This document shows positions 1 to 48,530 of a stretch of 48,530 nt of DNA, piece by piece. The notes beneath the pieces were generated by a model that saw nothing but the letters and a program-made list of their open reading frames with translations, was not told where the DNA came from and searched no databases. Position 1 is the first letter of the stretch; the number at the start of each line of letters is the position of its first letter. The DNA comes from Spirogloea muscicola (taxonomy: Eukaryota; Streptophyta; Zygnematophyceae; Spirogloeales; Spirogloeaceae). The stretch is from positions 46,898 through 95,427 of the forward strand of contig WELB01000291.1 of assembly GCA_009602725.1 (NCBI GenBank), read 5' to 3'. Both the position numbers and the translations under genes were made by a program.

Positions 1-271
<271 letters not shown>

Positions 272-3200
272 ATGAAGGCCAAGAAGAAGAGGGGAGTTGA
301 GCCGGTGAGGGAGAGCCCGGCGCCTTGTGCGGCCCTTCTTCATGTCGTCCAGGTCACTCTGCGACGCACGTCGTGCATGCACAACATGCGAGCTTGTCCT
401 GGTAACGCACCTCCAGCAGCTCGGGGCCAGGAGCGGGGTCGCCTGTGTTGTGCTCCAGCGTCGCTTTCCCGCGCTATGCTCAGAGGCGAAGTCCTGCACT
501 GTGCTCTGGTCACCTTAAGCCCACAGAGCAAGTGAGAGGCCTATGACAAAGCAGCAACCACCTGCTCTGTATACTGACGGCCTTGTTGGTCTCCTTGCTG
601 GTGAAGCCTGCTAGATTGCGGGCAATCATAGACGAGATCACAAGCACACCTCTGGAGAAAATCGAGGTACCTCTGGCTGCCCTTCGGTTGGACAAAGAGA
701 AGGTATGCCATTCCTCTCAAAATTATGTGTATTCGTCCTTTTCAAAGAAGGGCTACCCTTGGCAAAGTAGGGGCCCCTTGTCAAAGCAGTACATATTATC
801 AATCGTGAGGCTCCTCGGTCGTGACCTCGTCCACTCTCCCTTGCAATTGGTAGAGTGGTGTGGTGCCTGGCAGCAGGGCCTCCTTGCGTGCTTGGTGTTG
901 GGTGCCTGGGTTTTGGAGTTGATGTTTAGGCCGATGTTGCTTTATCTATCGGAAGACCGATTGTTTGTACCTTTCAGAAAGAAGCACTCAATAAGCACTC
1001 AATCACCTGTCATAGAAAAGCACTTGCCATAGAATTAACTGCTATCATGGCAAATGAGAGAAGTAGGAACCCTCAAAGCTTGAGGGATGAGGAGATGAAG
1101 AATGCAGCAATCTGGCAGAGCTTGCTGACAAACCTTTTCCCCTGGTTCTCATGAATTGGCAGGGTGACTTCAACCATTGGATTGACTTACTGAATTATTT
1201 TGATGCGTTCTTTGAGGTTCATGTCAAGCCAAGGGCAGACCTGCATTCTGACAAAAGCCCTAGAGACACTGAGGTGCACAGAGTGGATGGTCCATTCCCA
1301 ACAGAAGCAGTCCTGCAGATACTGCGGGTGACCAGGCTCATCCTGGAGAATTGCGTCAACAAACACCTATACAATTCATGCGAGGTGAGAAGGAAATCTG
1401 GGGTCCAAGGTTGGGCAACGATGGAAGCCATGTACACCTTCCTTAGAAAGAGGTCACAATTGACATGGGGTTAAATACGTTCATCGAGGGGCTGTACACT
1501 CTCATCTACCATTGGCAAAGCTCCCACTTGGCGTCTCCGCTTTGCAATCTTCCTACCTTTGTGCTAGACCTATCTCCGAGGATCATGCATTGACATCAGC
1601 TGATATTGACTTTGGGTGGTGTGTTGCAGCATATGTCTTTGCTACTGGCATCCACAGATGTCAGAATTGTGCTAGGAGCGCTTGGGGTCTTAGCAGCCTT
1701 TGTGCGGAAACCATTTCACCCGAGCAGGAGCCTTAGGTGGTCTGGAGAGCCGGGTATCAATGCTCGTCTCTTCTGCCTCTCACAAGGCTGGGGAGGGAAG
1801 GATGAGGGAGTGGGGCTGGTTGCCTGCTCAGTCGAGGGAGCATGCAGTGCAGAGGTGCAGCAAAGAGCTTCTACCTTACACTTTGAGTTCTATTCGGAGG
1901 ATGGCAGCAGTATTGCTGAAGGGGCAAAGAGTAAGGCTGCTTCTGGTCGACAGGTCATTCACATGCCAGCTGTGCATGAGAACGTGCACACTGACTTGGA
2001 GCTTCTGGAGGAGCTGGTGGCAGCTCACCACGTTCCGGGGAAGCTAAGATTTGCTCTGCTGACGCAGCTGCGGTTTGCAAGGGCCTTCACGTCTTTGGGA
2101 AGCAGGCAGGACTATGTCCGGGTGCGGCTCTTGGCCTTCACGGTCTTACTGCAGTCCAATCCCGACCACCAGGATCTGACAACCTTCTTCGCAAATGAGC
2201 CAGAGTTTGCTGGCGAATTGGTGATGCTGGTGCGTCTGGAGAAAGTGGTGCCGGAGGACATCAGGTCACTTGCCTTGCGAGCCTTGGCAGCACAAGCGCA
2301 GGACCGCTCAAGGCTGTCCACAGTGCTGACGGCAATCTCTGCTGGTGGCCACCAGGAGATCTTGCCAAGCCTCATGCAGAGAGCCATCAGCTCAGTTGCG
2401 GCAGGTGACTCGGGGGGGTGCTCCGTCCCTTTTGTTGAGGCGTTGCTGGCGCTGGTGACGGCTCTAGTGTCCGGCTCCTCTGGATGTGCTGCTCTGAGGG
2501 AGGCCGGTCTTGTCCCCACCCTGCTACCTTTGCTCAAGGACCTCAACCCCTCCCACACACACATCGTCAGCTCTGCAGTCCACATCTTGGAAGCCTTCAT
2601 GGACTTCAGCAACTCGGCTTCATCGCTCTTCCGAGACATTGGGGGCCTTGATGATACCATTGAACGGCTGAAGGCGGAGCTCAGCGTAGTTGAGAGGATG
2701 ATTGCCGAGGCAGATGTGCACTCCATGGCTGAGCCCCAGGCTATGGATAGCGGCTCCTTGCCAGGCAGAGGCAAATTGCCTGTGGTGGAGGGCAGTGACG
2801 CGCCTGTGCAGGGCACAGCACCTTCTGCTGACGTCCTCGTGACTTCCTCACAGAGATTGCTTCTCAAGGCTTTGCTAAGGGCAATTGCTCTTGCACTGTA
2901 TACACCAGGTAGCAATGTGAGATTGCACGGCCCTGAGGATCATGCACTTCCAGCGTGCCTCAGCACAATATTCAGGCACGCAAAAGAATTTGGCGGTGGC
3001 GTTTTCTCTCTAGCTGCTTCCGTCATGAGTGACCTGATCCACCACGACCCAACCTGCTATCCTGCCCTTGACGCTGCAGGCCTGCCAAGGGCTTTCCTCA
3101 ATTCCCTTTCCGCAGGTATAATGGCAGACTGTACACACCTTCTCGCTGCATTCGAGCTCACTAATTGTCTTCCATGTCATGTGCTCGGACAACTGAGACC

Positions 3201-6200
3201 TACCTTGTCCAAGGTTCCTGATGTGCTTGCAGTCTGTGTCTGTCTGTGAGTATGTGGAAGCCTGTGCAATACCAGTATGCCTCTGTACTTTTACATTCTC
3301 AGAGTAGTGTAAGGTTGTGGTGGTCACAGTGTCCATATGGTCAAGAAGAAGTTGACTGTTTTCCATTGTTTCTCATTAGATTGCACATGTACCTTCTGTG
3401 CAGGTATAATGCCATCTGCAGAGGCAATCTGCTCTGTGCCAAACGCGCTCATTGCTCTCTGCTTGAACACCTCAGGGCTTCAAGACGTTCAGAATGCAGG
3501 TGCCTTGAAGTGCTTCGTTCCCGTCTTCACCAACAAGCAGTACATGCGGGCTTTGTCAGGAGAGACGCCCTCCGTCCTAGGTGCAGGACTGGAGGAGTTG
3601 ATGCGGCATGTGCCGAACCTAAGGCCGAGCGGCATTGATATGAGCCTGGACATCCTAATGACAATCTCAAGCATTGGTGGAGCAACGCCAGAGGAGCCAG
3701 AGGAGCTGCAGAGCTTAGATAGGCCGCCAATGTCAGCAGATCAGGAGCCAGGCGAAGGCACTAGGCTGCAGGGAGACATGAGTGTAGAGGATCCAAGGGC
3801 GCTGGCAGACCTGACTGATGCTGAAGGCATTGCTGTGCACAATGCTGAAGTTGGCACGTCCAGTTCTGAAACCCCTGTTCCGATGGAGACTGACCATGAG
3901 GAGAGGGGTGAGCAGGGCCACCATGGGACGGAGAGTGCAACTGATGGAAGCGCAGCTCCACTGGCTGGTCCGTCCTCTGCCACAGCTGCAGTCGTGACAC
4001 CTCAGCTGGATGGGGCAGAGCTTGAGAGCTTCCTGCTAGAAGCCATCAACAACGTCACACGACTCCTGGACTCCATGTTGGCCAACGCACACAGCAGTCG
4101 CCTATTCATTGAGCGGAGGGGCATCGAGGCACTTCTGAGTCTATACACATTGCCTGCCTTGCCGGTCAGCTTTGGAGGGTCGGCCACAGCTCACAGCATG
4201 TCTGTCACCCTCCGCGCGTTCTCACCACAGCACTCAAGTCAACTCGTGAAGGCTGTCTGTTTGAGAATGCGGCAGCAGCTAAGGTCAGCTACGGACCTCG
4301 CGACAATGACGTTAACAGCTGGCACATATTTCATCGACCTGGAGGCTTCGACTCGAGCGAAGCTGGCCAAGTCACTGGCAGCAGCAGAGTGCTTGCTTGC
4401 ATTGGCAGCTGTACTGGTGAGGAGTTCGCCAACCATGCTGACTGAGATGGGCAGTCATGATGTTGAAGTCTTGGGGCATGCTGGCCAGCTTCAGCGACAG
4501 ATCCAGTGGCAACTGGCCTTGGCATGCGACAGGAAGGAAGAGGCCAAGAAGGAAGAGGGGGAAGTTGCAGCTGCTGGGCTAGGAACTCCAAATGTATCAG
4601 CTGAAGGGGATGAGGAAGCTGGTGGGACGACTGCAGCAGTGCAGTTCGCGGAGTCCAGAGATGGAGGGTCGGCTGCAGGTGCAGGAGAGGACGGTGGTCA
4701 ATGGGCAATGGATGTGGACTTCCTGAACATGACTGACATTGATGGGGCCGGGGATGGGCTGGCCATTCGGCACAACAGGCAGATGGTCAGGCGTCGCCTC
4801 GATGAAGGGGTTGCAGCAGCAGTTGCCATCAATCATGGTGGTGGTCGACGGATAGCTCGAGTGTCCCGCCATGTGGACGCAACACAGGGCGACCTAGAAG
4901 CAAGCACTGCTCCTCTGCAGAGTGAGCTGGGCAAAGGCAAGCCACAAGAGGTTGTGCAGGTGGATATGCTAGGCCGGCTGGTTGGTGCTGCACGACTCCT
5001 GTTTGTAGCACTTAGTAAAGCAATGATCGTACCGTCTCGACGTCGGTGAGCCACCTATACTGGATTGTGGATCTTGCATGCTACAAGTGGGATGCACATG
5101 ACTGTGTAGCTAACGTCATTGCTAGTCCAGTAGTTGCTCACATGGCCGTCACTTTCGTTATCACAAGCTGGTGTCTTTCTATCAGCAAGATACCTGCATT
5201 CATGTTTCTTGCGTACGCTGGAAATCTCACCTTTCTTCACTAGTTTCTGTGCTATCTTGCAGAGAGGACATTGTTTCCTTGAGCCAGCCAGCTAAAGCAA
5301 TGGCAGTTGCTCTTGCGAAGTTGCTGCAAGAAAGTTTAGAATTCCAGGACAACATGGCAGGTAACCCTGCTAAGCAGTGCAAGTGCGGCATTGGAGTGGG
5401 AACCTGGTTACTGGTCATTTATCAATGTTGATATTTCATATTTCTTGCAAGTAGTAGACAAGCATCTGTTTCAAGAATGCGGTGGAGGAGTCAGGACGTG
5501 CATAGATTTTGCTTCCACTTAGCCATGCACTGCAGTGTTCACGCCCGGCTGGTTTGATGTAGATCAGCCAGGTGTCGTCCTCATTTGCAGGTCATAAGTG
5601 AATCTAGAATTGAAGTAAACAGTACTCTGAGCACTTGCTTGCTCAACAGGCGGGCAGCTACCAGACACTTCTGTCAAGTGTCACTACATTGGGAGAGTTG
5701 TGGATGACATCACGGCAGTCTTATTCGATAACAGGCGCAGGTTGTGCAATACCGCCATGCTTGGAGCTCTCTATGGCCATGGTGCTGTGAAGCTGCTGCT
5801 CAACCTCTTCCGAGCTACCAGCCAACTGCTGTGGAACTATGGTACTCTGCTTGCACAACAGCTCAGCTGGCAGACTGCAGAAATTCATAAGCTGTGACGT
5901 GATGTAGCAGTATGCTTAGTCGCTGTACAAGTGAGCATGGTGTGCTATAGCTAACTCATGATATCACACTGTGGCAGGTGGAGGCAGCAATTTGGCCCCA
6001 GTTGGACATGATGGAACAAATTCACGTCCTCCATGGCTGATTGACGGGCTTCGCAGCTTTGCCAGACTCTTTGAGCAATTGGTGGCGTCTACCCTTGTCT
6101 TGGGACAACCAGCTTCAGCTGCCTTGTTGGTGCAGCCCCTGCCAGGATCAACCATGACGCTGCCCAAGGATCCAGAGGCTGTCATGCTCATGTTGCAGGT

Positions 6201-9200
6201 TTGTACAGACTGCAGATATGGTTATCAAAATACTTGCAAAGTCTCTGTGCATCACGTGATAGTACCCTTTTGAATTTTACGGTCTGGACACTCTTGTTCT
6301 AGATATTGAGTTTGATTCTCAAGTAATCTAAATGTTTTAGCTATTGAAGCTTCCAACCATCTGAGCTGACTGTGTCGTCTAAGCAAGCCAGTCGATGACA
6401 TTGTGTAGGTGGACCATAAAACCTTAGAGTCGTGTGTTGTGTGGGCAGGTGGAGATCCTGGAGGCTGTGATGCCCATGTGGACGCACCCCTTCTTCCACA
6501 ACTGCCCTCCCAGTCTGGTGGAGTCTGTGGTAGCAATCATTACGCACGTCTACCGAGGCTCAGCAGAGGGCAGTGTCACCAAGAGTGGCAGTACCCCTGG
6601 CGGATTCCACATTGCTCGGGCGCCCATCGTTCCTCCAAACGAGGCTTCCATCTCAGTGATTGTAGAGATGGGCTTCTCACGAGAAAGAGCTGAGGAAGCC
6701 CTGCGAAGAGTTGGGACCAACAGTGTCGAGATGGCCATGGAGTGGTTATTCTCCCATCCAGCAGGGGATGCAGATAGTGCCGGCGGCGCGGCAGCTAGGG
6801 TAGCCGAAGATGACGAGCTTGCGCAAGCCCTAGCCATGTCAATGGGCACTGTGGACGAGCCGCAAAAGGAGAAGGTGGGCAGCACAGGCAGGGACCAGAA
6901 TGCCGAGCAAGGGAAGAGCGATGAGGCGGCAGACTTAGCTGCAGGCGGTCTGCCCAAAGGCCCTGGGACTGAAGATATGGTGGCAATAGTAATAAACATT
7001 CTGAGGGAGTCAGACACACTCGCTTACCCCCTGACGGATTTGCTAGTTACTATGGCAGCCCGGAAAGACAGGGAGGACAAGAAATCCATCATTGGCTGCC
7101 TGTTGAGGAGGCTACAGGACTGCAAGGTGCCCACAGCGAGCTCCGAGGCAGCGGCAATTGCACACCTGCTGGCGCTCTTGCTCAGCGAGGATGGCACACT
7201 GAGGGAAGTTGCAGCGCAAGCTGGCCTCGCAGGGGTGGTCCTTGACCTCGTGGAACAATATGTGGAGCAGGGCCAATTGGCGTCGGGCTGCACTGCTACG
7301 GTCTTAAAGTGGATCTCCTCCCTGCTACTGGTCATCGATACGATGCAGCAGTTCAAATTGAATCTGCCAGAGTCGCCAGCGCCTACTGCTCAGCCATCAG
7401 AAGCTCCTCAGGCATTGCCGGGCAAGGAGGCAGGGCCCTCTATGCCTGCAAATAATGCAGGGGACAAGGTGCCGTTTGCGAACGTCCTTGGCCAGCAGAC
7501 AGGGTACCTTACAGATGCGGAGCAGTGGAGAGCGATGGACATATGCTGCCGACTTCTCAAGGAGGACCTGCCAGGCTCTGTGACACAGGCTGTCCTCCAG
7601 GCATGTACTCGGCTCACCAAATCGCACGCTGTGGCAGTGAAGTTCTTGGAGAGCGGAGGATTGACTGCATTGCTAGCGCTGCCCACCTTCAGTCTCTTCC
7701 CTGGCTTCGAGACGGTGGCATCAGCTGTGGTCAGGCACCTGCTGGAGGACCCATTGACGTTGCAGGTTGCTATGGAGGCCGAAATTCGGCACACACTGAC
7801 ATCTACGCTGGCAAGGCAGAATGGTCGCATTCCACTGAGGATGTTCCTGACGGTGATGGCTCCTGTCATTGCAAGAGAACCGTCCGTCTTCATGCAGGCA
7901 GCGATGGCCGTCTGCCAAGTGGAGGTTGTTGGTGGAAGGCCGACAGTGGTGCTGGTTGCACCGAAAGGAGAGAAGGAGAAGGACAAGGAGCGAGAGAAGG
8001 ACAAGGAGAAGCCGAAGGGAAGGGAAAGAGAGAAGGGCTTGCAGGGGAGCGGTGAGGGGACTGCATCCATGGTGGCGAGCGACGAGAGGACTGCAAGGGC
8101 CAAGGAACAAGGTGAAGCCACCAGCTCGCAGCAACCGAGCAAGCAGCCTAGGAGCCACAGGAGGGTGCCACACACCTTCTTGCAGGTTGTGGATCAGCTG
8201 TTGGGGGCCATCAAGCAGTCGCCTCTGCCAAGCATAGGCGGGCAGCCAGAGCTGAGTAACCTGCCAGAGGAAGTAGCAACAGCCATGGAAGTGGACGAGG
8301 TGTGCACCACTGCACCTGCCAGCTTGGGGAAGGGCAAAGGCATAAGCAAGGTAGGGCTGGGTATTGGAGGAGAAGAGGACAAGCGAGCCCTGCCGAAAGT
8401 TGTCTTCATTCTGAAGCTGCTGACTGAGGTCCTGCTGCTCTACTCCGCTGCGGCTCAGGTTGTGCTGAGAAGGGATACAGAAAGCTGCCAAGCAGGAAAG
8501 CAGGGGCTCATAAACCATGTCCTCCACAGCCTTGTGATAGCCGAGCCCAAGGACGAGGGGGAGGAGAAGTCGAACCAGGCGGAGAAGGTGGCGGAGAAGG
8601 CCCAATACTTCATCCTGTCGCTCTGTGCCAGGTCAGGCGAGGGGCGACGTCGGGTGATAGCTGAGATCGTGAAAGCACTCATTGAGGAGGTGCAAGTTGT
8701 GCAGCAGATGCGGGGCAGCGGCTGCCTGGTCTCAAATCGCAAGCTACTGGCCCTCATTGACCTGACGCACCGGCTCCTCCCAGTCCACGCAACAGCTCTT
8801 GGTGCCAGTCAAGGCAACCTATTCGCAGCAGACATGGCAAAGACTATGACGGAAGCTGGGATGGTGCCTGCCCTAACAGGCATTCTGCAGGTCTTGGACT
8901 TGGATCATCCGCACGTGCTGAAGCTTCTCAACAACCTCCTGAGGTCCCTGGAGGCACTCACACGTGTCCAGCTCGCAGAGCCCTTGCATGTCCTGGGTAG
9001 GACGTCTGCTGCACCTGCTCCTGCCGCTGAGTTGCCGGCGGAGGCAGATAATGTGGCTGGAGCCAGCAACCTGGAAGCAGGTCCCAGCCAGAGGGCCGAG
9101 GGATCTCAACCATCAGCTGATGATGTGATGCAAGAAGGAGGAGGGCAGGCCGACATTTGGCAAGGAGGTGGCCCAGAAAGTGCAGGGCAGGATCACCATG

Positions 9201-12200
9201 AGGAGGGCGTGGAGTCCCTGCGAGAAGCAGAAGCAGATGTGGGAAGTGAAAGAGCACGCGAGAGGGAAAGGGAGGAGCTCCTGCGGGAGGAGTACATGCT
9301 GCAGCAACAGGCCAGTGCTGAGGAAGCGGAGGAGGAGATGTTGCGAGAGGCAGCTGAAGACGCGACAGATCTGGAGAATGTTGCTGTTTCCATGACTTTC
9401 AGGATGGAGCATGACCTTGGCAGGGAGGAGGAGGATGATGAGGACGATATGGACGGTGAAGGGGGTGGAGAGGACCACGATGACGAAGATGACGAAGAGG
9501 ATGATGATGATGAAGACGACGATGAGGACGAGGAAGACGAGGAGGGGGAGGATGTGGAGGTATGTGCCTCTTTTTGGTCACATTGGCATACTTGCCATGA
9601 ACAAACAACACATACATACCTCTTCTGTGTGGCTGGCTTGCTCAAATCTCGCCCTTTGCCATGTTCTTCCAGGGAGAGGAAGGTATTCCTGGCTCTCCAC
9701 CTGAGACGGACGGGGAGGATCACGACGACAACCATGGTTTGGATGACTACGAGAACGACATTGTAGAGGAAGAAGAGGAGGATGCAGAGGAGGAAGAAGA
9801 GGAGGAGGAAGAAGAGGAGGAGGTGGAAGGTGAGGGCGAAGAGGGGGTGCAGGGTGGAGAGAACTTGGGAGGTGAGCGCGTCATTGAGGTAAGATGGAGG
9901 GATGGCTTGACGGGCGTCAACCATGTGCAGCTGCTGGGGCAAGCTGCAGCAGGTGGCCTTCTCGACATCCCAGGCATGGCCACTGGCGCCGCCTTTGAGA
10001 ACATCAATGACATCTTCAGCAACCTTGTTCGGTCAGAGAGGCGGAGGCAGAGCGGTTACCGTGCTTTCTCGGGCCCAGCAGGCGCAGCCAGTGGAGCTGG
10101 GGCTGTCGGCAGCGGAGACGCTGGTGACAGAGCCAGTGGCGAGAGAAGTGCCTTCCCTCACCCCCTCCTTGCCCGACCACGCGTCTCTCTCAACAGAGGA
10201 GGTAATGAGGCCGCGGCAAATCAATGGGCTGCCCTGGCAACGGCAGACCGGGAGTCTTTGCTGGCCGGTGGAGGGCCATCACACGGACTTGGGGACATAG
10301 CACACTTCTTACTATACGAGGGGGGAGGTTTGGCAGTCCCCAACGGCACCGGGGACCGCGGTGCTGAGCTTGCAGAGCAGATGAGAGCAGCAGCAGATGG
10401 AGATGGCTTGCTTTTCCCCAATGACAGGGCTGGCGGTGAGCTCCACTCGCTTGCTGACTTCTCATTGTTGGAGCCGTCCTCCTTTGTTGTTGGCGGCAAT
10501 GGCAGCAGACAGGCCCACGCGCTGTACCGCCACCACCACCACCACCGCAGCCACAGAGCAGATGTGCCTGGTGGAAGGCTTACGTGTTGGACGGATGATG
10601 GGCAGCCCTGGCGAGACGGCCAATTAGCTGCGCGTATGGCTCAAGCTATTGAGGAACAATTTGTGGACCGGATGACCCCACAAACAGCTGCTCATGCCTC
10701 AACACAGCCAACCACTGGCCCACCTGATGCCGCTGTCACGCATGACGTTGAGCGCGAGGTCGCGACTGAGGTCACCGCAGCCACAAGCACCGGGCACTTG
10801 CGTGAGCCAGTACAAGAATCACCAATACTGGTAGAAAGACCTGTGGGAGGAAGCCCTGCTGGATCTGATGTTCAGATGGGAGGAGGACTTGGTGCTGCAA
10901 GCCAGGACAGTGGTGGTAGCGCAGCAACTGTGGGCGAGAGCCTTCGAAGTTTGGAGGTGGAGATTGGGAGCGCTGACGGTGACCCAGGACAAGCTGTGGG
11001 CCAGGAAGATGCTGTCCCTGGCAGCTCCTCTAGTGCTTCGGCCATGCCAATGGAAGAGGTCTCACCTCCTACAGGCTTGCAACCTGTTCCTGAGCAGAGC
11101 CAGCCTGTTCAACAAGCAACAGTAACAACAAGCATACTGGAGGGTCAGGCATCGAGGCCCCCAGCAGATAGTAATGCCGAGGGTGGTGGCACTTCCACAG
11201 AGCCAGCTCATATGGCAGCCAGTGTTGCAAGAGAGGCCAGCACTGCAGCCAGTGCTCCAGCTGACGAGCCAGAGATGACAAATGCTACCGCCGATGGTAC
11301 TCAGGTCTCTGTACGAGGAGGTGGCATAGATCCCACTTTTCTTGAGGCCCTTCCAGAGCAGCTCAGGGCCGAGGTGTTAGCATCCTCCAGCACAGCGACT
11401 AGGAATGTTGCTGCCGCCGTCGCAGGCATTGCTGGGGCCTCAGAAGGGCTTCCACCACGCGAGGAGGGTGAGGAGGAGCTTGATCCAGAATTCTTGGCTG
11501 CTCTACCACCAGATATCCAGGCAGAGGTATTGGCGCAGCAGAGAGCTAGGCGGTTGATGCGAGCACATGCTGCTGCGGTGGAGGGACAGCCAGTGGACAT
11601 GGACTCTGCGTCCATCATTGCAACTTTTCCTGCTGAGCTTCGGGAGGAGGTATGGTGGTTCACCTAATTGCATGTCTTTTGGCGAGCAGACCAACCTGCA
11701 GAAGTGAAATGGACATGCTAGTGCAGGTAAAGCTCACTGTGTTAGATATATTAGTTACAATATTGTGTATGTGTTTGCAAAGGCCTCACTGAAGCACTTA
11801 AAGATATTTGATCGTGTCTGTTTTACCTGTATTCTATTTGCAGGTCCTGCTGACCTCCTCCGAAGCGGTGCTTGCGGCCTTACCACCCGCTTTGCTTGCA
11901 GAGGCTCAGTTGTTGAGAGAGAGGGCCATGAGCCAGTATCAGAGGCAAGGCCTTTTCAGGCGGCAAGCCATCTCCCAACATCACAATCGCCTCCAGTCAC
12001 GTGCTCTGGAGACTGCAGGGGTGGTCGCTGCAAGTTCTGATAGTGACATTCTCACTGCAAGATCACGGGGAGCCTATCCTCAGTTGGGCTTGGGAATGAA
12101 GGGAGGGGGTAGATTGAAGGAGATAGAGGGCCCTCCGCTATTGGAAAGGTCCGCAATTGAAGCGCTTATTCGACTGCTGCGACTTGCTCAGGTCAGGAAC

Positions 12201-15200
12201 TGGTTCGCATGAGGAACTTGAGCTCCTCTTGTGGCTTGACTGATGCTTTCTGTGTGCTTTGCCATCCTCAACACGTTGCTGTTACAAGTTGCCGGATATG
12301 GCCCATGAATAAACATACCATGAAAACTCATGGCAAAGACTGATAGGTGCACGTTCGTTCTTGCAGCCTCTTGGTAAGGGTCTGCTCCAGCGCCTGTTGC
12401 TGAATTTATGTGCACACAGCAGCACACGTGTCACTCTTGTCCACCTCCTGCTGGGGATGTTTCGGCAGAGAAGTACAAAGGATGCCCCTGGTGCAGAGAA
12501 AAGCTCACAAGCAAGGCTTTTCGGGTGCCAGTCAAATGTGGTCTATGTCCGCCCCCAGCTCTATGAAGGTGCGCTCAACATGGTTAACTAGGGTCTCGTG
12601 ATTCTTTATGAAGCCCCGGTCTGGCTACGTATGGTTTTAGCTCATGACACCAAGTAATCTTAAGGATGGACTCAGGTTGTGGTGCTCTGTTCTGTCACTT
12701 GTGGTTGACCAAGGTCCATCGTGTCCCAGTTGTTGGTGAAATTCAGGATACACACAGTTGGTCAATTTCAGGATACGCACAGAAATTTGTATTTAGCTTC
12801 ACTAAGCGTGGTCAAGACTGGATATTGCAGCTACTTGGCTTCCAGAGCTTTCGCAAACTCATGCTTGTTCTGAGTTGCATGTGGGTACAAATGCACACAT
12901 GGCTGCATGTTGCTGCCACTGAGATTACAAAGCATTCCTCTTCAGGTCTGCCGCCCCTTGTGTCGCGCCGTGTGCTGGATATTCTGGCATACCTGGCCAG
13001 GCATCATCCCAAGGTAGCCCAGCTTCTACTTTACCTGAGCCCCAGCTTGCCAGAGTCACCCTCAAGGAAGGCAGCAGTCGAAGGGAGAGATAAAGGAAAG
13101 GCAAAGGCTACTGAAGGACAAGTAGCTGAGGAAGAACAACGAGATTTCAATGAGAACCAGATTCCAGTTGTCCTCCTCTTCAAGCTGCTTCGACAGCCTA
13201 TGTATTCCCAGAGCAGCAGCCATCTGGAACAGGTGACGATCATAATTCCTGTGTGTATTTTTCAGTGTTCTGTGTAATAGCTTGACGGATATTCTTCAAA
13301 CACGAGCTAAGCTGACACCTGGGTACCTTGTCAGGTTATGGCCTTGGTTGAGGTGGTTGTGAAGAGCGCAGGAACAGAGATTGCCACTTCCTCCACTTCG
13401 CAGGCAAAGCCCAAGCCTGCTCAGATTGCATCCAATGCAGCACCAGCTGCGGATGCTCCAGGCCCCATGCCAGATGCTGCTGCAAACGCAGGCCATGAGG
13501 AGCCGAGCGTGACGTCTGCAGAGCTCCAGGCCGCTTTTGGCAGGGAAACAATGGCCTCAGCCGCCTCAGCTGCAGCTGCACCCGGTAGTCAGCTAGGAGC
13601 CGCTGCAAGCAGAGCAGGACCTGGACCGCATGAGGAGGACAAGGAAGAGATGGAGGAGACTGAGCCTGACCCTGCAGGCACCAGAATCACCAAGAATAAC
13701 GAAGCAGTGGCAGTGCTGGCTACAATCCCAGAGTCTGAATTGCGATTACTCTGCAACCTCTTGGCTCAGGAAGGGTATGCAAGATGCTGTGCTTTGTTGA
13801 ACTTCCTCAGCAGCTCTAATTTGTCGACTGTCAACTTCTGGAGCCCTGATAGTGAGTAGGTGGCTCGCTTGACAACCTTATTCACCATGAACGTCATGGA
13901 AGTGCTGGAAATCTGTCTCTATCCTCACTTCAGTGCGTTGTTATGTTGCCAGGCTCACAGAAGCGGCATATACTAGGGTCGCATCGGTACTCAAGTTGCT
14001 GGCAGAAGTTGTTGTCAGCCACAGGCGCTCCTGCATGGAAGAGCTGTCCAACGTGGCGCGCCAGCTCAGCAGGCCAGCGTTGGCTGAGCTCCAGCAATTT
14101 GCCGGTGAAGTTGCACCTGTGGCCGTGAACACTATGTCTGGCGCAGCACTCCTGCGAGTCCTGCAGGCCATCAGCACCCTCATCTCCCTCCCTCAACCGG
14201 TATGCTCATTAGCCAGTCCTTCCAACCCGTGGCCTTCGCAAGCTATGAAGGACTGGATCTCTTTATAATGTGAGGTGTACAGCAGTTGTCTGAGCTAAAA
14301 AATCGATTACCGACTTGGCTCTTTGTCGAGCACTTGCAGAATGAGAAGACTGCGGAGGTGGAGGCTCGTGTTGTTGCTGATGCAGGCCTCGCATTGACCA
14401 GGGAGCTCAATCTGGCACTTGAGCCCCTTTGGCAAGGCCTCTCGCATTGCATTGCCGCCATTGAGAGCCGCATGGCCTCCCTTCCGGCCGTGTTGACAGA
14501 CTCCTCACCAAATGCAGAGGCGCTTGCGGTGGCCGGTGGCGCTAGTCAGTTGCCACCCTTGCCTCCAGGGACCCATAAGGTGCTGCCGTTTGTGGAGGCC
14601 TTCTTTGTCCTCTGTCACAGAATGCGGGCTGCAACAGGCAGCAGCTCCTCCATGCAAGCGGCACCGAGCACCACCAAGCCTGCTGCCGAAGCCGATGATA
14701 CAGCAGCCGACGAGGCGAGGAGAAGCTCGACGGAGCCGTCCACGTCCGCATCATTGTCAATGGCCGGTGCCAGTCAGTTGATGAGGACCCAATCATCACT
14801 CGCAGAAAGCGAAGGAGAGCAGATGGGCGCCAGGTTTGCTGAAAGGCACAGAAAGCTGATGAATGCTTTCGTGAGGCAGAATCCCTCCTTGCTTGAGGGC
14901 TCCCTGGACCTGCTGCTTAGAGTTCCTCGTTTGCTCGAATTTGACAACAAGCGGCAACACTTCCGGTCAAGGATTAAGCTCCAGCAGGAGGGACAGGCGC
15001 AGGGCCCTGGCCACTACAACGGAACACTGAGGATTTGCGTGCGAAGAGCTTATGTGTTGGAAGACTCCTACAATCAGGTGCAATATCTAGTCTGCTTCAT
15101 TGGGTCTCCTCCTTAGCTTTCACTTGAATCATGGTGCTCCTTTAATTTGTAAATGATTGCGCCAGCTGTGCTTACGAATACACGCACAAACTACTCTGAT

Positions 15201-17684
15201 TGCATTGCGCGGGCTGCTCTGCAGTTGAGAATGAGAACTCCTGAGGAGCTAAGGGGCCGGCTCACGGTCCAGTTCCAAGGGGAGGAGGGGATTGATGCTG
15301 GCGGGCTCACCAGAGAGTGGTATCAGCTCCTGTCAAGAGTAATCTTTGATCGCGGTGCACTTCTATTCACCACCGTGGGGAATGACGCGACGTTCCAGCC
15401 TAATCCCAACTCTGTTTACCAGACTGAGCACCTCTCCTACTTCAGATTTGTCGGCCGTGTGGTAAGTCGCACCACCACTTCCTGTCTGGACGTTCATGCA
15501 GCAACGTGGTAAAAGAGTTATGAATTTGCAAGCATCGCCGTGTAATTACATTGCTCAGCAGTACTTGTTTCGTTTTTGTGTATGCCAGGTTGCGAAGGCT
15601 CTCTTTGATGGGCAGCTTCTAGACGTGCACTTCACACGTTCCTTCTATAAGCACATACTGGGTGCCAAAGTCACCTACCATGAGCTTGAAGCAATTGACC
15701 CCGACTACTACAAGAACCTGAAGTGGATGCTAGAGGTAAGCAAGCACAGTTTGTCGCGGACCAATCTCTTTGATGCCATGGTTTGGTGCTCCTTGGGCAG
15801 AGCATCCACTGGAAGGATCTAATCTGTAACGTTGAATTGACATAGAACCGTTGGCGAGATGCAGAACGATGTGACAGACATACTAGACCTGACCTTCAGC
15901 GTGGATGCTGATGAAGAGAAGCTCATCTTCTATGAGAAGGGCAAGGTACAAAGTCTTAGGCAACGTCTCAGTTCCTCCATGCACGAGCTTCTTTCACATA
16001 GTTCACGCAGAGGTCATGCAGCAGGTGTAAGCAATGCAGTCTTGGATCAAGTCCAGCAGCAAGTGCCAGCAGAGGCTGCTTCTGTGCTCAGACCATTTCT
16101 GGATGTGTCATATCTTATATGACCATGTAATGTAAATGACCGCTCGCTGGTAAAAATCGAGAACAACATAAACACCACATTTTGTTCTTAAGGGCAGTCA
16201 GCTTGCATTGCCAAGGACACTCACTTGGCAGCGCACCTTTCAGAACAACCTGGCAGTAATCTGAGACGAGTGTGGAGTCTGCACTGACGCACACATAGCA
16301 ACTTCCTTGTACCAACTCGTGCAGGTGACAGATCACGAACTCATGCCAGGTGGCAGAAACATCAAAGTCACAGAGGAGAACAAGGCCGAGTATGTGGACC
16401 TCTTGGCTGAACACAGAATGACCACTGCTATCAGGCCTCAGATCAATGCCTTCCTGGAGGGGTTCCAAGAGTTGATCTCAAGGGACTTGATCTCCATCTT
16501 CAATGACAGAGAGCTGGAGCTCCTCATCTCGGGCCTCCCTGAAATCGATGGTGAGGCAGTAGCCTGAAGCTCCGTAGTCGCAGAGAATTTAGGTAGGAAA
16601 ACCACGTGAAAGATAATGAAGCGCTTTGTTCAGACAGAGCCGCTGTCATGACGATCACTTGCAAGTAATTGTCATGGAGGATGGCAAGTGACATGGTCAA
16701 CTGCATCCCTTTCTTCTGTAACAGTTGAGGACCTGAGGAACAACACAGACTACACTGGGTACACTAGTGCCTCGCAGGTTGTGCAGTGGTTCTGGGAAAC
16801 TGTACGTAATTTTGGCAAAGAGGATTGTGCGCGCCTGCTGCAGTTCATCACGGGCACGTCCAAGGTTTGTAGCTTGAGTTTAACACTAGCATGTGAATAT
16901 GCTAGTGTTAGGAAGGCATCTATGTGATGGTGGTCCTTGACAGCAGCAACATGTCCATGCATGCAGATCAGAGAGTGTGTCAACCAATGCCAGTTGTAAC
17001 ATTCTGCAGAGACAGAAGGCTTTGAGCACTTCTTGAGAGCCGACTTCATCGCATCACTGCTGATGATAGTGCAGATGTCTCGCACCTTACACTGCCTGCA
17101 TCTGTGACAACAGTCTGCTCTTTGTGTCGTGTTTCCTTCCCTTCTTCAGGTGCCCTTGGAGGGCTTCAAGGCACTGCAAGGCATCTCAGGACCCCAGCAT
17201 TTCCAGATTCACAAGGCTTACGGTGCTCCAAAGCGCCTACCTTCAGCCCACACATGGTAGTGACTACTTTTCCTCCTTGTAGATTGATTGGCGTGCACAG
17301 CCTTCATGTCCCTGGGTCATGTGAATAAAGAGCAGTATTGAGGCTGGGCATATATCAAATAGATAAAGAGGCCTCCTTCCTACTGCAATCTTGGCACCTG
17401 AGATAGACGTGCAGTGGTACATAAACGTCCAGCTTTACTTCACAGATGATGTCTTGTTGCTCAGAGACCCTTGACAGAAGCAGTACAAAGCTTAGACATT
17501 TCTGCATGTGGCTAGTAGGTTTGCCAACCTCAGTCATGTCTGCAAGTACCGACGTTTCATCGTACTCATGCTTTTCTGCAGCTTCAATCAGCTGGATCTC
17601 CCCGAGTACACAAGCAAAGAGCAGATGGAGGAGCGCCTATTGCTTGCCATTCACGAGGCTAATGAGGGCTTTGGATTTGGCTGA
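272..17684 (+). CDS. UPL1: HECT-type E3 ubiquitin ligase, UPL1/UPL2 family (23 exons, ~4126 aa)
   Basis: Transfers ubiquitin from an E2 to substrates through a HECT cysteine thioester. Exons: 272-304, 607-702, 1163-1384, 1630-3115, 3404-5045, 5263-5360, 5650-5841, 5978-6198, 6449-9559, 9673-11649, 11844-12191, 12367-12568, 12946-13232, 13335-13774, 13953-14199, 14340-15077, 15225-15461, 15589-15735, 15865-15945, 16325-16550, 16725-16864, 17150-17256, 17582-17684. All junctions are GT-AG, phases agree, and the total is divisible by three. Order: armadillo-like N-terminal half (DUF908/DUF913 type), UBA (~aa 1400-1435), UIM ([12 protein letters not shown], ~aa 1450), Lys/Glu-rich and long acidic stretches, DUF4414-like motifs (~aa 2919 onward), C-terminal HECT. 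The catalytic Cys is codon 4093 of 4126, 33 residues from the end, as I recall for Arabidopsis UPL1 (C3648 of 3681). It is about 450 aa longer than that protein, mainly in low-complexity parts. Exons 1-2 are the least certain; the start rests on the short basic N-terminus shared with plant UPL1. Confidence 0.95.
6650..6850 (+). other. UBA and UIM ubiquitin-binding segment of the UPL1-like ligase
   Basis: Within exon 9. The UBA core reads [16 protein letters not shown], followed by [13 protein letters not shown]. About 15 residues later comes a UIM-like acidic helix, [14 protein letters not shown]. The same pair sits in the middle of land-plant UPL1/UPL2 and sets them apart from the other plant UPL subfamilies. 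Confidence 0.9.
11325..11600 (+). other. Tandem ubiquitin-binding motifs (DUF4414-like) in the UPL1-like ligase
   Basis: Near the end of exon 10 are two similar segments, [19 protein letters not shown] and [20 protein letters not shown] third related motif, [15 protein letters not shown], runs into the next exon. These match the xALPxxxxxEVL motifs of the DUF4414 region in HUWE1/UPL1-type ligases. The ubiquitin-binding role is family knowledge. Confidence 0.8.
14990..17684 (+). other. HECT catalytic domain exons
   Basis: The HECT domain runs from the end of exon 16 ([12 protein letters not shown]) through exon 23. Visible landmarks are [80 protein letters not shown] and [14 protein letters not shown]. 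The catalytic Cys codon is split by the last intron: TG at 17255-17256 and C at 17582. The C-terminal tail reads ANEGFGFG. Confidence 0.95.
16881..16910. repeat. Perfect 12-bp inverted repeat (30-nt hairpin) in an intron
   Basis: TAACACTAGCAT at 16881-16892 is followed by a 6-nt loop and its exact reverse complement at 16899-16910. It lies inside the intron after exon 21 of the HECT ligase. Confidence 0.9.
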
Positions 17685-18129
17685 CACGCAACTCGGGAGG
17701 GGAATTTTGTTGCCAGAAGAGTGGTCCAAGTCACGGCAGGTAGAGCTGGTCAACCCAGCGCCTTCTGTAGTTGGAGGTCACATTGTCGCTTACCAGCTTA
17801 GGCTTACTTCTAGATGTTAGTTGGTTGATTGTAGTTGCTGCATCTAACATTTGCAGGTTGGATGGCCTCTCAGACATTGTTGAAGGGGCTGGTGTACTAT
17901 GGCTCGTATGAACCATAATTTTCTCCGCCTTACTTGGCATGTGGTTGTGGGTGGTGGCACGCACTGAGATCCCTGTCAATAGACAATATGACTTACTGCT
18001 TGCCATCTGCACACTGAGATGGTGGCTTACGGGCTCTATCTTGTCAGATGCTCTGTTGACTGATTGGCAAATGTTATCGAAACAAGCTGCAAAGTGATGG
18101 CATGCAACATTACCCAGCTGGGCTGCTGG
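17685..18129 (+). other. Region 3' of the HECT ligase, no gene seen
   Basis: This is presumably the 3' UTR and downstream DNA of the ligase. I see no canonical AATAAA, no conserved open frame and no structured RNA here. Confidence 0.5.
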
Positions 18130-19260
18130 GACCGGGGGGGTAATCCACTATGAAGGTAGCGAGCTTGGAATTACATGCACTATATTCAGTGCATGTATAT
18201 AGTGCCGGTGTCACAGCAGCAGGAAGCAGCTGCTGCCTTATTTGAGCCCCGACTCCAGTGCCGGTTTTCAAGCCTGGACATGCGGGCAGGCTTCAACAGG
18301 GCTCACGGGTTGCTGGGCTCACCCTGCTCGAGGTTCCAGGGGCCAAGATGTTGTGGATTATCAAGCTTATTGCAGGGAGGGAGGGAGAGCGTGTCGTTTG
18401 CCAGCTTCTGCGTTCCAGGCTATCTGCCGTGCATTTGCAGGCAGGGCGCTGCATAGCTGCTGCCTCTGATTTTTTGGCAATTGTTGTACGGCTGCCAGAT
18501 TTTTCCAGCTTGCGGGTCTTGACTAGGATATGATGAGCACCCACTCGTAGTAGCCACTGGCGTAGCTGCATAATCTGCCCTACAGCGGTCCCCTTCGGAC
18601 ATTGGCCATTCCTTTTGGGCTGGCTTATCACATCTAGTCTTTCTAACCTGCGGCTGCTTACTAGGAATTACGTGACCATCCTTCGTGGTACTCAGGTGTG
18701 TTATCTAGAGCTTTCGGGCCGCTTTGGACTTCGTCGAGTTTTTCTCGCGTCTCTGACCTGAGGCTGCAGGGGGTTACTGAGTGATCCATAGCTGCTTGTT
18801 TCTTTGTGTGCTTGTTTTTCTTAGCGCTTCCCCTGGCCCCCATCTCGTCCTTTGCTGATTTTTTTTGGGCTGGCTTTTCCAGCCCCTATTCTCACCGGGC
18901 GAGCACTTTCTTTTCTAGCCTGGCTTACAGCCCTCCACCTCTTTGCACTCGACTCTGCCTGAACAATGTATTGGCTTGAATTGGCCTCCCTTTCAATTCA
19001 TGCGCCCCGCGCGCCTTCTCTCTCTCTCTTTGGAGGAGCTTAGTTTCTCTTCACAGCCATCGGCCCTTGCTTTCAGCTCATGCTCGCACCTCTTAGCTCC
19101 TTGGTGGCAGAAGGGCTTGAAATGTGCTGCACGGTACGTGGCCGACCTCGTGCTGACCGACAATGACTGAGCGGGTCGGCTTTGCAGTAGGTGATACACA
19201 TCAAATGACGTGCGTGGCGTTATACTCAGCCGCTCTGGCTGAGTACTCCACTCCATCACT
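18130..19260. repeat. Cluster of degenerate interspersed repeats (copy 1)
   Basis: Several blocks recur elsewhere in the window. A GTGCATTTGCAGGCAGG block near 18430 matches the reverse complement of ~44690. A GGTTACTGAGTGATCC block near 18770, the following ~70 nt, and a T-run plus GGGCTGG hairpin at 18861-18885 match the reverse complement of ~33250-33380. CCTGAACAATGTATTGGCTT near 18958 matches the reverse complement of ~32985-33005. A degenerate CTGAGCGGGTC core lies near 19168. A 9-bp inverted repeat (GCACTATAT) is at 18177-18185 and 18197-18205. No coding capacity is recognised; outer boundaries are approximate. Confidence 0.75.
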
Positions 19261-19377
19261 CAGCACTCGCCTCGTACTTCTGAAGAGCCGCCTCCTCGGA
19301 ATTTGGGTTTAGTGTCACAGACGCTCAGCTAGGGGACCCGCCAGCCCCCGCCGTGGTCGAACCTCTGGCCGCAACTC
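19261..19377 (+). promoter_or_regulatory. Upstream region of PBA1, first exon unresolved
   Basis: The segment between the repeat cluster and the CGG tract should hold the promoter and the exon with the start codon and propeptide of the proteasome gene. I find no ATG here or in the preceding repeat sequence that joins convincingly to the next exon. Confidence 0.3.

Positions 19378-19425
<48 letters not shown>
19378..19425. repeat. (CGG)n triplet tract with an adjacent ambiguous base
   Basis: About 16 CGG/GCG units end at a single N at 19426. In the frame of the following exon the tract would encode poly-Ala. That frame has a stop upstream (TAG at 19330-19332) and no ATG, so the tract is more likely 5' UTR or intron. 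Confidence 0.9.
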
Positions 19426-19446
19426 NCCGCGGCGGAGCGGCCGCAG

Positions 19447-21480
19447 ACGACCATCACGGCGTGCCAGTACGCCGGCGGGGTCGTGCTCGGCGCCGACTCC
19501 CGCACGACCACCGGTGCGCCGCCCGCCGCCGCTGCGGCCTCCCACGTCTTTGCCGCCACCGCCGCCGCCGCTGCCGCCGCCCCGCCGCTGCATCATCAGG
19601 CGATGGCCCGCCTGACGGGGGCGCGGCGGCCATGAGCTGGGCGCTGCGCAGGCACGTACGTCTCCAACCGGGCGTCGGACAAGATCACGGCGCTCACCGA
19701 CAATGTCTACCTCTGCCGCTCGGGCTCGGTGAGACACGGCAGCCACGGCGGCGCCCGCAACACGGCACTGCGCAAAGCCCATGTCCGCGGCTGCCAGCGT
19801 GCCTGCAGCGAGAGCGGCCGCCGCCGTCTCCGCCGCCGCCGCCGGCGAGCGCCGAAGTAGGCGCTGAGGCAAAGCGCCTCTGCTGCCTGGCCGCGCGGTG
19901 CGCCCCAGGCAGCGGACACGCAGGTGGTGTCGGACTACGTCCGCTACTTCCTGCACCAGCATGTGTGCGCGCCCGATGCTCCCCTTCCCACCTCCCTCCA
20001 CATATCTGTCCTCCAGCGCTCGCCTTCACTTAGCCTGCGGCTTTGGCAGCGAAGCGGTTTCCCCACAGGGTGTCCAGCTTGTGCTTGCTGTGTGACATCG
20101 CCTGACTGTGGCCATACACCGCTAGTCGCAGCCACTGGTCGTCGAGGCCCGCCGTAGCCCACTCGATGCGAGCTCAATGTGCTGTCGCAGTTGTTGAGGC
20201 TCTCCTCGCTCTCTGCATGATTGGTGATGTTAGCTCGCAGCTCGCAGGGTACTCCTGCATTTGCTTCACCCTTTCCGTTGCCGCTTGCACCATAGGATTG
20301 AGAAAGGAGCGCCTGCGGACGTCAAGACGGCTGCCAACCTCACCATGCAGCTGGCATATAATAACAAGGTCGGGGTGACAGTCTCAGTCCCATGTCGAGC
20401 ACGTCTTGAACGTATCTGCTGCGCCTAGCGCGTATCCAAGAACGTTGGCAAGGGCTGCAGTCCCCTCTGGAACTCTATATTGCTCTTCTTTTGTTGCCGA
20501 GGCACTCTTTGTCGCTCTTCTTTCATTGCGGGCTATGAAATATAGCCACCCACCTTGAGCGCACATACTGCCCATCAGTGGTGGGACCTTGAAGAGCTTG
20601 TAGTCTGGACCACCGCTCATCATAGCAAAAGCTGAGCTTTACGGACCTGTTGCAACATGCAGAGCATGCTGATGGCAGGCATGATCCTGGCGGGGTGGGA
20701 CAAGCACGAGGGCGGTAGCGTGTACGGCCTGCCCATCGGCGGCACGCTTCTCCGTGTTCCCTTCACCAGCGGCGGTCCGCTCATACCTGCTGGCTGTGAT
20801 TTGATCTGCTTTGTGCAGTGCATCAAAGTGTGGTGAAGTTCCAGAAAGCTGGAGCAGGTATCTCACGGGGCCTCGGTCCACCCAGGTCGCATATTGATAA
20901 GCAGCACCCGTCGCGGTCAGGGTCCGGGTCGAGCTACATCTATGGCTTTTGCGATCAGGCTTGGATGGAGGGGATGACACGTGAGGAGGCTGAGGTGGGC
21001 CCTAGGCTGTCTAGCTCTATAACCTTTCACTCTCAAGCAGCGTCCAGCATTTGAGTGCTGACCACCACAGGTAGCAGCACTGTAGTTTGGGAAGTGCTAC
21101 GAGTCAGTCGCTTGGAGCAATCAACCTATGGCAACTGGGCAGAGCCATCAGATTGTTGCTCTCTCATCCACCTACAATGTGTGCAGGCTTTTGTCATCAA
21201 GGCTGTGTCGCTGGCCATGGCGCGCGATGGTTCAAGCGGCGGCGTTGTGCGCCTCATCACAGTGAGTTGTGCTTTCACAAAACCTGGATCAAGACATGAC
21301 AGAAAGCGACCGCCCTAATTTGTTGTCGCGGCGTACTTGTGACGTTTTGTCCAGGTAAATGAGGAGGGTGCATTCCGCAGATTTGTACCTGGAGACAAGC
21401 TGCCACTCTATCATGAGGAGCTGGAGCCGATTGCGTCCCTCCTGATAGCCAACAGTGATGGCGTCCCCACAAACGCTTGA
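19447..21480 (+). CDS. PBA1: 20S proteasome subunit beta type-6 (beta-1), 5' end incomplete
   Basis: Catalytic beta-1 subunit of the 20S core, with caspase-like activity in the family. Exons: 19447-19513, 19652-19728, 19909-19964, 20296-20368, 20663-20774, 20921-20994, 21187-21261, 21355-21480; phases agree and they encode 219 residues. The first exon starts with the N-terminal nucleophile threonine ([11 protein letters not shown]), followed by Asp17 in GADSR and Lys33 in DKITALTDN, the Ntn-hydrolase catalytic set. Further matches are [29 protein letters not shown] and [10 protein letters not shown]. Translated straight upstream, the residue before Thr1 would be Gln, whereas the family uses Gly for self-processing. 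The CAG at 19444-19446 is therefore better read as a splice acceptor, with the propeptide in an unidentified upstream exon. Exon 4 uses a TAG acceptor. Confidence 0.94.
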
Positions 21481-22785
21481 TGTGATGCCTCTTGGCACTT
21501 CTCACCACTGATATGCCGCCTATAATAAACACCAATGTGCATACTGAATTGAGAATTTTAGGTGTTAGGCCTGATCTTGTGGAGCGTGGCCAGTATCTCT
21601 CTCTCATCAGCAGAAGTCCAAGATGACTCATAAGTTGTCGTCCCTCTGTGCAAACTCAGCAGTGACTTGTCAAAACACGTCACGGATGAATTGCATGTGC
21701 TAGTGCTGCTCCAGCAGAAAAAGCTCGCTTAGGTCATAGCTATAGCAAATCCAACCTTCAGGATCTGATGGAGACAGATGGGTGGCAACTCAACCTGTTG
21801 CTATTGCAGCAAACATCGGCCATTGATGTATGCAAACTGCAGTGCAAGCTGCTGTACGCGAGAAGTCCAAGACACTTGTACGTTGCTACATACAGCTGCA
21901 GAGGCCATCATTGCAGGAATCATCTTGATGGTGTTTGCCCTGCTGCTGCAGGCGGCTGCTTTAAGTAGTGAAGGTGATGAGAACAAAAGGGCAGGGATAT
22001 TTTCAAGGTCCACAGGCCTCACCACCATGAGACCTCGAGTGGAAATTCTAAGTGACAGTTCATTAGCAAGCTGAGTAAAGCTGGCAAATCATATAACGTG
22101 TTAGATGAATATGCTCCTCCTTCGTCAGGCTTTTCTGCCAGTGTATTGCATTGACTGGTCACCATGTGTTGTGCTGCGAATTAGCATGTAACCCTACTAG
22201 CACGGGATTAGCAGAGTTGCAGGCAAGGGAATAGCCAGAAGAATCAAAGAGTCCATTGCATGCAAATTGTTGGGCCATATGCACAGTCATCTTCAATAAT
22301 CATAGTGGAGTATATGGGTACACTGGCGACCATCTAGGCCTTACAAGGCAGTAGCTGCATGTCAAAATGGGGCACTGTGTCCCCTGCAGACTCCACTTGC
22401 AGCAAGACTTAGGAGGTCCACTATAAGTTATCAGACCACTGTCACTCTGCAGGAGAGCACGTGACATCTTCCCCAACCTGAGCCAAATTTGTTGTTAAAG
22501 CACAGATACCACGAGCACAAGCTGCAGCCGACCTCGCACCTCCAGCTATGCACAGTGAAATAGCTCGGCAATGTGAGATCGTCGTCCACACCTCCCTTTC
22601 GCATTCAAGCCACGGCCTTAGCAACACTAGCTTCTGAGAAGTCCCTACTTGCTGCTCTCCTTGGACTTCGGACTTTTGGGCAATCACATATCCTCTTGCA
22701 AGCAAGACCTTATCAAGTGCCTCAGCTGCAAAGGTAATGCTGATGGAAATTGCCCTGTAGAAAGAACTGGCCTAAGTTGGTTGAA
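21481..22785. other. Convergent intergenic region between PBA1 and the H+-ATPase, no gene seen
   Basis: This 1.3 kb holds the 3' flanks of two converging genes. Only short, unconserved open frames are present, such as one of 87 aa on the minus strand at 22442-22705 with no recognisable motif. Confidence 0.6.
21524..21529 (+). terminator. Probable polyadenylation signal of PBA1
   Basis: A canonical AATAAA lies 44 nt after the PBA1 stop codon. Function is inferred from position and motif. Confidence 0.5.
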
Positions 22786-23171
22786 CTAGACGGTGTAAGC
22801 CTGCTGGATTGTGTCTATGTCAATGTTCTTCAGCTTCACGACCGACTCCACATGCCCCTTCAGTGTGTGGGCCTCTCGCAACCTACAGTTTCAAAAATGG
22901 CTTCAGCAAATTGAAATGGAAGCAAAGAGGTCACTGGATGCACATCTGTTGCACATACTCTTTGTTGCTTGCAGACATCATTCAGTGCTGACCTTGCAAT
23001 TTCGGCACGTCTCTTGGCTGAATCAGCAGCCTCTGAGAGGTCCCTGAAGCTGCCTCTCTCGGAAGCCATTTTTGTGTCAGCGGGGTGCAGGCCATGCAGC
23101 GTGCGCTGAGCTGTGGCCCAGGCAGCTTGCCTCTCCTGCCTGCCAAAGTCCTCCTTGCCAGACAGCGCAGT
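22786..23171 (-). other. C-terminal R-domain of the H+-ATPase with penultimate threonine
   Basis: The last two exons encode the autoinhibitory tail. The positions matching Arabidopsis AHA2 Thr881, Ser931 and Thr947 are all present, and the protein ends Ala-Tyr-Thr-Val. In land plants, phosphorylation of the penultimate Thr recruits 14-3-3 proteins and activates the pump; that regulation is inferred here from sequence alone. Confidence 0.9.
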
Positions 23172-26100
23172 CTGGAAAAGCACAGACTCATGTCAGGCTG
23201 ACTTTCCGCCTAAGTGTGGTGATGAGACTGCACAGGCCGGCTGCCACATGCACACAGACCAGGCAGCTTGACATGCAACATTAGTAATCAAATTGCATAC
23301 TCCCCAACTAAGGGATTGTACTAGAAAGGCTGCACCATACCCTGTTGCCATGGACCAGCTCCCAAGCCTTGCCGCTGATGGCATAGCGGACGGCAAACTT
23401 GAACAAGTCCAGTGGCAGGAAGAAGACTATGTTCCAGAGCCAAATTACCCCGGCCCAGCCCCAGCCGACACCTTCGATGTTAGCGAAGTCCCAATTGGCA
23501 TATACTGTGATCAGGGTGGCAATCTGCACCATGTCAAATTGGTAAACAAGCCGTCAACAAGCAGTGGCCCTTATTCAGCTGCTGCTAAGTACAAAAGTAT
23601 GTTGTCATCTTGCTACCCTGTTGTGTGTGGAGAGGGCATTGCAAATGACAGAGCACCGCTGCGGCCAAGCACTTCGCTGTGCTGCTACTTATCTCCTCTG
23701 CTGGGTACCAACACAGTCAGGAACATATGCATGATATGCCCTGCTTGAACTGCTGCTTAAAAAGGAACCCTCCTGCAAGTGAAGACATCATCATCGGTGG
23801 CATCAAGAGAGGCATAGCTCCATGAGGACATGAGGAAAAGGACCCACCAGTTGGGCTACAACAAAGGCACACATCAATAACAGCCCAGGGCGCTCCATGA
23901 AGAACCACTTCTGAGAACGAGTGATGAAGATGAGAGCCTGGCTGACAATGCTAACTTGCAAATACAGCACAGAGTTCAGCTGGTGATTGGTCTTGGCCAA
24001 GCGGTGAGGATTGTCATGACTGCGGTGGTGGATATCCCTCAGCCCAAACGATCTCTGCACATAGAGGGCAACCATCGAAACAAGGAACATAATTACCAAA
24101 CTATGGCAGTTGCTGATGACATTTGCCATAGGTCCTTCATGTGGGCTGCCATGAATGAAGATGTCAGGTGCTTAATCATTGACCCTCACCTCAAACCATC
24201 TTGTATCATGCACTAGGTAGAAGAAAATGACTGTAACAATAGCCATGTATGTTCCAAAGACAACGCCAGTAGCAAAAATCTCTCGCAACTTCCAGCTGTC
24301 AGGCTGAGGGGATGGCAGTACACGATCCTTGGAAATTGTTAAGATGGTTCCTGCACAGAGCATGTTCCAGTTCGGAAATTCATGGCAGGTACAGACTATC
24401 CACTCAGACATGAATACATCGAGGCAAACAAAGAACAAATTCATTGTGCACAGCCACGCTTACCATCATTGAGAATAGCAATGATCAGCACCATGAATGG
24501 AGAAAAGTCAAACTTCCAGATCAAAGCAATCAACAGGAAACCGAGCTGCAACAACACAACTGCTGCATCAGTTTTTGCCCTTTCAAGGTTACTGACTCCT
24601 TCACCAGCAGTACGAGGAGCTCTCACGACTGACATCAAGTTGCAGACTGCAGATCAAAGTGCTTGAGAACAGCTCAGACGCCTTACCACGATACGAATTG
24701 TGATGGAGACAGCATAAATCTGCACATAAAATTCAGGGCAGACAAATATAAGTCAGCTCATCCCAACACCAGGTGACTACAGAAGGCAGCTTGTGATCGT
24801 GATTGAGTGTCTGCTTCATCTTTTAAGGACCACACACCGTGTAATTCTTCATCCTCTGGAAAATGCAGCGGCTCGTCAGCACGGCGTGGATGATAACACT
24901 CAATCCTGGCTCTGTGAGCACAATATCAGCAGCACCGCGGGCAGCATCGGTTGCATCAGCAACCGCAATGCCGATGTCGGCCTTCTTCAGTGCAGGGGCA
25001 TCATTGACACCATCACCGGTCATGCCAGTGATATGTTTGCGCTCTTGAAGTTTTGCCACTATCTCATATTTGTGCTCTGCAGGACAAGAGCAGCAACAGG
25101 TCAGCTGCTACTGGCTGGCACCAAAACGCTGCCGCGCATATAATTGAGCAGCCAGCGAGGTCTTAAGTCAAGTGGGCAGTCCATCACTAACCTGGGAACA
25201 CGCCAGCGAAACCATCTGCTTTCTCAATGAGCTCGGGAATAGGGAGACCGACAAGAGCAGGGTCCTTATGATTGCCGAGAAGGGAGGATGATGGATACAT
25301 GTTGGTGCCCATGCCAAGTCTTCGTCCAGTCTCTTTGGCAATGGCCAATTGATCACCTAGTGGGCAGAGAGCGTGGGGAAAATTTTGGTCCACCAAAATA
25401 TCGCAAAGTCTGGCCCATCATGTTCAAATGACATGCTGCAGCATCTAGGTGCAATGCATAATAGCAGCAGAATACTACCAACAACATACAACATTACCCT
25501 TTGCACATCATGCACAGCAGCTTCATAGCTTCCGCACAACACCATTCCACCTGCCATCTTGACCGTTTCCCTAGTATTCTTGACAATCACCTGTTATCAT
25601 CTTGACATTGACACCCAATGTCAATGCACGGCGAATTGTCTCCCCACTATCATGACGAGGAGGATCGAAGAGCGGCAAAAGGCCGACAAACTCCCAGGGG
25701 CCACCAAGGCTCTCCTTCACCCCTTCAGGTACATCCTGAGGTGACAGCCATGACCTTTCAGCACGCTACAGGAGGGGCCTCCAAAGAATTCAGCACACTG
25801 TAGAGAGGGCATGTCAAGGGGCTCATGCCGATGATGCTGTTTTATGCATTGTTCACGCATTGCTTCAAGCACACCACTACCTCCATAAACTAGGATGATG
25901 CTGATTAAGAGCGTCAGCTTCTGAGAGCCTCTGCAAGCTCTTACTGACCTGTCTAGCAACAGCCAATGATCGCAGCCCGCGTTCAGCGAATTTGTCAATT
26001 GTCTCATGCACTTGCTTCTCAAATAATGCCTTGTTCGGACAAAGCTCCAGAATCTGAACGCACACATGTGAATGTCCATCTGTAAATGACAGTGAAAAGC

Positions 26101-29100
26101 CGCGTGTTTGCTCTGGAACCCTTGGCATGGCAAGATGCAAGAGCTACAATGGAGCAAAGACAGGTACATAAGACTAGGTTCTGGCACGTAGTTAAAAGCA
26201 GCACCTGCTCTGGGGCTCCTTTGGTTGCTCGGAACATCTTGCCATCTGGAGTCGTGTAGGTCAGCGCAGTCCTCTTGTCAGTAGGATTGAAGGGCAGAAA
26301 ATGTACTTCTGTGATCCCAGCACGCGCCTGCAACCACATCTTGCTCGTCAGAGGTGCCAAGTATGCTCTTGACGAATGCATTTCGACTCCTGAGCAGCGA
26401 TGAATGAACCTGGGAGGACACAACTTGAACACAAGAAGGCCATGCACTTCTTAAGAATCGCAAGTCAGGGGCCCACGAAGTGTCTGTGATCAGGCAAAGT
26501 CACTGACACTTCAAGGGGCTGAACTCCAGGACAAAACCAAGGGGGGTTTAGAAGAGCGGGGTAAATTATACCTCAGCAGGGTCAGATAGCATGCCGACAA
26601 TGCAGGCATCAATGGCATCTTGATTCTCCACGCGAGATGCTCTGGCCGCGGTCAGCAAGACATACTCTTGGTCGATTCCCTTGGCATATACCTGTAAAAA
26701 GTACAACATAGTCTCAATCTCTGAAGGTTCCCATCGGTTGTTTGTCCTTGGCTAGATTATACAAACTTGCTGCACTGTCAGATGCAACAAATCAACACAT
26801 AGCCTTCAGATAGACACACAAGCAAAAAGTTCAGGTATGTAATTGGGGGCTTGCCAGCTACACAGACTGTCTTGTGTTGCAGAAGTAGGGATGTGTTGAG
26901 CTTTACTTACCTCGACCAAGGTCTTGTCAACCGTCAGCTTGTTTAAAGTCAGCGTTCCTGTCTTGTCACTGCAAAGGATGTCCATGCCAGCCAGCTCCTC
27001 GATAGCTGTGATTCGCTTTGTAATAGCACCCTGCAGAAGGTGTGGATGGACCTCTCAGACAAAAACTTGATGACAACAAATCCCTGGTGGCAAATAGACT
27101 ACTACCAGGTCAGGAGGCTCTATCTATACAGGTTCCCTAAGTGGCACAACAAAACAATCAAAGACAAACATGAGCATACACCATCCCAAGCTATTTTGCA
27201 TGGTTTGACGCGTGCTTAGCTCGCAGGCACAAAGGGCCTGTGTGAAGGATGGGCTGCCTCCTTGCAACTCCTTAGCAGTTGACTGGAGCTACATAACTCT
27301 TCAAGATGCATGCTTGATGACCAGCAAAATTATGATTACGATTGCATGAACACAGTCGTTTGATGAGGTATAGTACCTGCTGTGACAGCTTGTGGGACCC
27401 AATGGCCATCGTGACAGACAACACTGTTGGCATAGCAATAGGAATGCCACCAATGAGTAGGACCAGAAGATTGTCAACACCATCACGGTACTTCCTCTTC
27501 TGGATGGGGTACATTACAATGATTTCAATAACAATGCCCACGGCAATAGAGACAATGCAGAAACTGCCAATGGCTGTAAGAACCTGCACTTGCCAATGCA
27601 CAACTCAACTTGTCAGTTATGTTTTGGCCCCAAAGTTCTCAATGAGCAACCAGACCAGCAGAAGTCAGCGAAATCGTCGTGACATACAGGCTTCACATTT
27701 TCAGATTAAGCAACCGACGTGTTGATGGCAACAACGAAGCTCACTTTCTGGAAATGACCAACGTTATTGGTACTGTCAACCAGGTGAGCTGCCTTTCCAA
27801 AGAAGGAGTGTACTCCAGTGGCAATGACCACAGAGTCTATTTCTCCTTGCTTGCAGGTAGAACCTGAAAACACCTCGTCTCCAGGCCTCTTGGTGACTGG
27901 GAGAGACTCGCCTGTGAGCGCCGACTGTAGATTGAAAACTCCACAGCTCAAACCTCATCAGAACAAGTCAGACCTGTCATGTTACTTAGTGTGGACATGT
28001 CAATTGCTTCCTTTTTCAGCTATTGCTTACAAGCAATTGCAAGTGTGCAAATTGTCAAGTTGAAGATCACTTTACCTGATCAATTTTCAGAGGATCACCC
28101 TCGAGAAGGCGACAATCAGCTGGGATCACGTCACCAAGCTTGATGCTTATAATGTCGCCAGGTACAAGAATGGATGCATCTTGCTCTTGCCACGTTCCAT
28201 CCCTGAGAACCTGCATGTGGTTGTACACAAAGCTGTCCTCATGATCCACAGGTGTACTGGAGTTGAGCATATCAGCTCTCAGCTGTACGAGCTTGAAGCA
28301 TTGTGGTAGAATCCTACTCAAACTCTACAAAACGTCTGAGGTGGTGATACACATACCTTGCACTTAGGATTCAACCTGGCCATAAGTGCTGCAGCAGCAT
28401 TGCCTGCATTGTTCTCTTCGACAAAGCTGATTGTGGCATTGCATATCAGAAGGAGAACAATTCCAACAAAATCTTCCCAATCAGGAGGTCGCCCCTGCAA
28501 CCACACAATACAGCAGGTTGTCAGTGCAGCCTACCAACCAGCGCACAGATTTTCCACCATGTCTTGCCATGTTATCTTCTTGAGTTAACAATGAATCAGA
28601 GCTACATGCAGAAAGCTTTCAGTACATGTTGCACCCTCATTGACGTATACAGCAAATACAGAGCCATGACACACAGCAACTGGCACTGGATGAATTCAAT
28701 GTCACTTTCTTCAACTACTTTCTTTCTCCTCCCATGCAGGCATACAGACGAAGGCGGGACAGCAAGGTCAGAAGTTGCGGCTTCACCTGACCATTAGCCA
28801 AAGCAATGGCTATGATGGCAGCCATCTCCATGACCCAAGACAGGGGATTCCACATGAATCCAAGGAACTTGAGAATTTTGTTTTCCTGCAGATGAAAGGA
28901 TACCAATCATCTCAGGATAGCGACGTGAGTGAAATCTTGTGATGACTGATCCTTGCATCTTGACACCAGCTCGAGCGTGTACGGAAGCTGAGACTCTCAA
29001 ACCAACAAGAGAGCCGCAAGAAGCTCTCCACGATGAGAAGCATCCTCGAGAGACCACAATTGTCACAACTTCAGTTCCCCTTAACATCAAAAGAACCATT

Positions 29101-29669
29101 GACGATATCTCCAGCGAGCTTGCTTGCTTACCTTCTTCTCCTCCAGCTTGTTGGGTCCAAATATGGCCAGCCTCTCCTCGGCTTCATGAGTTGTCAGACC
29201 TGCACGAGAACATCTGAGCTGCTGGAAGACCTCCTCCATGGGAATGTGCTCCTGCCACAGGAACAAAGGAAGGGAGATGATGAATGAGCGCCGGCATCGA
29301 AGGCGCTCTGACTGGCCAGCTTCCGAGGTACTCTTCTGTTCACTGAAACCATGATAGAGTCCCTCAGCAACACGAGAACGACCGGTTGCCACAAGCACCA
29401 AAACATCAAGCAACGGTGCGAACTGCCTCTGAGCACTGCCGCCGCGCTCCGGCAGCAAAGAGGCAGGTCGCAAAGACCGACAAGACCCGGCCGTAGAGGG
29501 CTTTGCGGTTGTCGAGTCTCCAAGCGCAAGGTGGGCAGGTGCCGATTGCGTGCCGGCGGCCTAAGCAGGCAACCCCAAAAGCGAGGCTCACCAGGTCCAC
29601 CGCCTCCTTGCTAATGGCCTGGAGGTCGCCAAGGCCGCCATTGGCCTTGCCCGCGCCGTCGGCCGCCAT
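22786..29669 (-). CDS. AHA: Plasma-membrane H+-ATPase, P-type IIIA, with plant-type C-terminal regulatory domain (21 exons, 971 aa)
   Basis: Pumps protons out of the cell at the expense of ATP. Exons in gene order: 29669-29592, 29251-29132, 28885-28787, 28494-28357, 28210-28076, 27924-27745, 27583-27377, 27030-26911, 26691-26572, 26327-26205, 26053-25949, 25735-25591, 25356-25192, 25076-24838, 24719-24687, 24545-24464, 24350-24190, 24054-23848, 23523-23341, 23171-22993, 22882-22786. All are GT-AG; three (acceptors before 25356, 22882 and the like) use TAG. Motifs: TGES actuator loop, phosphorylated Asp341 in [15 protein letters not shown] nucleotide site, [13 protein letters not shown], ten membrane helices, the M5 Arg (SITIRIV) and the M6 Asp696 (IIAILND). 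The C-terminal autoinhibitory domain keeps Thr904 in [11 protein letters not shown], Ser953 in GHVESVVKL, and the 14-3-3 tail QQAYTV with penultimate Thr970. Plant pumps are about 950 aa. The start is the first ATG of the GC-rich first exon. Confidence 0.97.
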
Positions 29670-30430
29670 GGCGGCCGCCGCCTTCGCCGCGTCGGCGGGG
29701 CCCGGGGTAGCAACAATGATTACGCGGCGCGAAACGGAGCCGTCGGAGGAGCCTCTAGCTATGCACTACAACAACCCCACCACGGTCGCCCCACCCTCCC
29801 GCACCACCTCTCGCCGCCGGCCATATCTGTGGTTTACTACGGCCCTCCCTTCTGGCCCCGGACCCACCCCCCGCCACCACCTCCCTCCTGGATCCGAGAA
29901 GGGACGATCGGCGCGGCCCAGTTCACGGCGCCGTCAAGGCCCCCCCGCCCTAGCGGCGGACTGCCGTTACAATGTCCTGACGGACGCCGTCACGGGGGTG
30001 ATATCCCCGAGGGACCCGCCCCCAGCCAGGCCCGCCGTGCCCGGTGGGGTCCCGTTCCCATTGCAGGCGGCTGGCGCCCGTCCGCGGGCAGTCCTCCGCA
30101 CCCGTCCTCTGCGGGCAGGCGCAGGCCGGCTTGGCCGCAGGGCAGGCCCGCCCATGAGAGCCCCCGGGCGCCCAACCGGGGCTCCGAGCACCGGCGCTCC
30201 GCCCAATCGAAGCGCCGCGTCCGAAGGCCCGTTCCCCGCTCTGAGGAGCTCGGCGGAGGGCCGCCCCCGCCGTGGGCCGTGTGAAGGGAGCCCGCGGGCG
30301 GGCGAAGGTGGGCCACGCACTCGGGGGTGGGGCTCGGAAGGACGGCCCCCCGCCTTCCCCGCCCCGGCCACGGCCGCCCTCGCCCCATCGCCGTCGCGGT
30401 GCCGTGGCGGTCGGCGGCGGAGACAGCTCT
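29670..30430 (-). promoter_or_regulatory. Very GC-rich upstream region of the H+-ATPase
   Basis: The ATG at 29669 lies in a CpG-dense segment (GCCGCC and GGCGG runs at 29660-29705) followed by roughly 700 bp of GC-rich DNA. Long open frames exist on both strands, as expected when stop codons are rare, but none shows a domain. The likely content is 5' UTR and promoter; no defined element is recognised. Confidence 0.4.
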
Positions 30431-30760
30431 CGCACATGGTGCGCGTGAAACGAAAGGGAGGCCAAATCGAGCCCAACCATCCTTTGGGCAAAAAGCTGGC
30501 TAAGGGGGATTTTCTTGTATTTGATACAAAGGCCCAATGGCCAAGTACAAAGGCCAAGCACATCTAGAGACATTCATCATCTACAGCAGATTGACCCGCT
30601 CAGTAACCACGGGTCAGTATATAAAGGTCGCTAACCGATGCCTGAATACTGGATGGCAGATACGAATTCCCTTCTACCACCAACTAGAGCTCGCCCAGCT
30701 ATCTGGTGCAAATGGGGACTCCAGTACTTCAAGTGAACACATACATGATGACAAACATGG
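30430..30760. repeat. Interspersed repeat copy with palindromic core (copy 2)
   Basis: The core TGACCCG-N11-CGGGTCA lies at 30592-30616, minus orientation relative to the copies at 44065 and 48149. The flanks also match: GCCAAGTACAAAGGCCAAGCACA at 30538-30560, TATAAAGGTCGCTAACCGATGCC after the core, and CTTCTACCACCAACTAGAGCT, the last being the reverse complement of ~48070-48095. Confidence 0.8.
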
Positions 30761-31460
30761 TTGAGGGGTCGCCCCGCAGCCTCCGAGCATCCAATCGCCG
30801 GGGCGAGCCAGCTGCCCCTGAGCGAGAGGCCACGCCACTGCCGTCGCCCGCGGAAGAAGGTTCCTGTGCAGCTGCGCCCACCAGTTATACCGTCCCGTCG
30901 ATCGTCATCAGCGCGCCGGTGGGGGCCGACTTCACGTGGAAGCTTTCGCGAGAAGGGGGCGACGGTTGTGGAAGAAACTTAGGACCAGCCCTAGAGAAGG
31001 GGACATCGGGCCCCCCTTAGAATCGTCGGGCGCCCTCTTCGTACTGGCGGCGCTTGGGTCGGGGTTCCTCCAGCTCCGTTTTTGGTTCCGTGCACTTCCC
31101 TGCCTCTTAGCAACCGTTTGTGCCAGTCACTTGCTTAGCTGCGTGTTATTGGGGACTTCTCGACCTCTTAATGCCTTGTACTTCCTTTGGACTGGCCTCT
31201 CACAGCCATTACACTGGAAGAGCTGCTTTTCGGACCTTGTTCGAGATTTGCCCTTTCACAGCCATGGCCCCCTTTTGCGAAGAACCAAGTTCACAGCCAT
31301 CGCTTTGGAGAAGTCTTTTCTCCTTCTCTACGATGGCTGCTGTAAGAAGGAAGTGGCACTCCCAATGGGGGCAAGGGCTGTGGATAGCCAGCCCGAAGAG
31401 AGTTGACAAAGGTTCGAAGGGGCCAAATGACGGAGGGGCCTAAAAGCGCCTAGCAGCTAC
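30761..31460. repeat. Degenerate repeat blocks related to the 44480-44960 region
   Basis: Short blocks such as CTCTCACAGCCATTACACTGG, GAAGAGCTGCTTTTCGGACC and repeated TTTCACAGCCAT units match the reverse complement of sequence at ~44490-44930. Open frames here are short and show no domain. Boundaries are approximate. Confidence 0.5.
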
Positions 31461-32860
31461 GAAGGGGCCTGAAGAAGTGCTGTAAGAAATGGTGCTCCGT
31501 CCTCTAGCGTCCAGCGCCCAGCTGGTTAACGTGCATCGTCGTAGTCGGAGGGGGCAGCTTGAGGCATACTAGCATACGCAGACATTTTTTGCATATCGCA
31601 GGTTGCAGCTCTCGCTCAGCTTTGCATCGCTCCCAGGCAGTGGCCATCCATCAGCATGCTGACTAAAATCATGCCACGGCACTGGCTTCCAATGTGGCGC
31701 TCCGGCTCCTCAAGTCAGCCTATCTGATCTGTATGTGCTCATTCTTTTGGGTTGTCGAATACTCCCTTCAGTTGTGCTTGCGCCGTCATCTTAGCCCTTG
31801 TTAGCCAAATTATTTGCTCTATGTAGCGCCATGCTTTGCTCTACCATTGATTCTGAACAGTGTACTAGCTGGCTTGGTCTTAAGATATTCAATGTGCACC
31901 GCGCGCCTTCTTTTCTTTTCTCCTTTGAACAGGTCGCGGCTGTCAGTCCGTCCGGCTTATGATTGCTGGCCAGATATCATTGCATCTCTGCTTAGCACAA
32001 TGTTCTCGTCTGAATAAGTCCTCACTTGCTTGGGCAGCTAACAGCCCAAGCAAGTGCTCGTTGAGCTTTATTCATCCTCTTGTGAGGCAGGCCGCTAACA
32101 GCCACTGCTCGGTCTCCTCGCAGCGACTGGCCGATTCTCTTATGGCTCTTCGTACCTCGTGGTGCAATTTGCTTTTTTCTGTGCCCTGAAAGTATATACT
32201 CCCACACCTTTGCACAAATTTGTGCCACATAAACGACTGCCAAATGTTACTCATCTACGGGCCATGATGGCCTCTTCCCTTAGTGAGGGGGCAGCCTCAC
32301 AAAACATTGACTGATAGACTGAGAGAAATAGTAATGTCTCAGAGAGCAGTAGCTGCAGAAGAAGCTCAACCAGTGGTTGTCGGAAGTAGGTTGCGCAAAT
32401 CTTAAATGCAGATCAACATGTTGCTAGCAAGAAAGAGGGAGGACCTCAAATAGGTGAGCATCAGTCTAAGATCGCGAAGTCTATCGTCGTGGGTACTGAG
32501 CTTCCCTCTGCATCGTCTCCGTGTTTAGCAGTGTTTTGTATTGTAGTCCTTTTTCCGGCTCCTCTTTCTCTGGCTTTGGACATTGTCCATTCATTTTAGA
32601 ATGTTCTCTTCTCTATAGGCGAGCACTTCCAGCAGAAAAAGCACTGCAGTCGCTGATTGCATATCCTGCTAGCCGAATGATACTGGTATCAACATTCTTC
32701 TACCATTCTCATCGCTTTCGGATTGACATTTCCCCCAGCATTCATTGCCCTCAGAGTTAGCTGTTCAACGTGGTCTACTCTATCATTTGTCGCAAAGCTC
32801 CAGTGCATCAATTCTGGACTGTCAGGCCTCTAATACACGGAATTCTTTAATGGAAGGCAA
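31461..32860. other. Intergenic stretch without a recognisable gene
   Basis: AT-richer than its flanks. The longest open frames are under 80 codons and look random. The one structured element is the inverted repeat at 32023-32056. No RNA gene motif was found. Confidence 0.5.
32023..32056. repeat. Perfect 13-bp inverted repeat with 8-nt loop
   Basis: CACTTGCTTGGGC at 32023-32035 pairs with its exact reverse complement at 32044-32056. A further outer pairing of TGAATAA (from 32011) with TTATTCA near 32069 would extend it into a longer imperfect hairpin. Confidence 0.9.
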
Positions 32861-33640
32861 TCGCTGTGAGCCGGCCGGAAGACGCGAAAATCACGAGACC
32901 ACTCTCCGGGACTTCTTCTGCAAAGTGGCCAGACAGAGAGAAGGCGTGTGGTGCGCATGGAATAAGTGAAAAGGATGGCCAACTCAAGCCAATACATTGT
33001 TCAGGCAGATGCTAGTGCACACTCAGGAAAGACCAGAGAGCGGAACACCGTCCCTAGCATCTCCCCTGGAAGGGGGCCAGCGTAAGAGCAAGCGACCAAG
33101 CCCCGAGCGGCGCGGTGAGCGAGGTCGTGCGTTAGAGCGGCCTCACCCAGTGGTCACAAGGGGGGGCCCCCGCTTTAGACGACGGACTTGATCACGCGCA
33201 GGGGGGGGCGGAGGTGGCGGACGATTGAAAGAAAGTGCTCGCCCATTGAGGATACGGGCTGAAAAAGCCAGCCCAAAAAAGAATGAACAGAGTCCGAGAA
33301 GGGGGCCAGGGGAAGCGCTAAGAGAAACAAGCACACAAAGAAAAAAAGCAGCTACGGATCACTCAGTAACCCCTGCTAAGCAGCCTCAGATCAGAGATGC
33401 TAGGCTCCTGGAAGTGGGTCCCCTGGACGATTCCCCGCTTGGCTGCGCGGCTGGGGCGAAAATGCGTGTATATTAAGAGATGGGGAGGCCATGTGTGGCC
33501 AAGTACAAAGGCAAGCACATTGGACAAATGTACGTCACCTGCTGCTAAGCTGACCCGCTCAGTAACCACGAGTCAGCACATAGAGGTCGCTAGCTGACGC
33601 TCGAATACCGGACGGCAATTGACTAGCTCTTGTGCCAGCA
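32861..33640. repeat. Interspersed repeat cluster (copy 3)
   Basis: Lies in minus orientation relative to copy 1 and the cluster at 44040. The block at 33475-33600, containing the core TGACCCG-N11-CGAGTCA at 33551-33575, is nearly identical to the reverse complement of 44045-44170. The block at 33250-33380 matches the reverse complement of 18760-18900, and AAGCCAATACATTGTTCAGGC near 32988 matches copy 1 and 48390. No intact open frame is seen. Confidence 0.8.
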
Positions 33641-34006
33641 GCTAAGGCTCGACCAGCTTTCTGATGCAGAGCATACGCCTGAGCTCGTTGCAGACAGGTT
33701 GACACTCGACGTCGCAGAAATGACAGATAGGCTGCCGGCATACCCATCTGGGCTGGGAGCATATCCTCGCGTCGTGCATATCCCAGACTCGCTATGTTCT
33801 CGAGTAGGGTATGGAAGCGAGGACCCAAGCAGCCGAAAGTGTCGATTGCGGCCGGGAGGAGGTGGTCACTGCGGGGGTAGTCTGAGTAGTGTCGGGCGAG
33901 GGGAGCCTCGGCCATCCCGCTTGCCCGCCCCGCCGGCCCAAGGCCTGGCCTCGCTGCCTCGCCGCGCCGGCAAGCGGCACACGGCCTCCAGCGCGCGCCC
34001 TGAGAA

Positions 34007-34042
<36 letters not shown>

Positions 34043-34184
34043 AGCCGCCGTCTGTACTGGTCGCCCCCAGCCTACCGGGCTGCCGTGAGCAGCCGGCGGC
34101 GGCCCCGAGCCGGCGGCTGCTCTCCGAGAATCCGGGCGGTGCTGCGCCGGCTGCTCGCTGCCGCCGTCGCGCGGACAGGCCACG
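33641..34184 (+). promoter_or_regulatory. 5' region of the NAC-pseudokinase gene
   Basis: GC content rises steeply towards the ATG at 34185, as at other genes in the window. The segment includes the GCC tract at 34008-34043 and is presumably promoter and 5' UTR. No defined element is recognised. Confidence 0.35.
34008..34043. repeat. (GCC)n triplet tract
   Basis: About 11 near-perfect GCC units lie 140 bp upstream of the proposed start codon of the NAC gene, probably in its 5' UTR or promoter. Confidence 0.9.
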
Positions 34185-37100
34185 ATGTGGAGCGGCCTGG
34201 GCCAGGGCGTGAGCGCCAAGCAGGAATACCCTGGCGCCGTCGCCATCCCGGGCGCCACGCATGACTATGCCAAGGGCGAGCGCGTGGCCACCGTGGCCTC
34301 CATGCTCGGCGTGTCGCTGGATGACGACTGCGCCCAGGGCATGACCGTGGATGACACTGCAGACCCTCCTCAAGACGACGACAGGCCAGGTGCTGCATCT
34401 CATCCTCAGAAGCTAGCGCTCAGCTTGGCTGACTGACTTGACGTGCGCTCCTGGCTGGCTCAAAGCTGGCCGCGAATGGTGCATGCCTCGGCCTGGTTCT
34501 GAGACGCTACATTGCACCACAGCATGTTCAAGACAGTCATAGCAAACACCATGTCTGCAGCTTTCCACCACTGCTAAACGACCTTTGCCCTTTGATATCA
34601 CACAGAACCGCGCATGGGCATAGTAGAGAATTGGATGGATTTCCCAGGTGCGTTTCTGCACTTGCTAAGGGGCCATACACCGAGTTGCAAAGATAGGCCC
34701 GGGTCTTCAGTTTTCCCCTTCACTGCAGTACTTTGGCGCTGTGCTCCACACTTTCTCGTATTTCAACAGCTTGGACGGCTTGCCTGCTACATCACAATAC
34801 AAGAGGGACTGGCAAGGCTGTACTTTGCTTCAGTCGGCAGGCTGCTGTCTATTGTGCTTCCTTGTGCTGCCTTGCCAGGTGTCTAACACGCTGCTATATT
34901 GCAGAGATGGGCATCGGTACAGATTTCGGCCAGGAGTTTGTGAACGGCAGTGGACCCCTCCAGACTCCCTTTGAACATCGCCAGGGAGGGTCGTTCATGG
35001 AACCATGCCTTACAGAGCAAGGAAGTGGCCTTGGGTTTGGGCAGACACTGCCGTCGCCTCTCCAGGTATACTCGGCCTCATCATTGGTCTCTGATATTGG
35101 TAGATTGATGAACTATATACAGCACCACACGGGCAGATTGACAGCAAGGGAATTGACAGCTCTGGAGTTTTCAGTTGATAGAAATGTAGGGTAGAGATGT
35201 CCATACTTCGATACTGGATGATTGAGTTCTGGAGGAAGACCCTGACCGTTTAGTTAACGCGCAAGTCCTGCTTGTGGCTGATGATATATTGAGACAATTG
35301 CTATGCCAACATGTGCAGAACCCCACTAACCCAGTGAGCTTTGGCAACCACCTGGAGCTGCCATTCTTGACGTACATGGCGCGTACAGAGAATCAGATCG
35401 CGGCTCAGCGTCAGCTGCTCGACTTGGCATGGTGCAAAGCCCGGCACTGCTGCTTTTTGCACGTCTGAATCTTTTGCACATTCTTTTGACTGTTACATGT
35501 GTTGGTTGTGCTGCTAAGAAGAAGGTCTCTCCAAGACAGTTGCCCTATTGACTGTAGTCCACTGTGTTTGCTGACAGCAAGGAGCGTGATGAGGCTCTTT
35601 CGCACGCCAAGGCTGCACTCATGAAGGCCGAGAGACTGGAGGCCTTGCTGATGGCTCAGGCTGGGGATCCTAGCAAGATGCTGGCCAATGTGAGCCCGCA
35701 TCTTGATGCATTCTTGAGTGACCTTTATATCAGGATCAACAGATTTGTCAACTTGCCAGGTGACTATTCAGTGTCCTTGTATTTCATATTCTTATGATGC
35801 TGGAGCTGTGTTGCTACCTCTCTGCAGGCAGCATTGCCTAAGGGCATCCGCTTTACCCCAACAGAGCATGAAGTATTTGAGTGGCTGTGGCGTAAGATTG
35901 AGGGCAAGCAGGCAGGTGCCAATGAGGCAGAGTTAAATCAGTACCTCGCATATCAACTTCGCAAGATTTCAGACCCTGATGGTCTCATCCCTCAAGTGGA
36001 TCTGCTTGCAAAACCTCGTCCGTGGCTCCTCCCAGGTATGTGTTGGGCAGGTTCTCCTTCTACTCATGAATGATCTTGGCTATAATATCAATCAGGAAGC
36101 AAGCACCGAAGCTCATCAAAAGCATAAGCAACGATGAGGTCAGAGCTGACTTGCAGTCACTTGCATTGTCTCTTTGATGCAGGATTGTTCGTAGCACCAG
36201 TGGATAAGGGGATGCTGGGATTGGTGGGCTACTTTTTTGTACGGCCGCAGTATAGGACTGGTGAAAAGCGCAGGCGACGAGAGTGTGCGCTGGGCCTTGG
36301 TGACACCAAGCCTCCGTGCTGGAAGGAGAGTTGCCAGGCGACCAACTTCAATGAGCTCCTGGTGCACTAGCTGCCCCCTCTGAGGTTTCGTCGTGGGCTG
36401 AGTGTGCAGGCTTAGATAACCAATCTTATAAAGTACATCGTCTTGCTGGGAGGTTGTCCTGCTTCACACCTGGTCGTAGACTTGGACAGTCCCAGCACTG
36501 GTTCACTCGAGCATGCTTTGTAGGCTTTGCAAGGGACTTCGTTTGGCAAGGGACTTCGTTTGGCAAGGGACTTTCTCAATGGTCACCGTGTTGGTTGGAG
36601 CTTCCTCTGCAGCCCATCTATGGTACGAGGCCCGAACGGCGCATGTTTCGCTTCAAGCAGCCAGGGGCAAGGGAGGGCCCTGCCGAGGCCAAGGAGAAGT
36701 GGAAGATGTACGAGTACACGCTCAAATCGGACGTGGAGATGCTGGAGGATGAACGAAGTGGCCGCAACGCGTGGGTGATCTGCAAGGTTGTGAGGGAGGA
36801 TGTGGAGGACATGAGCCTAGTGGAGCGGCAGGGTGTGACCAATGGCAACGACGGCGGCCAGGGCTCCGGCTCAGGCTCCCCAGGTGCAAGCCATGGGGGT
36901 AATCCGTACTCTGGTGGGGGCACCTCGCATGGCAATCTTGGTGGAGGAGGCCATGGCCATGGAGGCTATGACGGCGGCAATGGTGGTGGCAGCAGCAGCG
37001 GTGGCGGCAGAGGGTCGTCGCCGTCGCCGTCCAGAGGCTCCTACTCGGGCAACTACCAGTCGCTGCAGCTGCAGGCTGGGCCGTCAATCACAGTACCGAA

Positions 37101-39113
37101 GGCTGGCATACTCACTGCTACCGGTGCGAGCAGCAAAGGCAAGGGGGTCATGGGTGTCACGGTCCTGGATGCTGTGGTTGAGGACTTCTTTGTTCGGCAG
37201 CTCGCTGACAGGGAGCGCCGAGAGAGGCAGCTTGTGGAGGGCATTCGCATTGGCCAGACTGCGCCTGTGGAGGAGGAGGACGAAGTGGAGGGCGAGGAGG
37301 GCGTCGTGGAGGAGGATGAGGATGTAGTGGGCAACGTGGAGGTGGAGGCGGTTGCCAAGGTCGCAGCGGAGGTCGAGGGGGAGGTACAGGAGGAGGAGTC
37401 GCGGGTGTTGGAGATGAGGGGCAAGCCGACAGCTGTGCAGAGCTTGCCCGGCGTTGTGGCCGCTTTGGGCGAGAATATGCAGAGCAGCCTGCAGCTGGGT
37501 GGCGCGAGTGGCGCCGGCGGCCGAAGTGGCGTCAGCGGCAAAGCTGGCAAAGGGGGCCAAAGTGAGGCCAAGCGGAAGCTTGACGACTTGAGCAGTCCCA
37601 AGGAGAGCCCCCTCGCGGGCAGCCCTCCAGAGAAGAAGGGCCTTGAGAAGGACTTCATCACAGCCAACTTTTGTGGCTCTGACCTTGACCTTAGTCAGCT
37701 GAAGGCTCTTGGGAAGGCCGAGAATGTTCACCGCAACTTCTTGCCGACGGCGCAGATGGTGGAGGTGTGGAATGTCGAGCACAGCGATGTCAATCCTGTG
37801 GAGAGTGAGGGCCTGGCTGCGAAGATCAGTATGCTTGAGGAGCCCGCGGCTGAGGTGGATGAGGGCAAGGTGTTAGCACTTGCAGCAGAGCCGGCAGCGT
37901 CCGAGCAGGACACTTATGGGTGCCCTGTGTACTCCCTTGAGGATTTCAAGTTTGCAACATCTGACTTTGTCAACAAGATTCTGGAGGATGCTGCGTACGG
38001 CAATGAGTACCTTGGCACACTGAACGGCGGCAGTGTCATTGTTAAGAAGTATGGCACGCGGATAAGAGCACCTGGGGCCGCATCCAGTATCTCGCACCTG
38101 GCATCACTGAAGCACCCCACCATCATCCAACTCATGGGCTGCTGTCCTGCAGAGGGCTGCCTTGTCTATGAAGCCGTGCAGGGCGGCAGCCTTCAGGAGC
38201 ACCTCCGAGCCCTGGACTGGCAGACGCGGCTCACTATTGGGGCGGAGATTGCAGAGGCCTTGGCATACCTGCACTCGCGCTCTCCCACCGTGCTGCACCA
38301 AAAGCTGAAGCCTTCTACTGTACTCCTTGTGCACACGCCGAGGCAGCTGAGCATAAGTGGAGCCAAGCTCGTGCCCCAACAAGAGCAGCTGAGCAAGTTG
38401 GCTTTCATCGGCCCGATTGATCTTGCAGCAGTCACAGCACCAGCAGCCGGTCGGGATGGCATGCGGCTTGGAGGCCGAGGAGCTTCGGTGTCTCCTTATC
38501 TTGATCCTGACACACCCAGGACCGGCATTTTCGGCCCCGCCTCAGATGTCTACTCGTTTGGCATCATCCTCCTGCAGCTGCTGACCGGGTTGCCTCCAAC
38601 TGCTGCTCTGGGAGCCATCCAGCGGGCCGTCTCGGGAGGTTTGGAGAGCAAGAGCCTGGCAAGCGTGTTGGACACGGAGGGTGGAGAATGGCCAACGGCG
38701 CAGGCTTTCAAGGTTGCGGTGCTTGCACTTGAGTGCACGCACATGAACCCGTGCGACAGGCCTGATCTTGCTCTTCATGTCCTCCCAGTCCTGCAAGAGG
38801 TACACTTGGCCATGGCCCTTCGCAACATGATGCATATGCATTTGGTAATCTGTGTCAACAGGAAGCAATGCCGTTCCTGCACGTTGTGTTGATGTAGATA
38901 CAGCAGTAGATGCATTCCTTATTATCTCATGCTTCTTGAAAGCAGAGGGTACTTGGGAAGTTTAGAGAGCTTATATTTGGTCATGAAAGGGCTTGCAAAC
39001 TTCAGTTCCTGCAGCATTGCAATACCTGCTCCTGCAGCATTGCAATTCCTGCTTCTGAGCAACAATTCTTCTGCTTGCAGGTGAAGAAATGTGCGGCAGC
39101 ATCATGCGGATAG
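34185..39113 (+). CDS. NAC-domain protein fused to an RLCK/PUB-type pseudokinase (9 exons, ~1129 aa)
   Basis: Exons: 34185-34389, 34606-34647, 34905-35065, about 35235-35431, 35578-35759, 35832-36035, 36183-36361, 36613-38799, 39081-39113; phases agree. Residues 1-262 are unrecognised and partly helical. A NAC DNA-binding domain spans about 264-450: LPKGIRFTPTEHEVFEWLW (subdomain A), GYFFVRPQYRTGEKRRRR with a basic patch, CWKESC, then in exon 8 ERRMFRFKQ, EKWKMYEYTL and NAWVICKVV (subdomains D/E). A Gly/Ser-rich and then an acidic linker follow. A kinase-like domain spans about 829-1119 (YSLEDFKFATSDF ... SDVYSFGIILLQLLTGLPP ... NPCDRPDL), most like plant U-box/RLCK-IX kinases. The VAIK-type Lys is kept, but HRD reads HQK (952-954) and DFG reads GAK (973-975), so catalysis is unlikely. 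A nuclear regulator is inferred. Exons 1-4 and 9 are the least certain. Confidence 0.85.
36529..36574. repeat. 17-nt tandem repeat, ~2.7 copies, in an intron
   Basis: The unit GCAAGGGACTTCGTTTG repeats at 36529 and 36546, with a partial third copy at 36563. It lies in the intron before the large NAC/kinase exon. Confidence 0.9.
39006..39051. repeat. ~23-nt tandem duplication in the last intron of the NAC-pseudokinase gene
   Basis: TTCCTGCAGCATTGCAAT-type units occur back to back at about 39006-39028 and 39029-39051, shortly before the acceptor at 39080. Confidence 0.8.
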
Positions 39114-39135
39114 CTGGCACGCTCCGCCAGCTATC
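39109..39135 (+). other. 10-bp perfect hairpin overlapping the NAC-pseudokinase stop codon
   Basis: GATAGCTGGC at 39109-39118 and its exact reverse complement at 39126-39135 flank a 7-nt loop. The TAG stop (39111-39113) lies in the 5' arm. A role in mRNA processing or stability is possible but unproven. Confidence 0.6.
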
Positions 39136-40279
39136 TCGCGCTTCACTCCTGTTCAGGAAAGGCGGGGTATTTATCTTGGAGGGACTTTGAGTCTTTGAAG
39201 ATGCATATTCTCTGCTGTTATGTATGCAAGCAAGGCAGGTTGATGTACTGTTGGCTCAGTCTTCAGTGCAGCTCAGTCTCACCAGTTCACATTGTTAGCT
39301 GCCAGTGCTTCGCAGCGTCTATTAATATCAGTAATTCGTTCTCAGAGTCCCCAAGTAGCGCACTTAAGTAGCCAAATGGAGGGCAGATAGACCTTCTTGT
39401 AAATCGACAAGGAAGCAGCTGTTGTGCAAGCACAGCTATGCTACAGTGAAGTGTTGCGTTGGACGCCTCTCTCAACCTTGGTACAAAGTTGTCCTGATTT
39501 GAATTTGGGAGGATGTCACAAGCACCAGGCCAAAGAGCCTCTTCACACCTTTCTCAACCTGGAAGGATATGGGAAATGCTATTGAACTGCTTGACGTGGT
39601 AGCAGGTCGTAGATTATCTGAGGCGCATATTGTGAGGCGGTGTGTAAGCGTTGTGTTGGAATTGTTCACTGTAGATTAGAGGCTAAGTCTACTCCTGGAA
39701 GCAAGAAAACTTGCTCCAAAGCAGGCTGACTTTTTTATTAGCAGGTCAAAGAAGAGGGCACCAAGCAGTGTTTTCGTGGGCTTGACAGAAACACCATGGT
39801 ACCTGCGAGATATTGTCTTTGGGCTTGTTAACATGATGCAGCTGTTCATCAATCTACAAGAGCACTATATGTGAGCATAAACAAAAGAAGAATCAGGTCG
39901 ACGCCACCATTTCTGTCAGCAGAGTCACAGTCACAATTCAAGACAATTGGGATTCAGGAGAAGAGGGCACACCAACTGTAAGACCTCGTAAAGGTTGACT
40001 GCAAATGCTATAGATGCACGAGTTGTACCTTTTGATGGATAATTTATTGTAGGTAGACGAACGTATTCATTCTACGTATCCTTGCCATGGACAGGGCAAA
40101 CGCCAGTGTCAGCAACGGCAACATATACACAAGATGTCATGGACCATGTCGAAGGCCTCAGAGCCCTCCCATTTTGGACTAGATCTCGTAATTGTGGCAT
40201 AAGGAACCTCAAAGCAAACCTCAATGCCATACAGAGGACGAACACCGGCATCAGCTGTTGCAGACCATACATGTTCCAA
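39136..40279. other. Convergent intergenic region, no gene seen
   Basis: Holds the 3' flanks of the NAC-pseudokinase and threonine deaminase genes. Open frames are below 70 codons. A minus-strand AATAAA (TTTATT on the plus strand, 40043-40048) lies about 230 nt after the threonine deaminase stop and could be its polyadenylation signal. Confidence 0.5.
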
Positions 40280-43200
40280 TCATCTCATGAACATGTGAAA
40301 GGCCTCGTTGCCGCTCTCGTTTTCATACTCATAACCCAACGCATTCGCACTCAACTCAAAATCCCTTGCCTCATTGGCAGGAACTTGCAAGCCAACCAGG
40401 CAGTTGGCACCCATCTCCCCCTGTCAAGCATGGAAAGCGAAGGAATGTCTCCAATCAGAACATACTATGAGCAAGCATGGAGTCAGCTCTTGAGTACAGC
40501 TGCAGAGGTATACAGTGGCGACTACGAGTGCACATCCAGCAGATTCGACAATGTTGTTGCAAGATCAGCTACAGCTTTGTCAAAGTCAAGGTGTGCAGAA
40601 TCTTTGTGGGGATTGCTGTCAAGGAGTCGGCTACTTTACATCACAACTTCACCTGCGATCGATAGTGGAACAAAGTGATATTCCATCTAGGGCTCAGCAT
40701 ACGCAAGAACTTGGCCAAGGCGCCGGGCTTTTCTGGGAAAACAAATCTGTATAGAATCTCATTCGGCACGTCTGTTCGCCCACCCACCTGCCGGCAACAA
40801 GTTGTTATCGTCAGCAACAGCATGGCTACTGAGACAAACACCGTCCACAGCTTAAAGCATAACCTCAGGAAGGCCTCGATATGGTGGACCTCGGTCTATC
40901 ATGGGAGAATATGGGCTGCCCTTCTGTGCAGGTTCAATGCATGCAAGGGCTTGCCAGATGGCGAAGATGATCCTTGGCCAAGTCGTTGGAGGTCATGTCC
41001 AAGGTCGGCAGGCCAGCTGTGTCCATGCGCTGCTTGAGTGCGTCGAGCTCGTCTTGAGTGTGAACCCCCACACTGCCAGGAGCAGCCGGTCACAAAGTTC
41101 TGATGATTGTCTCCAGTGGTCAAGACAGAGCTCATCTAATGTCCTACTTGCTTTGCAAGCACATGTTACATTGTTAAAGTGCTTGATTTGCACCTGTACA
41201 GGACGTGCGCCACGCTGTCGTCGGCGTAGCGGTACTTGAATTCAGTGATGCTCAGCTTCGGGCCCACCTATGGAGGCAGGGCAGTGGCAACACTCGATTC
41301 AATACCCGACGTCATGTCTAGATTTTGTTGCTGAGGGCATCTGGCAAAGACATGCTAAAAGCAGGAATTGCAGATGACAGCAGTGGATGTAGATCTGGTT
41401 GCAAAGCCTCCTCCATCTCCTGCGTACCATAGATGCAAAGGTCTTGAACGACCCTGGGGTTTCCGGCATGGACGTTGCAAGCACGGCTTCCCGCCGCGCC
41501 CCTACGTTCGCCAGCTCTGTGATGAGCCGCAGGCGGTCAAAATTCATGTTGGCACCGCTGGTTATGGCAACCACACTCTCGCCCTCCAGGCCATAGTAGG
41601 TGCAGTACGCTTTGGCCCCCGCTAGCGCCAGCGCCCCAGCTGGCTCCAGAATGCTCCGTGTCTCTTCAAACACGTCCTAATGTCCAAATCCGACGAGCAT
41701 TTAGCGTACGTCAAGGACCCCACAACTGGAAGTTCGTGCGTACCCGATAGCAACATTTAGCTTATTTGTAATGTCCTGCTCAAAAGGATCTTCTACCTTG
41801 ATTGATGAGCAGATGGCGTCCCTGCCAACGAGTACGACGCCATCCAGCAGCTCTTGGCAGAGGCGGAATGTCTCCTTGCCGACCATCTTGACTGCCACGC
41901 CATCGGCAAAGCCGCCAACCTGCTCCAGCTGCACCCGTCGCCTGTGGTGGAGGGAGAGTGCCATGGCGTTGGCATCCACAGGCTCGACGCCAATGATGCG
42001 CACCTGGCAGGCGAGCAACCCTTACAGTCACATCAAGATCGCACTGGTGATTGACAAAAACTGGAGCTCGCATGTTGCCCTGAGCTGGCAGCTTTAGGCT
42101 GCCATCGTTGACACCATTTGCGCTCATACCCATTCGATCTCAAACAGGATGCAGAATCTGAGCCTTCATTCATTTACTCTTGCGATCCTTTTGGGGAGCA
42201 GCTAACTACAATGGGGGACAGGGTCCGACCTCGGGCCTGAGGCGCTTGACATAGGCCGCAATGCCGGCAATGAGGCCGCCGCCGCCAACGGGCACGAAGA
42301 TGGCATGGAGGGGCCCCGGGTGCTGGCGCACAATCTCCAGGCCGACGGTCCCCTGCCCGGCAATCACGTCAGGGTGGTCGAACGGCGGGATAAACACCCG
42401 CCCCTCCTCCTCTCCCCTCCGCATCGCGTAAGCCTGTGCAACCGCAGCAACCCATGAGTGCCTCCGCATGGGGGAATGCAGCACAGGGTCACTGGGACAG
42501 AGGAGCGCTGGGGCTCACGGAGACTACACCAGGTATTGCATCGTGCCAGTTGTATGAGCAAGTCGTAAGGCCCAAACACAGGTCCTGGTAGCGGTTGGCA
42601 CGTACTTTTGCGGAATGTCAGCCCAGCAACGTCAGCACATGCACAGTGGATGCCAATCTGGTAATGTATGGTGGGGCACCAGGAAAAGCTCGCCTGCGTC
42701 TCGTCGTAGCTGTCGCCGACAAGCACGACAGTGGCGCCCAGGCGCTCCACCGACAGCCACTTGATCTCCGGCGTCGTGACGGGCATGGCGACGACGGCGC
42801 TGCAGCCGAGGACGCGCGCCGACAGCGCCACGCCCTGCGCGTGGTTGCCCGCCGAGGAGCAGATGACGCCACGCGCCAGCTGCTCGGGCGGCAGCTGCGC
42901 CATCATGTTGTATGCGCCGCGCAGCTTGAACGAGAACACCTGGCGGAAGCCAAGAGAGGCGTCAGCAGGGCGCAAAAAGTTGCAGTAGCGCCATCAGGAG
43001 GAACCTGCTCTGATCGCACGACTACCTCTGTTAATCATTTATTATCAACACGTAAGACCCAAAACCGTTGTGATACCCCGACAAGGGACAGAGAATACCC
43101 TAACTCTCTGCTTTGGAGTTCCAGACGATCGGATCCTCTGACAGTGCTGCGACGGCCGTGCCCTCTCGTCAGGCCTAATGTGGAGCCAACGACCTCGGAC

Positions 43201-43444
43201 GCAGTCGGGGCTGGCCTAAGCCCTCGCACCAGTCAGGCAGCCCACTACCGAGGGCCGCAGCCTCAGCCGGCCTGTGGGATGAATGGTTCAGAGCTGGCGC
43301 AAGGTGTGGGACCTGCTGCATGTCCTCGCGCTTGAGGAGGACGCGGGCGCGCACGCGCTCGCTCAGCTTGGGCGCCAGCTCCAGCGGCGACTCCATGGCC
43401 ACGTCGTAGACGCGCGACGTGAGGATGCGGCGCAGGTAGCCCAT
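40280..43444 (-). CDS. OMR1: Biosynthetic threonine deaminase (threonine dehydratase), N-terminus incomplete
   Basis: PLP enzyme converting threonine to 2-oxobutanoate and ammonia, the first step of isoleucine synthesis, plastidial in plants. Exons in gene order: 43444-43313, 42939-42694, 42433-42230, 42003-41797, 41676-41428, 41267-41194, 41072-40955, 40787-40653, 40420-40280; 501 aa from the conserved Met. Motifs: [18 protein letters not shown] lysine in [48 protein letters not shown] and SGANMNF. Two ACT-like regulatory repeats follow ([11 protein letters not shown]...FKYRY and [11 protein letters not shown]...NITLFHYR), the family's site of isoleucine feedback control. The exon reads open upstream through a poly-Ala stretch to about 43576, so the mature start and transit peptide extend beyond 43444. 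Introns after 42694 and 40955 begin with GC rather than GT. Confidence 0.95.
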
Positions 43445-43493
43445 GGCCGACAGCGAGGGGTCCGGCGGGCAGGCCGCCGCCGCGGCCGCCGCT

Positions 43494-43528
<35 letters not shown>

Positions 43529-43888
43529 GTCAGCGGCAAGCCTCAGCGACAAGCTGGTATTCGGGTCCCCAGACCCTCAACGGCAGGCACCGTCAGCTTC
43601 TCGCATTGGGAGGCGACGACGGGCCCCTTCGTCGAGACGTCGCTCCAATGACACCCTCCCAATGGAACGTGACGGGAGAGCCCCTGCTGGCACCCCCGCC
43701 TTAGGTACAGTGGCCCCACTGCTTAATAGTGGCCCCATTGACTGGGATCGCCGTTCGGCGCGTCCCTTGTTCGGGGGCCGGCGGCCGCTGCCTGGACGCA
43801 GGACGCTAGATACGNGCGACGGCGCTGGAGCCGGCGCAGGCGGCGGCGGCGGCGGCGCCTGGCCCGCGGCGCCGCAGCTCGCCGCCAT
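43445..43888 (-). other. Probable transit-peptide region of threonine deaminase
   Basis: Upstream of the conserved core the frame stays open to 43576 and encodes a poly-Ala run. Further upstream an ATG at 43888 opens MAASCGAAGQAPPPPPPAP, which resembles a plastid transit peptide start, with a possible GT donor at 43812-43813 beside an ambiguous base at 43815. I could not find an acceptor of matching phase, so the junction is unresolved. Confidence 0.4.
43474..43528. repeat. (GCC)n triplet tract, poly-Ala in the threonine deaminase frame
   Basis: A nearly pure GCC tract of about 55 bp lies just 5' of the conserved core. Read on the minus strand in frame with that core it encodes about 18 alanines. 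Confidence 0.9.
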
Positions 43889-44039
43889 GGCTCAAGAACG
43901 AATGCGTAGTGGCTGCGAGGTCGTCGTCCCGGCAGCCCCGCCGCGAAGCCCGCCGCCTCCGCCGCCGCTGGGGGCTCCTAAACCCCCAGCCTCTGGGCAA
44001 CGATACCAGTGCAGAAGAAGCTTCTATCAAATGGTCGGG

Positions 44040-45180
44040 CATCATTTAGCGACCTCTATGTGCTGACTCGTGGTTACTGAGCGGGTCAGCTTAGCAGCAG
44101 GTGACGTACATTTGTCAATGTGCTTGCCTCTGTACTTGGCCACACATGGCCCTCCATCTCTTAATACACACGCATTCCCTTCCTTATCAAATGGGGCTAC
44201 ATGAAACGAAGCTCTATGCTAACGTGGCTAAGGTAACAATGTGTTCTCAGTACCCACGGGTGAGCACATGTACAGATCCGACAAGCTAACTTGGGGAGCC
44301 GGAGCGCCGCCACGGAAGCCGGTGGCCTGACTTGGAGCGCGCGCCCAGCCACGCTGGTGAATAGCCAGAGCTTGCGAGCGCTGCAAACTTGGCGAGTGCC
44401 GCATTGTGGAATGCAAGTAATGCCTGCGGAATGCTAGTGTGCAAGAAGTGTGCCAGTGCGAAGAAGCAGATACATCTCTTCAAATGTAAGGCAATGGCTG
44501 TGAGAGGCCAGCCCAGAGAAGACGATCAGGGTCCCAAGGGCCGGAAGGCGCCAGAACCACACAGCTATGCAAGAGACTACAGCGTTTGGTACCTTGGTGA
44601 GCCCGAGTCAGCAGCCGCAAGTCGGAGTAACTTGCAGCTGGAGAAGGTACACCCCGATGAGACCCAGAAGCAGCAGCCATAGCGCGGCCTGCCTGCAAGT
44701 GCACTGCGTGAGCCTGGGACCGGAAGGATTCGCATGGAAAGTTGAGGAGCTGCTCTTGAAGGGGACAAGGGCTGTGGCAGGCCACCCAAGAAGGGGAGGT
44801 CGTCCAATAAGGAATGGGGGTGAGCCCAGAAGAAGAATCACTGTCAAGTGGGCCATAGCTGTGAGAGATAGAGAAGCAGCTCTTCCGGATAAGCATGGGG
44901 GCGAGGGCTGTGAAAGCCAGCCCGAGAGCGTGGACAAGGTCCGAAGACAGTCCACTTGGAAGAGACAGGCCACGAAAGAGAATATAAGGGTCAAAGGAGC
45001 TGGAAAAACACGCAACAGCCAAAAGGAAGAGATTTCCCAGTAGAGAAGGCGCACGCTGCGCATGATAAGTGGGAGGCGAAAGCAAGCCAGCACACCTCCT
45101 GGCAACTTTGACCCCAACACTGCTAGTAGCAAGCAATCACACACTTCCCCTCTACTCTTCTTGTATGGATTAGCGAGCAC
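44040..45180. repeat. Interspersed repeat cluster (copy 4)
   Basis: The block at 44045-44170 contains the core TGACTCG-N11-CGGGTCA at 44065-44089 and is nearly identical to the reverse complement of 33475-33600. 44480-44960 shares blocks with 31180-31400, and 44590-44720 with 18410-18520, both in reverse complement. GCGCACGCTGCGCATGATAAG near 45048 resembles sequence at 48350. Minus-strand open frames of about 190-220 codons run through here but carry no domain. Confidence 0.75.
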
Positions 45181-45605
45181 TTAATTCTCCGGGCTGCATG
45201 GCTGTTGGTCAACACTGGCTTGCATGCATACCCCACCCAGCTTGACTGTGGCCAGTACCACTCTATTCAAAGGTGGCCACTCCGGCAGCCAAATCTTTCA
45301 CCCATCGGCCAGATTTGGCCGCCCCAATCTGCTGGCTAGCTGTTCAGCAGCTGCATGCTCAAGACTGGGTCGCAGGGAATGGGTATACCAGCATCCCAGT
45401 GAACCTCGTAACTTGCTGAGGAGGGGCCGAGTGACATGCTGCCTGCTAAATGTCTAAGCACGCCTTCTCCACGTGGCTGCAGGCCGTAGCTGCAGCTAGG
45501 GAAGAGAATGCATCCTGGCGTTCCTTGCCAGGCTCATGCATTGCCTCAATGCAAGCTGCTTGCCTACAGGCCTACTGGCAACCTGCTGATCCTGCAGTCA
45601 TCACC
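45181..45605. other. 3' flank of the deoxynucleoside kinase gene, no gene seen
   Basis: Sequence downstream of the minus-strand stop at 45606. It has no conserved open frame, clear polyadenylation motif or repeat match. Confidence 0.5.
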
Positions 45606-47736
45606 TTATGTGACCATGTCTCCCGGCTCCAATGGGGTCATTGGGTATGGTTGTCGCTCCCACAGGCTTAACAAAAATGTCACTATGCTATCGATGAGCT
45701 GATCCCTGTCTGCAGAGGGCTCTTCAAATGTAATGTCAGGGTTACAGTTGACAACAAGCACAGACTTTCCGTCGATGGACGGGTGACTTACTGGGAGGTG
45801 CCCATTGACAGTGCCCTGGCAGCAATCATATGGTCCACCATGTCCTGCTCAGCCAACAGTACAGCCAGGTGTTGACATGTTTTCAAGACGGGCTGTAAGG
45901 AACAAGGCTGTAAGCACGTGCACAAAATGGCAGGTGGCACAACAGTGACATTGCATGGGTGCCAAGCAGCCACTGGGCCTGACGAGAGGCTGTAAATGTA
46001 CCTGCGAGCAGGTGCTCTTGTGCCTCTGGCGAGAGAGAACCTTGCACAAACCACTGCTCATGCCTTTGATGAAGCAGCTCCAGGTAGTCTAAGCCAACAC
46101 TAGCCTCTTCCTGCCGCGCTCTGGGAGCAGCAGCTGAGTGGTTCCTTAGTGACATTGCAACTTCATGGGACTCTGGATAAAGGTGTGTGAGATTGGGAGC
46201 TTAGCCAAGAATATGCCTGCAAGCTTGCTCAGGCTAGCTGTGTGTGCTGTGCAAGAGGACAGATGCTTCAGTATTTACCTCTGTTTCAGGCGCTCAAGAC
46301 ATACTTGAGGGTCAGCTCTTAGATAGACAAACGCATCTGGAATCTGCTTGTCATATGCTCATCAACTGTCAGCCCACTTCCTGGCCTGATTGCCTGCATC
46401 CTGAACAATAGCAGCTGGAGCCTGCAAGCAAGCAACTTTCACAAACTCACAACATCTAAGCACCTATTGGCAGTGAGTTGGCTGACTCACGAGGTCAGGC
46501 AGTGCATTCAGCACCGGATCAAACCAGGCTTGATAAACGGCAGTTTCCATCTCATTGAAGAGCCCTTGCTGGATCTGAAGAGCTGCGAAGATGCATCGAT
46601 CGGTGAACACGCTACGCTCTGTCAAGCGCAGGCTGCTAGCTGCTGTAGTTGCACCCGTGTGATGTTGCACAAATCTCGTCAAGAAGACATAGCTTTGAAA
46701 AAGGTATCCATATCTGGAAAGGCATGCGGTCTGAAGTTAAGGTGCTGGCAAGCTGCTGTTACGTTATGAACCTCATTGGCTTGCATGCTGCTGGCTTGTC
46801 ACCGACTAGCTGCATCAAGTGCTATTCAACCCGTTGGCACAGCTTTCCTGAAAGCCCACTCCTCTGCGAAATCAAACTTTGAAAAGCGACGAATCCTCTA
46901 GAATATATTACGGCAATCACCGATGCCAGCTATGTTAGTGCCACAACTTAAAAGCACGGGGCTGCGCAAAAAACCAATAGAGGCTAGCAGAAATGTTGCA
47001 ATGATTGCTCGACAAGCTACGAGCCGGCCACCTTATTCCTGGCATGCCATCGGTGAGTATTTGCACCTTTGAGGTTCCTTGTAGTAGGCCTCGAGCAGAT
47101 TCAGTCCAGATCCACTCACATTCTGCCACTGGCCAATGGGCTCTAGCAGCAGGCTAACTTTCCTGACGACACAGCGTATGGGTGACAAGCTACAGCTAGT
47201 GAGAGTTCTCTCGTTACTGGTGACCCATAAGCTTAATATGAGTTCCTGACTGATTTATTATACCAGAACGAGTATCTCCAGGGCTTGCAAAGATCGCAAT
47301 TTGAGGTGCTGATGGCTCAGCACCTCATTATCAAGTCTCAGTTGACAGCTAACATCATCCTAAGCCCTGTGTTATACTTGCATGTGACCAGAGAAGGTCT
47401 GGTCATGCAAAGAGAAATCATCAGCAAAGACCACTCTGGAGTGTAAGCTGCTAGACTTCGTGTCACAGGAAGACATCGGCGGCACCACTGCTAAAAGCGT
47501 GGGCAGGCTCCGAGGAGCAGGCAGGCCCAGCTGGGGGCCTGTGAGCAGCTCAGACCTCTACTACTGCTGCTGGTTTAGCTATCGGGACGAGCGGGTACGC
47601 CAATTGCCGTCCTCTGGCTGTGGCATGGCGGCGGGCCTCACCCTTGGAGGCGCGGGTCCTGGCTGACGGCCCGCAGCAGCGTCGACTTGCCGACGCCGAT
47701 GTTGCCCTCGAAGGACACCGCGGGCGCGTGAGGCAT
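45606..47736 (-). CDS. dNK: Deoxynucleoside kinase (deoxyguanosine/deoxyadenosine kinase-like), 6 exons, 260 aa
   Basis: Phosphorylates deoxynucleosides to monophosphates for DNA precursor salvage. Exons in gene order: 47736-47642, 47162-47067, 46713-46491, 46343-46279, 46120-46002, 45790-45606; phases agree. Motifs: P-loop GNIGVGKST at residues 11-19, LLEPIGQWQNV (substrate-binding EPxxxW), RYGYLFQSYVFLTR, the ERS catalytic motif in LRLTERSVFTDR, WFDPVL, FVYLRADPQVCLERLKQR with the Arg-rich lid RARQEE, LDYLELLHQRHEQW, and VLVVNCNPDITFE. The order matches plant dNK (At1g72040 family). The start is the only ATG closely upstream of the P-loop. No clear organelle-targeting peptide precedes it, though an upstream non-canonical extension cannot be excluded. 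Substrate preference cannot be read from the sequence. Confidence 0.93.
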
Positions 47737-47780
47737 GGCCGCCTGGGGAGCTCAGAAACGACGGAGCCTTGCACGCGCCT

Positions 47781-47813
<33 letters not shown>
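47781..47813. repeat. (CCG)n triplet tract upstream of the deoxynucleoside kinase
   Basis: About 11 perfect triplets lie 45 bp before the start codon of the minus-strand kinase, probably in its 5' UTR as a CGG repeat. Confidence 0.9.
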
Positions 47814-47815
<2 letters not shown>

Positions 47816-47949
47816 GGGGAGCTACCTTCGCCGTGAGCTGAGCAGCCGAAGCTGCGAGACGAAGTGGTCAGATGGCTGCGTGCCCCAACGGGGAGCTGGC
47901 AGACGAGGCAGCAGCTTCAAAGGAAACGCAGCAATAGAAGACAGAAAGA

Positions 47950-48420
47950 GTGGGACAGCTCTCAACTTAGCTCATTCTTTTTTGGGCTCGCTTTTCCAGC
48001 CCCTATCCTCAATATAGGCGCCCCCTTTCTTCCTAGCGTGCTCAGGCTAATGCCTTGCACCAGAAAGCTGGACGAGCTCTAGTTGGTGGTAGAAGGGCTT
48101 CGTATCTGACATCTAGTATTCAGGCATCGATTAGCGACCTTTATGTTTTGACCCGTGGTTACTGAGCGGGTCAATCTGCCGTAGGTTATGTAGGTCTTCA
48201 GATGTGCTTGCCTTTGTACTTGGCCAAGTTGGCCTGCGTTTGTTTCAAATACACGACATTTACTTTCTTCTCAACAGTTCAAGGCGATGATGGCTGAGAG
48301 AAGCCCAGAGAGAGAAAGCGAAGAGAACACGAAGAAGAGAGAGAAGGCGCGCGGTGCGCATGAAATTAAAGCGAGGCCAATTCAAGCCATTACATTGTTC
48401 AGGCAGAAAATGCAGAAAGT
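47950..48420. repeat. Interspersed repeat cluster (copy 5)
   Basis: A T-run plus GGGCT(C/G)G-CTTTT-CCAGCCC hairpin lies near 47979-48003, as at 18861 and 33256. The exact core TGACCCG-N11-CGGGTCA is at 48149-48173, with the flank CCTTTGTACTTGGCCAAG. A reverse-oriented block at 48340-48410 (GAAGGCGCGCGGTGCGCATG ... AAGCCATTACATTGTTCAGG) matches 32940-33005 and, in reverse complement, 18955-19020. Confidence 0.8.
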
Positions 48421-48530
48421 GCAAAGAATGCAGCGCAAAGAATGTGGCTACATGAAAAGACGCCCTATACTAGGAGGGCCGGAGGTGCCACAGAGCGGGG
48501 GGAGCCGTGCTGACGGGGGCCATGTCGACT

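Follow-up and report, generated by a model that had tools for sequence, protein, structure and literature searches.

The window, by which we mean the whole 48,530-nt stretch of Spirogloea muscicola DNA analysed here, raises the question of whether a NAC domain and a receptor-kinase-like domain are encoded in one protein and, if so, what such a protein might do. Splice ends read by hand, with the frames tested, gave a gene of nine exons on the + strand (34185–39113) that encodes a protein of 1079 amino acids (Table 1); its 5′ end (ATG 34185) and last exon were placed by conservation among the three genomic copies described below. The sequence-only reading held that NAC subdomains D/E and the kinase fold share one uninterrupted exon and that the earlier NAC subdomains lie, in matching phase, in the two exons before it. 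Both points were borne out: exon 8 is an open frame of 2187 nt, bounded by CTGCAG and GTACAC and contained in an 845-aa stop-to-stop frame (36355–38892), and exons 6 and 7 match it in phase. A Pfam search of the spliced protein, the check which that reading had proposed, returned NAM at aa 246–377 (38.5 bits against a cut-off of 27, rising to 46.1 bits for the excised NAC domain), PK_Tyr_Ser-Thr at aa 798–1059 (58.6 bits, cut-off 23.1) and Pkinase (55.3 bits, cut-off 31.7). The N-terminal region, whose final, charged stretch resembles a coiled region on inspection by eye, had no Pfam match over aa 1–211 and was found nowhere in the genome outside the three copies at E up to 0.001. A membrane-anchored NAC protein was rejected because the three most hydrophobic 19-residue windows of a simple scan (top mean 1.73) all fall inside the NAC or kinase parts. 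The frames and profile matches show that four parts are encoded by one predicted gene: the N-terminal region, the NAC domain, which is diverged, a linker that is Gly/Ser-rich and in part acidic, and a kinase domain of RLCK type that lacks its catalytic residues.

Table 1. Features of the NAC–kinase gene, in window coordinates.
Feature	Position	Strand	Content
Exons 1–5	34185–34389, 34606–34647, 34905–35065, 35319–35431, 35578–35689	+	N-terminal region, aa 1–211 (about 211–213 aa)
Exon 6	35828–36035	+	First NAC subdomains, LPKGIRFTPTEHEVFEWL ... VDLLAKPRPWLLPG
Exon 7	36183–36361	+	NAC GYFF, basic KRRRRE, PCWKESCQATNF where GYWKATG is expected
Exon 8	36613–38799	+	NAC subdomains D/E, linker and predicted pseudokinase; single open frame, 729 codons
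NAC subdomains D/E	36613–36801	+	WKMYEYTL 36700, WVICKVV 36772
Linker, aa 404–774	36802–37914	+	Gly/Ser-rich, then acidic, then mixed
Predicted pseudokinase, aa 775–1069	37915–38799	+	Starts YGCPVY 37915
Predicted pseudokinase motifs	38035, 38296, 38407, 38542, within 38755–38775	+	VIVKK, HQKLKPST, IGPIDLA, SDVYSFG and RPDL, respectively
Exon 9	39081–39113	+	Final 10 codons and stop; acceptor AG kept in 3/3 copies

We searched the 153-Mb assembly (471 contigs) with the 729-aa translation of exon 8. Besides the window itself, two further loci, on contigs C82 and C57, matched all 729 residues (92% and 91% identity, respectively), and the NAC–kinase exon is therefore not a chance combination. Both have the same nine exons and phases as the window copy. 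Across the eight introns of the three copies the phases are identical, and all 24 intron starts are GT and all 24 ends AG; exons 1–5 agree in length and in splice ends, and exons 1–7 are unchanged in length. A 2-nt length difference in the last exon gives the C82 and C57 copies a different stop and different C-terminal residues. Because three copies have kept the NAC–kinase join, the gene is probably real. In the 40 kb around each copy, and counting matches of more than 250 columns, the surroundings match the window in order over 16.2–43.5 kb for C82 and 18.4–43.5 kb for C57, with interruptions (one of them directly 5′ of the gene) and, in C57, an additional small match in inverted orientation; beyond 43.5 kb there is no such in-order match. 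Other genes of this genome likewise occur in threes, which, together with the three copies described here, fits the recent whole-genome triplication reported for this species in the passages covered of PMC10487979.

The kinase part aligns with positions 8–251 of the 258 in the PK_Tyr_Ser-Thr profile, and its nearest solved sequences, among the best 60 of 588 matches, include the plant receptor kinases/RLCKs SYMRK, CERK1 and PBL2. Alignment with a kinase on contig C122 (locus L035) revealed that all three copies carry HQK in place of HRD, KPST or KPSS in place of KPAN, and GPI or GPV in place of DVG, with the VxK lysine, SDVYSFG and RPDL retained. Since HRD has become HQK and DFG is lost, the domain is a predicted pseudokinase of the plant receptor-kinase/RLCK type; the profile match above cut-off and the loss of both aspartates in every copy agree with the class that the sequence-only reading had assigned, and on the same residues we rejected a predicted active kinase. 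The best-scoring kinases outside the three copies, among the 61 of 273 candidates scored, were those on C266 and C122, the latter of the U-box (PUB/RLCK) type; they are 38% identical to the fused kinase, or 31–33% under other alignment settings. At L035 (4276–5569) an apparently active kinase frame is followed by a U-box match (46.1 bits) in a frame just downstream, and the two probably belong to one gene. Unlike this kinase, the fused kinase has neither HRD nor DVG, and its N-lobe has no intron, whereas the N-lobe frame of L035 is interrupted, apparently by one; the missing intron would fit a processed-copy origin or intron loss. Nor does the fused protein have a U-box (no Pfam match in the 1079 aa at E up to 0.1), and PUB membership was rejected for this reason.

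The NAC part, which begins LPKGIRF and finishes WVICKVV, resembles the NAC (NAM) family (PF02365) in its subdomain order, LPxGxRF start, W.MYEY motif, WVICKVV end and score above cut-off; it differs in having no WKATG, a region of about 211–213 aa in front and the predicted pseudokinase behind. The match to NAM is modest, and the domain is diverged. A list of 38 NAM matches compiled exon by exon across the genome does not contain the NAC exons of the window, and exon 8 by itself has no hit to NAM at E up to 1; the cut-off is passed only when the exons are spliced. (Of those 38 matches, 19, all weak, sit on contigs C21, C264, C348 and C9, which suggests that diverged NAC-like genes have multiplied locally there.) In the PDB, the NAC part had eight weak matches (E up to 1), four to NAC proteins (best E 0.015) and four to ribosomal proteins. 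Judged from its pairwise alignment with 3swm, itself weak (E 0.14), the NAC part would retain an Arg-Glu pair that we take to correspond to R19/E26 of the ANAC019 dimer interface. The motif GYWKATGKD is present in all eight of the loci L001–L008, which represent the five NAC genes ranked highest among the 38 NAM matches, and its position is occupied by PCWKESCQATNF in 3/3 fusion copies. We take WKATG to be a DNA contact in NAC proteins. Because PCWKESCQATNF replaces the motif of the five top-scoring NAC genes, direct DNA binding by this predicted NAC domain is doubtful; the loss is no proof that binding has gone, since KRRRRE and Trp-Lys remain.

These observations raise the possibility, to which we give a probability of about 0.4, that the gene encodes a regulator that is soluble and nuclear. 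Its NAC part would serve mainly for dimerisation or docking (LPxGxRF..E being kept and WKATG lost), and its pseudokinase would let an active kinase, or that kinase's phosphorylated partners, dock. Such a protein would neither phosphorylate nor bind DNA on its own. It could convey kinase signals to NAC dimers, or keep canonical NAC partners bound and unavailable; its dimerisation, nuclear location, partners and effect on transcription are putative. The sequence-only reading had proposed a working DNA-binding transcription factor whose activity is controlled through the pseudokinase when this binds a ligand or phosphate. We regard this as possible but rather unlikely: a NAM score above cut-off, the retained basic and Trp-Lys residues, the strongest constraint in the protein (on the NAC part; see below) and an acidic linker stretch that could be an activation region are all in its favour, but PCWKESCQATNF stands where GYWKATGKD would be expected.

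A second, related NAC triplet, on contigs C49, C48 and C80, bears on the origin of the fusion. These sister genes have PCWKVCQTTLYH in place of GYWKATGKD and, over the three NAC exons, are 30–32% (first), 61% (second) and 68% (third) identical to the fusion; one of them (L033, exons joined by eye) has no NAM match in Pfam. No kinase match was found at E up to 1 in the 8.0–8.5 kb around each, including about 4 kb downstream. Because the sister triplet shows no kinase, the kinase would have been either gained after, or lost from, a shared diverged NAC gene, and gain appears the simpler on this unrooted comparison. Inspection by eye of the 38 NAM matches and of the 125 kinase candidates scored (of 772) revealed no further NAM entry with a kinase entry in its vicinity; the window's own kinase is absent from this genome-wide kinase list, which is hence incomplete. 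As a tentative scenario, which may well prove wrong, a NAC lineage in a streptophyte alga would have gained a pseudokinase from U-box-type RLCKs and would use it as an integral site at which kinase signalling can dock. A kinase pathway would then address the NAC dimer directly, whether or not that dimer binds DNA itself.

We compared the three copies for constraint. By the NG86 method, dN/dS in the three pairs was 0.04–0.06 for the NAC part, 0.26–0.32 for the linker, 0.21–0.25 for the kinase part and 0.10–0.23 for the N-terminal region, and thus below 0.35 for the NAC part, whole linker and kinase part in every pair. The higher values of the kinase and linker relative to the NAC part, as well as the frame of the last exon, which differs among the copies, would be expected of a real but decaying gene, in which the fusion is under relaxed constraint and persists because the triplication is recent; yet exons 1–8 are intact in all three copies and dN/dS (NG86) is below 1 for every part, and we consider decay quite improbable. 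A gene that is retained as a docking regulator remains our preferred reading.

The same comparison bears on whether the locus instead holds two genes or transcripts, namely a NAC gene that ends in the linker and a kinase-like gene that starts at an in-frame start codon (ATG 37150, for example), in which case the frame would be continuous only incidentally. Six in-frame ATGs lie between the NAC part and the kinase (36811, 37150, 37414, 37477, 37756 and 37831), and the Gly-rich part of the linker has a dN/dS of 0.31–0.53 by NG86 and of about 0.8 by YN00 (values from two pairs). At residues 441–520 the variable sites (9/5/7 over the three codon positions) are not in excess at third positions, and this Gly/Ser-rich part without third-position bias is the weakest stretch for a one-gene reading of the sequence. 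Gly/Ser linkers are usually under low constraint. Against two genes, exon 8 has no stop or frame-changing gap in any copy; its only gap, of 3 nt and common to C82 and C57, amounts to two gap runs when counted per sequence, versus 44 in the eight introns. The linker as a whole is less variable than the introns (112 of 1109 versus 325 of 1603 columns, p=5e-13), as is its Gly-rich part at 36910–37149 (20 of 237 columns, p=4e-6), and variable sites over the whole linker are in excess at third positions (27/26/59, p=2e-5). Outside the Gly-rich part, the linker has an NG86 dN/dS of 0.15–0.36. We therefore judge two genes to be highly improbable, and a join error behind the NAC–kinase combination appears very unlikely from the frame and intron ends kept on three contigs, in keeping with the earlier claim that a wrong join could not account for it. 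Automatic gene predictions do produce false chimeras, but a prediction, frame or assembly artefact is barely conceivable here and was rejected, as three loci on three contigs, with DNA differences of 8–12% in introns and divergence at the level of the flanks, give the same gene with an intact frame and no stop or frameshift in the linker of any copy, which speaks against the local base error named in the sequence-only reading.

Among known fusions of a plant transcription factor and a kinase are those of the WRKY19/MEKK4 type, which carry TIR-NBS-LRR parts. They resemble the present gene in having a plant DNA-binding domain and a kinase domain in one protein, and differ in those additional parts and in belonging to another transcription-factor family. 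The sequence-only reading knew of no NAC protein with a kinase-like module, a statement that does not stand: a 2020 survey based on domain scans of predicted proteins from 160 species lists, in the passages covered, predicted NAC–kinase chimeras (PMC7147800), and as a kind the architecture is thus already in print as a prediction. Like the present gene, the survey's chimeras have NAC and protein kinase domains in one predicted protein; in contrast to it, they come from domain scans only, with no test of conservation or of catalytic residues in those passages (PMC7147800), whereas the present gene is kept in three copies and has no EF-hand match (Pfam, 1079-aa protein). What appears to be new is the pairing, in a streptophyte alga, of a diverged NAC domain with a dead RLCK-type kinase, backed by three copies; searches of an open-licence library brought up no title or abstract on a NAC-pseudokinase in algae. 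The NAC family grew in number at about the time when land plants arose (PMC11712027). If our reading is true, a receptor-type kinase module and a transcription-factor domain would have been united in one protein in an alga related to land plants. The fusion gene offers a compact, testable case, and it carries the warning that a NAM match does not amount to canonical DNA binding.

Other parts of the window drew our attention. Upstream of the gene, 33466–33877 recurs at 83% identity in L035 (7344–7753), with overlapping copies in L033 (70%) and, inverted, in L029; C82 and C57 align poorly there, and a mobile or repeated element probably adjoins the promoter. A CCG run at about 34008–34050, roughly 135 nt ahead of the proposed ATG, has similar matching runs in several other loci. 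At the start of the window, 1594–11664 (+) holds large open frames (4 of 7 scanned) with DUF908, DUF913, UBA and UBM matches and no HECT domain; these frames are predicted to be pieces of a giant ubiquitin-ligase gene, presumably UPL1/HUWE1-like.
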